From Ferrovibrio sp. (GTDB taxonomy: Bacteria; Pseudomonadota; Alphaproteobacteria; Ferrovibrionales; Ferrovibrionaceae): a stretch of DNA of 42,667 nucleotides. This document shows, in pieces, positions 1 through 42,667 of this stretch; position 1 is the stretch's first letter; every line of letters starts with the position of its first letter. The notes under the pieces are model-generated. The model ran no database searches. It was given only the letters and a program-made list of their open reading frames with translations, and was not told the origin of the DNA. Location: the NCBI RefSeq assembly GCF_029255545.1, contig NZ_JANLJJ010000042.1:14913-57579 (forward strand), given 5' to 3'. Made by a program: the position numbers and the translations under genes.

Positions 1-515
1 TGCCGGCCATCGGCGCCGATCACCAGCCGGGCCTCGATCTGGCGGCCATCGGCCAAAACAAGTCGCGCCGGCGCGCCGGCACCGGCGGCACCATATTCGA
101 TATTGGCCGCCGTCATCGGCGCCATCAGGTCGAGTTTTGACAGGCCGGCAATGGCGGCCTGCTGGGCCTGGCGCATCACCCGGTTCTCGACCAGGTAGCC
201 GAAGGGCTGGTCGCCCAACTCACGATGGTCGTAATGCACGAAGAGCAGCGAGTCGCCGTCGGAGACGCGGATATCCCACATTGGCTGGGCTTCGGCGACA
301 TGGGCCCAGAGCCCGATCCCCTCCAGCATGCGCTGTGAGGCGAGTGCGATGGCCGAAACCCGGCCATCGAAACCGGCGGCCAAGGCACGGGCCGGGTCTT
401 CCCGGTCGATGACGGTGACCGAAAGGCCGTGACGGGCCAAGGCGATAGCCTGGGTCAGGCCGGCCAGGCCACCGCCGATCACGGCAACATCATAGAGACG
501 GGATGCGCTGCTCAT
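1..515 (-). CDS. FAD-dependent ubiquinone-biosynthesis hydroxylase, UbiH/UbiF/UbiL/COQ6 family (partial, N-terminal part)
   Basis: Reading from an ATG at 515 to the left edge gives about 171 residues without a stop; the rest of the gene lies outside the window. The start shows the dinucleotide-binding fingerprint of flavoprotein hydroxylases (VAVIGGGLAGL, residues about 10-20), then an acidic end of the second strand (VTVID) and, near the cut, the second FAD motif LVIGADGR. The stretch GFDGRVSAIA around residue 50 is typical of the UbiH/COQ6 branch, which adds hydroxyl groups to the polyprenylated ubiquinone ring at the membrane. Which ring position it hydroxylates cannot be read from this fragment. 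It is divergent from the DUF1194 gene with about 100 bases between the two starts. No strong ribosome-binding site precedes the ATG. Confidence 0.85.
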   Translation of the reverse strand, partial: MSSASRLYDVAVIGGGLAGLTQAIALARHGLSVTVIDREDPARALAAGFDGRVSAIALASQRMLEGIGLWAHVAEAQPMWDIRVSDGDSLLFVHYDHRELGDQPFGYLVENRVMRQAQQAAIAGLSKLDLMAPMTAANIEYGAAGAGAPARLVLADGRQIEARLVIGADGR

Positions 516-615
516 GGCTGTAACATCGGCAGGGCCGGCCGGCTTGTCCAGTGTCGGCCGGGCTGGATTCAAGTCTGCGATGGACGCAATGTCGCAGCCG
601 TACTAGCTTCATGCC

Positions 616-1467
616 ATGCGGTTCAGGCTCCCGGCTCTTCTGGTGCTGGCGTGGCTCACGGGGTTGGTTCCGGCGCTTCCGGCAATGGATGCAGGAGCAG
701 CGGAGAAAATCCCGGTCGATCTGGAATTGCTGCTGGCCGTCGACATTTCCGGCAGTATCGATCCCGACGAGGCACGGCTGCAACGTGATGGCTATGCCAA
801 GGCCATCATGCATCCGGCCGTGGTGAAGGCGATCCGCGGCGGCATCCACGGCAAAATCGCACTTGCCTATTTCGAATGGGCCGACAGCTACACCCAGGGC
901 GATGTGCTGGACTGGGCACTGGTTTCCGACCAAGCCAGCGCCGAGGCCGTGGCCCGCCGGCTGGTTGAGCATCCGATCCGCACCGCGCGGCGCACCAGCA
1001 TCACTGGCGCTATCCTCTATGCCATCCCCCGCTTCGGCAGCGGACCCTACAAGGGAGTGCGGCAGGTGCTGGACATCTCGGGCGACGGGCCGAACAACGA
1101 TGGCGGCCCGGTCGACCTGGCGCGCGACAAGGCGCTAGCCGCTGGCATCGTGATCAACGGCCTGCCGATCATGAACGGCAAGCAGAATACCTGGGGCTTC
1201 CCGATGCTGGAGGATCTGGACCGTTATTACGAGGGCTGCGTGATCGGCGGGCCGGGCTCTTTCATGGTGGTGGCGGAGAGTTTTGACACCTTCGGCGAGG
1301 CGGTGCGGCGCAAGCTGATCCTGGAAATCGCCCAAAAACCGGCAACGAAAGTCAAAAAAGCACCTGCCCTGCTGCAACGCGCACAATCCGGCGACCAGTA
1401 TCCGAAAGGTTGCGACGTGGGCGAACGGCAGAGCCAGGATTTCTGGCGCCGGCGGTTTGACCAATAA
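616..1467 (+). CDS. DUF1194 (von Willebrand factor A-like) secreted protein
   Basis: This 283-residue protein begins with a hydrophobic signal peptide (about residues 1-25, ending near ALPAMDAGA), so it is probably periplasmic or secreted. The mature part starts with ELLLAVDISGSID, the DxSxS metal-ion-dependent adhesion site of von Willebrand A domains, and continues through DISGDGPNNDGG and a C-terminal SFDTFGEAVRRKL, which match my memory of the DUF1194 family. The family has no established function; a VWA fold with an intact metal site suggests metal-dependent protein binding. The last 60 residues are basic and polar. The start at 616 is chosen because it gives the complete signal peptide; an ATG at 611 is in another frame. 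No clear ribosome-binding site is visible. Confidence 0.8.
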   Translation: MRFRLPALLVLAWLTGLVPALPAMDAGAAEKIPVDLELLLAVDISGSIDPDEARLQRDGYAKAIMHPAVVKAIRGGIHGKIALAYFEWADSYTQGDVLDWALVSDQASAEAVARRLVEHPIRTARRTSITGAILYAIPRFGSGPYKGVRQVLDISGDGPNNDGGPVDLARDKALAAGIVINGLPIMNGKQNTWGFPMLEDLDRYYEGCVIGGPGSFMVVAESFDTFGEAVRRKLILEIAQKPATKVKKAPALLQRAQSGDQYPKGCDVGERQSQDFWRRRFDQ

Positions 1468-1596
1468 GGCGCAAAACAATACCGCGAAAAAGGCCGCCTC
1501 CGTCTTGGCCTCGCCCGGTTTTTGCCGTATTTCCAAGGAATAAACCGCCCGGACCAACCGGCCCGATCCGATCTCTGCTGCCTCGGAGTTTCACCC

Positions 1597-2568
1597 ATGA
1601 GCACCCGTCCCGGTCCCTTCGACCGCGCCGATTTCCCGTTCGCCCTGCGTCTCGTCACCGAGGCCGCCGCGCTGGCCTCCTATGACTGGGTCGGCCGCAG
1701 CAAAAAGGAAGAAGGCGACGGCGCCGCCGTGGATGCCATGCGCAAGGCGCTGGGTCAGATCAACATCAATGCCGTGGTGATGATCGGCGAGGGCGAGAAG
1801 GATCATGCCCCCCTGCTGTATCGCGGCGAGCGCATCGGCCAGGCTGCGCTCGGGGGTGAACCCGAGATCGAAATCGCCGTCGATCCGATCGAGGGCACAA
1901 CCAACATGGCCAACGGCGTCGACAATTCGATGGCCGTGTTCGCCCTGGCGCCACGCGGCGCGATGTTCGATCTCGGCCCCAGTTTCTATATGGACAAACT
2001 GGTCCTGCCGGCCGCCGCCAAGGGCAAGGTCGATCCGACCTGGCCGGTGAAGAAAAAACTGGAGGCGCTGTCAGCCGCGCTGAACAAGCCAATCTCGGAA
2101 CTGCGCATCTTCGTGCTGAACCGCAAGCGGCACCATGCGATGATCAAGGACATCCACGACGCCGGCGCCCGCACCATGCTGCAGGAAAACGGCGACGTGG
2201 CCGGCGCCTTCATGGCGTTGCAGAAGGGCCAGAATGTCGATGCCCTGTTCGGCACCGGCGGCTCGCCCGAAGGCGTGATCACAGCGATCTTCACCAAGGC
2301 GCTGGGCGGCGAGTTCTTCGGCCGCGTCGATCCGCAGGGCGAGGAAGAATCCGTCAAGGTGAAGGAATTCGGCCTCGACAGCGGCAAGTGGATGAGCGGG
2401 GACGAACTGGTGAAGAGCGACGACGCCATCTTCGTCGCCTCCGGAATCAATTCCGGCCCGCTCTGCCGCGGCGTGACCATCGAAAAGGGTTTCGCCCGCC
2501 TGCACACCGTGATTCTGATGGCCAGGACCGGCGCGCGCTACGATCTGGTCAGCCGCGTGCCGCGCTGA
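1597..2568 (+). CDS. glpX: Class II fructose-1,6-bisphosphatase GlpX
   Basis: The product (323 residues) hydrolyses fructose 1,6-bisphosphate to fructose 6-phosphate, the committed step of gluconeogenesis. Family signatures are in order: MIGEGEKDHAPLL near residue 60, the metal-binding DPIEGTTNMANG near residue 100, and GTGGSPEGV near residue 220. Length agrees with GlpX (about 320-335). The frame is open back to 1522, but ATG 1597 is preferred because GGAG lies at 1585-1588 and the family N-terminus begins close to this point. It opens a same-strand cluster with pgm (16-base gap) and pgi, consistent with carbon moving from fructose bisphosphate to glucose phosphates. The 129 bases before it hold no convincing terminator or gene. 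Confidence 0.95.
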   Translation: MSTRPGPFDRADFPFALRLVTEAAALASYDWVGRSKKEEGDGAAVDAMRKALGQININAVVMIGEGEKDHAPLLYRGERIGQAALGGEPEIEIAVDPIEGTTNMANGVDNSMAVFALAPRGAMFDLGPSFYMDKLVLPAAAKGKVDPTWPVKKKLEALSAALNKPISELRIFVLNRKRHHAMIKDIHDAGARTMLQENGDVAGAFMALQKGQNVDALFGTGGSPEGVITAIFTKALGGEFFGRVDPQGEEESVKVKEFGLDSGKWMSGDELVKSDDAIFVASGINSGPLCRGVTIEKGFARLHTVILMARTGARYDLVSRVPR

Positions 2569-2584
2569 ACCAGGATTCCTGCCA

Positions 2585-4222
2585 ATGAGTCCGCACGAGA
2601 TTGCGATCACGCCGTTCGACGGGCAGAAACCGGGCACGTCCGGCCTGCGCAAGAAGGTGATGGTGTTCCGCCAGCCGGGCTATTTGGAAGCCTTCGTGCA
2701 ATCGGTATTCGATACCCAGGCTGATCTGCGCGGCGGCACGCTGGTGCTGGGTGGCGACGGGCGCTTCTTCAACCGCCAGGCCATCCAGGTGATCCTGCGC
2801 ATGGCCGCCGCCAACGGCATCGCCCGCGCGTTGGTCGGCCGCGCCGGCATTCTCTCCACGCCGGCGGCCAGCGCGGTGATCCGCCGCCATGGCGCCCAGG
2901 GTGGCCTAGTGCTGTCAGCCAGCCACAACCCCGGCGGACCGGACGGCGATTTCGGCATCAAGTTCAATATCGGCAATGGCGGCCCGGCGCCCGAGAGCGT
3001 GACCGAGGCGATCTACCGGCGCACCACACAGATCGAACGCTATCGCGTGTTCGACCATCATGACCTCGACCTCGATCATGTCAGCCTGCAGCATATCAAC
3101 GGCATGGCAGTGGAAGTGATTGATCCGGTGGACGATTACGCCGCGTTGCAGGAAACCCTGTTCGATTTCGAGGCCATCCGTGCGCTGATCCGGCGGCCGG
3201 ATTTCCGCTTCCGGTTTGACGCCATGCATGCGGTGACCGGGCCTTATGCTAAACGCCTGCTGGTCGAGATGCTGGGCGCACCGGCAGATGCCGTGATCAA
3301 TGCCGAGCCGAAGGAAGATTTCGGCGGCCACCATCCTGACCCCAACCCAGCTCATGCCGAGGCGCTGTACCGCGAAACCGTGCTGGAAGCCCGGCTGGAT
3401 TTTGCCGCCGCCTCCGACGGCGACGGCGACCGCAACATGATCCTGGGCCGCGGCATCGCGGTCTCGCCCAGCGACAGCCTCGCCGTGCTGGCCGCCAATG
3501 CGACTTTGGTACCCGGTTATGCCAAAGGCCTTGCCGGCGTCGCGCGGTCGATGCCGACCAGCCGCGCCGCCGATGCGGTGGCCGCTGGCCTCGGCATCGC
3601 CTCCTTCGAGACGCCGACTGGCTGGAAATTCTTCGGCAACCTGCTGGATGCCGGCCGCATCACGCTGTGCGGCGAGGAAAGCTACGGCACGTCGTCGGCC
3701 CATGTGCGCGAAAAAGACGGCCTGTGGGCCGTGCTGTTCTGGCTCAACCTGCTGGCCGTGAAGCCGGGCGAAACGGTTGCCTCGCTGCTGACGACCCATT
3801 GGCGCCGCTTCGGCCGGCATTACTACAGCCGCCATGATTACGAGGCCGTCGATGCCGGGATCGCGGCGGCAGCTTTGCAACGCCTGCGCGACGCGCTGCC
3901 CAGCCTGCCGGGGAACCGGATCGGCGGGCTTGTCGTTACCACCGCCGATGATTTTGCCTATACCGATCCCATCGACCAGTCGATCAGCACGGGCCAGGGC
4001 CTGCGCGTGGTCTGCGGCGAGCAGGCGCGCGTGATCGCCCGCCTGTCGGGCACCGGCACCGAAGGCGCCACCGTGCGGCTGTATTTCGAGCTGTTCGAAG
4101 CCGACCCGGCGCGCCAGCGCGACGACGTGCAGGCGCGGATCGCCCCGTTGGTGGATTTCGCCGAGCACATGACCGGCCTGCGCGCGGCCAGCGGGCGCCG
4201 CGGCCCTGACGTGATAACATAA
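2585..4222 (+). CDS. pgm: Phosphoglucomutase (alpha-D-glucose phosphate-specific)
   Basis: At 545 residues this is a full-length alpha-D-phosphohexomutase that interconverts glucose 1-phosphate and glucose 6-phosphate. All four functional loops are visible: the phosphoserine loop LSASHNPGGPDGDFG (about residue 115), the magnesium loop ASDGDGDRNM (about 280), the sugar-recognition loop GEESYGTSSAHVREKDG (about 360), and the phosphate-binding RLSGTGTEGATVR near the C-terminus. The start KPGTSGLRKK shortly after the N-terminus is typical of Pgm. It sits between glpX and pgi on the same strand with short gaps (16 and 25 bases), so the three are probably one operon linking gluconeogenesis to glucan or sugar-nucleotide synthesis. 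Confidence 0.95.
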   Translation: MSPHEIAITPFDGQKPGTSGLRKKVMVFRQPGYLEAFVQSVFDTQADLRGGTLVLGGDGRFFNRQAIQVILRMAAANGIARALVGRAGILSTPAASAVIRRHGAQGGLVLSASHNPGGPDGDFGIKFNIGNGGPAPESVTEAIYRRTTQIERYRVFDHHDLDLDHVSLQHINGMAVEVIDPVDDYAALQETLFDFEAIRALIRRPDFRFRFDAMHAVTGPYAKRLLVEMLGAPADAVINAEPKEDFGGHHPDPNPAHAEALYRETVLEARLDFAAASDGDGDRNMILGRGIAVSPSDSLAVLAANATLVPGYAKGLAGVARSMPTSRAADAVAAGLGIASFETPTGWKFFGNLLDAGRITLCGEESYGTSSAHVREKDGLWAVLFWLNLLAVKPGETVASLLTTHWRRFGRHYYSRHDYEAVDAGIAAAALQRLRDALPSLPGNRIGGLVVTTADDFAYTDPIDQSISTGQGLRVVCGEQARVIARLSGTGTEGATVRLYFELFEADPARQRDDVQARIAPLVDFAEHMTGLRAASGRRGPDVIT

Positions 4223-4247
4223 AGCAGAACGAACCGACGGAGGAGAA

Positions 4248-5906
4248 ATGACATTGCCGCCGCCGATCGACCAGACCGCCGCTTGGCGCGCCCTTGTGGC
4301 GCACGCCACAGCGGTGCGCAATCATCACCTGCGCGACCTGTTCATCGCCGATTCCGAACGGTTTGCCAAACTCTCGTTCCGCTGCGGCGACCTGCTGCTT
4401 GATCTGTCACGCCAGCGCATCGAGGCCGAAACGCTCGAACTGCTGCTCGATCTGGCCCGCGAGGCGCAGGTGGAAACCTGGCGCGACCGCATGCTGCGCG
4501 GTGAGCACATCAACATCACCGAAGATCGCGCGGTGCTGCATACCGCGCTGCGCCTGCCGGCCGATGCGACCCTGACCGTGGATGACATCGATATCGTCGC
4601 ACAGGTGCAGCGCGAGCTGGAGCGCATGGCCGAGATTATCGCCGCGATCCGCGACGGCAGCTGGCGCGGCATCACCGAGAAGCCGTTCCGTCATGTGGTC
4701 TGCATGGGAATCGGCGGTTCCGACCTCGGTCCGCGCATGGCGCTGGAAGCCCTGAATGCCGACCGCGACACCGATATCGCGGTCCACTGCGTCAGTAACG
4801 TGGATGGCACCGACATCGCGCGCACGCTGGAGAAGTGCGAGGCGGAGACCACCCTGTTCGTGGTGGCGTCGAAAACCTTCACCACCCAGGAAACCATGGC
4901 CAATGCCGAGACGGCACGAGCCTGGCTGCAGGAAAAACTCGGCCCCGGCATCATCGACTGGCCGCGGCATTTCATGGGCATCTCGGCCAATACTGCGGTG
5001 CCCGGCAAGTTCGGCATTCCGCCTCATCAGGTGCTGCAATTCTGGGACTGGGTCGGCGGCCGCTATTCGCTGTGGTCGGCGATCGGTTTCCCCATCGCGC
5101 TGGGCATCGGCATGGAGAATTTCCGCAGCCTGCTGGCCGGCGCGCACGCAATGGACCGGCATTTTGTCGGCGCACCCCTGCACGAGAACCTGCCAGTACT
5201 GATGGCGCTGGCTGGCGTGTGGAACATCAACTTCCTCGGCCTCACCAGCCTGGCCGTGCTGCCCTACGACCAGAGCCTGTGCAAGCTGGCGCCCTATCTG
5301 CAGCAGGCCGACATGGAGAGCAACGGCAAGAGCGTCGACCGCTGGGGCCGGCCGCTCGGCTATGCCACCGGACCGATCGTGTTCGGCGAACCGGGCACCA
5401 ACGGTCAGCATGCCTTCTATCAGCTGCTGCACCAAGGACCGCAGCCGGTGGCCGCTGATTTCATCGTGCCGCTGAAGTCGCGTTATCCGCTGGGCCGTCA
5501 TCACGACATCCTGCTGGCCAATGCCTTCGCCCAGGCCGAGGCGCTGATGCGCGGCCGCACCCGGGCCGAGGCCGAGGTCGAACTGCACGCGGCCGGCCTG
5601 AGCCCTGAGCAGGTGGCCATGCTGGCGCCGCACAAGGTGTTCCCCGGCAACCGGCCAAGCACCACCATTGCGCTGCCAAAGCTCGACCCATACCATTTCG
5701 GTATGCTGATCGCCCTCTACGAGCACAAGATCTTCGTGCAGGGTATCCTCTGGGGCGTGAATTCCTTCGACCAGTGGGGCGTCGAGCTTGGCAAGCAGCT
5801 TGCCAAGCCGATCCTGGAGGAGCTGACCGACGCCGCCGCGCAACATCTCCATGATGCCGCCACCAGCGCGCTGATCAGTCTGGCGCGCAGCCAGCCACGC
5901 TCGTAA
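4248..5906 (+). CDS. pgi: Glucose-6-phosphate isomerase
   Basis: The 552-residue product interconverts glucose 6-phosphate and fructose 6-phosphate in the cytosol. Family patches seen are MGIGGSDLGPRMALEAL (sugar-phosphate binding), VASKTFTTQET, the block WDWVGGRYSLWSAIG, ADMESNGKSVD, and the catalytic C-terminal stretch GVNSFDQWGVELGK with its lysine. A strong GGAGGAG ribosome-binding site stands six bases before ATG 4248. It follows pgm by 25 bases. With glpX and pgm it completes a path from fructose 1,6-bisphosphate to glucose 1-phosphate. After the stop there is a 7-bp GCAGCGC/GCGCTGC hairpin (5923-5944) without a T-run, so transcription may continue into the next gene. Confidence 0.96.
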   Translation: MTLPPPIDQTAAWRALVAHATAVRNHHLRDLFIADSERFAKLSFRCGDLLLDLSRQRIEAETLELLLDLAREAQVETWRDRMLRGEHINITEDRAVLHTALRLPADATLTVDDIDIVAQVQRELERMAEIIAAIRDGSWRGITEKPFRHVVCMGIGGSDLGPRMALEALNADRDTDIAVHCVSNVDGTDIARTLEKCEAETTLFVVASKTFTTQETMANAETARAWLQEKLGPGIIDWPRHFMGISANTAVPGKFGIPPHQVLQFWDWVGGRYSLWSAIGFPIALGIGMENFRSLLAGAHAMDRHFVGAPLHENLPVLMALAGVWNINFLGLTSLAVLPYDQSLCKLAPYLQQADMESNGKSVDRWGRPLGYATGPIVFGEPGTNGQHAFYQLLHQGPQPVAADFIVPLKSRYPLGRHHDILLANAFAQAEALMRGRTRAEAEVELHAAGLSPEQVAMLAPHKVFPGNRPSTTIALPKLDPYHFGMLIALYEHKIFVQGILWGVNSFDQWGVELGKQLAKPILEELTDAAAQHLHDAATSALISLARSQPRS

Positions 5907-5965
5907 GATATCCCAGCCGGGAGCAGCGCCGGCAGAAGCGCTGCATTGGGGGATGAGGCTGCAGG

Positions 5966-7096
5966 ATGAGCGAAGCCGATGCCGTGCGTCAGGGCATGCG
6001 GGAAATCGATTTCGTCCTGCATTCATCCTGGCGACTGGGAAAAACCATCGTCGCCGGCTGGACCCATCAGGGCAGCCGCATCAGTTTCTGCTTTTCCGAG
6101 CCTTATAACGTACTGGGCCGCGCCGCCGAGCTGCCGCGGCTGATCCGCGGCAAGCGGCTGATGGGCCCACGCACCTTCGCCGATACCTGCAAAGCCCTGC
6201 GTGCCCGCGCCGTGCAGATGGAGCTGCCGTTTTCGATCGGCGGCGCCAAGGGCGAGGTCAATCCGCTGCTGATCGAGAATCTGGTCAAACGCTATGCGGT
6301 GATGGAAACCGCCAGCCGCGCGGTAATCCTGTTCGATATCGTCAGTTTTTCGAAGCACACGCCGCTGGAGCAAGTGGCCCAGCTTTCCTCTCTGGAATAC
6401 TCGATCAACAGCGCGGTCAAGCGGATGAACAATGCCGGCCTGCGCACCGAGCTGGCGCGCTCCACCGTGGGCGACGGCTTCTATGTGTGGAACCGGGCCA
6501 AGGGCATCGAGGCCGACCTGCGCTGCTGGCTGGCGCTGCTGCTGATCCTGGCCGACAATGCATTGGCGCGGCAGAAAGGCAATGCGCGACTGGTGCCCAC
6601 CCTGCGCGCCGCTTTTTCCATCGGCAGCCATTTCTCCTACCATCAGGTGGAAGGCACCACGCCGCGCGGGTTTGAGTATATCGTCGGCGACGTGACGATC
6701 ACGCTGGCACGCATCATCGCCAAGGCATTGCCGGGGCAGATTCTGGCCGGCGCCTTCAACCGCGACTTGCCAGCCGGCGCCAAGGAAGCCGTTCTTGACA
6801 CGCCGGGTTTCCTGGCCCGCGCCGCGCTGATCGCGGAGAAACTCGCGGATGTCGAGATCGGCCATCTGCCGCTGCTGGGCATGCGCGCCGTGCCGACCGG
6901 CGGCACCCAGCGCCAGAATGGCAGCCTGCTCTATCACATTGGCGATAAACACGGCTATACGCATCAGGCCTTCAACATCCGCGCCGCCATCGAACGTGAT
7001 GGCGCCGACACGCTCATGCTGGGACGAGAAGCCAACGACTTGAGTGATTTTGCAGTCGAAGCCGTGCCTTATGCTTCGCGAGCTTCGGCGCGCTGA
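5966..7096 (+). CDS. Class III nucleotidyl cyclase-fold protein (degenerate), function unknown
   Basis: I do not know this 376-residue protein by name. Its central part reads as a class III adenylate/guanylate cyclase homology domain: ILFDIVSFSK (residues 121-130, metal Asp 124), STVGDGFYVW (166-175, metal Asp 170), LRAAFSIGSHF (213-223), and YIVGDVTITLARI followed by PGQIL (238-260). The last segment corresponds to the cyclase GDxVNxAAR motif. Here the transition-state asparagine position is Ile 245, while the arginine (R249) is kept. Both metal aspartates remain and lie 46 residues apart, as in true cyclases. The first 110 residues and last 100 match nothing I recognise. No signal peptide or obvious membrane helix. 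It starts 59 bases after pgi and is convergent with the pentapeptide gene (6-base gap). Confidence 0.65.
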   Translation: MSEADAVRQGMREIDFVLHSSWRLGKTIVAGWTHQGSRISFCFSEPYNVLGRAAELPRLIRGKRLMGPRTFADTCKALRARAVQMELPFSIGGAKGEVNPLLIENLVKRYAVMETASRAVILFDIVSFSKHTPLEQVAQLSSLEYSINSAVKRMNNAGLRTELARSTVGDGFYVWNRAKGIEADLRCWLALLLILADNALARQKGNARLVPTLRAAFSIGSHFSYHQVEGTTPRGFEYIVGDVTITLARIIAKALPGQILAGAFNRDLPAGAKEAVLDTPGFLARAALIAEKLADVEIGHLPLLGMRAVPTGGTQRQNGSLLYHIGDKHGYTHQAFNIRAAIERDGADTLMLGREANDLSDFAVEAVPYASRASAR

Positions 7097-7102
7097 ACCG
7101 CG

Positions 7103-8356
7103 CTATTTCCGCTCCGGTACGCCAATCGCGTCGGTAAGATCAGCGCCGGCCAAATCCGTACCACCCAGGTTGGCATCCTGCATATCCGCGTTGCGCAGCA
7201 CGGCGCCTTCCAGCTTTGCGCCACGCAGATCGGCATGGCGCAGCATGGCGCCATCGAGATGGCAAGGGAACTGCCGGTCGGGCGCGATCACGAGCGGCCG
7301 CAGGTCTGCATCGCGCAGATCCGCATAAGCCAGCTTGGCGTCCTTCAGGTTGGCGCCCCGCAGATCGGCGCCAACCAGGCGGCAATTGCGCAGATCCGCA
7401 CCGGTCAGGCGGGCGCCCTGCAGGGCGGCGCCTTCCATGTTAAGGCCGAAAAACACCGCCTTGGTCGCCATCAGGCCGGTGAGCTGCGCCTTATAGAGAC
7501 TGCCGATCTGCCGCAGATCGTATTCGCTGAAATCGACCAGCCGGCCATCCCGACCACCGCTGGTCACCCATAACGCATGCAGGCGCAATGCTTCCACCGG
7601 CGGCATGCCGAGCTGATCGAGCGGCTTGCCGGCCGGCTTGTCGCCGATCATCCCGGCGACGTCGGCGCCTGACAGGTCGGCCATCACGGTCTTGGCGCCC
7701 GTCAGCACGGCATTGGTCAAGGCAGCGCCTTTCAGCGTGGCCCCCGACAGGTCGGCATCCGTCAGATTGGCATTGGTCAGATTGGCATTGGTCAGATTTG
7801 CCCGCACCAGATTGCAGCCAACCATGATCGCATCGGTGAAATCCGTGTGGTTGGCCATCGCGCCGCTCATCTTGGCGCTGGACAGGTTGGCGCCCCGCAT
7901 GCGCGCGCCCTGCATCTCGGCCGGAATGCGGGTTTCGAAGGTCTTAGCCACGATGTTGCCGCGGGCATCGCGCTCGGCGATCAGGCCGTCGCGCAGATCG
8001 GCATCGAACAGGTTGGCATTGGTCAGGTTCGCGCCCTGCAGCATCGCGCCGCGCAGATCGGCACGCACCAGACTGGCGCCAATCAGGTTGGCGCCACGCA
8101 GATCGGCGCCGAACAGGAGGGCGCGATCCAGATTGCAGCCACCGAGATTGGCGCCATACAACGATGCGCCGGTAAAATCCGCATCGCTGAGATCCGCGCC
8201 CGCGAAAACGCCGCCTGTCAGGTCATGAAAAGCAAAGCTGGCGCGCCGACCGCCCAGCACGCCATTGCGGTAGTCATGATGCAGTTTGACGATTTGCCGG
8301 ATTTCGGCGGGCCCCGGCTTCTTCCGACCGGCATTATCACCCTGGTCCATGCTCAT
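7103..8356 (-). CDS. Pentapeptide-repeat protein with two cap motifs
   Basis: The 417-residue protein is mostly A(D/N)Lxx pentapeptide repeats, which fold into a right-handed quadrilateral beta-helix. Repeats run from about 50 to 125, 150 to 235, and 285 to 410. The blocks are separated by two related non-repeat segments, LHHDYRNGVLGGRRASF (25-41) and LHALWVTSGGRDGRLVDF (259-276). They share the pattern LH, aromatic, Gly-rich turn, Arg and FxxxDL, so the protein looks like two capped helices in tandem. There is no signal peptide or membrane helix, so a cytoplasmic scaffold or binding role is likely, but the target is unknown; some family members mimic DNA and bind gyrase. GGGAG (8363-8367, minus strand) supports the start at 8356. 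Part of the gene shows recent repeat expansion. Confidence 0.85.
   Translation of the reverse strand: MSMDQGDNAGRKKPGPAEIRQIVKLHHDYRNGVLGGRRASFAFHDLTGGVFAGADLSDADFTGASLYGANLGGCNLDRALLFGADLRGANLIGASLVRADLRGAMLQGANLTNANLFDADLRDGLIAERDARGNIVAKTFETRIPAEMQGARMRGANLSSAKMSGAMANHTDFTDAIMVGCNLVRANLTNANLTNANLTDADLSGATLKGAALTNAVLTGAKTVMADLSGADVAGMIGDKPAGKPLDQLGMPPVEALRLHALWVTSGGRDGRLVDFSEYDLRQIGSLYKAQLTGLMATKAVFFGLNMEGAALQGARLTGADLRNCRLVGADLRGANLKDAKLAYADLRDADLRPLVIAPDRQFPCHLDGAMLRHADLRGAKLEGAVLRNADMQDANLGGTDLAGADLTDAIGVPERK
7761..7805 (-). repeat. 15-bp tandem repeat inside the pentapeptide gene
   Basis: GTCAGATTGGCATTG occurs twice exactly, at 7761-7775 and 7776-7790, followed by a diverged third unit at 7791-7805. 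On the coding (minus) strand each unit is one five-residue repeat (consensus NLTNA). The exact nucleotide identity, against varied codons elsewhere in the gene, points to a recent unit duplication. Confidence 0.9.
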
Positions 8357-8399
8357 CGGCCGCTCCCGTACGCCAGGCCACCCGACAAGTATCGTGAAC

Positions 8400-9815
8400 C
8401 TACCCAGGCATCTTGTCGATGGCGGCGAGGCCGTCTTTCATCAGCTTGGCGGCCACATTGGCGCCGCTGACCAGCTCCAGCATGCGCACCGCGCCGTAGA
8501 GCTGCTGGCGCGCGGCCTCCTTGCCCAGGCCGTTCAGCCGGCCGGCCTTGATATCGGCGATCAGCGTGCTGCCGCCCTGCTCGATCTGCCCACCCAGCGT
8601 CTTCAGTGTCGCGCCGACATCCTTGTCGGCGCCGATCTCGCCGGCCACGCGGGCGACCTTCTGGATGGCGTAGACGCGGTTCTCGGCCGCCACCTTGGCA
8701 TCGAAGATCGCCTGTTTGATCGCCGCTTCCTGGCCCGGCTCGATCGCGCCGGGAGCTTCCAGCGCGGTCAGGATCGCGCCATCGGCGCCGTCCAGCACGC
8801 CGATGCGCACCATGTCGCGCAGCTTGGCGCCAGCCGCTTCCATTTCCGGCTGCGGGCCTTCGGCCATGCCGTCGGCCTTGAGCCGGCCAATCATCCCGAC
8901 GAAGTCATCGACCATGCCGGCGATATTGCCAGCCTCCAGCTTGGTGGCATCGGAGCGGCCGATCGCCTTGAAGAAACGCTTGCTGTCGCCAGCGATCATG
9001 CGGCGGGCATATTTGCCCGGCTTCAGCCCGTCGATGCCGGTCGGCACGTCGCCAAGGCCGTCCATGATCGGCAGCAGCTGGAACGGATTGCTCATGCGGG
9101 CCAGCACGAAGGCGATCATGTACCCGGGCAGGCCGGCGCCACTGGCGGTAAGTCCGTTGTAATGCTCCTTGATTGCCTCGACCTGCTCGTCGAGCAACTT
9201 GCCGACCGGCTTGGGCGAAAGTTCCTCGCGCAGCTGCTCCAGCGGTCCTGCGATCTCGAGCATGCCCAGCATGTCGACCAGATCGAGGAAGACCGTTTCG
9301 CCACCCAGTTTTGCGACCAATTCGGCACGCCAGGCCGGCTCGCTGTCACAGCGGCTGATTTCCTCGCGCAGGCGGCGCGCCGCGATACCCCAGAGCGTGG
9401 CGCCCAGCTTGGCGATGCGCGGATCGGCGGTGGCGCCGATGGCCGGCGCCTGGGAGGCGCGCAGGCTGGCTTCGAGTTCCTTCACCGCCGCCTGATCCAG
9501 GCATTGCAGCATGAACTCCCAGCAGGGCGCCAGGGAAGCGCGCGAGATACGGCCGAACTGCTTGTCGCCGTCCTCGGGCAGGATCAGCAGATCCTCAAAG
9601 GGATGGCAGAAAATGCGCTGCAGGGTCAGATGTCGCGGCGGCCGGGTCTTGGCCAGGCGCGGGCGCAGGGTGCCGAGCGCCGCATCCGCCAGCGCGGCCG
9701 ACAACACGACGGCACGCGAACGTTCGATCAGCAGGGTGAGCTGCGCGACCTTCTCGTCCGGAATCTCGAACAGCTTGCGTTCGATATCGCGCAGCTCGGA
9801 AGCAAGATCGCTCAT
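8400..9815 (-). CDS. Unrecognised alpha-helical cytoplasmic protein, second gene of a coupled pair
   Basis: I cannot assign this 471-residue protein to a family. It has no signal peptide, membrane helix or catalytic motif that I recognise. The sequence looks all-helical, rich in Ala, Leu, Glu and Lys, with amphipathic stretches such as GKLLDEQVEAIKEHYN and helical C-terminal blocks ending in AAKLMKDGLAAIDKMPG. The start at 9815 (MSDLASELRDIE) is chosen over the longer frame because GGAGG precedes it at the right distance, and because it overlaps the upstream stop as ATGA (9812-9815), which implies translational coupling. It sits 43 bases upstream of the pentapeptide gene on the same strand and could share its transcript. 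Its role is probably tied to its coupled partner. Confidence 0.7.
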   Translation of the reverse strand: MSDLASELRDIERKLFEIPDEKVAQLTLLIERSRAVVLSAALADAALGTLRPRLAKTRPPRHLTLQRIFCHPFEDLLILPEDGDKQFGRISRASLAPCWEFMLQCLDQAAVKELEASLRASQAPAIGATADPRIAKLGATLWGIAARRLREEISRCDSEPAWRAELVAKLGGETVFLDLVDMLGMLEIAGPLEQLREELSPKPVGKLLDEQVEAIKEHYNGLTASGAGLPGYMIAFVLARMSNPFQLLPIMDGLGDVPTGIDGLKPGKYARRMIAGDSKRFFKAIGRSDATKLEAGNIAGMVDDFVGMIGRLKADGMAEGPQPEMEAAGAKLRDMVRIGVLDGADGAILTALEAPGAIEPGQEAAIKQAIFDAKVAAENRVYAIQKVARVAGEIGADKDVGATLKTLGGQIEQGGSTLIADIKAGRLNGLGKEAARQQLYGAVRMLELVSGANVAAKLMKDGLAAIDKMPG

Positions 9816-10921
9816 ATCCGCCTCCGTTTGACGGTTTCGACGCGGCGTATCATTTCGATATCGAGCACCCCGGAATTCCACCCTTCAAGCGCGCGCACCT
9901 GCATGCGCGTACTTTCCTGCATGGCCCGCAGATTCGGACGGTTCATGGCTTCTTTCTCGGGGATAATCGGCAGAACTCGATAAATTTCCGTTACCGCGGC
10001 GCGCTGACTGTCCCGGTCGCGGTCCTCGGCATCCTTCCACAGCAGCAGGATGAACTCCCAGCCATCGACGGTCCACCATAACCGCTCGATATCCTGCCGG
10101 AAATTGGCCACCGCCTTATCCCAGTTGGCCAGCACGCGATCGGCATATTCGACCGGGCGAACAGCGGCTGTAGCCAGGTCGCGGGCAAAATCCTCGGTGA
10201 ACAGCGCGACCCTGGCGATGCCATGCGCCAGATAGGACGCTTCCGATTTATCGGTATCGGCCCACTGGGTCAGGCTGTCGGCCAGGCCGGAAATGCCCCC
10301 GATCAGACGCCGCACCCGGCACTCCTTCTGCATGCCCGGCATGCCGAGCGGTGCGAGATAGCCGCCCCAGCGTTCCAGACGCTCGTAGAGCTCGTTGGCC
10401 GTCATGCCCAGTCCCTTGGCGATTCCGGCGAGGCCGCTCTTGATCCGCTCCCGCCCGCTGGCAGTGGTGAAATCCGATACATTCAGTTTCATCTCGCCGC
10501 CCGAGAGCTTCTCCAGCGCCGATTTGAACAGATAGTAGCGGGTGAGCAGAACCTCGTTCTCCTCCTCGGTCAGGCTCTCTTCCGCGCTGAGCTGCGCTTC
10601 CGGGCCGGCCAAACCGGTTTTGGCGGTTTCCAGCATGGCCATGCGGATATCGGGCGGCAGGCAGGAATTGCGCGCAAGGATCGCTTCCTGCAGCGCGCGG
10701 TCATGCATGGTCAGCGAAAATATGTCAGGCACGTCCTTCCAGCGGATGACGTAATTGCCCTTCACGCCCGAAAAGGCCGAAACGGTAAGTTCCAGGTTGT
10801 CGCGGCTGTCCATGCGCACGCGCGCCTGACTGAGCGCCGGCGTGGTGAAGGCCACGGCCGTACCGCGTTCCTCGAATTTCGCGGGCTGGAATTGCGACCC
10901 AGCGCCTTTTGGAAAATTCAT
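9812..10921 (-). CDS. Unrecognised conserved-looking protein, first gene of a coupled pair
   Basis: This 369-residue product has no family I can name. The first 75 residues look beta-rich (TAVAFTTPAL, ARVRMDS, NLELTVSAF, NYVIRWKDV), followed by a helical, charged remainder containing ERWGGYLAPLGMPGM and a tryptophan-rich stretch IERLWWTVDGWEFILLLWKD near residue 290. No signal peptide is seen, and the hydrophobic WEFILLLW stretch is too short and charged for a clear membrane helix. A purine-rich GGGGG tract precedes ATG 10921. Its TGA stop overlaps the ATG of the downstream gene by four bases, so the two proteins are probably made in fixed ratio and act together. Codon use looks like that of its neighbours, so I see no sign of recent transfer. 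Confidence 0.7.
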   Translation of the reverse strand: MNFPKGAGSQFQPAKFEERGTAVAFTTPALSQARVRMDSRDNLELTVSAFSGVKGNYVIRWKDVPDIFSLTMHDRALQEAILARNSCLPPDIRMAMLETAKTGLAGPEAQLSAEESLTEEENEVLLTRYYLFKSALEKLSGGEMKLNVSDFTTASGRERIKSGLAGIAKGLGMTANELYERLERWGGYLAPLGMPGMQKECRVRRLIGGISGLADSLTQWADTDKSEASYLAHGIARVALFTEDFARDLATAAVRPVEYADRVLANWDKAVANFRQDIERLWWTVDGWEFILLLWKDAEDRDRDSQRAAVTEIYRVLPIIPEKEAMNRPNLRAMQESTRMQVRALEGWNSGVLDIEMIRRVETVKRRRI

Positions 10922-11004
10922 CCCCCACGCCTGCCGGTAGAATAACTGAAACCCAGAACCTACTTAACCACACGGCGGGGCAGGCGCAAAGAACCAGACC
11001 GGTC

Positions 11005-11433
11005 CTAGCCGAGCCAGATGCGCGATTTTTCGATCACTCTCTGGGTCTCCTCCCACACATCCAGGTGGTCCAGGTCGGCCGGATCGACCCAGGCGACGGC
11101 TGCGGCATCGTCGCCGGCCACCGCCTCGCCGGCAATCCAGCGGGCGGCGAAATCGATGATCGTGTAGTGGTACAGGATCCGGCCATCAGCCGCCGTGTGG
11201 ACAGAATCAATGACATCGACCAGGCCAAGTAGTTCGATCCGGACGCCCGTCTCCTCGGCGATTTCCCGGTGGATGCCCTGGGCGACCGTCTCGCCCAGAT
11301 GCTGCGCCCCGCCCGGCAGGCTCCAGATGCCCGCGCGGGGCGGATTGCCGCGTTGCACCATCAGCACCTTACCGCCTTTCCAAACGATGGCGCCCAGGCC
11401 GACCAGCGGTTGCGCAGGGTATTCACGAGCCAT
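11005..11433 (-). CDS. NUDIX hydrolase
   Basis: The 142-residue protein carries a complete Nudix box, Gx5Ex7REUxEExGU, at residues 42-64 (G42, E48, R56, E57, E60, E61, G63), the magnesium-binding helix that cleaves nucleoside diphosphates linked to another group. Length and the N-terminal pattern VGLGAIVWKGGKVLMVQRG are typical of small single-domain members close to the MutT/ADP-ribose pyrophosphatase type; the substrate cannot be told from sequence. The C-terminus (AVAWVDPADLDHLDVWEET) is the usual acidic end. It is divergent from the P450 gene, with 74 bases between the two starts. Confidence 0.9.
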   Translation of the reverse strand: MAREYPAQPLVGLGAIVWKGGKVLMVQRGNPPRAGIWSLPGGAQHLGETVAQGIHREIAEETGVRIELLGLVDVIDSVHTAADGRILYHYTIIDFAARWIAGEAVAGDDAAAVAWVDPADLDHLDVWEETQRVIEKSRIWLG

Positions 11434-11507
11434 CGAATCCTCTCCATACTGGCCGGCGCGTTCAAATGCTGCGCCAGAATAGCAAAAAAGAGCGGGAGGA
11501 TAACGCG

Positions 11508-12731
11508 GTGACGATCCAGTTTGACGCCCATGATGCCGCCGTGATTGCCGATCCCTATCCGGCGCTGGCCCGCCTGCGGCAGGACGATCCGGTGCATTGG
11601 AGCAAGCGGCTGGGCGGCTGGATGCTGACCCGGCATGACGATATCCGCGCCTCCCTGCGCGATCCCCGCCTGTCGTCCGACCGGATGCGTCCTTTCTTCG
11701 CTCACCTGCCCGACGATACCCGCGGCGGCCTGACCGACCTGGAAACCCATATGGCGTTGTGGGCCGTGTTCAATGACCCGCCTGACCACACAAGGCTGCG
11801 TGGCCTGATGAACCGGGCCTTCACCTCGTCTGCCGTTGCCGCCCTGCGGCCGCGGATCGAGGCGATCGTGCATGGTCTGGTGGATGAATTGCTGCAGAAA
11901 GGCGAGGCGGATTTCATCCGCAGCTTTGCCTATCCGCTGCCGGCCACGGTGATCGCCGCCCTGCTGGGTGTACCGCAGGCGGATGTGGATCTGCTGAAAC
12001 ACTGGTCGGACGACCTGGGCAGTTTCGTGCTGACCTCGCGGCTTTCGCCAGACAAATACGTCCGCGCCAATGACGCGGTCGTGGAAATGAATGAGTATTT
12101 CGGCGCCCTGGTGGAGGAGCGCCGCAAACAACCTCGCGAAGACGTCACCACCGGACTGGTGATGGCCGCCGAACGCGGCGACTTCCTGAACCGCGACGAA
12201 CTGGTGGCCGCCTGCGTGCTGCTGCTGTTTGCCGGGCATGAAACGACCACGCATCTGCTGGGCAATGGGCTGCTAGCCCTGCTGCGGCATCCCGACCAGA
12301 TGCAGATGCTGCGCGACCGGCGCAACGACCCAGCCCTGGTCGCCAATGCAGTGGAGGAGATGCTGCGCTGGGACGGTCCGTCGCTGGCCCAGGTGCGCGT
12401 GATGGCCGAGGACTACGAGTTGCGTGGCCGGACCATGCGCAAGGGCGAGCGTGTCTTCCAGATGCTGGCATCAGCCAACCGCGATCCAGAGGCGTTCAGC
12501 GATCCGGACCGCTTCGACATCGTGCGCGCCGACAGCAGCCGCCACGTCACCTTCGGTTTTGGCATCCATTTCTGCCTGGGCGCGCCGCTGGCGCGGCTGG
12601 AAGGCCAAGTCGCCTTCCCGATCCTGCTGGAGCGGCTGGGCGACATCGTACTGGCCGCCCCGCCGGACTGGAGCGATTCGATCGTGGTGCGCGGCCTGAA
12701 CCGCCTGCAGATCGCCTATTCGGCAGCCTGA
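11508..12731 (+). CDS. Cytochrome P450
   Basis: A soluble bacterial P450 of 407 residues that would bind heme and use two electrons and O2 to oxidise an organic substrate. Hallmarks are the I-helix oxygen-activation motif FAGHETTT (about residues 239-246), the K-helix ExxR in EEMLRW, and the heme loop FGFGIHFCLGAPLARLE with the thiolate Cys at about 356. No membrane anchor is present. GTG 11508 is preferred over the upstream in-frame ATG at 11466 because GGGAGGA (11494-11500) lies seven bases before it. No ferredoxin or reductase gene lies in the window, so electron partners must come from elsewhere. Its 3' end overlaps the convergent molybdopterin subunit gene by 16 bases. Substrate unknown. 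Confidence 0.93.
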   Translation: MTIQFDAHDAAVIADPYPALARLRQDDPVHWSKRLGGWMLTRHDDIRASLRDPRLSSDRMRPFFAHLPDDTRGGLTDLETHMALWAVFNDPPDHTRLRGLMNRAFTSSAVAALRPRIEAIVHGLVDELLQKGEADFIRSFAYPLPATVIAALLGVPQADVDLLKHWSDDLGSFVLTSRLSPDKYVRANDAVVEMNEYFGALVEERRKQPREDVTTGLVMAAERGDFLNRDELVAACVLLLFAGHETTTHLLGNGLLALLRHPDQMQMLRDRRNDPALVANAVEEMLRWDGPSLAQVRVMAEDYELRGRTMRKGERVFQMLASANRDPEAFSDPDRFDIVRADSSRHVTFGFGIHFCLGAPLARLEGQVAFPILLERLGDIVLAAPPDWSDSIVVRGLNRLQIAYSAA

Positions 12732-15049
12732 GCCACCCCGCCGCTGAGGATGCGCCACAGCTTCTGCGGCGTCGCCGGCATGTCGACATGCTTGACGCCA
12801 AGATCAGCCAGCGCATCGACGATGGCGCTGATCGTGGCCGGGGCCGAACCGACAGCGCCCGCCTCGCCCGCGCCCTTGACGCCCAGCGGATTGGTCTTGC
12901 ACGGCACCTCGCAGAGGATCACCTCGATCTCGGGGAAGTTGTCGGCACGCGGGAGGCAATAGTCGGTGAAGCTGCCGGTTAGCAGCTGGCCGTCGGTATC
13001 GTAGACGACGTTTTCATACAGCGCCTGGCCGACGCCCTGCACCACGCCACCATGGATCTGGCCCTTGACGATGGTGGGGTTGATCACCTTGCCCATGTCG
13101 TCGGCCACCACATAACGCACCACCTCGGCCACGCCGGTGGCCTCATCAATCTCGACCTCGCAGGCATGGCAGCCATTGGGGAAAGTGATCGCCTGCACCT
13201 GCCAGTCGGCGGCGGTATCGAGGCCGGCTGCTTCGCCGGCCTTGGCATTGCTGCGCTTGCGGGCTTCCTGCGCCACCTCGACGATGCCGATATCGCGGTC
13301 GGTGCCGGCGACGCGGAAGCGACCGGCGGCAAACTCGATGTCGCCGGCCGCCGTCTCAAGCATGTCAGCGGCCACCACCTTGCCCTTCTCGACCACGCCG
13401 TCCTTGGCTTTCAGGATTGCGCCGCCCTCGGAATACAGCGACCGCGCGCCGCCGGTGCCGCCGCCGGTGGGGATGGCATCGGAATCGCCCTGCAGGATGC
13501 GGACCTTGTCGAAATCGACGCCGAGCTGCTCGGCAACGATCTGGGTATAGGCGGTTTCATGGCCCTGGCCGGTCGACTGGGTGCCGACATAGACCTCGAC
13601 GAAACCATCCTCGGCGAAGCGGATTTCGGCGCGTTCGGTCGGCGCGCCGCCGGTGGCCTCCAGGTAATAGGCCATGCCGATGCCGCGACGCTTGCCGCGC
13701 TTCTTCGCTTCCGCGCGGCGAACCTCGAAACCGGCCCAGTCGATGGCCTTGAGCGCAGTATTGGAGGTGTTTTCGAATTCGCCCGAGTCATAGGTGAGCC
13801 CCATGGCGCTGGTCCACGGGAAGGCGGTGGGCGGGATGTAGTTCTTGCGGCGCAGCTCGGCGCGGTCGATGCCCAGCTCGCGGGCGGCCACGTCGATCAG
13901 GCGTTCCATGATGTAGTTCGATTCCGGGCGGCCGGCGCCGCGATAGGCATCCACCGGCACGGTGTTGGTGAACACGCCCTCGACGCGCGAATAGACGCCC
14001 TGGAAGCGATAGACCGAGGACAGCACCTTGGTGCCGGCCATGGTGGGGATCATCGGCGCATAGGTGGAGAGATACGCGCCCATGTCGGCGATGTTGTGGA
14101 TGCGCAGGGCCAGGAAGTTGTGATCCTTGTCCAGCGCCATCTCGGCATGGGTCAGGTTGGCACGGCCATGGGTATCGGTCAGGAAAGCCTCGCCGCGATC
14201 CGAGGTCCATTTCACCGGCCGGCCGAGCGCACGCGACGCAAACAGCGTCATCACCTGCTCGGGATAGATGAAGATCTTCATGCCGAAGCCGCCGCCAACA
14301 TCGCCCGTGACGACATGGAATTTCTCTTCCGGCAGACCGAGGATCTTGGCCAACAGCTTCTTCTGCACCCACACGCCCTGGGTGGGCGTGTAAAGCGTGA
14401 AGCGGCCGCTGTCCTTGTCGAAGGCGGCCAGCGCCACGCGCGCCTCCATCGAGGCGACGACAATGCGGTTGTTTTCCAGCGTCAGCTTCACCGTCTTGGC
14501 GGCCGAGGCGAACAGCGCGTCGATTCTGGCCTTGTCGCCGATCTCCCAGTCGAAGGCGCGGTTGCTGGGCGCCTGCGGCCAGATCTGCGGCTGGCCCGGC
14601 TCCATCGCGGTGGCCAGTTCGGCCGCCGCCGGCAGGGCATCGTAATCCACCTCGATCATCTCGGCGGCATCACGGGCCTGGGCAGCGGTTTCCGCCACCA
14701 CGAAAGCAACCGGATCGCCGACATGGCGCACCATGCCATCGGCCAGCGCCGGGCGCGGCGGGTCGGCGCGCATGGAGCCATCGCGGTTCTTCAGCGGAAT
14801 CGTGCAGGGCAGGTCGCCGATATTGGCGGCCTTCAGGTCGGCATGGGTATAGACGGCCAGCACGCCCGGGGCGGCCTGGGCAGCCGACGTGTCGATCTTC
14901 AGAATCCTGGCATGGGCATGCGGCGAACGCAGCATCACGCCGTAAACCTGGCTGGGCAGGTTGATATCGTCGGTATAGCGCCCCTTGCCGGTGATGAAAC
15001 GCTGGTCTTCGACACGGCGAACCGGCTGGCTCTGGCCGAACTTGCTCAT
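12716..15049 (-). CDS. Xanthine dehydrogenase-family molybdopterin-binding subunit (CoxL-like, not true CO dehydrogenase)
   Basis: The 777-residue product is a full-length large subunit of the molybdenum hydroxylase family. The N-terminal a/b hammerhead domain (VEDQRFITGKGRYTDD) is followed by the molybdopterin-binding domain with GGGFGMK, DAYRGAGRPES and the C-terminal KGAGEAGAVG, whose glutamate is the catalytic base of the family. True aerobic CO dehydrogenases have Cys in an AYRCSFR loop; here the loop is AYRGAGR, so another C-H hydroxylation substrate is likely. No FAD subunit or 2Fe-2S subunit gene is adjacent, which is unusual because the three are normally co-encoded. AAAGGA precedes ATG 15049. 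It overlaps the P450 gene end, tail to tail. Confidence 0.9.
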   Translation of the reverse strand: MSKFGQSQPVRRVEDQRFITGKGRYTDDINLPSQVYGVMLRSPHAHARILKIDTSAAQAAPGVLAVYTHADLKAANIGDLPCTIPLKNRDGSMRADPPRPALADGMVRHVGDPVAFVVAETAAQARDAAEMIEVDYDALPAAAELATAMEPGQPQIWPQAPSNRAFDWEIGDKARIDALFASAAKTVKLTLENNRIVVASMEARVALAAFDKDSGRFTLYTPTQGVWVQKKLLAKILGLPEEKFHVVTGDVGGGFGMKIFIYPEQVMTLFASRALGRPVKWTSDRGEAFLTDTHGRANLTHAEMALDKDHNFLALRIHNIADMGAYLSTYAPMIPTMAGTKVLSSVYRFQGVYSRVEGVFTNTVPVDAYRGAGRPESNYIMERLIDVAARELGIDRAELRRKNYIPPTAFPWTSAMGLTYDSGEFENTSNTALKAIDWAGFEVRRAEAKKRGKRRGIGMAYYLEATGGAPTERAEIRFAEDGFVEVYVGTQSTGQGHETAYTQIVAEQLGVDFDKVRILQGDSDAIPTGGGTGGARSLYSEGGAILKAKDGVVEKGKVVAADMLETAAGDIEFAAGRFRVAGTDRDIGIVEVAQEARKRSNAKAGEAAGLDTAADWQVQAITFPNGCHACEVEIDEATGVAEVVRYVVADDMGKVINPTIVKGQIHGGVVQGVGQALYENVVYDTDGQLLTGSFTDYCLPRADNFPEIEVILCEVPCKTNPLGVKGAGEAGAVGSAPATISAIVDALADLGVKHVDMPATPQKLWRILSGGVAQAAE

Positions 15050-15187
15050 CGGGACGTCCTTTCGGGCGGAAAGTAAGGGGTAAGGCCGAAAAACTTTGGG
15101 CGAAATGATAGGGATTCCCGACCACCTTTCAACCCGTCCGGTTACGCATCATTGCCAGGATACAATACCCGCATGTCATCCCCCAAA

Positions 15188-16438
15188 TCAGGGCCCGTAG
15201 CGGCGCAGCGAGCGATAGGTCCAGAATGGCAGGGCGCCGGCAATGACGCAGACGGCGGCAAACAGGAAAACCGCGGTATAGCCGCCGGTCAGGTCGTGCA
15301 GCTTGGCGCCGATCAGGGTGCCAGACGACACGCCCAGGCCGGAACCAACCATGATAGTGCCGAAGATCATCCCGAAGCGCCGGCCCTGGAAGATGCGGGC
15401 GGCCGTCGCCCCCACCATCGGGCCGCGGGCCCCGAATGACAGGCCGACCAGCAGCACGAACAGCCACAGCAGCACCGGTGAGCGCCAACCTTCCAGCGCC
15501 CAGAGCGCGGCCAGGCCGGCCAGGCTGAAGGCATAGGACAGGGCCGCCGAGGCATGGCGGCCGACGCGACCATCCAGCCAGGCAAAACCGACAATGCCAA
15601 TAGGGGTCAGCACGCCGACCAGGCCGTAGATCGAGGCCGCCTGCAGCGGCGCGTAGCCCAGTTCGACCAGGTAGGCCACGGCCTGCACCATCACCGAGAA
15701 CATGCCGGCGCTGGTGAAGAAGAAGACCGAGGCCAGTCCCCAGAAGGCGGTCGTGTGTAGCGCCTTGCCCAGAGTCCAGTCATCACCGGCCATGGCGCCT
15801 GACGCTGCGTCTGCGACGGGCTGCGGCAGCCGGATACGGCCAGCCTGCACCGTGGGCCAGTGCAGCAGCAGCAGGGCCGGCAACGCTAGCAGGGCGATTC
15901 CGGCCAGCGTGAGATAGGCAACGCGCCAGCCCCAGGTCTCAATCACGTACTGCGCCAGCGGCACCAGCATCAGCGAACCCATGCCAAGCGCGGCATAGAC
16001 CACACTCATGGCCCGGGAGAGTCTGGCACCCTCGAACCAGCGCGCCAGCAGGGCCGAGTGCGGCGCGTTGCCCAGCGAGGCCGCCGCGCTGCCAACCCCG
16101 ACGCCGATGAAAAGATACAAATGCCAGAGCTGGGTGGCGAAAGAGGCCAGCACCAATCCCAGCATCAGCATGGCGAGGCCGGCGATGTAAAGGCGCAACG
16201 GGCCGAAACGGTCGAAGCAGTAGCCGGCCAGTGGCGCGCTGCAGCCAGCCAGCAGCATCTGCAGCGAATAAATCGCCGCCACATCGGCGCGGTTGGCCTG
16301 GAACTCCTCGGTCAGCGCCAGGAGGAAGGTAGTGAAGGTTTCGCCGACACCGCGCGATAGCGCGTTCAGGAAGAAACAGATGCCGACCAGGACAATCGCA
16401 GTCTTGGTCGCGCTGCGACTGGGTCCGTCCTCCGGCAC
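15188..16438 (-). CDS. MFS transporter
   Basis: The 416-residue protein is hydrophobic throughout and fits twelve transmembrane helices of the major facilitator superfamily. Between helices 2 and 3 it carries GYCFDRFGPLRLY, a version of the family GxxxDRxGxR loop, and a related turn WLDGRVGRH at the start of the second half. A hydrophilic linker of about 30 residues (QAGRIRLPQPVADAASG...DDWTLGKALH) separates the halves. It looks like the monocarboxylate/oxalate-type branch, but the substrate is not clear. The start is a GTG at 16438, three bases after the stop of the acyl-CoA dehydrogenase gene, so the two are almost certainly co-transcribed. The permease may import or export the acid that the dehydrogenase handles as CoA ester. 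Confidence 0.9.
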   Translation of the reverse strand: MPEDGPSRSATKTAIVLVGICFFLNALSRGVGETFTTFLLALTEEFQANRADVAAIYSLQMLLAGCSAPLAGYCFDRFGPLRLYIAGLAMLMLGLVLASFATQLWHLYLFIGVGVGSAAASLGNAPHSALLARWFEGARLSRAMSVVYAALGMGSLMLVPLAQYVIETWGWRVAYLTLAGIALLALPALLLLHWPTVQAGRIRLPQPVADAASGAMAGDDWTLGKALHTTAFWGLASVFFFTSAGMFSVMVQAVAYLVELGYAPLQAASIYGLVGVLTPIGIVGFAWLDGRVGRHASAALSYAFSLAGLAALWALEGWRSPVLLWLFVLLVGLSFGARGPMVGATAARIFQGRRFGMIFGTIMVGSGLGVSSGTLIGAKLHDLTGGYTAVFLFAAVCVIAGALPFWTYRSLRRYGP

Positions 16439-16441
16439 GAC

Positions 16442-17602
16442 TCAGCCCTCGGCCCCGGCTTCGGCCTGGCGCAGCATCTGCCGGGCGATGACGATCTGCT
16501 GGATCTGGCTGGTGCCCTCGTAGAGCCGGAACAGCCGCACATCGCGATAAAAGCGTTCGACGGCGTATTCCTGCATATAGCCAGCGCCGCCATGGATCTG
16601 CACCGCGCGATCGGCGACGCGGCCGACCATCTCGGAGGCAAAATATTTGCAGCAGGAGGCTTCCATTGAGACATTCTCACCGGTCGCATAGCGTTTCGCC
16701 GCATCGCGGACCATGCAGCGCGCGGCATAAGCTTCCGTACGGCTGTCGGCCAGCATGGCCTGGATCAGCTGGAATTCGGCAATCGGCTGACCGAACTGCC
16801 TGCGCTCGCGGGCGAAGCTGACCGCCTCGTGGATCAGCCGCTCGGCGGCGCCGACACACATGGCCGAGATATGCAGGCGGCCGCGGTCGAGCACCTTCAT
16901 CGCAGTCTTGAAACCCTGCCCCTCGCGGCCGCCGATGATATTGGCAGCCGGCACTTTCGCATTGTCAAAGATCACATCGGCGGTATGCGAGCCGCGCTGG
17001 CCCATCTTCCTGTCGGGCTTGCCGATGGTGATGCCGGGTGTGCCGGCCTCGACGATGAAGGCGGTGACGCCGCCAGCGCCCTTGTTATCGGGATCGGTAC
17101 GCGCCATCAGGGTGAAGATGCCGGCATAGGGTGCGTTGGTGATGTAGCGCTTGGCGCCGTTGATGACATAGTGGTCGCCCTGGCGTTCGGCGCGGGTACG
17201 TACGGATGCCGCGTCCGAGCCGGCATCCGGTTCGGTCAGGGCAAAGGAGGCGATCACCTCGCCGCTGGCGAGCCGGGGCAGCCAGGTCTGTTTCTGCTCC
17301 GGGGTGCCGTCGATCAGGATGCCCTGGCTGCCGATGCCGACATTGGTGCCGAACATGCTGCGGAAGGCTGGCGAGGTCCAACCCAGCTCGAAGACCAGTT
17401 CGATCTCCTCGGCCAGATTGAGCCCCAGGCCATCGTATTCTTCAGGGATGGACAGGCCGAACAGGCCAAGTTCAGCGCAGGCGCGGCGGATCTCATCGGG
17501 GATGTGATCCTCATCTGCGACCTGCTTTTCGAGGGGAACCAGCCGTTCGCGCACGAAACGGCGCAGCATGAGCCTGGTCTGCTCAAGCGTATCCTTGTCC
17601 AT
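16442..17602 (-). CDS. Acyl-CoA dehydrogenase
   Basis: A typical 386-residue acyl-CoA dehydrogenase that oxidises an acyl-CoA to the 2-enoyl-CoA with FAD and passes electrons to electron-transfer flavoprotein. The three domains are visible: N-terminal helices, the middle beta-domain with FALTEPDAGSDAAS and YVINGAKRYITNA, and the C-terminal helical domain with RRQFGQPIAEFQ, QIHGGAGYMQEY and RLYEGTSQIQQ. The Glu in YEGT is the catalytic base position of the MCAD/SCAD type. I prefer ATG 17602 over the in-frame GTG at 17614, because GGAAG abuts the GTG too closely; both are possible. It heads an operon with the MFS permease. Substrate chain length is not readable. Confidence 0.92.
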   Translation of the reverse strand: MDKDTLEQTRLMLRRFVRERLVPLEKQVADEDHIPDEIRRACAELGLFGLSIPEEYDGLGLNLAEEIELVFELGWTSPAFRSMFGTNVGIGSQGILIDGTPEQKQTWLPRLASGEVIASFALTEPDAGSDAASVRTRAERQGDHYVINGAKRYITNAPYAGIFTLMARTDPDNKGAGGVTAFIVEAGTPGITIGKPDRKMGQRGSHTADVIFDNAKVPAANIIGGREGQGFKTAMKVLDRGRLHISAMCVGAAERLIHEAVSFARERRQFGQPIAEFQLIQAMLADSRTEAYAARCMVRDAAKRYATGENVSMEASCCKYFASEMVGRVADRAVQIHGGAGYMQEYAVERFYRDVRLFRLYEGTSQIQQIVIARQMLRQAEAGAEG

Positions 17603-17649
17603 GGCACTCGTCACTCTTCCAACTTGGTCTGCCTACAGATTGACACAAG

Positions 17650-17665
17650 TTCCGGCGCGCCGGAA
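17650..17665 (-). other. Palindromic stem after the TIGR02186 gene
   Basis: TTCCGGCGCGCCGGAA is a perfect 16-bp palindrome just after the stop codon (17671-17673), itself inside a second small inverted repeat (GCGGC/GCCGC). It can form a 6-bp stem with a CGCG loop in the minus-strand transcript. No T-run follows, so it is at best a weak or Rho-assisted terminator separating this gene from the acyl-CoA dehydrogenase operon. Confidence 0.4.
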
Positions 17666-17670
17666 GCGGC

Positions 17671-18459
17671 TTAGCCGCGCCGGAATGCGACTGCAGCCAG
17701 CCAGCCGGCGATGGCCGCCAGCAGCACGGCGACCAGGCCATAGACCGCCGGTTCATGCCGTGAGAAATCGAACACTTCCTGTTCGATGCCCTGCTTGTCG
17801 ATAAACAGGGGCGTCGATTGCGCGGCAACAATACGATCGTCGCGCACCAGATAGATTTCCGTCTGGTAGGTGCCCACCGGCACGGTGGCAGGAAAGCTGA
17901 TCGCGGTGCGGAACAGCTTGGGGCCAAGAAAATCGACGCCGCCGGTATTGTCGCGGTAAAGCCCCTCGCGGGTTTTCTGGCGCACGATGGCAGTGCGGAA
18001 TTCACTGACTTCGTCGGGGTTGCGGCGGCCGATATAGCGGAACCGCAGGGTGTTGGCGCCGATCTGCAGGCGCTGCAGCAGGCTGGGCGGCGCAATCTCG
18101 GCCAGCGGCCGCGTGCTGGCCACGGCATAATAGGCCGGCACTCCATCGAAGCTTTCCGAGCGCCGCGTCAGCCACAGGCCCAGCGTCTGGCGCTTGCGCC
18201 GCACCACTGACGTGGAGGTCGGGCCGCGCACCACCACGATCACCTCGCCCGGCTCATCGATGGCGCCAAACAGCAACAGTTCGGTGCCGGTGAAGCTGGA
18301 GGTGATGGCGATCAGATGCGAGGACAGGTCGGTGATCAGCGGTGCATCGGCCGGTACCGGGCCGCGTGGCGCGTTACGCGCTGCTTGGGCATGAGCTTCG
18401 CCACCCGGAACCAGAAGCAGGGCCGGCAGCAGCATAAATAAGGCGGCCAGACGCATCAT
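17671..18459 (-). CDS. TIGR02186 family protein (periplasmic, membrane-anchored)
   Basis: The 262-residue protein has an N-terminal signal peptide (hydrophobic residues about 4-24, ending AHAQA), a beta-rich extracytoplasmic body, and one C-terminal membrane helix (YGLVAVLLAAIAGWLAAVAF), so most of it faces the periplasm. The body pattern (LITDLSSHLIAITSSFTGTELLLFGA, VVVRGP, YLVRDDRIV, PLFIDKQGIEQ) matches my memory of the uncharacterised TIGR02186 family, found mostly in Alphaproteobacteria beside TauE/SafE permeases. That arrangement is present here: the ATG overlaps the stop of the permease gene (18456-18459), so the two are translationally coupled. A role as accessory subunit of the exporter is an inference from this coupling. 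Confidence 0.82.
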   Translation of the reverse strand: MMRLAALFMLLPALLLVPGGEAHAQAARNAPRGPVPADAPLITDLSSHLIAITSSFTGTELLLFGAIDEPGEVIVVVRGPTSTSVVRRKRQTLGLWLTRRSESFDGVPAYYAVASTRPLAEIAPPSLLQRLQIGANTLRFRYIGRRNPDEVSEFRTAIVRQKTREGLYRDNTGGVDFLGPKLFRTAISFPATVPVGTYQTEIYLVRDDRIVAAQSTPLFIDKQGIEQEVFDFSRHEPAVYGLVAVLLAAIAGWLAAVAFRRG

Positions 18460-19385
18460 CGCGGACCGCCGGCTTCGAGGGAATAGAGGTCGTCAGGCGT
18501 CAGCACCAGCTCGAAGGCGAGCGCAATCGCCACCGCCAGCACCAGGGCCGCCAGCAGACCACGCACCTGTTCGCCGCGCAGATGCGCGCCATGGCGCACG
18601 CCATATTGCGCGCCAATCACCGAGCCGACCAGCAGTAGCAAAGCCAATGTCACATCCACCGTCTGCGTGGTGATGGCGTGCAGCATGGTGACATTGGCGG
18701 TGACGAAAATGATCTGGAATAGCGAGGTGCCGACCACCACGGCGGTCGGCATGCCAAGCAGGTAGATCATCGCCGGCACCAGCAGGAAGCCGGCGCCAAC
18801 GCCCATGATTGCCGCCAGGATGCCGACCAGCACGCCAAGGCTGAGCGGCATCAGGGCGCTGATATAAAGTTGCGATTTGCGGAACCGCATCTTGAACGGC
18901 AGGGCACGGATGACCGGATGGTCATGCAGCCGTTTACGCCGCTTGACCGGCTGGCCGCCATTCGGCTTGCGCCGCAGGGCATGCAGGCTTTCGGTCAGCA
19001 TCAGCGCGCCGATCACGCCCAGGATCGTCACATATGACAGCGCAATCACCGCATCAAGATGGCCGATGCGCTTCAGCACGCTGAACAGATAGGCACCGAA
19101 GCTGGAACCGATCAGCCCGCCAACCAGCAGCACGGTACCCATCTTGAAATCGACATTGCTTTTGCGCCAATGCGCATAGACCGCTGAGACGCTGGCCGCC
19201 ACCACCTGGTTGGCCGAGGTGGCCACCGCCACCGGCGGTGGCACGCCGATGAAGATCAGCAGCGGCGTGAGCAGGAAGCCGCCGCCGACGCCGAACAGGC
19301 CCGACAGATACCCCACCGCCCCACCGAGCCCGAGCAGCAGCCATACGCTGACGGACAGCTCGGCGATGGGAAGGTAGATTTGCAT
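18456..19385 (-). CDS. TauE/SafE family sulfite/organosulfonate exporter-like permease
   Basis: A 309-residue polytopic membrane protein. The two halves of the TauE/SafE family are evident: GYLSGLFGVGGGFLLTPLLIF near the N-terminus and GILAAIMGVGAGFLLVPAMIYLLG in the middle, each a glycine-rich re-entrant motif, with helices between. About eight membrane segments fit. Known members move sulfite, sulfoacetate or other small anions across the inner membrane; the substrate here is unknown. ATG 19385 (MQIYLPIAEL) is chosen because the longer frame up to 19475 would add a basic, non-hydrophobic leader. The ribosome-binding site is weak. The basic loop near residues 135-165 is cytoplasmic by the positive-inside rule. 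Coupled to the TIGR02186 gene. Confidence 0.88.
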   Translation of the reverse strand: MQIYLPIAELSVSVWLLLGLGGAVGYLSGLFGVGGGFLLTPLLIFIGVPPPVAVATSANQVVAASVSAVYAHWRKSNVDFKMGTVLLVGGLIGSSFGAYLFSVLKRIGHLDAVIALSYVTILGVIGALMLTESLHALRRKPNGGQPVKRRKRLHDHPVIRALPFKMRFRKSQLYISALMPLSLGVLVGILAAIMGVGAGFLLVPAMIYLLGMPTAVVVGTSLFQIIFVTANVTMLHAITTQTVDVTLALLLLVGSVIGAQYGVRHGAHLRGEQVRGLLAALVLAVAIALAFELVLTPDDLYSLEAGGPR

Positions 19386-19549
19386 AATTGCTGGTGAATC
19401 CCGAGACGCGACGCCCAAGCGGCCATGGCCGGCAGCGCCGACCCGACCGCTGCATGCTGGCCTTGCGGCCATCATCGATTGTTAAACTGGCACGTCAACC
19501 GTTGCGTTTTCGTGACCATCGCGGGCTGCGTTGGGCCTCGATCCGCCCC

Positions 19550-19942
19550 TCACTGCCTTGCGGGGGCCTCCCCGGCCGGCACCGCCTCGATTCCCGTCCC
19601 AGCCTGCTGCGCCCCAGCCTGCGCCTTGGCCAGCTCGCGGCCCAGATTGCCACTCAGAAAGGCAAAATACATGCGGAAATCCGAAATGAAGGACCAGAGG
19701 GGATAGCGGAAACTGGCCGGCTTGTTCTTCTCGAAGAAGAAATGGCCGATCCAGGCCGGACCGTAACCCGAGACCAGACCAGCCAGCAGCCAGAGCAGGT
19801 TGCCGGTGCCGATCGCCATGGCCAGACAGGTCAGGCCGATGGTGGTGCCGAGATAATGCCAGGCGCGGGTGACCGGTTTGGCATGCTCACGCAGGTAAAA
19901 CGGCCAGAATGCCCCGTATGTCGCAATCCGATTGTCGGACAT
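19550..19942 (-). CDS. DUF962 / Mpo1-like membrane protein
   Basis: The 130-residue protein matches the DUF962 family, whose yeast member Mpo1 is an Fe(II) dioxygenase that alpha-oxidises 2-hydroxy fatty acids. The family histidines are seen as REHAKP (H20), RAWHYLG (H29) and IGHFFFEKNKP (H67), with two hydrophobic hairpins between (about 31-60) and the tail YPLWSFISDFRMYF. The last 30 residues are Ala/Gln-rich and look disordered. GGAGG lies at the right distance before ATG 19942. It is divergent from the MerR gene, and the 166 bases between contain a MerR-type operator, so the regulator may control both sides. A lipid-oxidation role would fit the beta-oxidation operon across the gap; that is inference. 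Confidence 0.82.
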   Translation of the reverse strand: MSDNRIATYGAFWPFYLREHAKPVTRAWHYLGTTIGLTCLAMAIGTGNLLWLLAGLVSGYGPAWIGHFFFEKNKPASFRYPLWSFISDFRMYFAFLSGNLGRELAKAQAGAQQAGTGIEAVPAGEAPARQ

Positions 19943-20038
19943 AGTGGTTTCCTCCAGTTTTGATTATGACTACAATATCAGAAAAATACCGGATTACCAG
20001 TAAAAATTAGAAAACCCGGTGGGGCGTCAAGATTCGGT

Positions 20039-20067
20039 TTGACGTTTACGTAAACGTAAACTAAGAC
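20039..20067 (+). promoter_or_regulatory. LiuR-like MerR-family operator within a candidate promoter
   Basis: GTTTACGTAAACGTAAAC at 20044-20061 is an 8-2-8 inverted repeat (GTTTACGT, AA, ACGTAAAC). It sits in the spacer between a good -35-like TTGACG (20039-20044) and a weak -10-like TAAGAC (20062-20067), as MerR-family operators do. From memory, the LiuR operators of proteobacterial branched-chain and fatty acid catabolism have the same ACGTAAA core. Transcription would start about 35 bases before the GTG start at 20109. Confidence 0.7.
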
Positions 20068-20108
20068 TCCCTGCCGACTCACAAAACAAGCCCAATGGGA
20101 GGCATGCC

Positions 20109-20558
20109 GTGTCGGAAAAGACCTTTACGATCACCGATCTGGCCCACGAGTTCAAAGTCACGGCCCGCGCGATCCGCTTTTATGAGGACAAGGGCCTGCT
20201 GCATCCATCCCGTCAGGGCATGATGCGGGTCTACACCAAGCGCGACCGCGCCCGCCTGCAACTGATCCTGCGCGGCAAGCGCCTAGGCTTCAGCTTGGCC
20301 GAAATCCGCGAAATGATCGACCTCTACGATCTCGGCGATGGCCAACTGGAACAGCTCCGTCTTACCCTGAAGCGGTCACGCGACCGCCTGGGCGCCCTGG
20401 AGCAGCAGCGTCGCGACATCGAGGCTGCCGTGCTTGAGCTGAAACACGACATTCGCACGATGGAAGAATTCCTCAAGGCCCGTGAGCGCGACCGCCAGCC
20501 GGTGACGCTGAAGGAATTCGTGCAGACGCACGGCGAACTCGCCAACGTCGCGGAATAA
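20109..20558 (+). CDS. MerR-family transcriptional regulator, LiuR-like
   Basis: At 149 residues this is a MerR-type regulator: a winged helix-turn-helix at about residues 6-75 (TITDLAHEFKVTARAIRFYEDKGLL, then MRVYTKRDRARLQLI, GFSLAEIREMIDLY) and a long dimerising coiled coil from about 80 to 125. There is no metal-binding cysteine cluster, unlike true MerR, and the C-terminal tail is short, as in LiuR-type regulators of leucine and fatty acid degradation. The start is a GTG with GGGAGG six bases before; the ATG at 20104 is out of frame. An inverted-repeat operator lies in its own promoter, suggesting autoregulation. Six beta-oxidation genes follow on the same strand, with a terminator-like hairpin in between. 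Confidence 0.9.
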   Translation: MSEKTFTITDLAHEFKVTARAIRFYEDKGLLHPSRQGMMRVYTKRDRARLQLILRGKRLGFSLAEIREMIDLYDLGDGQLEQLRLTLKRSRDRLGALEQQRRDIEAAVLELKHDIRTMEEFLKARERDRQPVTLKEFVQTHGELANVAE

Positions 20559-20579
20559 TCACCGCCGTACCCCCGCTTT

Positions 20580-20618
20580 CCCCGGGGACCCTCCACAAGA
20601 GGCTTCCCCGGGGCTTTT
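20580..20618 (+). terminator. Intrinsic terminator-like hairpin after the MerR gene
   Basis: CCCCGGGGA (20580-20588) pairs with TCCCCGGGG (20605-20613), with a further CCTC/GAGG stem inside and a CACAA loop, followed by CTTTT. It lies 21 bases after the regulator stop and 45 bases before the thiolase start. The T-run is short, so partial read-through into the beta-oxidation genes is plausible. Confidence 0.65.
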
Positions 20619-20662
20619 CGACAACCAGATAAAGTCCGTCCGCATTCCAAGGAGACGCCGTC

Positions 20663-21802
20663 ATGATGCGCAACGTGGTGATCGCCGGCTACGCCCGCTC
20701 GCCCTTCACGCTGGCCCGCAAGGGTGCCCTGACCAAGGTTCGTCCTGACGACCTGGCCGCCCAGGTGGTCAAGGCATTGCTCGAGCGCACCGGCGTCGAC
20801 CCGAAGACCATCGAGGACGTGATCGTCGGCTGCGCCTTCCCCGAGGGCGAACAGGGCCTGAATGTCGCCCGCCTGATCAGCTTCCTGGCCGGCATCCCGC
20901 AGGACGCCGCCGCCACCACGGTGAACCGCTTCTGCGGCTCCTCCATGCAGGGCATCCACCAGGCCGCCGGCGCCATCCAGATGAATGCCGGCGAGGCCTT
21001 CATCTGCGCCGGCATCGAGAGCATGACCCGCGTGCCGATGGGCGGTTTCAACACCCTGCCGAATCCCAAGCTGCTGCAGGAATACCCGCAGGCCTATGTC
21101 TCGATGGGCATCACCGCCGAGAACCTGGCCAAGAAGTACAGCATCGACCGCAAGACGCAGGAGCAGATGGCGGTCGAAAGCCATGCCAAGGCCGCGGCCG
21201 CGCAGAAGGCCGGCAAGCTGAAGGACGAGATCGTCGCCATCGTCGACGGCAACAACCGCGTCGAGCTGGATGGCTGCATCCGTCCGGACACCACCGCCGA
21301 AGGCCTGGCCGGCCTGAATCCGGCCTTTGACGCCGCCGGCACCGTCACCGCCGGCACCTCCTCGCCGCTGACCGACGGCGCCTCGGCCACGCTGGTCTGC
21401 TCGGAGGATTTCGCCAAGGCCCATGGCCTGAAACCGCTGGCCCGCATCAAGTCGATCGCCGTGGCCGGCTGTGCGCCGGAGCTGATGGGCATCGGCCCGG
21501 TGCCGGCAACCGAAAAGGCGCTGAAGCGCGCCGGCCTGTCGATGAAGGACATCGACATCGTCGAGCTGAACGAGGCTTTCGCCGCCCAGGCGCTGGCCTG
21601 CGTGAAACAGGCCAATTACGACATGGCCAAGGTAAACCTGGATGGCGGCGCCATCGCGCTGGGCCATCCGATGGGCGCCACCGGCGCCCGCATCACCGGC
21701 AAGGCCGCGTCGCTGCTGAAGCGCGAAGGCAAGCAGTTCGCGCTGGCCACCCAGTGCATCGGCGGCGGCCAGGGCATCGCCACCGTTCTGGAAGCCGTGT
21801 AA
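20663..21802 (+). CDS. Acetyl-CoA acyltransferase (thiolase)
   Basis: The 379-residue enzyme catalyses thiolytic cleavage of 3-ketoacyl-CoA (or its reverse). Thiolase active-site blocks are all present: the nucleophilic Cys in [12 protein letters not shown] near residue 92, [16 protein letters not shown] with the catalytic His, and the C-terminal [11 protein letters not shown] with the second Cys. Length is normal for a degradative or biosynthetic thiolase. AAGGAG stands before ATG 20663 (a second ATG follows at once). It opens the beta-oxidation gene run and is followed within 20 bases by the dehydrogenase-hydratase, the usual FadA-FadB pairing. A second, diverged thiolase lies at 27218. Whether it prefers long or short chains cannot be told. 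Confidence 0.94.
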
Positions 21803-21821
21803 GCACCGGAGCCATTTGACC

Positions 21822-24140
21822 ATGAGCGAGATCAAGAAAGTCGCCGTGATCGGCGCCGGCGTCATGGGGTCTGGCATCGCCGCCCATGTCGCCAATGCCG
21901 GCATCCCCGTCATCCTGCTGGATATCGTGCCAGCCGGCGCCAACGACCGCAGCGCGCTGGCCAAGGGCGCCATCGAGAAGATGCTGAAGACCAAGCCGGC
22001 GCCGTTCATGCACCCGCGCGTCGCCAGGCTGGTCACCCCCGGCAACCTGGAAGACGACCTCGACAAGCTGGCCGATGTGGACTGGATCTGCGAGGCGATC
22101 ATCGAGAATGTCGACCTGAAGCGGAAGCTCTATGCGACCCTGGAGCAGAAGCGCAAGAAGGGCTCGATCGTCACCTCGAATACCTCGACGATCCCGCTCG
22201 ACCTGCTGACCGAGGGCCTGCCCGAGAGCTTCGCCCAGGATTTCGCCGTCACCCACTTCTTCAATCCGCCGCGCTACATGCGCCTGTTCGAACTGGTGAA
22301 GGGTCCGAAGACCAAGCCCGACGTGATCGAGGCGCTGCGCCGCTTCGGCGACGTGAAGCTGGGCAAGGAAGTGGTGGACTGCAAGGATCGCCCGGGCTTT
22401 ATCGCCAACCGCATCGGCATCTACTGGTCCACGGTCGCCACCGCGCTGGCCTATGACCTGGGCCTGACCGTGGAAGAAGCCGACAGTATCGTCGGCAAGC
22501 CGATGGGCGTGCCCAAGACCGGCATTTTCGGCCTGGCCGACCTGACCGGCATCGACCTCGGCCCCTATGTGGTCGGCTCGATGCTGAAAACCCTGCCCAA
22601 GACCGATCCGCTGCATCTTTTCTACAAGGCGGATCATCCGCTGAATGCCCTGATGCAGAAGATGATCAAGGACGGCTATACCGGCCGCAAGGGCAAGGGC
22701 GGCTTCTACCGCGCCCGCGGCAAGGAAGTGCTGGACCTCGGGACCGGCGAGTATCGTCCGCTGCGGCGCGCCAACCTGGATTCTGCCAAGGCGGCGAGAA
22801 AAGGCCTGCGCGCCCTGGTCGAGCATGACGACAAGGGCGGCCAGTATGCCTGGGGCGTGCTGAGCCGCGTGCTGAGCTATGCCGCCGACCTGGTGCCCGA
22901 GATCGTCGACGACATCGCCGCGGTCGATACCGCGATGAAGACCGGCTATGCCTGGAAATACGGCCCCTACCAGCAGATCGACCAGCTCGGCACGGGCTGG
23001 TTCGCCGACAAGCTCAAAGCATCCGGCATGCCGGTGCCGAAGATGGTCGAGATCGCCGCCGGCCGCCCCTTCTACAAGGAAGAGAACGGCAAGGCCTATC
23101 GCCTGACGCCGAAGGGCGACTATGCCGAGATGGTGGTGGCGCCGGATGCCTGGCTGCTGGCCGATATCAAGCGTGGCAAGCAGCCGGTCCTGTCTAATCG
23201 CGGCGCCAGCATCTGGGATGTGGGCGACGGCGTCGCCTGCCTGGAGCTGCACACCAAGATGAATGCGGTGGACGCCGACATCATCGCGATGGTGAAGGAA
23301 GCCACCAAGATCGACAAGAAAGGCTTCAAGGCCCTGATCATCGGCAGCGATTCCGACAACTTCTCGGTCGGCGCCAATGTCGGCATCGCGCTGTTCCAGG
23401 CCAATATCGCGATGTGGCCCGCCATCGAGCAGGGCATCTCGGAAGGCCAGGATACCTATATGAAGCTGAAATACGCGCCCTTCCCGGTCGTGGCCGCCGT
23501 TGGCGGCATGGCGCTGGGCGGCGGCTGCGAGCTGGCGATGCATTCCTCGGCGATCCAGGCCCATGCCGAAAGCTATATGGGTCTGGTCGAGGTCGGCGTC
23601 GGCGTGATCCCGGGCTGGGGCGGCTGCAAGGAGCTGGTCACCCGCGCCATCACCAACCGCAAGCGTCCCGGCGGCCCGATGCCGGCGCTGGCCCAGGTGT
23701 TCGAGGCGATCTCGACCGCCAAGGTCGCCACCTCGGCCATGGAAGCGCGCGACATGCTGATCCTGCGCGACAGCGACGGTATCACCATGAACCGCCGCCG
23801 CCTGCTGGCCGATGCCAAGGCGAAGGCGCTGGAGCTGGCCAAGGACTACAAGCCGCCGGTGCCGGTGGAAATCAGCCTGCCGGGCCCGTCGGCCAAGGCG
23901 GCGATGAGCCTGGCCGTGGAAGGCTTCTTCCAGCAGGGCAAGGCCACCAAGCACGACGTGGTCGTGTCAGGCGCGCTGGCCAATGTGGTGTCGGGCGGCA
24001 AGACCGACATCACCGAGGTGATCACCGAGAAGAAACTGCTAGAGCTGGAACGCGAGAACTTCATGGCGCTGATCAAGACCAACGCCACGCTGGACCGCAT
24101 CGAGCATATGCTCACCAAGGGCAAGCCCCTGCGCAACTGA
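21822..24140 (+). CDS. 3-hydroxyacyl-CoA dehydrogenase/enoyl-CoA hydratase (FadN-type domain order)
   Basis: This 772-residue bifunctional beta-oxidation enzyme has the dehydrogenase first and the crotonase last. The NAD-binding fold starts at once with [21 protein letters not shown]; the catalytic His-Glu region is [16 protein letters not shown] near residue 145. The crotonase domain, from about residue 465, has [14 protein letters not shown] and [17 protein letters not shown], with both catalytic glutamates (one in each motif). This order is that of the FadN type, the reverse of FadB/FadJ. ATG 21822 is chosen over the TTG at 21816, with GGAG upstream. It lies 19 bases after the thiolase and 24 before the next acyl-CoA dehydrogenase, so these are one transcript. 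Confidence 0.94.
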
Positions 24141-24164
24141 GACAGGGATCAGGGAGACACAGTC

Positions 24165-25958
24165 ATGCCGAGCTATACCGCCCCGATCAGGGACTTCCAG
24201 TTCGTGCTGCACGATGTGCTGCAGATCGAGAAACTGAGCAACCAGCTGGGCTTCACCGATGCCTCGCGCGACGTCATCGACGCCGTGCTGGAAGAAGGTG
24301 GCAAGTTCATGAGCGAGGTGACCGCCCCGCTCAACCAGGTTGGCGACCAGGAAGGCTGCAAGTGGGATAACGGCGTGGTGACCACGCCGACCGGCTTCAA
24401 GGAAGCCTACCAGCAGTATTGCGAGGCCGGCTGGGGCGGCCTGACCGCGGAAGAGAAATACGGTGGCCAGGGCCTGCCGCACGTGATCGGCATCGCCATG
24501 GCGGAAATCCAGTCTTCCGCCAACATGGCGTTTGCCATGTATCCCGGCCTGACCCATGGCGCCTACGAGGCCCTGCTGCGGCACGGCTCGGAAGAGCAGA
24601 AGGACATGTATCTGCCGAACATGGCGTCGGGCAAATGGACCGGCACCATGAACCTGACCGAGCCGCATTGCGGCACCGATCTGGGCCTGATGCGCACCAA
24701 GGCGGAGCCGCAGGCCGATGGCAGCTACCTGATCACCGGCACCAAGATCTTCATCTCGGCCGGCGAGCATGACCTGGCCGAGAACATCATCCATCTGGTG
24801 CTGGCCAAGATTCCCGGCGGCCCGGAAGGCATCAAGGGCGTCAGCCTCTTTGTCGTGCCGAAATTCCTGGTCAACCCGGATGGCAGCCTGGGCGCGCGTA
24901 ATGGCGTGTCCTGTGGTTCGATCGAGCACAAGATGGGCATCCATGGCAACTCGACCTGCGTGCTGAACTACGATGCCGCCAAGGGCTGGCTGGTTGGCCA
25001 GAAGCACAAGGGCATGCAGGCGATGTTCGTGATGATGAACGCCGCCCGCCTCGGCGTCGGCGTGCAGGGCCTGTCCCAGGCCGAGGTGGCCTACCAGAAC
25101 GCGCTGACCTATGCCAATGACCGCCTGCAGGGTCGTGCGATTACGGGGACGAAAGCGCCAGATAAACCCGCCGATCCGATCATCGTGCATCCCGACATCC
25201 GGCGCATGCTGCTGACCATCAAGGCCTTCGTCGAGGGCAGCCGCGCGCTGGCTTTGTGGACCGGCATCGAGCTGGATGTCGCCGCCAAGCACCCCGAGCC
25301 GGAGAAGCGCCAGGAGGCCGAAGACCTGGTCGCCTTCCTCACCCCGATGGTGAAGGCCTACATGACCGACTACGGCTACCAGTGCGCCACCATGGCCCAG
25401 CAGGTCTATGGCGGCCACGGCTACATCGCCGAATGGGGCATGGAGCAGTTCGTGCGCGATGCCCGCATCGCCATGATCTATGAAGGTGCCAACGGCATCC
25501 AGGCGCTCGACCTGGTCGGCCGCAAGCTGCCGACTGGCATCGGCCGGCTGGCACGGCGGTTCTTCCATCCGGTCTCGGTCTTCATCGAGGAAAAGATGAT
25601 GGACCCGGCGATCGGCAAGGATTACGTAATGCCGCTGGCCAAGGCCTTCGCCCGCCTGCAGACCGCCACCGCGCTGATCAGCGAACGTGGCCTGAAGAAC
25701 CCGGACGAAGCCGGCGCCGCCTCGTGGGATTACCTGAACATGTTCGCGCTGGTCGCGCTGGGCTTCATGTGGGCCCGCATGGCCGAGGTGGCCAAGCAGA
25801 AGTTGGCCGAGGGTGTGGGCGACAAGGATTTCTACGAGACCAAGCTGGTCACCGCTCGCTTCTTCATGGAGCGCATGCTGCCCGACACGGCGGCGCAACT
25901 GGCCAAGATCCAGGCCGGCTCTGAGAGCACCATGATGCTGAAGGCCGCCAATTTCTGA
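24165..25958 (+). CDS. Acyl-CoA dehydrogenase, large type with extra C-terminal domain (DmdC-like)
   Basis: At 597 residues this belongs to the large acyl-CoA dehydrogenases (DmdC/FadE5-like), about 200 residues longer than the classic type. The N-terminus [19 protein letters not shown] is characteristic of this group. FAD- and substrate-binding blocks [48 protein letters not shown] and [18 protein letters not shown] are seen, with the Glu of YEGAN at the catalytic position. The final 130 residues form the additional helical domain. DmdC itself acts on 3-methylmercaptopropionyl-CoA, but close relatives work on ordinary acyl-CoAs, so no DMSP role is claimed. It sits in the middle of the beta-oxidation operon. 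Confidence 0.92.
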
Positions 25959-25966
25959 TCATCAAG

Positions 25967-26000
25967 GCCATGCCACTCCTCAGAAGAAGGAGGGCATGGC
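25967..26000 (+). other. Intercistronic hairpin between two acyl-CoA dehydrogenase genes
   Basis: GCCATGCC (25967-25974) pairs with GGCATGGC (25993-26000), and inside it CTCCT (25976-25980) pairs with AGGAG (25988-25992), leaving one bulged A and a 7-base loop. No T-run follows. It begins 8 bases after the stop codon and ends 25 bases before the next ATG. It would hide an AGGAGG and the upstream in-frame ATG at 25996, and may act in mRNA processing or stability. Confidence 0.6.
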
Positions 26001-26025
26001 AAGTCCAGGAGAGGAAACGAAGAGA

Positions 26026-27174
26026 ATGACCGAATACGGCATCCCGCGCAGCATCTACACCGAAGACCACCAGATGTTCCGCGAGGCGGCGCGCAAGTTC
26101 TTCGAGCGCGAAGTCGTGCCTCACCATGCCAAATGGGAAGAAGACGGCCTCGTGCCGCGCGAGGTGTGGCGCAAGGCCGGCGAGAACGGTTTCCTCTGCG
26201 CCACCATGCCGGAGCAGTATGGCGGCTCGAGCGTCGACCGCCTTTATTCGGCCATCCTGATGGAAGAGCAGGCCTATACCGGCTGCACCGGCCCGGGCTT
26301 CTCGCTGCATTCCGACATCGTCGCGCCCTACATCCTCGCCTATGGCTCGGAAGAGCAGAAAAAGAAATGGCTGCCCAAAATGGCCTCCGGCGAGGTGATC
26401 GGCGCCATTGCCATGACCGAGCCGAGCGGCGGCTCCGACCTGCAGGCGGTGAAGACCACCGCCATCAAGGACGGCAACGAATACGTCATCAACGGCCAGA
26501 AGACCTTCATCACCAATGGCCAGAATGCCGACCTGGTGATCGTGGTGACCAAGACCGACCCCAAGCAGGGCGCCAAGGGCACCAGTTTGTTCCTGGTCGA
26601 GGCTGGCCGCGAGGGCTTCACCAAGGGCCGCAATCTCGAAAAGCTCGGCATGAAGGCGCAGGACACCTCCGAGCTGTTCTTCGCCGATGTGCGCGTACCG
26701 CCCGAGAACATGCTGGGCGGCGAAGGCCAGGGCTTCTTCTACCTGATGCAGGAACTGGCCTGGGAACGCCTGCAGATCGCGATCATGGCCGTGGCCGGCT
26801 GCGAGGCCGCGCTGAAATGGACGGTGGACTACACCCGCGAACGCAAGGCCTTCGGCAAAAGCGTGCTGGATTTCCAGAACACCAAATTCGAGCTGGCCGA
26901 GATGAAGACCGAGACGCAGATCGCCCGGGTCTTCGTCGACAAATGCATCGAGATGGTGGCCCAGCACAAGCTGGACGTCGCCACCGCCGCGATGGCGAAA
27001 TACTGGTGCAGCGACCTGCAGTGCAAGATCCTCGATCGCTGCCTGCAGCTGTTCGGCGGCTATGGTTTCATGTGGGAATATCCGATCACCCGTGCCTATG
27101 CCGATGCCCGCGTCCAGCGCATCTATGGCGGCACCAACGAGATCATGAAGGAACTGATCAGCCGCACCCTGTAA
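26026..27174 (+). CDS. Acyl-CoA dehydrogenase, long-chain (LCAD-like) type
   Basis: This 382-residue enzyme oxidises acyl-CoA to trans-2-enoyl-CoA using FAD. Blocks include [50 protein letters not shown] and [12 protein letters not shown]. The C-terminal motif reads [12 protein letters not shown]: the Glu used as base by MCAD is Gly here. Instead [12 protein letters not shown] carries a Glu (about residue 247) at the place used by long-chain and isovaleryl-CoA dehydrogenases, so a long-chain or branched substrate is likely. ATG 26026 is preferred over an in-frame ATG at 25996, which lies in the hairpin; GGAGAGG precedes it. It differs clearly from the 597-residue enzyme upstream, giving the operon two substrate ranges. 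Confidence 0.92.
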
Positions 27175-27217
27175 ATCCGGGACCCGGCGCAACCGCGCTA
27201 CACTAGGGAGAGAAAAA

Positions 27218-28426
27218 ATGACCGAAGCCTTCGTTTACGACGCCGTGCGCACGCCGCGCGGCAAGGGCCGTTCCAGCGGCGCCCTGCATGAAGTCACCCC
27301 GATGCGCCTGGCCACCACCGTGCTGGAAGCGGTGCGCGACCGCAACGAGCTGGATACCAGCCTGGTCGATGACGTGGTGCTGGGCTGCGTGGCGCCGGTA
27401 GGCGAGCAGGGTGCCGATATCGCCCGCGTCGCGGTGATCCAGGCGAATTACGCCGAGACCGTTGCCGGCGTGCAGATCAACCGCTTCTGCGCCTCGGGGC
27501 TGGAGGCCTGCAACATGGCCGCGGCCAAGGTGCTGTCCGGCCAGGCAGAGATGGCGATCGGCGGCGGCGTCGAGAGCATGAGCCGCATCCCGATGGGCTC
27601 CGACGGCGGCGCCTGGGCGACCGACCCGGCGGTAGCGATGCCGACCTATTTCGTGCCGCAGGGCATCTCGGCCGACCTGATCGCCACCAAATACGGCATG
27701 AGCCGCGCCGACGTGGACTCGTATGCGGTGGAAAGCCAGAAGCGCGCCAAGCGCTCCTGGGATGAAGGCCGCTTCAAGAAATCGATCATCCCGGTCAAGG
27801 ATATCAACGGCCTGACCGTGCTGGATCGCGACGAGCATCTGCGGCCGGAAACTACCATGCAGAGCCTGGCCGCCCTAGAGCCCTCGTTCGGCGTGATGGG
27901 TGAGCAGTTCGGTTTCGACTCGGTTGCGATGCAGCGTTATCCCGATGTGGAGCGGATCGAGCATATGCACCATGCCGGCAATTCCTCCGGCATCGTCGAC
28001 GGCGCCGCCGCCGTGCTGATCGGCAATGCCGAAGGCGGCCGCAAGGCCGGCCTGAAGCCGCGCGCCCGCATTCGCGCCTTCACCTCGGTCGGCTCGGAAC
28101 CCACCATCATGCTGACCGGCCCCAGCTTCGCCGCCGAGAAGGCGCTGAAGCTGGCCGGCATGAAGCCCTCCGATATCGACCTTTATGAACTGAACGAGGC
28201 TTTTGCCTCGGTGGTGCTGCGCTTCATGCAGGTACTGAACGTGCCGCATGACAAGATCAACGTGAATGGCGGCGCCATCGCAATGGGCCATCCGCTGGGC
28301 GCCACCGGGGCGATGATCCTGGGCACCATGGTCGATGAGCTGGAGCGCAGCGACAAGAACACCGCGCTGGTCACGCTCTGCGTCGGCGCCGGCATGGGCA
28401 TCGCCACCATCATCGAACGCGTCTGA
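27218..28426 (+). CDS. Acetyl-CoA C-acyltransferase (second thiolase)
   Basis: The 402-residue thiolase has the nucleophilic Cys in [15 protein letters not shown], the catalytic His in [17 protein letters not shown], and the second Cys in [14 protein letters not shown]. It is more diverged from the first thiolase of the operon (CASG rather than CGSS at the active site) than a recent duplicate would be, so the two probably have different chain-length ranges. AGGGAGAG precedes the ATG. Only 34 bases separate it from the following hydratase-dehydrogenase gene, the partner expected for a FadA/FadI-type subunit. The two would form a trifunctional complex in the cytoplasm. Confidence 0.94.
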
Positions 28427-28460
28427 TCGCGGCCATAACAAAAGATTCAAGGGTAGGACA

Positions 28461-30590
28461 ATGATCGACTACAGCATCGACGGCGACGGCATCGCCGCCA
28501 TCGTCTGGAACATGGCCGACCGGCCGATGAACGTGATGAACGGCGACAGCCTCGCCGCCTTCCGCGAGGCCGTCTACAAGGCCATCCAGGACAAGGCCGT
28601 GAAAGGCGTGATCGTCACCTCGGCGAAGAACGACTTCGTCGCCGGCGCCGACCTGGTGAACCTGCTGAAGGAAAGCCTGGACGCCGCCAAGGCCCTGCAG
28701 AACTCCTTCGCCCTGCAGAAGCTGTTCCGCGACATCGAAAAGGCCGGCAAGCCTTTCGTGGCCGCCATCAACGGCACGGCTTTGGGCGGCGGTTATGAAA
28801 TCTGCCTCGCCTGCCATCGCCGCATCGCCGCCGACAATCCCAAGGCTTTGATCGGCCTGCCGGAAGCCAGCATCGGCCTGCTGCCCGGTGCCGGCGGCAC
28901 CCAGCGGCTGCCGCGCATGATCGGCGTGTCCAAGGCCCTGCCGATGATCCTGGAAAGCAAGAAGGTCGATCCCAAGGCCGCGCTGGCCCTTGGCATGGTC
29001 GACGAGCTGGTGGCGCCAGGTGAGCTGCTGATCCGCGCCAAGGCCTGGCTGCTCAATGAGGGCCAGACCGGCCATGTGAAGCCCTGGGACCAGAAAGGCT
29101 TCCGCGTGCCGGAAGCCGCCAACACGCCGAAGGGCGCGCAGGTCTTCACTGCCGGCAACGGCATGCTGCGCGCCAAGACCATGGGCAACTACCCGAACGC
29201 GCAATACATCATGTCCTGCGTCTACGAGGGCATGCTGGTCGATATTGATACCGGCCTGAAGATCGAAAGCCGCTATTTCGTCGCCTGCACCCAGTCGAAG
29301 GAAGCGCGCAACATGATCCGCTCGCTGTTCTTCTCAATCGGCGAAGCCAACAAGCTGGCCAACCGCCCCAAGAACGTGCCGACCCAGGCCTACACAAAGG
29401 TGGGCGTCCTGGGCGCCGGCATGATGGGCGCCGGCATTGCCTATGCAGCGTCGTCTGCCGGGCTGAATGTCGTGCTGCTGGACTCCACCCAGGAAGCCGC
29501 CGAGAAAGGCAAGGCCTATACCGCCGGCCTGCTCGACAAGCGGGTGAAGGCGAAGAAGACCAGCGAAGCCGACAAGGAAAAGCAGCTGGGCCTGATCAAG
29601 GCCACGACGTCTTACGACGACCTCAAGGGCTGCGACCTAGTGATCGAGGCCGTGTTCGAGGATCGCGCCATCAAGGCCGAGGTGACGAAGAAGGCCGAGG
29701 CTCAGCTGGAGCCGACCGCCATCTTTGCCTCCAACACCTCGACCCTGCCGATTACCGGCCTGGCCGAAGCCAGCAGCCGCCCGGCCAATTTCATCGGCCT
29801 GCATTTCTTCTCGCCCGTCGACAAGATGCCGCTGGTGGAGATCATCCGCGGCAAGCAGACCTCGGATGAGACGCTGGCGCGGGCCATGGACTTCGTGAAG
29901 AAGATACGCAAGACGCCGATCGTGGTGAACGACTCACGCGGTTTCTATACCAGCCGCGTCTTCGCGACCTACGTGACCGAAGGCCTGACCATGCTGGCCG
30001 AGGGCGTGGCCCCGGCAGTGATCGAGAATGCCGGCAAGATGGCCGGCATGCCGGTCGGTCCGCTGGCGCTGGCCGATGAAGTGTCGCTGGAGCTGATGCA
30101 CCGCGTGCGCAGCCAGACCAGGAAGGACCTGGGTGACGCCTACAAATCGGATGGTTCAGAGCCGGTGCTCCAGGCCATGGTCGAAAAGCTGGGTCGCATC
30201 GGCAAGAAGGCCGGCAAGGGCTTCTATGACTATCCGGCCGACGGCAGGAAGAAGCTGTGGGCTGATCTGGGCAAACATTTCCCGGTCAAGGCCGAACAGC
30301 CCGACGTGCAGGACGTGATCAAGCGGCTGGTCTACATCCAGTCGGTCGAAACCGCCCGTTGCCTGGAGGAAAAGGTGATCATCGACGTGCGCGATGCCGA
30401 TGTCGGCTCGATCATGGGCTGGGGCTTTCCGCCCTTCCGGGGCGGCACGGTCAGCAACATCGACAGCGTGGGCGTGAAGCCCTTCGTGGCCGAATGCGAC
30501 CAGCTGGCGCAGAAATTCGGTGCCCGCTTCACGCCACCCAGGCTGCTGCGCGACATGGCCGATCAGGGCAAAAGCTTCTACGCCGCCTGA
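28461..30590 (+). CDS. Enoyl-CoA hydratase/3-hydroxyacyl-CoA dehydrogenase (FadB/FadJ-type)
   Basis: The 709-residue protein has the crotonase domain first: [15 protein letters not shown] and [20 protein letters not shown] carry both catalytic glutamates (about residues 110-150). The NAD-binding dehydrogenase follows from about residue 313 ([18 protein letters not shown]), with the active-site region [16 protein letters not shown] and two C-terminal helical domains. This is the FadB/FadJ order and size, opposite to the 21822 protein. The true start is ATG 28461; the frame is open upstream only because it reads through the thiolase gene in another frame. It ends the operon and is followed 22 bases later by a strong terminator. 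Confidence 0.95.
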
Positions 30591-30612
30591 TTACAAACCT
30601 GCATGCGATGTC

Positions 30613-30640
30613 AAAGGGCCGGGGTTTCCCGGCCCTTTTT
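30613..30640 (+). terminator. Strong intrinsic terminator of the beta-oxidation operon
   Basis: AAAGGGCCGGG (30613-30623) pairs perfectly with CCCGGCCCTTT (30628-30638) across a GTTT loop, and five Ts run to 30640. It marks the end of the operon and insulates the TRAP genes downstream. Confidence 0.93.
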
Positions 30641-30704
30641 CGTTGTCTGCCACCGCATATTGCGCTGCAAAATTGGTTCAGATTGGTAGCATCACATTGT
30701 GGCA

Positions 30705-30733
30705 TTGACCCATTACACGTCGCGACCTAGGCT
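30705..30733 (+). promoter_or_regulatory. Candidate sigma-70-type promoter of the TRAP operon
   Basis: TTGACC (30705-30710) matches the -35 consensus at five of six positions; 17 bases later TAGGCT (30728-30733) matches the -10 at three of six. It lies between the upstream terminator and the long 5' leader of the TRAP genes, where a promoter is needed. A weak -10 is common in alphaproteobacterial promoters. Confidence 0.4.
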
Positions 30734-30776
30734 GACCTAAATAAAGAAGACGTTGCCTCCCATCGTACCGAATTTG

Positions 30777-30826
30777 CCGCCGCCTGCCTGAGCCGGTCAG
30801 CCGACCGACAGGCAGGATAACGGCGG
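30777..30826 (+). promoter_or_regulatory. Long stem-loop in the leader of the TRAP operon
   Basis: Three nested inverted repeats are seen: CCGCCG/CGGCGG (30777-30782 with 30821-30826), CCTGCCTG/CAGGCAGG (30783-30790 with 30809-30816) and CGGTC/GACCG (30794-30798 with 30803-30807) around an AGCC loop. No T-run follows. It stands 35 bases before the ribosome-binding site, so it could be a leader structure or, as DNA, an operator. I do not recognise a known riboswitch. Confidence 0.55.
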
Positions 30827-30871
30827 TGCGATTGTCGCGTGAAAAGATCGACAACGAATGGGAGGAACGAT

Positions 30872-32023
30872 ATGACCAATCAAACCCTTAGCAATCCCGA
30901 AACCGGCGCGGCCAAGTCCACGCGCCGCAAATTCCTCAAGGCCGGCGGTATCGCTGCCGGCGCAGCCGTCGGCACCATCGCCATGCCGAATGTGTCACGG
31001 GCCCAGACCGTGACCCTGAAGATGCAGACGTCCTGGACCGCATCCGACATCTTCCAGGAGATGGCGGCCGATTACTGCACCCGCGTGAACGAGATGGCTG
31101 GCGGCCGCCTGAAGGTCGATCTGCTGGTCGGCGGCGCGGTGGTGCATCCCTTCAGCGTGCAGGATGCCGTGCATACCGGCGTGCTGGATTCGGCGCATAC
31201 CGTGCCCGTCTACTGGTACGGCAAGCACAAGGCAGCATCGCTGTTCGGCTCCGGCCCGGTTTTCGGCTTCAATGCCGAGCAGGGGCTGGGCTGGATCTAT
31301 CGCGGCGGCGGCAAGGAGCTGTTCAATGAGCTGCTGACCGACATCCTCAAGCTCAACATCGTCAGCTTCTTCGCCACGCCGATGCCGACCCAGCCGCTTG
31401 GCTGGTTCAAGAAGCCGGTCAAGAGCATGGCCGACATGAAAGGCCTGAAATACCGCACGGTGGGCCTGGCGGCTGACCTGATGCAAGCCATGGGCCTGGC
31501 CGTCGCGCAGTTGCCCGGTGGCGAAATCGTGCCCGCCATGGAACGCGGCGTGATCGACGCGTTCGAGTTCAACAACCCGACCTCCGATCGTCGCTTCGGC
31601 GCCCAGAACGTGGCGAAAAACTACATGCTCGGCAGCTATCACCAGGCGACCGAGTATTTCGAGATCATGTTCAACAAACAGAAGTTTGCCGGCCTGCCGA
31701 AAGAGCATCAGGCAATCCTGCAATACGCCGCCGAGGCCGCATCCTCGGCGAATTACTGGAAGGCCATGGATCAATACTCCAGGGACCTGCAGGAACTGAA
31801 GGACAAGGACAAGGTCAACGTCATCCGCACGCCGAAGGATGTGTTCGAGGCGCAGATCAAGGCCTGGGACGGCCTGATCGAGGCTCTGGGCAAGGATGCC
31901 TACATGAAGAAGGTGATGGAGTCACAGAAGGCCTGGGTCAAGCGGGTGGTCTATTACGAAACCCTGAACTCGGCCGATTACGTCACCGCCTACGAGCATC
32001 ATTTCGGCAAGATGCAGGGCTGA
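30872..32023 (+). CDS. TRAP transporter substrate-binding protein (DctP family, TakP-like), Tat-exported
   Basis: The 383-residue protein binds a small carboxylate in the periplasm and delivers it to the TRAP permease. The leader carries a twin-arginine motif (STRRKFLK, Arg 18-19), a hydrophobic Ala/Gly stretch, and a likely cut after SRA (about residue 44). The mature part (TLKMQTSWTASDIFQEMA, MAGGRLKVDLL, MKGLKYRTVGLAADLMQAMG, LPGGEIVPAMERGVIDAFEF) follows the DctP fold; the FEFNNPTSDRR region and overall length resemble the 2-oxo-acid and mannitol/chloroaromatic branch such as TakP. GGAGG precedes ATG 30872. The two permease genes follow. The ligand is not decided by sequence; the amidase and aldolase downstream suggest a carboxylic or hydroxy acid. 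Confidence 0.93.
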   Translation: MTNQTLSNPETGAAKSTRRKFLKAGGIAAGAAVGTIAMPNVSRAQTVTLKMQTSWTASDIFQEMAADYCTRVNEMAGGRLKVDLLVGGAVVHPFSVQDAVHTGVLDSAHTVPVYWYGKHKAASLFGSGPVFGFNAEQGLGWIYRGGGKELFNELLTDILKLNIVSFFATPMPTQPLGWFKKPVKSMADMKGLKYRTVGLAADLMQAMGLAVAQLPGGEIVPAMERGVIDAFEFNNPTSDRRFGAQNVAKNYMLGSYHQATEYFEIMFNKQKFAGLPKEHQAILQYAAEAASSANYWKAMDQYSRDLQELKDKDKVNVIRTPKDVFEAQIKAWDGLIEALGKDAYMKKVMESQKAWVKRVVYYETLNSADYVTAYEHHFGKMQG

Positions 32024-32032
32024 CCGGAAAAG

Positions 32033-32086
32033 TCCGGCCCGAGCCGGATTTCTATCCCGTGGGCGGCGCCGCAAGACGCCGCCCAC
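32033..32086 (+). other. Double hairpin between the TRAP binding-protein and permease genes
   Basis: A small stem TCCGGC/GCCGGA (32033-32038 with 32043-32048, followed by TTTCT) and a strong 10-bp stem GTGGGCGGCG/CGCCGCCCAC (32059-32068 with 32077-32086) fill the 102-base gap. Neither has a full T-run. Such structures often stabilise the upstream message or cause partial termination, giving more binding protein than permease. Confidence 0.65.
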
Positions 32087-32125
32087 TTCTCACTGCAAGT
32101 AGACGCTGCCTTCGGGTGACTGATA

Positions 32126-32734
32126 ATGACACGCATGCTGCTCTTCATCGACTTGCTCAGTTCCTGGGTCGGAAAATGCTTCGGCTGGCTGATCCTCGTG
32201 CTGACATTCGGCGTCAGCTATGAGGTTTTCATGCGCTACCTGCTGGGCGCGCCGACCACCTGGGCCTTCGATATCAGCTATATCACCTATGGTGCGCTGT
32301 TCCTGATGGCCGGCGCCTACACCCTATCGCGCAATGGCCACGTGCGCGCCGACGTGATCTACCGCCTGTGGCCGCCACGGGTGCAGGCCATTGTCGACCT
32401 CATCCTCTACATCATCTTCTTTTTTCCCGCCGTGATCGCCTTCATCTGGGCGGGCTGGAACTTCGCCAGGATGTCATGGATGTTCAAGGAGCTGAGCATC
32501 TTCAGCCCGGCCGGCATCCCAGTCTTTCCGCTGAAAGGCCTGATCCCGCTTACCGGCGTTCTGCTGTTTCTGCAGGGGATCGCCGACATCATCCGCTGCA
32601 TCGTCTGCATCCGCGACGGCGCCTGGCCGCAACGCCTGCATGACGTGGAGGAAATGGAGACGGCGATCCTCGCCGAGCAGCAATACCAGAAAGAACATGC
32701 CGGCGAAAACGCCGCCTCGGGCAAGGGGGCCTGA
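32126..32734 (+). CDS. TRAP transporter small permease subunit (DctQ family)
   Basis: The 202-residue protein has four hydrophobic segments, as expected for DctQ: about residues 15-35 (GWLILVLTFGVSYEVFM), 48-68, 88-112 (VDLILYIIFFFPAVIAFIW) and 133-155. The motif FMRYLLGAPTTWAFDISYI is the classic DctQ pattern after helix 1, and HVRADVIY the loop before helix 3. The 40-residue C-terminal tail is charged and cytoplasmic. It would sit beside the large subunit in the inner membrane and is required for import by tripartite transporters. It is two bases from the large-subunit gene, implying coupled translation. No strong ribosome-binding site precedes ATG 32126. Confidence 0.93.
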   Translation: MTRMLLFIDLLSSWVGKCFGWLILVLTFGVSYEVFMRYLLGAPTTWAFDISYITYGALFLMAGAYTLSRNGHVRADVIYRLWPPRVQAIVDLILYIIFFFPAVIAFIWAGWNFARMSWMFKELSIFSPAGIPVFPLKGLIPLTGVLLFLQGIADIIRCIVCIRDGAWPQRLHDVEEMETAILAEQQYQKEHAGENAASGKGA

Positions 32735-32736
32735 CC

Positions 32737-34092
32737 ATGACCGACCCGCAGGTCGCTATTCTGATGCTTTCGCTGTTCATCGTCATCGTGATGCTCGGCT
32801 TCCCGATCGCATTCACGCTGATGGCGATGGGCGTGATGTTCGGCTACTACGCCTATGCCGGACCAACCCAGCTCGACAATATTTTCGACAACCGGGTTTT
32901 CAGCCTGTTGATCCAGAAAACCTTCGAAGTGACGTCAAGCGACGTGCTTACCGCCGTACCGTTATTCCTGTTCATGGGATACGTGGTCGAAAGATCGAAC
33001 ATTCTTGACCGCCTGTTCCATTCGGTGCAGGTGGCGATGCGCAACATTCCCGGAGCGCTGGCCGTCGCGACCCTGATCACCTGCGCCCTGTTCGCCACTG
33101 CCACCGGCATCGTTGGCGCCGTGGTGACGCTGATGGGCCTGCTCGCCTTCCCGGCCATGCTGAAGGCGCGCTACAACACCGGCCTGTCGGCCGGCGTGGT
33201 CTGCGCCGGCGGCACGCTGGGCATCCTGATCCCGCCCTCGATCCTGCTGATCGTCTACGCCGCCACCGCCGGCGTATCGGCGGTGAAACTCTATGCCGCC
33301 GCACTGTTCCCGGGCTTCATGCTGGCCGGTCTTTACATCGTCTACGTCATCGGCGTGGCCGTGGTGAAACCGGACTGGGCGCCGAAACTGCCCAAGGATC
33401 AGACCGATGTGCCGTTCAGCCGGGTGATCTGGGCGCTGCTGACCTCGTTCTTCCCGCTGGCGATTCTGATCCTTGCCGTGCTGGGCGCCATCCTGTTCGG
33501 CCTCGCCACGCCGTCAGAAGCCGCCGGCATCGGCGCCCTGGGCAGCCTGGTCCTGGCCGCGGCCTATCGCCAGCTCACCTTCGAGCGCGTGAAGGAAGCG
33601 GTTTTCCTCACCGCCCGCACCACGGCGATGGTCTGCTACCTGTTTATCGGATCATGGACATTCTCGTCGGTCTTCTCCTATCTGGGCGGTCATTCGGTGG
33701 TCGAGCATTTCATCCTTGGCCTTGACATGTCGCCAGTGGAATTCCTGATCCTGACCCAGGTCATCATCTTCCTGCTGGGCTGGCCGCTGGAATGGAGCGA
33801 GATCATCATCATCTTCGTGCCGATTTTCCTGCCGCTGCTGAAGACATTCGAGATCGATCCGATCTTCTTTGGCATCCTGGTGGCGCTGAACATCCAGACC
33901 TCGTTCAACACGCCGCCGATGGCGATGGCGGCCTATTACCTGAAAGGCGTCTCACCGCCACATGTGAAACTGACACAGATATTCGCCGGTGCCCTGCCCT
34001 TCGTGTTCATGGTCTTCCTGTCGATGGTCATCGTCTACATCTTCCCGGGCATCGTTCTGTGGCTGCCGGACTATCTCTACTCGCCGCGGTGA
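32737..34092 (+). CDS. TRAP transporter large permease subunit (DctM family)
   Basis: A 451-residue, very hydrophobic protein with about twelve membrane segments, the ion-coupled translocation subunit of the TRAP importer. DctM blocks seen are FIVIVMLGFPIAFTLMAMGV at the N-terminus, SDVLTAVPLFLFMGYVVE, AGVVCAGGTLGILIPPSI (residues about 152-169), ATPSEAAGIGALGSL, and the C-terminal NTPPMAMAAYYLKGV. Family length is usually 425-450. AAGGGGG serves as ribosome-binding site inside the end of the small-subunit gene. It is followed at ten bases by the amidase start, so the amidase belongs to the same transcript. Confidence 0.95.
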   Translation: MTDPQVAILMLSLFIVIVMLGFPIAFTLMAMGVMFGYYAYAGPTQLDNIFDNRVFSLLIQKTFEVTSSDVLTAVPLFLFMGYVVERSNILDRLFHSVQVAMRNIPGALAVATLITCALFATATGIVGAVVTLMGLLAFPAMLKARYNTGLSAGVVCAGGTLGILIPPSILLIVYAATAGVSAVKLYAAALFPGFMLAGLYIVYVIGVAVVKPDWAPKLPKDQTDVPFSRVIWALLTSFFPLAILILAVLGAILFGLATPSEAAGIGALGSLVLAAAYRQLTFERVKEAVFLTARTTAMVCYLFIGSWTFSSVFSYLGGHSVVEHFILGLDMSPVEFLILTQVIIFLLGWPLEWSEIIIIFVPIFLPLLKTFEIDPIFFGILVALNIQTSFNTPPMAMAAYYLKGVSPPHVKLTQIFAGALPFVFMVFLSMVIVYIFPGIVLWLPDYLYSPR

Positions 34093-34102
34093 AGGAGCCA
34101 CT

Positions 34103-35449
34103 TTGGATACAGTCATGAAAAGCGATGCCCTGGAATGGATCTCGGCGCGTGATGCGGCGGCGGCGATCGCCGATGGCCGCATCACCTCACGCGAGCTGAC
34201 CGAGGCCTGCCTGGCGAGTATCGAGCGGCAGGAAGATACCGTCGGCGCCTGGGCATTTCTCGACCGTGACCTGGCACTGCTGCAGGCCGACATGGCCGAT
34301 GACGCCCACCGCGCCGGCAGGCCGCATGGCCCGCTGCACGGCGTCCCGGTCGGGGTGAAGGATATTTTCGACACCCACGACATGCCGACCGGCGACGGCT
34401 CTCCGCTGCATGCCGGCCGCACGCCACGCCGCGATGCCGCCGCGGTGGCGTTGTTGCGCCAGGCTGGCGCCGTGATCCTCGGCAAGACGGTGACCACCGA
34501 ATTTGCCGTCTATCATCCCGGCAAAACCGCCAATCCACTTGACCCGGCCCGCACGCCCGGTGGCTCCTCCAGCGGTTCGGCTGCCGCCGTGGCCGCCGGC
34601 ATGGTGCCGCTGGCCATCGGCAGCCAGACCAACGGCTCGGTGATCCGCCCCGCGTCATTCTGCGGCGTGGTCGGCTACAAGCCCAGCTTCGGCCTGATCC
34701 CGCGCACCGGCGCGCTGCGCCTGTCACGCGCGCTCGACCATGTCGGGGTTTTTGCCCGTTCGGTCGAAGACGCGGCGCTGATCGCCGAATGCATGATCGG
34801 CTTTGATCCCGAGGATGCGGCGACGCGCCCGCAGCGCATGCCACTGCGTCAAACCGCGGTCAGCACCCCGCCGGTAACGCCCCGGCTGGCTTTTGTGCCC
34901 TCGCCGCTGTGGGACCAGGCCGGCGAGGATACCCACGCGGGATTTGCCGAACTGGTCGAGGCATTAGGCGAAACGATTGAGCGGTTCGACCTGCCGTCGG
35001 CCTTCGGCAATGCCATCGCCTGGCACAAGACGCTGATGGAAACCGATCTGGCCGTCAATCTCAGCCGCGAATACGAACAATCTCCCGAGCAGATCAGCCC
35101 CGTGCTGCGCGAGATGATCGCCCGCGGCCGCAGCGGCCATTCCAGTTTCGACTATGCCCGCGCCATCGAGGCGATTGAGGCCCTGAACGCCGCGCTGGAA
35201 GACGCCTTCTTCGCCTATGACGCCTTCGTCACGCCGGCCGCGCCGGGCGTTGCCCCGCTTGGCCTGCAGGCGACCGGCAGCCCTGCCTTCTGCACGTTAT
35301 GGACCTTCTGCGGCCTGCCGGCAGTCACCATCCCTCTGCTGCAGGGCGAGGGTGGCATGCCGATCGGCGTTCAGCTGGTCGGGCCACGCGGCAGCGACGC
35401 CAGGCTGCTGCGTACCGCCAACTGGCTGCAGAATTTCGACTTCACCTGA
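34103..35449 (+). CDS. Amidase (amidase-signature family)
   Basis: The 448-residue protein has the Ser-cisSer-Lys triad of amidase-signature enzymes: Lys in GVPVGVKDIFDT (about residue 80), the cis-Ser in PGGSSSGSAAAVA, and the nucleophile in SQTNGSVIRPASFCG (about 175-180). It would hydrolyse an amide to acid and ammonia in the cytoplasm; the signature family also includes urea-carboxylate and aryl-amide enzymes, so the substrate is open. The start is likely the TTG at 34103, because GAAGGAG (34091-34097) sits five bases before it and seventeen before the alternative ATG at 34115. The position inside the TRAP operon suggests that it acts on the imported compound or a derived amide. Confidence 0.9.
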   Translation: MDTVMKSDALEWISARDAAAAIADGRITSRELTEACLASIERQEDTVGAWAFLDRDLALLQADMADDAHRAGRPHGPLHGVPVGVKDIFDTHDMPTGDGSPLHAGRTPRRDAAAVALLRQAGAVILGKTVTTEFAVYHPGKTANPLDPARTPGGSSSGSAAAVAAGMVPLAIGSQTNGSVIRPASFCGVVGYKPSFGLIPRTGALRLSRALDHVGVFARSVEDAALIAECMIGFDPEDAATRPQRMPLRQTAVSTPPVTPRLAFVPSPLWDQAGEDTHAGFAELVEALGETIERFDLPSAFGNAIAWHKTLMETDLAVNLSREYEQSPEQISPVLREMIARGRSGHSSFDYARAIEAIEALNAALEDAFFAYDAFVTPAAPGVAPLGLQATGSPAFCTLWTFCGLPAVTIPLLQGEGGMPIGVQLVGPRGSDARLLRTANWLQNFDFT

Positions 35450-35466
35450 CCGGACGGGAGACCGCG

Positions 35467-35649
35467 ATGTTCAAATCCAACCTGCTCGCCGGACTGATCG
35501 GCATCGCGCTGATGTGCGCGTTCCTCGGCATCATGATCGCCTGGGTCAAGGCGCTGCCGCTGATCATCATCTGGGTCGGCGTCATGCTTATGATGATCTA
35601 CGATTTCATCAAGACCATGCGCGAGATTCACCGCAATTCCAGCAACTGA
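35467..35649 (+). CDS. Small two-helix membrane protein in the TRAP/amidase operon
   Basis: I do not recognise this 60-residue protein. It has a short basic start (MFKSN), two hydrophobic helices (about 6-26, LLAGLIGIALMCAFLGIMIAW, and 30-46, LPLIIIWVGVMLMMIYDF), and a charged C-terminal tail (KTMREIHRNSSN). By the positive-inside rule both ends are cytoplasmic. GGGAG precedes ATG 35467. It lies 17 bases after the amidase and 14 before the aldolase gene, so it is part of the operon and is unlikely to be a chance frame. A role as accessory part of the TRAP permease, or as membrane anchor for the enzymes, is guesswork. Confidence 0.75.
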   Translation: MFKSNLLAGLIGIALMCAFLGIMIAWVKALPLIIIWVGVMLMMIYDFIKTMREIHRNSSN

Positions 35650-35663
35650 TCCAGAGAGTAGCC

Positions 35664-36443
35664 ATGCCCCCGCCCGCCACGTCGCTCAAGGCTGTCCCCG
35701 ATATCCGCGCAACCGTATCGGCCGAGGAATGGCAGATCCGCGTCGACCTGGCCGCCGCCTATCGCCTGGTGGCGCATTATGGCTGGGACGACCTGATCTT
35801 TACCCATATCTCCGCCCGCGTGCCGGGGCCGCAGGAGCATTTCCTGATCAATCCCTATGGCTGGATGTTCCACGAGATCACGGCATCCTCGCTGGTGAAG
35901 GTGGATCTGGAGGGCAACATCGTCTCGCCCACCGACAACATCATTAATCCCGCCGGCTTCACCATCCATTCCGCCGTGCATGCGGCGCGCCACGACGTGG
36001 GCTGTGTGCTGCACCTGCATACCGGCGACGGTATCGCGGTTTCGGCCATGGCCGAGGGCCTGCTGCCGCTGAGCCAGACCGCCATGGTGGCCCTGAGCAA
36101 CCTGAGCTACCACGAGTTCGAGGGCATCGCGCTGAACCTGGACGAGCGTGAGCGTCTGGTGGCCGATCTGGGCATGAACAACCTGATGATCCTGCGCAAC
36201 CACGGCACGCTGGCCTGCGGCAAGACCGTGGCCCAGGCCTTCCTCAACATCCACGTGCTGGAACGGGCCTGCCAGGCCCAGGTGCGCGCCCTGGCCGGCG
36301 GCCGGCCGATGCACACGCCGCCGGCGCATGTGCAGGAGGTGGTGAAGGCCCAGGTGCGCGGCATGAAGATCGATGTCAGCGGCCTGGCCTGGGCCGGGCT
36401 GCTGCGTTTGCTGGATGCGAAGGATCCCGGCTACAGGCTCTGA
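35664..36443 (+). CDS. Class II aldolase/adducin family protein
   Basis: The 259-residue product has the fold of zinc-dependent class II aldolases such as fuculose-phosphate aldolase and of the non-enzymatic adducin head. Metal ligands are visible as HLHTGD (about residues 114-119) and LRNHGTLACGK (about 175), with the TNYSLR-like start LVAHYGWDDLIFTHISARVPG and the substrate-loop acid. Many family members lacking a clear phosphate-binding loop act as decarboxylases or lyases on hydroxy acids, so retro-aldol cleavage is only the family default. It ends the TRAP/amidase operon. Its 3' end overlaps the convergent kynureninase-like gene by 13 bases. Confidence 0.88.
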   Translation: MPPPATSLKAVPDIRATVSAEEWQIRVDLAAAYRLVAHYGWDDLIFTHISARVPGPQEHFLINPYGWMFHEITASSLVKVDLEGNIVSPTDNIINPAGFTIHSAVHAARHDVGCVLHLHTGDGIAVSAMAEGLLPLSQTAMVALSNLSYHEFEGIALNLDERERLVADLGMNNLMILRNHGTLACGKTVAQAFLNIHVLERACQAQVRALAGGRPMHTPPAHVQEVVKAQVRGMKIDVSGLAWAGLLRLLDAKDPGYRL

Positions 36444-37615
36444 AGCCGCCGCAGCAGCTCATCCACATCGGCCTGCGTCTGGTGCAGGCCGAAGCCAAAG
36501 CGCAGGCGACGGCCGCGCAGGTCGGTGACGACCTTTGCCTCGGTCAGCCGGCGATGCATCGCCTCGGCATCATCCAGGTCGAAGGTGAGGAAATTGCCGC
36601 GCGCCGGGTTGGTGATCGGCACCACCAGCCACTCGGACGGCAGGAGCCGGGGCAGGCCGGCGACAAATCGCCCCTGCAGGGCCTGGGCATGATCATGGAT
36701 CATCGCCACCGTGATGCCCTGCCCCTGCAGCCAATTCTGCACGGCATTGAAGCGATACAGCCCCGAGGCATCGAAGGTGGCGCCCATGAAACGCCAGCCG
36801 TTTTCCGCATAGGCCACGCGGGCGTCATCGGGCTTGCTCAGCGCGCCGAAGGCGGCATACCAGCCGGTATCGCGCGGCCGTGCGCCCCAACCCGGCGGGC
36901 AATGCATGAAACATACACCCTCGCCCGCCATGGCGTATTTGTAGCCGCCAGCCAGATAGAAGGCCCGCGCCTCGAATGCCGACCAGTCGACCGGTCGCGC
37001 CATGAAGGCGTGGTAGCCATCCACCGCCAGCAATGCATCGCCGGCAGCCGCCACGATCTCATCCAGCGCCGTCACGGCGAAACCGGAATTGAAGAACACC
37101 TGACTGAGATAGATCAGGTCGAATCCGGCGCGGGCCGCTTCCGCGAACCGCGCCGCGAAGCTGTCGAACGGCTCAGCAGCCACGCGCTGCACCTGCGCCA
37201 GGCCGTCTTCCTCCAAGCGGGCGATCTGGCGCGTGAAGGAATGGAACTCGCTGTTGCTGGTCAGCACCCGCACCGGCCGCTCCGCCGGGCAGCAGGACAG
37301 CAGCCGCATCAGCAACTCGTGGGTGTTCGGCGCAAAGACGACACTCGTTGGATCGCTTAAATTGAGGTGCCAGGCGACATGCCCCTGCGCTGCGGGCAGC
37401 ACCGCGCCCAGGATATGCTCCCATTTGCCGTCGATCAGGCGGGCGGCATCGTCCCAGGCCTGTTGGTGGGCGTCGCGACTGACATCAGGCCAGGGATGAT
37501 GGCTGTGGGCGGCGAAATGCAGGCGTTGCGGGTCGCTGCTTAAGAAACGGCTGAAATGGGATTTCAGGTCGAGCAAGGCAGGTATCCCGCTTTTCGCCCT
37601 TTCCGTGCCGGGCAT
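36431..37615 (-). CDS. Class V aminotransferase-fold PLP enzyme, probable kynureninase-like
   Basis: The 394-residue protein is a fold-type I PLP enzyme of the class V group. The cofactor residues are seen in AVDGYHAF (Asp 199, His 202) and LAGGYKYAMAGEG (Schiff-base Lys 226); SNSEFHSF near residue 120 lies where the aromatic stacking residue is expected. It is divergent from tryptophan 2,3-dioxygenase with 37 bases between the starts. Kynureninase, which cleaves kynurenine to anthranilate and alanine, acts two steps later in that path, so the pairing supports this role. Direct assignment is not certain, because class V also holds cysteine desulfurases and lyases. No ribosome-binding site precedes ATG 37615; a TTG at 37576 is an alternative start. 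Confidence 0.75.
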   Translation of the reverse strand: MPGTERAKSGIPALLDLKSHFSRFLSSDPQRLHFAAHSHHPWPDVSRDAHQQAWDDAARLIDGKWEHILGAVLPAAQGHVAWHLNLSDPTSVVFAPNTHELLMRLLSCCPAERPVRVLTSNSEFHSFTRQIARLEEDGLAQVQRVAAEPFDSFAARFAEAARAGFDLIYLSQVFFNSGFAVTALDEIVAAAGDALLAVDGYHAFMARPVDWSAFEARAFYLAGGYKYAMAGEGVCFMHCPPGWGARPRDTGWYAAFGALSKPDDARVAYAENGWRFMGATFDASGLYRFNAVQNWLQGQGITVAMIHDHAQALQGRFVAGLPRLLPSEWLVVPITNPARGNFLTFDLDDAEAMHRRLTEAKVVTDLRGRRLRFGFGLHQTQADVDELLRRLQSL

Positions 37616-37618
37616 GAT

Positions 37619-37634
37619 ATTTTAAGCTTAAAAT
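37619..37634. promoter_or_regulatory. 16-bp AT-rich palindrome between the tryptophan-catabolism genes
   Basis: ATTTTAAGCTTAAAAT is a perfect 16-bp palindrome in the 37-base gap between divergent starts. It stands out as pure A/T around AGCT in G+C-rich DNA. It lies at once before the kynureninase-like ATG and 18 bases before the dioxygenase ATG, so a bound protein could affect both. Candidate operator. Confidence 0.6.
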
Positions 37635-37652
37635 TATTTGCGGAGCAAGCCC

Positions 37653-38471
37653 ATGACCACCGACAGCATCCAGACCGATTTCTCCGACCGGATGAGCTAT
37701 GGCGACTACCTGAAGCTCGACACCCTGCTGGCGGCCCAGCAGCCGCTTTCGGCCGAGCATGACGAATTGCTGTTCATCGTCATCCACCAGGTGCAGGAAT
37801 TATGGATGAAACTGCTCAATCGCGAGCTGGATTCCGCGATTGACCATATCCGCGCCGACGAACTGGGCCCCTCGTTCAAATGCCTCTCCCGCGTTTCGCG
37901 CGTGCAGATGCAACTGATCCAGGCCTGGGACGTGCTCGCCACCATGACGCCGGCGGATTACCTGCGTTTCCGCCCGGTGCTGGGCTCGTCTTCCGGCTTC
38001 CAGTCCTGGCAATATCGCCTGATCGAATTCAAGCTCGGCGCCAAGAACGCGCTGATGCTCAAACCCCACCGCCACCGCGCCGACATCTTCGCCCGCCTGC
38101 AGGCCGCTTTTGATGCCCCCAGCATTTACGACGAAGCCCTGCGCCTGATGGCGCGCCGCGGCCTGGCCGTGCCGGCCGATGTGCTGAACCGCGACGTGAC
38201 CAAACCGCATGAGGCCGATCCGCGCATCGAGGCGTTGTGGCAGATCGTCTACCGCGAATCCGAAACCCATTTCGATCTCTACGAGATGGCCGAGGAGCTG
38301 GTCGATGTCGAGGACAGCTTCCAGCAATGGCGCTTCCGCCACATGAAGACGGTAGAGCGCATCATCGGCATGCGGCCCGGCACCGGCGGCAGCGCCGGCG
38401 TGGCCTATCTGCGCCAGGCGCTGGAACGCAGCTTCTTCCCCGAGCTGTGGTCGGTGCGCACGAAACTCTGA
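37653..38471 (+). CDS. kynA: Tryptophan 2,3-dioxygenase
   Basis: The 272-residue heme enzyme opens the indole ring of L-tryptophan to N-formylkynurenine, the first step of the kynurenine path. Family blocks are complete: [28 protein letters not shown] with the distal active-site His 45, [14 protein letters not shown], and [23 protein letters not shown] with the heme-ligand His 230 and the substrate-binding Thr 244. Length is typical (270-290). ATG 37653 is chosen over the TTG at 37638 because CGGAG lies seven bases before it. A kynurenine formamidase gene is not in the window, and the amidase at 34103 is not of that family. Convergent with the AEC permease. Confidence 0.96.
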
Positions 38472-38478
38472 TCCGGCC

Positions 38479-39417
38479 TCAATAGGCCGTAAACAGCACC
38501 ATGAAAGCCGACACGGTGATCGTGGCGATCATCGTCGTCACCAGGATGGTGCTGGAGGTGCGCTGCACGTAGGTATTCGTGGCGGTGGCGAGGATATAAA
38601 CATTCGCCGCCGTCGGCATGGAGGCCTGGATCACCGCCACGGCGGTGAGGAACGGATCGAGCTTCAGCACATAGGCCGCCAGCATCCAGACCAGCAGCGG
38701 ATGGATCGCCAGCTTGCCGATGGCGGTGAGCGTCACCTGTTCCAGCCCCTCCGAGATCGGCCGGCCGACCAGCGTGAGGCCCAGCGCGAACAGCGCGCAA
38801 GGCGCCGAGGCATCCGACAGCAGCTTGAGCAGCGCATACAGCGGCACCGGCAAATGCCAGCCGATCAGGCCCCAGATCAGGCCGGCAAAGGTGGAGAGGA
38901 TCAGCGGATTGCGGCTCATACCGATCGCCACCTTGCGGAAGATCGCACCCAGCGAGGCATGGCCGCCCGCGCTGCCCTCGATGATCGCGGTCGTGATCGG
39001 GATCAGCAGGATATGGTCGAACACGATCACCAGCACGGCCGGCAGCACGGCGGCATCGCCGAACAGCGTGACCAGAATGGGCAGGCCCATGAAGCCGACA
39101 TTGCCGAAGGATGCGCCCATGCCCTGCACGGCGCGCTCGCCCCACTTCATCGGAAACAGCAAGCGGCTCAGGCCCACCACCAGGCCATAGGCCATCAACC
39201 CGCCGCCGGTATAGGCGGCAACGAATTTCGGGTCGAAAGCCTCGAAGACCGGGGCTTCCGACATCTTGAGGAACAGCATTGCCGGCAGGGCGAACCAGAT
39301 CACGAAGGCATTCAGGCCCAGATAAGCCTGGGCGGTGATCAGTTTTGTATAGCCGGCGGCATAGCCGGTGAAGATCAGGCCGAAAAACGGCAGCGAGACG
39401 TTGAGCAGGGTTTCCAT
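38479..39417 (-). CDS. AEC (auxin efflux carrier) family permease
   Basis: The 312-residue membrane protein fits the ten-helix AEC/bile-acid-sodium-symporter fold. Marks of the family are the N-terminal FFGLIFTGYAAGY, the mid-protein GASFGNVGFMGLPI with conserved Asn-Gly turn (about residues 102-115), and in the second half SMPTAANVYILAT. Bacterial AEC members carry malate, malonate or similar dicarboxylates and other small anions; the cargo here is not known. It is the last gene of a four-gene minus-strand run (crotonase, TetR, triple hot-dog protein, permease), 25 bases after the previous stop. A small 6-bp hairpin spans its stop codon. Confidence 0.9.
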   Translation of the reverse strand: METLLNVSLPFFGLIFTGYAAGYTKLITAQAYLGLNAFVIWFALPAMLFLKMSEAPVFEAFDPKFVAAYTGGGLMAYGLVVGLSRLLFPMKWGERAVQGMGASFGNVGFMGLPILVTLFGDAAVLPAVLVIVFDHILLIPITTAIIEGSAGGHASLGAIFRKVAIGMSRNPLILSTFAGLIWGLIGWHLPVPLYALLKLLSDASAPCALFALGLTLVGRPISEGLEQVTLTAIGKLAIHPLLVWMLAAYVLKLDPFLTAVAVIQASMPTAANVYILATATNTYVQRTSSTILVTTMIATITVSAFMVLFTAY

Positions 39418-39442
39418 GCCGCGCCGCCCTTCCCTCGTTCGC

Positions 39443-40807
39443 CTATTCCACCGGCTGCGGCGTCACCAGCCGCGTGGAAAACGACTGCCGCACATGATCG
39501 GGCATCACGATGGACTTGCGGGCCTTCAGGTCGAACAGCACGGCGATGATCTCGGCACGCGCCAGCGGCTGGCGCGTGTTGCTGTCGAGCAGGAAATGGC
39601 AGAAGCGCCAGGTCTTTTCCCGCAGCTCAAGCATGCCGGTGCGGGTGTAATAGGCATCACCGACATGTAGCGGCTGGAAATAGTCGATAGTGTAATCCAG
39701 CGCGGCAGAGCCCAGGCCCTGCTGGCGCATCTGCTCGGCGGTCATGTCGCCGCCAGCCAGCATGTTGCCGGCCGCCTCCGAGAAACGCGCGATATAGAAT
39801 CGCGTCGCCATGCGGCCGGTCTCTTCCGCTTCCCACTTGTCCACCGAACCACGGCAGGTCTCGAACATGCCTTCCACCGGAGCGGATGGCGGCGGCAGGC
39901 TGCCGGTCGGGCCGGGCGGCGGCGGCGCCACAAGCTGCGCGGCCAGTTTCCCGGCCGCCTGTTTCACATCGGCCGGCAGGGCAAACGCGCCGCTGCCATC
40001 CAGCGCGTCGAGGATCACGGTCGCTTCGCAGGTGGCCGACAATGTGCCGGTCTCGTCCTCGTAGAGCTCGTGATACAGATGCAGGCGGTCGGCTTCCACG
40101 GCACGGATACCGCTGCGCAGGCGCAGCACCGCACCCTCGTGGTTTTCGCGCTTGAACTGGATGCGATGCTTCAGCGGCCGCACCGCCACCCTGTCGGTGC
40201 GGCGGCGCGTCGGACCATAACCAAGCGCCAGCAGCACCTGCTTCTCGGCTTCGGCGAAACGCGCGAGATAGAACTGTACGTTCAGATGCCCCATGTGATC
40301 GCATTCCCAGGGCTGCACCGGCGCGCGGCCGCTGGGCACGAAACCCTGTTCTGCCGGCGGCAGGGCCACCGCGCCGGCCGGCTCCTCGCCGCTGACCCGC
40401 AGCGTTTCAAAACCAGCCTGGATATCGGCCGGCAGCGGCACGGATTTGCGCTGCTCCAGGTCGAAGCACAAGCCGAGCACATCGGCCTGCATGCAAAGCG
40501 CACCGCTTTCGGCATTGTACAGCCGATGCTGAAACCGGATCTTGCGCCCTTCGGCCGAGCGCACGCCGCTTTCCACCCGGATCATGTCGCCGGCATGCAA
40601 CTCGCTCAGGTATTTCATCTCGGCATTCACCGCGACGATGCCCAGCTTGTGCTCAAGAAAAGCCTTCTGCCCGAAGCCCGCCGCCAGCATCGCGCTGGCT
40701 GCCGCGTCGCTGACGCGGGCGGTATAGAACTGCACGTTCATGTGGCCATACTGGTCGCATTCCGTGGCGGCGACGGAGCCGCGGTAGGTCTCGACAAAAC
40801 TGCTCAC
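39443..40807 (-). CDS. Triple hot-dog-domain acyl-CoA thioesterase-like protein
   Basis: The 454-residue protein holds three tandem 4HBT hot-dog domains. Each begins with a related motif: ECDQYGHMNVQFY (16-28, Asp 18), ECDHMGHLNVQFY (168-180, Asp 170) and EAEETGRMATRFY (326-338), and each ends with a similar strand and tail (FDLEQRKSVPLPADI, ALDGSGAFALPADV, FDLKARKSIVMPDHV). Asp in the first motif is the catalytic residue of 4-hydroxybenzoyl-CoA thioesterases. Domains 1 and 2 keep Asp-His-Asn; in domain 3 these are Glu 328, Arg 332 and Ala 334, so it has probably lost activity. A Pro-rich linker (294-311) leads to domain 3. The start is a GTG. Such enzymes release CoA from acyl-CoAs; usual members have one or two domains. 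Confidence 0.88.
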   Translation of the reverse strand: MSSFVETYRGSVAATECDQYGHMNVQFYTARVSDAAASAMLAAGFGQKAFLEHKLGIVAVNAEMKYLSELHAGDMIRVESGVRSAEGRKIRFQHRLYNAESGALCMQADVLGLCFDLEQRKSVPLPADIQAGFETLRVSGEEPAGAVALPPAEQGFVPSGRAPVQPWECDHMGHLNVQFYLARFAEAEKQVLLALGYGPTRRRTDRVAVRPLKHRIQFKRENHEGAVLRLRSGIRAVEADRLHLYHELYEDETGTLSATCEATVILDALDGSGAFALPADVKQAAGKLAAQLVAPPPPGPTGSLPPPSAPVEGMFETCRGSVDKWEAEETGRMATRFYIARFSEAAGNMLAGGDMTAEQMRQQGLGSAALDYTIDYFQPLHVGDAYYTRTGMLELREKTWRFCHFLLDSNTRQPLARAEIIAVLFDLKARKSIVMPDHVRQSFSTRLVTPQPVE

Positions 40808-40874
40808 GGGAAACTCTCTCGGGTCGGGCTATGTTTTTTATGCCGGGCCATGTTCGCCCGTCAGGGGCCGCTAT

Positions 40875-41528
40875 TCAAGCACCGGAACGCAGCCGGCGGG
40901 CCAGGCTTTCCACGGCCCGGCGCACCACGGCCTCGCCGTCATCGCCCAGCACCTTCAGGCGGCCGGTGACCTCCAGCATAAGCGCGCCGGTGATGGCGGC
41001 CGCCAGTGACACCGTCTCGGCCTTCAGCGCCTCAGGCGGCAACGGCGCCAGCCGGCGGATGCCGTCGCCCATCACGGTGTAGCACTGGATCAGACGGCCG
41101 TTCAGCAGGCGATCCAGTTCGGGATTGAGGCCCATGGGCTTCAGACCCTGGGACAGGTATAGGCCGAGATGGAGGTCGTCGGGCCGGTCGCGGTAGAAGC
41201 CGTAGAAGGCCAGCGCGGCGGCCAGCAGGTGATCCTCGGCCGAGGCTTTCGCCACAGCCTCGCGCAGGTGCTTCAGCAGGTCGGCCAGCGAGCCGGCCAG
41301 CATGTCGGCATAGAGCGCTTCCTTGCCGGGATAATGCAGATACACCGTGCCGACAGCCACGCCGGCCTCAGCCGCGATGGCGCGCAGGGTGGCGCCATCC
41401 AGCCCGTCACGGGCAAAAATGGCGCGCGCGGCCTGCAGGATGGCGTCGCGCTTGAATGCCTTCACCGCGCCGCGGCGCTTTTGCTTCGCGGCAGCGGTGT
41501 CGGCATTGGCGGTCGTCTCAGCGGGCAT
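40875..41528 (-). CDS. TetR-family transcriptional regulator
   Basis: The 217-residue protein has a TetR-type DNA-binding domain at about residues 25-71 ([51 protein letters not shown]), where the helix-turn-helix is [18 protein letters not shown] basic extension rich in Ala and Lys precedes it. The rest is the helical ligand-binding and dimer domain. It overlaps the crotonase stop by 11 bases and is followed by the thioesterase-like gene, so it is in the operon it probably controls. The likely operator is the repeat cluster at 42405-42429. An acyl-CoA or free acid is the reasonable guess for its ligand, from the neighbours. Confidence 0.92.
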
Positions 41529-42369
41529 TCTTCCAGGCCAGCGGGTCGCCGCCGTCGCGTTCCTTCACGGCGGCCTTGAAGCCGATCTGTTCGCAGCGCG
41601 CCTTGAACGCCACGCCCTCGGGTGAATGCCGCGTGATGCCATCGAACAGTGTCGCCAGCGTCTGGGTCGAGTTCAGGCCCATATTGTCATAGGCCTGATT
41701 GACCATCATTTTCTGCATCATCAGCTGGTTCTTCGGCACGCTGGCGATGCGCGCCAGCAGAGCCTCCACATGGGCATCCAGATCGGCTTCCGGCACGGCG
41801 TCGATCACCAGGCCGTATTCCTTGGCCGTTTTGCCGTCGATCAGGTCGCCAGTCAGCAGCATGCGTTTGGCTTTCTCGGCCCCTAAGCGATAGACCCACA
41901 TCGCCGTGGTAGGGCAGCCCCAGATGCGTGCCGGCGGATAGCCGATCCTGGCGTCTTCCGCCATCACCACCAGGTCGCAGCACAGGGCGATGTCGCTGCC
42001 GCCGGCCACGGCAAAGCCGCGCACCTTGGCCACCACGGGTTTGAGCGAGCGCCAGAGGCTGAAATAGCAATCGGTGGCGTGCCGCATCCACTGGTAATCC
42101 ACCAGCGGGTCCCAGGGCATGTCCTGGCTACCCTTCACCGGGCGCGGCGCCTCGGCATATTCCTTGAGATCATAGCCCGAGCAGAAGGCTCGCCCCGCGC
42201 CGGTCAGCGCGATCACATGCACATCGTCATCCCGGTTGGCGCGCTCCACGGCGGCTCGTAGCAGGTCGGGCGTCTCTTCATGGATGGCGTTCAGGTGTTC
42301 GGGCCGGTTCAGGGTGATGCGGGCGATGCGGCCGTCGCGATCGTACAAAACGATGGGTTCTGTCGTCAT
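41518..42369 (-). CDS. Crotonase/enoyl-CoA hydratase family protein lacking both hydratase glutamates
   Basis: The 283-residue protein has the crotonase fold: [14 protein letters not shown] at the N-terminus, [15 protein letters not shown] for CoA binding, and the oxyanion-hole region [17 protein letters not shown]. In hydratases two glutamates act as acid/base, one in the GGCEL motif and one in the GxPE motif. Here these read GGSDI (Asp 126) and GYPPARIWG (Pro 146), so simple enoyl-CoA hydration is doubtful; isomerase, hydrolase or another crotonase chemistry is possible. A strong GGAGGAAG precedes ATG 42369. It is the first gene of the operon with the TetR regulator, thioesterase-like protein and AEC permease. 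Confidence 0.88.
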
Positions 42370-42404
42370 GGCTTCCTCCGGCTTATGAAGGAAACCGTAT
42401 CATC

Positions 42405-42429
42405 GTTCATAAAAATGAACAATGTTCAT
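42405..42429. promoter_or_regulatory. Triple half-site operator, probably for the TetR regulator
   Basis: Three alternating half-sites follow each other: GTTCAT (42405-42410), ATGAAC (42415-42420) and GTTCAT (42424-42429). The last two form a near-perfect 7-1-7 palindrome, ATGAACAATGTTCAT; the first two a 6-4-6 repeat. The cluster is 36 bases before the crotonase ATG, where a promoter would lie, and overlaps the end of the GNAT gene. Confidence 0.7.
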
Positions 42430-42667
42430 AATTTCAGTTCACGGTAGCGCACATCCGGCATGGGATTGTCATAATATGGCGGAATATCGCGAAATTCCAA
42501 TGCATCATAAATCCGGTTGGCCGCCACCATGCGGCGCAGGGTATCCAGCCGCATCAGCCGATAGCCCAGCCGCCGGGCCTCCGCGATCACCGCATCGGCC
42601 AGCAGGCGGCCAAGATTGTGGCCTCGGCCAGCCGGGTCGACATACAGCCGCTTCATTTCGCAGATAC
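42426..42667 (-). CDS. GNAT-family N-acetyltransferase (partial, C-terminal part)
   Basis: The frame runs without a stop from the right edge to TGA at 42426, giving the last 79 or so residues; the start lies outside the window. The visible part has the acetyl-CoA pyrophosphate-binding motif A of the Gcn5-related fold, CEMKRLYVDPAGRGHNLGRLL, in which R/QxxGxG/A appears as RGHNLG, then helix AEARRLGYRLMRLDT and the C-terminal NRIYDALEFRDIPPYYDNP. It would transfer an acetyl group from acetyl-CoA to an amine. The internal Met near the edge is not the start, because the conserved strand begins before it. The stop overlaps the putative TetR operator. Confidence 0.85.
   Translation of the reverse strand, partial: ICEMKRLYVDPAGRGHNLGRLLADAVIAEARRLGYRLMRLDTLRRMVAANRIYDALEFRDIPPYYDNPMPDVRYRELKL

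Follow-up and report, generated by a model that had tools for sequence, protein, structure and literature searches.

The window analysed here, a stretch of 42,667 nucleotides from a Ferrovibrio sp. contig, carries on its minus strand a gene for a protein with three hot-dog domains in a single chain (D1, D2 and D3). The gene is the third in a row that runs in the order crotonase-family protein, TetR-family regulator, triple hot-dog protein and AEC-family transporter, with gaps of -11, 67 and 25 bases between successive genes (Table 1). The frame of the triple opens with a GTG codon, with a purine-rich GAGAGAG just upstream, and it reads as coding sequence: GC content at the three codon positions is 0.69, 0.46 and 0.81, and in each of the three domains most differences from one ortholog are third-position changes. 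A beta-oxidation operon lies about 9 kb from the triple on the opposite strand. The cluster is also adjoined by a tryptophan-degradation pair (window positions 36431-38471), in which a kynureninase-like aminotransferase V protein is encoded divergently from a tryptophan 2,3-dioxygenase gene, an order kept in some Ferrovibrio. PADLOC gave no match for a defence-system assignment.

Table 1. Features of the triple hot-dog gene and its surroundings, in window positions; residue numbers refer to the 454-residue chain.
Feature	Position	Strand	Evidence or remark
Three-hot-dog protein, 454 aa (stop codon included in the positions)	39443..40807	-	ORF, Pfam 4HBT_2, AlphaFold2
D1, residues 1-142, YbgC-like single hot-dog	40382..40807	-	YbgC structures 5t06/1s5u; groups with stand-alone single genes
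Motif 1, ECDQYGHMNVQFY, residues 16-28	40724..40762	-	
D2, residues 154-291, N-half of double hot-dog	39935..40348	-	Pfam; domain tree; 4gak superposition with D3
Motif 2, ECDHMGHLNVQFY, residues 168-180	40268..40306	-	
D3, residues 314-450, C-half of double hot-dog	39458..39868	-	Pfam; domain tree
Degenerate motif 3, EAEETGRMATRFY, residues 326-338	39794..39832	-	
TetR-family regulator	40875..41528	-	Overlaps crotonase gene by 11 bases; conserved neighbour
Crotonase-family protein (NCBIfam PRK08272 subfamily)	41518..42369	-	Conserved partner in Ferrovibrio and split-gene relatives
AEC-family (auxin efflux carrier) transporter	38479..39417	-	25 bases past the stop of the triple; conserved neighbour
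Beta-oxidation operon: FadE-like acyl-CoA dehydrogenase, acyl-CoA dehydrogenase, thiolase, FadJ-like subunit	24165..30590	+	

Three stretches of the protein match the Pfam family PF13279 (4HBT_2; E 6e-59 and 198 bits for the whole protein, against a cut-off of 25.5), and in a genome search each of the three domains exceeds this cut-off on its own. For the YbgC/FadM model TIGR00051 the score is 69.6 bits, next to a cut-off of 68.7, but it is a sum over the three domains. Pairwise identity among D1, D2 and D3 is 24-31%, and their alignment scores lie 18-33 standard deviations above those of shuffled sequences; a chance or low-complexity repeat was considered and ruled out by the domain Z-scores together with the profiles. 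The motif ECDxxGHxNVQFY is present in D1 and D2 and absent from D3, and on the minus-strand frame both copies and their degenerate relative lie exactly where the initial annotation had placed them. The catalytic residues are intact in D1 (D18, H22, N24, Y28 and E69) and in D2 (D170, H174, N176, Y180 and E221), D18 and D170 being the catalytic aspartate that YbgC/FadM-type enzymes carry at the start of the first motif; D3 lacks it, with E328, R332 and A334 replacing Asp, His and Asn, and keeps G366, A369, H404, D426 and R430. These three replacements had been proposed before and are found here, but the glutamate is limited to this species group: the same place is still Asp in three other Ferrovibrio species (ECDENGRMATRFY in G004 and G008, ECDRNGIMATRFY in G007), and it is the His and the Asn that are replaced in all ten Ferrovibrio genomes. 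Likewise, the similar tail said to end each repeat is intact in D1 (FDLEQRKSVPLPAD) and D3 (FDLKARKSIVMPD), but that of D2 is eroded (LDALDGSGAFALPAD).

The order crotonase, TetR regulator, hot-dog is common to Ferrovibrio, to genome G017 and to family f42, and the AEC transporter gene is likewise kept in Ferrovibrio and in G011, G015 and G017. Orthologs of the beta-oxidation operon immediately adjoin the hot-dog genes in six split-gene relatives (G014, G015, G017, G058, G184 and G280) and lie near a double hot-dog gene in a seventh genome (G018); in some of these genomes the stretch covered stops before the FadE-like gene. Taken together, the crotonase, the TetR regulator and the beta-oxidation neighbours suggest acyl-CoA hydrolysis tied to beta-oxidation. 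In Escherichia coli, the thioesterases FadM and TesB hydrolyse dead-end intermediates of this pathway (PMC9329746), and by analogy our best guess is that the triple would play a similar relief role, acting on acyl-CoA intermediates. It is possible, and to us a reading to be entertained with some reserve, that the protein serves instead another acyl-CoA pathway (branched-chain, terpenoid or aromatic) that is set by the crotonase partner and is not primarily beta-oxidation. Of the partners, the crotonase is the best conserved, with 66-94% identity against 33-77% for the hot-dogs. At the usual places, in two 10-residue stretches, it seems to be without the Glu pair typical of enoyl-CoA hydratases; its reaction may not be an ordinary hydration. 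A biotin carboxylase and acyl-CoA dehydrogenases are found nearby in G017 and G280, and Celeribacter indicus has tandem doubles in a plasmid region for the degradation of aromatics. However, orthologs of the set formed by FadE, acyl-CoA dehydrogenase, thiolase and FadJ adjoin the hot-dog genes in two families, and a link to beta-oxidation is the reading that we favour, although the distance and opposite strand of the operon in the window itself speak against it.

The known hot-dog enzymes are dimers or double domains, and three domains in one chain pose a puzzle of assembly. The AlphaFold2 prediction for the single chain, made with eight orthologs (pLDDT 90.3, pTM 0.90), contains three hot-dog folds and not two, as the initial annotation had anticipated, and comparison with homologues agrees, the third region aligning with hot-dog domains and not with an unrelated fold. 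In VIA-align, residues 154-423, which comprise D2 and D3, superpose on the double-hot-dog acyl-ACP thioesterase 4gak with a Z of 26.0 and an rmsd of 2.5 Å over 244 of 250 residues, and on FatA-type enzymes with a Z of about 24. Residues 2-134, which correspond to D1, superpose on the YbgC single domains 5t06 and 1s5u (Z 18.4, rmsd 1.4-1.6 Å, 22-23% identity). The VIA-align list consists mainly of double hot-dogs because D2-D3 fill it, and families missing from it are not thereby excluded. Since D2-D3 match double hot-dogs and D1 matches singles, the model predicts an intrachain pseudo-dimer of D2 with D3 and leaves D1 as the odd one.

The division of labour suggested by this pairing can be followed in the residues that each half of a double hot-dog has kept. 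Among 43 N-halves (positions in D1 numbering), D18, H22, Y28 and E69 are retained in 100% and N24 in 98%; among 43 C-halves, D18 is kept in 72%, H22 and N24 in 12% each and E69 in 7%. For residues of the interface strand and the tail, C-halves keep G56 (95%), A59 (70%), H94 (95%), D116 (95%) and R120 (100%), and the corresponding figures for N-halves are 5%, 23%, 35%, 53% and 21%. Single hot-dogs keep both sets, the catalytic one and that of the interface strand and tail. Across the 38 conserved columns of the singles, loss is independent in the two halves (9 columns kept in both, against about 10 expected); the column count thus carries no significance, and the case for 'complementary loss' has to be made from the identity of the lost residues. 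In distant Ferrovibrio, D3 is conserved at 50-62%, D1 at 59-64% and D2 at 45-47%. D3 is therefore about as conserved as D1, better conserved than D2, and not a decaying remnant.

Hot-dog domains are reported never to be unpaired (PMC2698920) and, with D2 and D3 paired within the chain, D1 would be left to pair with the D1 of a second chain. This is most likely also because D1 keeps both residue sets, so that it would retain both halves of the machinery, and it has an analogy in the TA-type tetramers typical of YbgC relatives (PMC2698920). Two chains would then assemble six domains into three hot-dog pairs with four live sites, two at the D1:D1 pair and one in each D2:D3 pair. The answer to the assembly puzzle is thus likely to include the two-chain, six-domain particle that the initial annotation had offered as one of its options. 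We regard as doubtful the alternative that D1 packs on D2:D3 in a three-domain monomer, or that it pairs with D3 and leaves D2 over. Such an arrangement would fit a whole-chain pTM as high as that of the prediction, which suggests a defined place for D1 relative to D2:D3, but it is difficult to reconcile with the rule that hot-dog domains are not found alone and with a predicted D2:D3 interface that is already satisfied. Moreover, stand-alone single genes exist, and their YbgC-like relatives form TA tetramers (PMC2698920).

Within the D2:D3 pair, D3 keeps the interface-strand and tail residues that D2 has lost, which argues that it is the second wall of D2's site rather than a regulator. We propose that D2 would supply the catalytic Asp170, His174, Asn176, Tyr180 and Glu221, and that D3 would supply the opposite wall and a probable cradle for CoA, formed by the interface strand LGSAALDY, His404 and the FDLKARK tail. 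D2 and D3 would share one composite active site, its mirror image being dead on both sides. That the apparently dead D3 completes the active site of D2 is, from the pattern of retained residues, the most likely reading, and it would agree with what is known of these enzymes: in tetramers of the 4HBT type, one chain contributes the Asp and His and the neighbouring chain a binding Tyr (PMC8918352), the loop that follows the interface strand holds CoA, and a double hot-dog generally has a single active site for its two domains (PMC2698920). An earlier suggestion was that D3 is a regulatory or structural domain. If it were dead and had only such a function, for example ligand sensing, D2 would work alone or with another partner, which we find improbable. 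The His and the Asn are indeed lost in every Ferrovibrio species, and the second hot-dog of the fungal fatty acid synthase (FAS) dehydratase offers a precedent for a domain that stands outside the pseudo-dimer, inserted in a connecting loop (PMC2698920). However, D2 and D3 are predicted to adopt the geometry of a FatA-type pseudo-dimer, the positions kept in D3 are those lost in D2, and D3 is the better conserved of the two. In addition, doubles of the D2-D3 type are common as genes of their own in Alphaproteobacteria, and their N-halves invariably retain Asp, His and Tyr.

Doubles of this kind also occur in tandem runs in several alphaproteobacterial families, three in a row at loci L029, L054 and L061, two in a row at L049, L050 and L056, and a further run at L090:5043-6768; in these runs the N-half is mostly intact and the C-half degenerate. 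The host genome has, in addition, a second single hot-dog (L003; G000:C63:28123-28563) that is 38% identical to D1, and similar matches are found in several other Ferrovibrio genomes. Full-length triples are much more restricted. The triple is present in all ten Ferrovibrio genomes searched, the other nine being 53-77% identical and, among 289 genomes of the class, only Ferrovibrio and three Tistrella-matching genomes have one, the latter sharing 96-100% identity with WP_014748598.1 of plasmid pTM4. In 299 genomes of the phylum, a profile search at E 1e-40 found no further triple, both genome sets being even draws and not complete surveys, and no homologues were found in viral contigs.

The origin of the Ferrovibrio protein, which had no place in the initial annotation, can be read from its relatives, in which two overlapping genes are still separate. 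Six genomes from other genera of the family (G011 and G013-G017) and three of family f42 (G058, G184 and G280) carry a single hot-dog gene that matches residues 2-150 of the triple, directly followed by a double that matches residues 150-451. Seven of the nine gene pairs share bases between the first stop codon and the second start codon (ATGA or GTGA), and in the other two the double starts within 14 bases. In a tree of 104 domains, D1 falls among the singles, D2 among the N-halves and D3 among the C-halves, and in all three cases the pieces from G011 are nearest to the Ferrovibrio domains (support 81 for D1, 88 for D2 and 98 for D3), a neighbour on which a tree of the joined D2-D3 agrees (support 96). 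The adjacent split orthologs and the placement of each domain therefore show that the triple arose in the Ferrovibrio lineage by fusion of neighbouring, overlapping single and double hot-dog genes. That the frame is a sequencing or assembly artefact joining two real genes, such as relatives in other genera do carry separately, has practically no credence, because the same fused frame with in-frame linkers is shared by ten separately sequenced Ferrovibrio genomes that diverge to the extent given above. As for the Tistrella triple, a separate origin was not demonstrated, since a single clade with Ferrovibrio was not rejected (AU p 0.588).

The Tistrella protein has a similar architecture, a 449-residue chain of three hot-dogs with a live middle domain and a degenerate third. 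It differs in its identity (about 31%), in its neighbours and in its first domain, which is also degenerate, and D1 therefore need not be catalytic everywhere. In Tistrella mobilis the gene (L087:5938-7287) is borne on plasmid pTM4 in an unrelated neighbourhood, and only its middle domain is intact. Among better-studied enzymes, E. coli YbgC (1s5u/5t06) resembles D1 in fold and in the catalytic Asp near the N-terminus, the residue whose D18N substitution inactivates the Haemophilus influenzae enzyme (PMC2698920). YbgC, however, has one domain per chain, whereas here the domain is fused before a double hot-dog, and the context is not tol-pal. The acyl-ACP thioesterases FatA and FatB and their bacterial relatives 4gak, 2own and 2ess are pseudo-dimers with one catalytic and one substrate-binding half (PMC5830452), a likeness that in our model concerns D2-D3 only. 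For plant FatB, Mayer and Shanklin, as cited in PMC5830452, place the catalytic residues in the C-terminal hot-dog; D2-D3 fail this defining feature of the FatA/FatB group because their catalytic half is N-terminal, and they differ further by an identity of only 10-14% and by the extra N-terminal D1. The fungal FAS dehydratase (2UV8) is likewise a triple hot-dog with two of its domains in a pseudo-dimer, domains 1 and 3 pairing, domain 2 inserted, and the catalytic residues in one domain (PMC2698920). In contrast to that dehydratase site within a giant multi-enzyme, the protein described here stands alone and its predicted pairing is 2:3. Finally, ACOT7 and ACOT12 share the tandem hot-dogs, and ACOT7 needs both halves with half of the sites working (PMC4388271), but they have two domains, belong to another subfamily with another site architecture, and match D2-D3 more weakly (Z 19-23). 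The openly accessible literature yielded no description of a single plus a double hot-dog in one stand-alone thioesterase, and no paper on Ferrovibrio thioesterases. The parts, a domain of the YbgC type and a double hot-dog, are already known; what appears to be new is their stand-alone arrangement in one chain.

Considered as a whole, we think it probable that the protein is a fused acyl-CoA thioesterase with a composite D2:D3 site, a D1:D1 dimer and a link to beta-oxidation. A more tentative proposal, which at present we would not put beyond a possibility, is that it is a two-headed stand-alone enzyme: a six-domain particle joined through D1 would combine, in a fixed ratio, two kinds of site, the symmetric ones of D1:D1 and the asymmetric ones of D2:D3, and hydrolyse two classes of beta-oxidation intermediate, and relatives would build the same particle from two translationally overlapping genes.

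Stand-alone chains of three hot-dog domains are rare, and in the genomes searched they turned up only in Ferrovibrio and Tistrella. The case would show how a dead-looking half of an enzyme can persist by completing the site of its neighbour, and it pinpoints the exact residues that would be involved. The fusion is also a natural 'Rosetta stone', since it leads one to expect a joint complex of the single and double proteins that overlapping genes encode in related Alphaproteobacteria.
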